Of a stretch of DNA of 6,934 nt, positions 1 through 6,934 are shown in pieces. The stretch comes from a bacterium (GTDB lineage: Bacteria; 4484-113; JALSIF01), in assembly GCA_026981635.1 (NCBI GenBank), contig JALSIF010000004.1:1-6934 (forward strand), written 5' to 3'. A model generated the notes under the pieces. The model was not told the DNA's origin, ran no database searches, and saw only the letters and a list, made by a program, of their open reading frames with translations. The translations under genes were made by a program, and so were the position numbers. The stretch's first letter is position 1; every line of letters begins with the position of its first letter.

Positions 1-345
1 CGCCCCCCTTGCCTCCCCCTCCCAGAGGAAAAACCTGCTTCCCCCTTCCGCCCAAAACATTTCTACCACCTCCCCCAGGGGACGGGGGGGAGTGGCCAGG
101 CGGGGAGAACTTCCCCCTCCCACCGAGCTTCCCTGTCTAAGGAGCTCCTCCCCCTCAGCCTTGAGGGTACCCACCGCCTCCTGCCGGTACTCCCGGTCAA
201 GTTCCATCACCACCGGCACCACTTCCTCCACTCCCACCTCCCCCAACATCCGCAGGGCTGGGGCCAGCTCATCCGGGGGGAGCAGCCCCAGAAGGATCGT
301 CAGGGGAAGGGGTTCTGGAGTGCGGCTGGCCCTCTCCCACTCCAC
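1..345 (-). CDS. rsmE: RsmE-like 16S rRNA m3U1498 methyltransferase, catalytic-domain part, incomplete at both ends
   Basis: The minus strand is open for 115 codons from GTG at 345 to the left edge. Read by eye, the product follows the RsmE (SPOUT methyltransferase) order. It has an opening strand (PLPLTILLGLL, residues 13-22), then a helix running into VGVEEVVPVVMEL (37-49), matching the family's ELGV..I.P block. Next is EELLRQ (66-71), followed by PRLATPPRPLGEVVE (81-95), matching the family's EAaeQ..R..vP...p..l block, and then a strand FFLWEGEA (105-112) just before the expected GPEGG motif, which lies outside the window. RsmE methylates U1498 of 16S rRNA and normally has an N-terminal PUA-like domain of about 70 residues. 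Here no usual start codon exists upstream in frame: the frame stays open to about 531, but that stretch is antisense to the DUF92 gene and does not look like a PUA domain. The Arg after the family's EQ[SC] is not evident, so the copy is divergent, truncated or decaying. I am fairly sure of the family, less sure that it works. Confidence 0.6.
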   Translation of the reverse strand, partial: MEWERASRTPEPLPLTILLGLLPPDELAPALRMLGEVGVEEVVPVVMELDREYRQEAVGTLKAEGEELLRQGSSVGGGSSPRLATPPRPLGEVVEMFWAEGGSRFFLWEGEARGA

Positions 346-366
346 CTGGGATAGACTAGCGCAAGA

Positions 367-1086
367 GTGGAGGGCCTGCTCTATCTGGCGGTGGGAATCC
401 TTGCCGCGGCGGGAGCCGCCACCGGCCTCACCACCCTCTCCGGCTCGCTGGGGGGTGGGCTGGTGGGCATCTCCGCGGTGGCGGGCTTCTCCTGGCAGGG
501 GCTGGTCTTCCTCCTCATCTACTTTCCCCTCCTAACCGGTGCCGCCACCGCCTTTCGCTTCGGGGAAAAGCTCTCTCGCGGGCTGGCCGACGAGGTCGGG
601 GGAAGGGACATCTTCCAGGCCCTGGCCAATGGGGGCATTCCCCTGCTGGCCGCACTGCTTACCGCCCTGGGCAGCCTGCCCACCGCCTGGGGTGCCACCC
701 TCTTTATCACCTGCCTGACCAGCTCTGCTGCCGACACGGTGAGCGCCGAGGTGGGCAAGGTGGTGGGCAGGCGCACCTACCTCATCTGGGGTCTGAGGCC
801 AGTCCCTCCAGGTACCGACGGGGGAGTATCCCTGCCCGGCACGGCGGCCGGCCTTGCCACCATCGTCATTATGGGAGCGACCGGAATGGCACTCTTCCCC
901 GGCCTGCTAGAGGCTGACGCCCTGCTTGCCGGTGCGGTGGCGGGGAATCTGGCCGACAGCCTGCTGGGTGCCCTGGCCCAGCGCAGGCTGGAAATGGTCT
1001 TCAGCCGCCGGCGGGCCAACGACCTGGTCAATCTGCTAGCAGGTATAGTTTCAGGGGCGGTGGCCCTGGCAGTGACCCTCATCTAG
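367..1086 (+). CDS. DUF92 (TMEM19/VTE6-like) integral membrane protein
   Basis: This 239-residue, very hydrophobic protein carries the DUF92 hallmarks. They are GGRDIFQALANGG (78-90), SSAADTVSAEVG (119-130), the loop PVPPGTDGGVSLPGT (145-159), NLADSLLGA (194-202) and a late NDLVN (218-222). I count six or seven likely membrane segments, near residues 2-20, 28-40, 44-58, 91-106, 155-178, 183-202 and 221-238. Length is normal for the bacterial family. A plant member, VTE6, acts as a phytyl-phosphate kinase, so an isoprenyl-phosphate kinase role is a fair guess; the bacterial substrate is unknown. The start is GTG at 367, because an in-frame TAG at 352-354 blocks any earlier one and the first membrane helix begins at once. 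No clear Shine-Dalgarno precedes it. It is head-to-head with the truncated RsmE-like gene, leaving no room for a normal promoter. The next gene on the same strand begins 70 bases after its stop. Confidence 0.82.
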   Translation: MEGLLYLAVGILAAAGAATGLTTLSGSLGGGLVGISAVAGFSWQGLVFLLIYFPLLTGAATAFRFGEKLSRGLADEVGGRDIFQALANGGIPLLAALLTALGSLPTAWGATLFITCLTSSAADTVSAEVGKVVGRRTYLIWGLRPVPPGTDGGVSLPGTAAGLATIVIMGATGMALFPGLLEADALLAGAVAGNLADSLLGALAQRRLEMVFSRRRANDLVNLLAGIVSGAVALAVTLI

Positions 1087-1156
1087 GCGACTGCCCCGGG
1101 AGGAGAGCGGACCCGTCACGGCCGAGGCGGTGTGTTAGTTGGGAAATGACCCTGCC

Positions 1157-1858
1157 ATGAGAGACTCTTCAGACTCAGAGGGTAACGGCCAAAAAATCTG
1201 GGAGCTGGTCCGCTCACTTCCCGAGCTCATTGATGAGGCCCGCTTTCGGGAGGCGGCCGACCAGGCCCGTCGCCTGCTCAGCTCTCCCCTATCTAGCCTG
1301 CGCATCCGCTGGAATGCGGCCTTTTTTCTCCTCCTCACCGGCTACCTGAGCAGCGACAGCTCCCTGGTGGGCAAGGTGCTTCCCACCCTGAAGGAGCTCT
1401 ACGAGCAGAAATCACCCAAGACCGCCACCTCCGACTACTTCCTGCTCTCCTCCCTGATGATGGCCGAGATGGTGGGGGTGGGGGAGGGGCCCGAGCGACA
1501 GGTGATCGTTGAGGAGCTGGAGAAGCAGCGCGATCCCCGCAACCTGAACCCCTTCATCCACCTGGTCACCGAGTGGGCCTATTATCGGGGAGACCTGGAG
1601 CTCATCCGTCTGGCCCGGGCCAGTCTGTCGGTCAACCGTGAGCGGGAGGCCGACGACTTTGAGTTCCTGCGCATTGAGTTTTACCTCGCCCTCATGGAGG
1701 GAAGGCCGGTCTATCAACTGTTGGACAAAATGATCGGCCTCATAAGGCTTCCCTTGCAGGCCTACGAACTGGGCCAGCGGCTAATCCCCCGTGCCCTGGA
1801 TGCTGGATGCCTCTCTGCCCAGGAGGCACGGAGGCTCAGGGCAAAGCTGTCCGACTAG
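1157..1858 (+). CDS. Hypothetical all-helical protein, possibly TPR-like
   Basis: I do not recognise this 233-residue protein. It has no signal peptide or membrane segment, so it is probably cytoplasmic. It appears helical throughout, with amphipathic stretches such as residues 12-42 (WELVRSLPELIDEARF, then REAADQARRLL) and 45-63, 75-84, 97-106, 116-124, 133-165 and 167-181. Paired helices with Ala, Leu and Tyr at small-residue positions recall TPR or similar solenoids, but no clean 34-residue consensus can be laid down. I chose ATG at 1157. TTG at 1139 is an in-frame alternative adding six residues, and TAG at 1136-1138 excludes anything earlier. GGGA at 1141-1144 is a weak ribosome site for the ATG, and GAGG at 1124-1127 a possible one for the TTG. 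It follows DUF92 by 70 bases with no terminator visible, so co-transcription is likely. Its stop overlaps that of the convergent repeat-protein gene. Confidence 0.72.
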   Translation: MRDSSDSEGNGQKIWELVRSLPELIDEARFREAADQARRLLSSPLSSLRIRWNAAFFLLLTGYLSSDSSLVGKVLPTLKELYEQKSPKTATSDYFLLSSLMMAEMVGVGEGPERQVIVEELEKQRDPRNLNPFIHLVTEWAYYRGDLELIRLARASLSVNREREADDFEFLRIEFYLALMEGRPVYQLLDKMIGLIRLPLQAYELGQRLIPRALDAGCLSAQEARRLRAKLSD

Positions 1859-3915
1859 CTGGATCCACCCGCCCCCTCCGGTTCAAGGTCAATGCCTGCC
1901 CCCAGCTCTCCCCTGGTCCAGAGGGCGTTGTTGCGCGCCTGTCCCATCCCCGGGTAGTCCTCCTCCACCAGCGGGTAGAGGTCCCTTCCCGCAAGGTCAA
2001 AGAAGAGCCCCACCCCCGGGTAACCCCGGAGGGGGGTGCCGTGGCCCAGGGCGGCGTTGGGTCTACCCGAGTAGATGTCGTCCCCGCCAAAGTCCACCAA
2101 CAGGCCCAGGGCGTTGAAGTGGCCCTGGCCCAGGCCGATCCCCTCGGTCATGTAGTGGTCGTTTCCCGCCATGTCCACCAGTATCCCCACCGCCAGGTCG
2201 TGGCCACTGCCCTGGCTCGGCCCGTAGGGAGAGGTGTAGGAGTCGTTTCCCGCTCGGTCCATAAGCATTCCCGAGGCGAGATGTATCCCTGCCCCCTGGG
2301 CATAGTGGACCGCCTCGTAGCGGTCGTTTCCCATCTCGTCTATGAGCAGGCCAAGCCCATACCAGTAGCCCGCCCCTTGGCCGTAGATGTCGGTGATGTA
2401 GACGTCGTTTCCCCCCTGGTCAATGAGCGCCCCCACCCCGCCAGCAATCCCCTGGTAGCGCCAGCCGATGGAGAAGCCCTGGGCCAGCCCCTGGAACTGG
2501 TTGTTGTAGAGGGGATAGTGGAGGAACTTCCCCCCCGCATAGTAGAGGTCGTTGCCCCACCGGTCCACCAGCACCCCCACCGCCAGCGGCCCGGCAAACC
2601 CCTCGCAGAAGCGGTAGCAGCGGTAGGTGTCCGCTGCGCCAGCCAGAGCGGTCACCTTCTCCGCCCGCTCCTCATCGCTCTCCCCGCCCACCACCTCGCC
2701 CGGGCCGGGCTCATCGCTTATGAGCAGGGCCACTCCCGCGGTTGCCGCCGCCAGGGCGTGCTCCCCATTGGCCACAAAGAGATCGCCCCGCTTCTCCCGG
2801 GAAGCAAGCTTTCGTTCCACATCCATAAGCACCGCCGTGCCAAAGAAGGCGCTTGCCAGGGTGTAGCCGATCCCCCGGTAGAGGTCATCCCCGGAGAGGT
2901 CCAAAAGCAACCCGATCCCCCCTAGTGCCCCCGCCCCCGAAAGCCGGCGGTCGGCCAGATACTGGTCATTCCCTCCCAGGTCAATGAGCACCCCGAAGGG
3001 TGCCCCGGCGGCGAAGTAGCCCCGGTAGGTGTCATCACCCCCCAGGTCCAAAATCAGGTCGGGCTGGGCAGAGAGACGCTCAATCCTCACCCGGTTGTCT
3101 CCCTTGCCCAGCAAAAGCACCGAGAGCCCGCCCTGCTTCAGATAGCCATAGCGGTACTCCCCGCTGACCTTAAGCCCCGCCGGCAGGAGTGCCCTCCTAA
3201 GCTCCAGCCCGCCGATCTCCCCCCAGCTCGCCTTCTCGGCCAGCATAAGGGAGCTTCTCAGGGCAGTCAGGCTCAGGCGGGCAAGGGAGCTCCAGTCAAA
3301 CTTCCCCACCAGCTCAACCAGCCGATCGCCGCTGAGAGAAGGAGGATTTTCCAGCGGAAGCCCGGCCACCTCCCCGCTGGGCAGCTCGGCAAGCTCCGCA
3401 GGGTCGCTCCACAGGAAGGGAAGCGCCCCATAAAGCTCCTCCACCTCGGACGGTTCCAGGCCCAGCCTGGAATCTTTCAGCTCGCGTTTGACCCGGGCCA
3501 GGTTGGACAGGGGATCAGGGGGCAGGCCCGGTCTGGGGAAAAGCTCTCCCCGCGAGACCAGCTGCCTCCTTTCCGCTCCGTCGTCCAGTCGGGTCATCTC
3601 GCCCAGGGCAAAGCTGAGCAGGAAGACCGGGTTTCGGGCGACCTCCCCAAGCTTCTTCTGGTATGAAAAAAGCGCCAGGGGGTCCTCCAGGGAGCGCTGC
3701 ACCGCCTGAAGCCTGAGCTTTCCCTCCCCCGGCCACTTGTTCCAGCCAAGATCCGCCTCGGTAAGGTTGAGCGCCGCCAGTGCCTCGGCCAGCGGTTGGG
3801 CGAGGGACCCAAACTCGGGGGGAAGTACATCCTCCTCCATCCCCCTGGCCGGGCCCATGACGAGTAGCCCGCAAAGTAGAAGAGCCAAGCTCAGTGCAAA
3901 GCGGAATGCTCCCAT
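1855..3915 (-). CDS. Secreted repeat protein with about eleven D-x-x-G-[N/D]-D-x-Y units (predicted beta-solenoid)
   Basis: The 686-residue product starts with a Sec signal peptide: FRF, a hydrophobic core at residues 7-20, and probable cleavage after PARG at 25. Residues about 30-235 are mainly helical and unrecognised. Residues 245-285 look strand-rich. From 287 to 647 the protein is made of repeats, each a short hydrophobic strand (such as GLLID) followed by D-x-x-G-[N/D]-D-x-Y. The leading Asp falls at 290, 312, 339, 451, 499, 526, 553, 581, 608 and 640. The last copy has Arg in place of N/D, and one further copy is split (365 and 429). Units 6-10 are 27, 27, 28 and 27 residues apart, with QGxG-type turns between several. 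The Asp/Asn-rich turns resemble RTX calcium-binding nonapeptides, but the period and hydrophobic strand differ. A calcium-stabilised extracellular solenoid is therefore inference. The only mature cysteines are C433 and C437. ATG at 3915 has GGAGG (3925-3929) 9 bases upstream. It lies 60 bases behind the TetR gene on the same strand. Its function is unknown to me. Confidence 0.85.
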   Translation of the reverse strand: MGAFRFALSLALLLCGLLVMGPARGMEEDVLPPEFGSLAQPLAEALAALNLTEADLGWNKWPGEGKLRLQAVQRSLEDPLALFSYQKKLGEVARNPVFLLSFALGEMTRLDDGAERRQLVSRGELFPRPGLPPDPLSNLARVKRELKDSRLGLEPSEVEELYGALPFLWSDPAELAELPSGEVAGLPLENPPSLSGDRLVELVGKFDWSSLARLSLTALRSSLMLAEKASWGEIGGLELRRALLPAGLKVSGEYRYGYLKQGGLSVLLLGKGDNRVRIERLSAQPDLILDLGGDDTYRGYFAAGAPFGVLIDLGGNDQYLADRRLSGAGALGGIGLLLDLSGDDLYRGIGYTLASAFFGTAVLMDVERKLASREKRGDLFVANGEHALAAATAGVALLISDEPGPGEVVGGESDEERAEKVTALAGAADTYRCYRFCEGFAGPLAVGVLVDRWGNDLYYAGGKFLHYPLYNNQFQGLAQGFSIGWRYQGIAGGVGALIDQGGNDVYITDIYGQGAGYWYGLGLLIDEMGNDRYEAVHYAQGAGIHLASGMLMDRAGNDSYTSPYGPSQGSGHDLAVGILVDMAGNDHYMTEGIGLGQGHFNALGLLVDFGGDDIYSGRPNAALGHGTPLRGYPGVGLFFDLAGRDLYPLVEEDYPGMGQARNNALWTRGELGAGIDLEPEGAGGSS
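1975..3057 (-). repeat. Protein-coding repeat array, period mostly 81 bp, encoding GND-Y units
   Basis: This block encodes residues 287-647 of the secreted protein. On the plus strand the repeats show as recurring GTCGTTTCC-type words (reverse complement of the GNDxY codons) followed by a Gly/Asp-rich anticodon stretch. Between about 2071 and 2421 five successive units follow at 81, 81, 84 and 81 bp. Two longer intervals, between units 5 and 6 and inside unit 4, come from insertions. The units differ in sequence between the conserved core positions, so the array is an old protein repeat rather than a recent DNA duplication. Confidence 0.8.
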
Positions 3916-3924
3916 GGGTCACTT

Positions 3925-3929
3925 CCTCC
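3925..3929 (-). promoter_or_regulatory. Ribosome binding site of the repeat-protein gene
   Basis: On the minus strand the sequence reads GGGAGGAAG, with GGAGG 9 bases before the ATG at 3915. It is one of the strongest sites in the window and fixes the start so that the protein begins with a proper signal peptide. Confidence 0.75.
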
Positions 3930-3975
3930 CCCCTGAGTTTAGTCCTCCCGGGAAGGGCTAGGAGGAAACAGTAAC

Positions 3976-4608
3976 CTATCCTTCCATCTTCATTCCATTC
4001 CAGCTGCAAGTTAACGCCCTCGCCAGACCCCTGACCAGATTTGAAGGACAACTTCTCGGTTCGTGGAGTAGCAGGTGCCAGATGAGCTGGGCCATGGTTC
4101 CCATCACCAGCTCAGCCGCACACAGGGGGTCCACCCCCCGCCAGCTACCCTCCCCCTCCCCAGGAGTGAGTAGGGAACTAATCAGCTCCACCAGCTTGAA
4201 GCGTAGCTCATCCAACCCCCTCACCCGGTCAGCCGAGCGGGGTGGGGCATACCAAGCATTAAACAGCACCACCAGCCGGTCGGGCATTTCAGTGACCAGA
4301 TTGGCAAAGTGGCGGATGAGGCATTCTGCCCGGTGGAGCTGGGAGGGCCCTTGCAGGTTGGCCTCCCTGAGCCGCTGGCAGAGATGGTTAAAACAGTCCA
4401 ACACTACCTCCCGGTAAAGCTCGTTCTTGTCCCCGAAGTAGTAATAGAGGGTGGGCTTGGCTATGCCTGCCTCGTGGACGATGCGCTTTACCGGGGTTGA
4501 CTGAAAGCCATAGCGGGCAAACACCCTGCAGGCCGCCTCCAGCAGGCGTCTGCGGGTCTCCCCATTGGATCGGTCTGCCTTAACCTCTCCCGACTCTACC
4601 CTCCTCAT
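3976..4608 (-). CDS. TetR/AcrR-family transcriptional repressor
   Basis: This is a 210-residue one-component regulator. Residues 18-64 form the classic TetR_N DNA-binding domain: helix ETRRRLLEAACRVFARYGF (17-35), then TPVKRIVHEAGI (38-49) and the recognition-helix and signature stretch AKPTLYYYFGDKNELY (50-65). The rest (70-200) is a helical ligand-binding and dimerisation domain, which is variable in this family, so the ligand cannot be read. Length is typical. I chose ATG at 4608 because GGGAGG lies 5 bases upstream (4614-4619). An upstream in-frame GTG at 4677 would add 23 residues with no family match and would push into the intergenic region. It is divergent from the thioredoxin-reductase gene and 60 bases upstream of the secreted repeat-protein gene, with no terminator between. 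Self-repression plus control of one or both neighbours is therefore the natural inference. Confidence 0.88.
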   Translation of the reverse strand: MRRVESGEVKADRSNGETRRRLLEAACRVFARYGFQSTPVKRIVHEAGIAKPTLYYYFGDKNELYREVVLDCFNHLCQRLREANLQGPSQLHRAECLIRHFANLVTEMPDRLVVLFNAWYAPPRSADRVRGLDELRFKLVELISSLLTPGEGEGSWRGVDPLCAAELVMGTMAQLIWHLLLHEPRSCPSNLVRGLARALTCSWNGMKMEG

Positions 4609-4613
4609 CGCAA

Positions 4614-4619
4614 CCTCCC
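4614..4619 (-). promoter_or_regulatory. Ribosome binding site of the TetR gene
   Basis: GGGAGG on the minus strand, 5 bases before the ATG at 4608. It decides in favour of this start over the GTG at 4677. Confidence 0.7.
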
Positions 4620-4733
4620 GCCTGGTTGACTCACTCCTTGATCCAATATCCGACCACCGCCCGTCAACAGGTTTCACTTATACCCCTAACAAGCGAGGGA
4701 ATTTATTAGACTGCTCAGCGGGTATAGCAAGCC

Positions 4734-4738
4734 GGAGG
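4734..4738 (+). promoter_or_regulatory. Ribosome binding site of trxB
   Basis: GGAGG sits 9 bases before ATG 4748. It supports that start over the long upstream extension to 4565, which would overlap the TetR gene, and over the second ATG at 4757. Confidence 0.7.
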
Positions 4739-4747
4739 CCAACGCGC

Positions 4748-5743
4748 ATGGCGGACATGGCAGAGTTCCCCTACGACCGTATCTGGGACATGGTGATCAT
4801 CGGTGGCGGCTGCGCCGGTCTGGGTTGCGCCATCTATGCTTCCCGTAACCAGTTTGAGACCCTGGTGCTGGAGAAGAAGTTTGTCGGCGGCACCCTCGCC
4901 CTCACCTACGAGGTGGAGAACTACCCCGGCTTCTTCAACCCTCCCATAAGCGGGATGGAGCTGACCCAGAAGTTTGAGGAACATGCCCGCTACTTCGGCA
5001 CCAAGTTCCACTACGCCGAAGCGATAAAGCTGGAAAACGACGGCCCCTACCGCCTGGTCCACACCAACGAGGGCAAGGTGCTTCGGGCGCGCACCGTGAC
5101 CATCGCCATCGGCACCGAGGTAAACAAGCTTCCCGCCAAGAACCACGACAAGTTCTATGGCAAGGGGATAAGCTATTGCGCCACCTGCGACGCCCCCTTC
5201 TTCAAGGACAAGCGGGTGATCGTGGTGGGAGGAGGCGAATCGGCCTTTGAGGAGGCCTACTACCTGACCAGGTTCGCCCGTGAGGTCTACCTGGTCCACC
5301 GACGCCAGCAGTTTCGGGCCAGCCCCATCGCGGTAGAGCGGCTTAGGTCTGCCCCCAACGTGGAGTTCATCCTGGACACGGTGGTCACCGAGATCCACGG
5401 CAACGAGCAGGTTGAGGCGGTAACCCTGAAAAACGTAAAGACCAAGGAGGAACGCCACTTCCCCACCGACGGAGTCTTTGTCTTCATCGGCCACCACCCC
5501 CGCACCGAGTGGCTGGAGGGCTACCTGGAGCTTGAGCGGGGCTACATCAAGGTGAACTACCAGCAGGAAACCAGCGTGCCCGGGGTCTATGCGGCAGGGG
5601 ACATCTGCTTGGGGGCAGAGAAGCAGGCGGTGATTTCTGCCGGCCACGGCGCCACCGCAGCCATCAAGGCGAGAAACTACGTGGACGGCATAAACTGGCC
5701 CGACCGAGTGGGCAAGGAGGCCGCCGTCCCGAGACAGGGCTGA
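4748..5743 (+). CDS. trxB: Thioredoxin reductase (NADPH, FAD-dependent)
   Basis: This 331-residue flavoenzyme passes electrons from NADPH through FAD and a redox disulfide to thioredoxin or a similar partner in the cytoplasm. The FAD-binding GxGxxG is GGGCAG (19-24), followed by VGGTLALTYEVENYPGF (46-62). The active-site disulfide is C144-A-T-C147 within SYCATCDAPFF. The NADPH site is GGGESAFEEA (161-170) with H184-R185-R186 and R190 in VHRRQQFRAS, the pattern for the NADPH phosphate. The closing FAD motif is GVYAAGD (279-285), with KQAVISAG where RQA is usual. Length is normal. Odd points: the usual Pro of GxGPAG is Cys22, and Cys27 follows five residues later. ATG 4748 is set by GGAGG 9 bases upstream. 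No thioredoxin gene lies nearby. It is divergent from a TetR gene. A related low-Mr reductase with a different disulfide partner cannot be excluded. Confidence 0.92.
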   Translation: MADMAEFPYDRIWDMVIIGGGCAGLGCAIYASRNQFETLVLEKKFVGGTLALTYEVENYPGFFNPPISGMELTQKFEEHARYFGTKFHYAEAIKLENDGPYRLVHTNEGKVLRARTVTIAIGTEVNKLPAKNHDKFYGKGISYCATCDAPFFKDKRVIVVGGGESAFEEAYYLTRFAREVYLVHRRQQFRASPIAVERLRSAPNVEFILDTVVTEIHGNEQVEAVTLKNVKTKEERHFPTDGVFVFIGHHPRTEWLEGYLELERGYIKVNYQQETSVPGVYAAGDICLGAEKQAVISAGHGATAAIKARNYVDGINWPDRVGKEAAVPRQG

Positions 5744-5754
5744 ATACCACCCCC

Positions 5755-5783
5755 GAAATAAAAAACCCCGGCTTTCGCCGGGG
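5755..5783 (-). terminator. Intrinsic terminator of the minus-strand lipoprotein gene
   Basis: Read on the minus strand, this is CCCCGGC-GAAA-GCCGGGG: a perfect 7-bp GC stem (5766-5772 with 5777-5783), extendable by one A-T pair, capped by a GAAA tetraloop and followed at once by TTTTTTATTT. This is a textbook intrinsic terminator in the minus direction. It lies about 100 bases past the stop of the lipoprotein gene. On the plus strand the stem has no U-run after it, so it is not expected to end trxB transcripts well. Confidence 0.88.
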
Positions 5784-5803
5784 TCGAAAGGAGGTGGTGT
5801 TTG

Positions 5804-5827
5804 GTGGGAGCTGGTGGCGGCTCCCAC
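5804..5827. repeat. Perfect hairpin with 8-bp stem and 8-base loop
   Basis: GTGGGAGC (5804-5811) pairs perfectly with GCTCCCAC (5820-5827) around an 8-base loop, TGGTGGCG on the plus strand. No U-run follows on either strand, so it is not a terminator by itself. It lies in the 3' untranslated region of the minus-strand lipoprotein transcript and would also follow trxB on the plus strand. Confidence 0.7.
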
Positions 5828-5829
5828 TT

Positions 5830-5846
5830 GCCGGGTCTAACCCGGC
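5830..5846. repeat. Perfect hairpin with 7-bp stem and 3-base loop
   Basis: GCCGGGT (5830-5836) and ACCCGGC (5840-5846) form a perfect stem around CTA on the plus strand (TAG on the minus strand). It is only 2 bases from the preceding hairpin, so three stems follow one another within about 80 bases. No U-run follows on either strand. Confidence 0.7.
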
Positions 5847-5881
5847 CCTTAGAGCATACCAGATTTCCCCTCCCTGCCCAA

Positions 5882-6886
5882 CTAGTTCCAGAAGTGGAAC
5901 CAGTCGGAAGAGAGGACGCTCTCCCTAAATAGCTTGCTTGCCTTGGCCTTGCGAAGGCTTTCCGGCAGGGCTAGGTAGCGCAGGGTGAGGCTTCCGATCT
6001 GCTCGGGACTGCTGGGCTGGCGGGAGATGAACTCAACCTGGCTCCCCCCCTGGTCGGTGAAGGTAATGGATGTCCTGGTCCAGGGATCAACCAGGTTGTT
6101 GTAGATGATCCAGTCTCTACCGTAGTCAAGCAGCTCCTGGGAGCTTGCCGGCACCCTGCCCTTCTCCACGATGAAGAAGTAGGCCAGGTGGGAAAGATCG
6201 CGGATTATACGGGAGGCCTTGACCGCCTTGCGGGCCTCCTCCCGGGTGGTGATGCCCAGGGAAGCCAGCTCGCTGGGGATGGACAGATCGGGACCACCGA
6301 CCTGCCCACCCATCATCTCGCTGGGCAGCATCCCCTCCGGCTGGACCACGATCTGCATGGTGCTGAGCGGGGCGTCGGTCTCGCTTCTCACCTGCCCGCT
6401 TACCACCATACGCAGGGCCTGCTTGGTCAGCTTGAGCCCCCTTACCCCGGGGTCAATGATGGCGTAGCCCATCGCCTTGACCTCCTCATAGGACTCGGGG
6501 AAACGCCCCTCGCCCATGAGGAAGGACCTGACCTGAGCGGCCACGATCTGCAGCTCCCAGTAGTGGTCGGTGGCCAGGCCCTTGCCCAGCATGCGATGGC
6601 GCCACTGCTCGTTGAGGATGATGTCGCCCCCGGTCTCCATTCCCATGATCTTCTGCCCCGGGGGCACACTCTCCTTGGTGGCCTGCTGGTTAGAAGAAGT
6701 GGTGGAAGAGGAGAGAAGGTCAGCACCCCCCTCCCCCTCCCCGTCGGTGTCAGCCTGCTGTTGGGAAGTGGCGGACTGGTTGGCATTGGCCACCGGGGAG
6801 GTCTCCTCCCCCTGTTCCACCTTGGGGCAGCCAGCAGACAGGGCCAAGATCACCAGTCCCAGGGAAAGGCTGAGCCATCTAGTCAT
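5882..6886 (-). CDS. Lipoprotein with two pseudopilin-like segments
   Basis: The 334-residue product begins with a lipoprotein signal: MTRW, a hydrophobic core at 5-16, and lipobox LSAGC with lipidated Cys20. It should be anchored in a membrane on the outer side of the inner membrane. Residues 22-75 form a low-complexity Gln/Ser/Gly/Glu linker. Two segments then look alike. Residues 112-180 have a helix (LQIVAAQVRSFLMGEGRFP) then ESYEEVKAMGYAIIDPG. Residues 226-288 have a helix (RIIRDLSHLAYFFIVEKGR) then VPASSQELLDYG, then NNLVDPW at 263-269 and strands. The helix, the GR[FV]P turn, the S.(E/Q)E(V/L) helix and DPW recall the periplasmic part of GspG/PulG-type pseudopilins, though no N-methylation motif is present. 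A role in a secretion or pilus-like envelope assembly is inference only. ATG 6886 has GGAGG (6896-6900) 9 bases upstream. It overlaps the preceding gene's end by 8 bases and has its own terminator. Confidence 0.78.
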   Translation of the reverse strand: MTRWLSLSLGLVILALSAGCPKVEQGEETSPVANANQSATSQQQADTDGEGEGGADLLSSSTTSSNQQATKESVPPGQKIMGMETGGDIILNEQWRHRMLGKGLATDHYWELQIVAAQVRSFLMGEGRFPESYEEVKAMGYAIIDPGVRGLKLTKQALRMVVSGQVRSETDAPLSTMQIVVQPEGMLPSEMMGGQVGGPDLSIPSELASLGITTREEARKAVKASRIIRDLSHLAYFFIVEKGRVPASSQELLDYGRDWIIYNNLVDPWTRTSITFTDQGGSQVEFISRQPSSPEQIGSLTLRYLALPESLRKAKASKLFRESVLSSDWFHFWN

Positions 6887-6934
6887 CCTTGTCGTCCTCC
6901 TCTCGCCTAAGCGCCAAAGCCGGTTTGGCCGTGA
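6879..6934 (-). CDS. C-terminal tail of an upstream gene, cut by the right edge
   Basis: On the minus strand one frame from the right edge reads TAKPALALRREEDDKDD and stops at TAG (6879-6881). It overlaps the lipoprotein start by 8 bases, so that ATGACTAG holds both the start and the stop. A charged, acidic C-terminus with a stop next to the following start is typical of an upstream operon member. Only 17 residues are visible, so the protein cannot be named. An alternative frame ends at TAG 6907-6909 with HGQTGFGA, which cannot be excluded. Confidence 0.4.
   Translation of the reverse strand, partial: TAKPALALRREEDDKDD
6896..6900 (-). promoter_or_regulatory. Ribosome binding site of the lipoprotein gene
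   Basis: GGAGG on the minus strand, 9 bases before ATG 6886. It falls within what appears to be the last codons of the upstream gene, as expected for coupled genes. Confidence 0.6.

What the first reader, a model, noticed from the sequence alone, without database searches (positions are those of the whole stretch)
1975..3057. A 27-residue D-x-x-G-[N/D]-D-x-Y repeat family in a secreted protein
Nine exact and one near-exact copies of the core occur, plus one split copy, with strands of the type G-x-L-x-D before each and QGxG turns between several. The period of 27 residues does not match RTX (9), LRR (20-29, with a different consensus) or TPR/Sel1 patterns. The Asp/Asn clusters are placed as if to bind a cation at every turn. 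I do not recall a named function for such proteins.
Basis: partly seen in the sequence, partly recalled or inferred. Interest (0 to 1): 0.72.

Follow-up and report, generated by a model that had tools for sequence, protein, structure and literature searches.

The report
Unnamed secreted beta-helix protein family
This gene encodes a secreted protein that is predicted to coil into a rigid 12-turn helix and carries an unchanging cluster of reactive residues on six of its turns; it belongs to a large, apparently undescribed family found across many little-studied bacterial phyla, and may be an enzyme or receptor for charged sugars.

Summary
The repeat is real. It lies in a 686-aa predicted secreted protein (minus strand, 3915-1855): nine exact and one near-exact D-x-x-G-[N/D]-D-x-Y cores, plus two copies split by insertions. 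No Pfam, NCBIfam, PHROGs or PADLOC family and no PDB sequence matches it. It is not a variable-number repeat: relatives in over ten bacterial phyla keep the same 12 coils in nearly the same spacing. AlphaFold2 (pLDDT 86.8-89.8, pTM 0.90) gives a helical N-terminal domain plus a beta-solenoid. VIA-align places it with right-handed parallel beta-helices (NosD, HMW1, polygalacturonases, PL6 lyases; Z 12-16), but Foldseek gives no significant hit. The D/G/D/Y ladder recurs in every coil and looks structural; cation binding is untested. Coils 6-11 also carry residues invariant across phyla at one register: R486, Y517-W518, H545, H572-D573, N601, R630. This looks like a ligand or active site, most economically one acting on an anionic glycan, as in beta-helix uronate lyases and epimerases (inference). 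Many relatives fuse a C-terminal HEAT domain, or encode it as the next gene.

The parts
1855..3915 (-). Gene for the 686-aa beta-helix protein (P0001)
   Evidence: ORF list and translation; homologues over most of its length in >10 phyla
3841..3915 (-). Sec-type signal peptide, aa 1-25 (inferred from sequence: MGAFRFALSLALLLCGLLVMGPARG)
   Evidence: Sequence; most relatives also start with a hydrophobic leader, 4 of 74 with a lipobox-like motif
3226..3819 (-). Helical N-terminal domain, aa 33-230, conserved in relatives (L..GF.K.W....F.L..V...L..PL), no Pfam family
   Evidence: AlphaFold2 helices; A3 conservation and Pfam scan
1876..3201 (-). 12-coil beta-solenoid, aa 239-680
   Evidence: AlphaFold2 pLDDT 86.8 / 89.8, pTM 0.90; right-handed beta-helix matches
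2776..2823 (-). Split copy, coil 4: D365 separated from GDLF (aa 377-380) by an insertion
   Evidence: Alignment with relatives
2623..2715 (-). Split copy, coil 5: D401 separated from AADTY (aa 427-431) by an insertion
   Evidence: Alignment with relatives
2440..2541 (-). Conserved long coil 6 (aa 459-492, AGGKY.H.PL...SLSQGF.IG.R), 47-48 residues from coil 6 D to coil 7 D in most relatives
2458..2460 (-). Invariant R486, coil 6
   Evidence: 66/66 in A3, 24/24 in A1; lost in L023 and L128
2362..2367 (-). Y517-W518, coil 7, -9/-8 register
   Evidence: Y 66/66, W 65/66; register table
2281..2283 (-). H545, coil 8, -8 register
   Evidence: 66/66 and 24/24
2197..2202 (-). H572-D573, coil 9, -9/-8 register
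   Evidence: H 66/66, D 66/66; in A1 H 20/24, D 24/24
2113..2115 (-). N601, coil 10, -7 register
   Evidence: 65/66 in A3, 20/24 in A1
2026..2028 (-). R630, coil 11, -10 register
   Evidence: 65/65 in A3, 16/24 in A1

Best explanation
A secreted or periplasmic protein made of a helical N-terminal domain and a 12-coil right-handed parallel beta-helix. In every coil the D-x-x-G-[N/D]-D-x-Y turn repeats at the same register and forms a stacked Asp/Gly/Tyr ladder that caps one corner of the helix; this is structural and may be charge-neutralised by cations. On coils 6-11 a second set of residues that is not part of the repeat (R486, Y517-W518, H545, H572-D573, N601, R630) falls at neighbouring registers of successive coils and would lie a few angstroms apart on one face, forming a binding or catalytic site. 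The likeliest job is recognition or chemistry on an anionic polymer, probably a uronate-containing or sulphated glycan, with Tyr/His as proton donor and acceptor and Arg as charge neutraliser. Shown by computation: family, fixed coil number, predicted solenoid, invariant cluster. Inferred: that the cluster is one site, that it is catalytic, and the substrate class.
For: High-confidence models, pLDDT 86.8 and 89.8, pTM 0.90. VIA-align Z 12.7-16.2 over 267-322 residues with NosD, HMW1, polygalacturonases, a PL6 lyase and chondroitinase B, all right-handed parallel beta-helices. Coil spacing conserved over phyla. Cluster invariant in 65-66 of 66 relatives and mostly kept in distant paralogues, while the same registers in coils 2-5 vary. 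Two members that keep the solenoid have lost the cluster: L023 almost entirely, L128 the Arg and both His, as expected of a separable function. Some members carry extracellular accessory modules: PKD, Big_7, a dockerin-like match, BamB-like propeller. Beta-helix alginate epimerase/lyases use a Tyr/His/Asp set with Arg nearby (PMC8824271; PMC7385640), and PMC9410043 describes a beta-helix lyase outside known families and the His/Tyr mechanism.
Against: No Foldseek match at E<=0.001, and Z-values of long repeats are inflated. No conserved carbohydrate or uptake gene next to it across phyla. Coordinates could not be measured here, so the spatial closeness of the site residues is inferred from register. 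Residues of this kind could equally bind a ligand without catalysis.
Confidence: 0.45

Rival explanations
1. A non-catalytic surface or periplasmic scaffold or adhesin. The solenoid is a spacer or binding platform, and the conserved coil 6-11 residues are a ligand-recognition or protein-protein (for example HEAT) docking site.
For: Beta-helix adhesins and secretion domains (HMW1, HxuA) are among the best fold matches. A HEAT domain is fused or adjacent in many relatives. Several members per genome in the window's phylum, 2-8 matches each.
Against: An exactly conserved R/Y/W/H/H-D/N/R set over more than ten phyla is more than a generic scaffold needs; adhesins usually vary at the surface (general knowledge). 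The window protein and other short forms have no fused HEAT domain yet keep the cluster.
Confidence: 0.35
2. A cation ladder: one Ca2+ at each D-x-x-G-[N/D]-D turn, so the protein folds or is held rigid by extracellular calcium, as in an RTX beta-roll with one binding turn per coil.
For: D0, G3 and D5 are near-invariant in the coils with an intact core. The solenoid is acidic in all 64 members, net -10 to -47. xxGNDxY resembles the second half of the RTX unit GGxG(x/D)DxU (PMC2174480).
Against: No RTX Pfam match, 27 rather than 9 residues per unit. Parallel beta-helices also use side-chain ladders without metal (Asn ladder, PMC6879350). AlphaFold2 folds it without metal. This does not explain the coil-specific cluster. 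It can be true together with the best explanation.
Confidence: 0.4
3. A NosD-like extracytoplasmic protein that handles a metal or cofactor.
For: NosD is the top VIA-align match, Z 16.2, rmsd 4.7 over 272 residues.
Against: 6% identity; other right-handed beta-helices score nearly as high; no ABC or nos-like genes in the window; the cluster is not rich in Cys or Met.
Confidence: 0.05

Closest known systems
Right-handed parallel beta-helix uronate enzymes (PL6 alginate lyase/chondroitinase B, GH28 polygalacturonase, AlgE/AlgG C5-epimerases)
   Same: Predicted fold (PL6 6qps Z 13.6, chondroitinase B 1dbg Z 12.7, polygalacturonase 7b8b Z 13.8); about 12 coils with an invariant side-chain ladder (PL6 Asn ladder); a Tyr/His/Asp plus Arg residue set like AlgE7
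   Different: No sequence match to any such family; 6-11% identity; ladder is D/G/D/Y at a turn; equivalence of active sites not shown
RTX nonapeptide beta-roll proteins
   Same: Gly/Asp-rich turn xxGNDxY resembles half of GGxG(x/D)DxU; secreted; acidic
   Different: 27-residue unit, one such turn per coil, no RTX profile match, 12 fixed coils
Two-partner-secretion beta-helix domains (HMW1, HxuA, EtpA)
   Same: Right-handed beta-helix with similar VIA-align Z (HMW1 15.5, HxuA 9-13)
   Different: No shared sequence signature seen; the conserved cluster has no counterpart found here
NosD
   Same: Best structural match, Z 16.2
   Different: No sequence similarity, different gene context
Knotted Solenoid fold of Brevundimonas (PMC13123833)
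   Same: Recently reported solenoid family with conserved residues at coil starts
   Different: About 14 kDa proteins from Brevundimonas whose nearest unknotted relatives are pentapeptide repeats; unrelated in size and taxa

Membership tests
RTX (hemolysin-type calcium-binding repeats) | Tandem nonapeptides GGxGxDxUx / RTX profile match | tested here: not met
   Unit is 27 residues; no RTX family among Pfam matches of 66 and 64 members; only one or two weak Peptidase_M10_C matches, E 0.015-0.029
RTX (hemolysin-type calcium-binding repeats) | Calcium-dependent folding | not testable with these tools
   Needs purified protein
Leucine-rich repeat | LxxLxLxxNxL consensus / LRR profile match | tested here: not met
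   Consensus is GxLxDxxG[ND]DxY...QGxG; no LRR Pfam hit
TPR / Sel1 | Helix-pair repeat with Pfam match | tested here: not met
   Repeat region is strands; no TPR or Sel1 hit
Right-handed parallel beta-helix (architecture) | Parallel strands stacked in coils, structural match to solved members | tested here: met
   On AlphaFold2 models only; Z 12-16 with right-handed members, rmsd 3.9-5.1; left-handed members align only at rmsd about 12
Right-handed parallel beta-helix (architecture) | Sequence match to Pfam Beta_helix models | tested here: not met
   None in the solenoid of 66 members; one relative has a separate Beta_helix domain (L129)
Beta-helix polysaccharide lyase / C5-epimerase | Sequence match to a PL, GH or epimerase family | tested here: not met
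   PDB profile search found nothing relevant
Beta-helix polysaccharide lyase / C5-epimerase | Catalytic Tyr/His with Arg/Asp in a groove | tested here: inconclusive
   The residue types are invariant at neighbouring registers, but coordinates could not be compared
Beta-helix polysaccharide lyase / C5-epimerase | Enzymatic activity | not testable with these tools
   Needs assays

The most novel reading that the evidence does not exclude
A new, broadly distributed class of extracellular beta-helix enzyme in little-cultured bacterial phyla, with its own turn signature and an active site (R486, Y517/W518, H545, H572/D573, N601, R630) built on consecutive coils, often working with a HEAT-repeat domain.
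Probability: 0.4. Interest if true: 0.78.

Novelty: new variant of a known kind. Interest (0 to 1): 0.56.

Why it matters
A family with at least 459 encoding stretches in one scan, present in all 10 held genomes of the window's own phylum, yet without a Pfam or NCBIfam model, is a real gap in annotation. If the cluster is catalytic it would add a new enzyme family to the extracellular chemistry of Cloacimonadota, WOR-3, Planctomycetota, Eisenbacteria and other phyla known mainly from metagenomes. Its conserved residues make the hypothesis directly testable by point mutation.

Tried and rejected
Pfam, NCBIfam, PHROGs, PADLOC and PDB sequence searches gave no relevant family. Mobile-element origin: no relatives in viral contigs, plasmids or phages. 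Foldseek against PDB and BFVD gave nothing at E<=0.001, so fold placement rests on VIA-align. Left-handed beta-helix (LpxD): Z about 11 but rmsd about 12, rejected. Conserved operon partner: only lineage-specific neighbours, except the HEAT gene. Knotted Solenoid paper: unrelated. Literature searches for the motif or family found nothing. A first alignment was too diverse to seed a scan.

Full report
Observation. The finding lies in a minus-strand ORF, 3915..1855, 686 aa. Nine exact D..G[ND]D.Y cores and one near copy occur against 0.0025 expected in shuffles. Alignment with relatives shows that the 112-residue gap holds two further coils whose cores are split by insertions, D365/GDLF and D401/AADTY, giving 12 coils. 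GC by codon position (0.71, 0.46, 0.80) resembles that of neighbouring genes, and a 372-aa plus-strand ORF over the same DNA is a shadow.

Family. No model of Pfam, NCBIfam, PHROGs or PADLOC and no PDB sequence matches. The window's genome has a second copy on contig C48, cut by the contig end. All 10 held genomes of the window's phylum carry it, with 2-8 matches each. A profile finds it in 73 of 385 genomes drawn across Bacteria, mostly at E<1e-70 or not at all, so the family is well delimited; that sample is weighted to the window's kin and is not a census. A scan of genome contigs gave 459 encoding stretches. The best 80 come from Planctomycetota, WOR-3, Cloacimonadota, Latescibacterota, Fermentibacteria, Coatesbacteria, Eisenbacteria, Zixibacteria, Verrucomicrobia, Acidobacteria, Bacteroidota and others, nearly all metagenome-assembled. 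None was found in viral contigs, plasmids or phages. A tree clusters sequences by phylum far more than shuffled labels do, which suggests mainly vertical inheritance. It separates two deep subfamilies, one with the window protein and one with the C48 paralogue, and puts the window protein on a long branch of its own.

Architecture. Motif spacings recur over phyla: about 25, 27, 26, 26, 27, 47, 27, 27, 27-28, 26-27, 32. This is a fixed 12-coil fold, not an expanding tandem repeat. The N-terminal helical domain is conserved (L69, P79, L80). Many relatives continue with about 290 aa of HEAT repeats. In six of 13 short forms (L040, L050, L087, L101, L110, L113) the next gene is a homologue of that domain, a fused/split pattern that suggests a functional link. 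The window protein has neither a fused HEAT domain nor such a neighbour. Other relatives carry a BamB-like propeller, PKD, Big_7, a weak dockerin match or PDZ.

Structure. AlphaFold2 with 66 rows gives pLDDT 86.8, pTM 0.90; the solenoid alone with 64 rows gives 89.8 and 0.90. Foldseek against PDB has nothing significant. VIA-align on the solenoid gives NosD Z 16.2, HMW1 15.5, polygalacturonase 13.8, PL6 lyase 13.6, chondroitinase B 12.7, at rmsd 3.9-5.1 over 272-322 residues. Left-handed helices align only at rmsd about 12. [quoted passage not shown] Coordinates are not released by the tool, so side-chain distances were not measured.

Two layers of conservation. The first repeats in each coil with an intact core: D0, G3, D5, Y7, then a QG corner and G/L positions before the next D. 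The second is coil-specific. Counting back from the next coil's D, coil 7 has Y-W, coil 8 I-H, coil 9 H-D and coil 10 T-N at registers -9 to -7, with R at -13 of coil 6 and at -10 of coil 11; coils 2-5 vary there. In 66 relatives R486, Y517, H545, H572 and D573 are invariant and W518, N601 and R630 are 98-100%. In the more distant set R486, Y517, H545 and D573 remain 24/24. Of 23 distant members, L023 and L128 keep the solenoid but have lost key residues. Residues at one register of successive coils are expected about 4.8 A apart (established beta-helix geometry), so this is best read as one site.

Mechanism. The residue set (Tyr, His, Asp, Arg) recalls beta-helix uronate enzymes: AlgE7 uses H154 as base and Y149 as acid with D152, D178 and R195 nearby (PMC8824271), and polysaccharide lyases divide into His/Tyr and metal-assisted mechanisms (PMC9410043). 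This is analogy, not homology, and supports only a hypothesis: recognition of, or beta-elimination/epimerisation chemistry on, an anionic glycan. A binding-only role is a close rival. The Asp ladder may bind cations (acidic domain) or may be a metal-free cap like the PL6 Asn ladder (PMC6879350).

Verdict. The more interesting feature is the invariant coil 6-11 cluster and the fixed architecture across phyla. I rate it a new variant of a known kind: a new family on a known architecture.

Noticed in passing
L040, L050, L087, L101, L110, L113 downstream genes; C-termini of L034, L035, L041, L073, L111 and others: A HEAT-repeat domain (about 290 aa) is either fused to the C-terminus of the beta-helix or encoded by the adjacent downstream gene.
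   Followed up: partly
L023 and L128: Family members that keep the solenoid but have lost key site residues (R486, H545, H572, and more in L023): possible inactive versions.
   Followed up: partly
G000:C48 (L004 1495-2628, minus): A second family member of the other deep subfamily in the same genome, truncated by the contig end, followed on the same strand by a 371-aa gene that reads like a WYL-type regulator (no family search run on it).
   Followed up: partly
window 367-1086 (+): DUF92 integral membrane protein (PF01940, E 3e-37).
   Followed up: no
window 1139-1858 (+): 239-aa protein of no known family, convergent with the repeat gene; their 3' ends overlap by 4 bases.
   Followed up: no
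window 3976-4677 (-) and 4565-5743 (+): TetR-type regulator divergent from a thioredoxin-disulfide reductase (TIGR01292); the reductase ORF overlaps the TetR 5' end, and its true start is probably about 210 bases further in.
   Followed up: no
window 5882-6886 (-): 334-aa predicted lipoprotein (LSAGC lipobox by eye) with no Pfam or NCBIfam match.
   Followed up: no
L122, L127, L128, L129, L132: Family members with extra N-terminal modules: BamB/PQQ propeller, Big_7 with a weak dockerin match, PKD, Beta_helix, PDZ.
   Followed up: no
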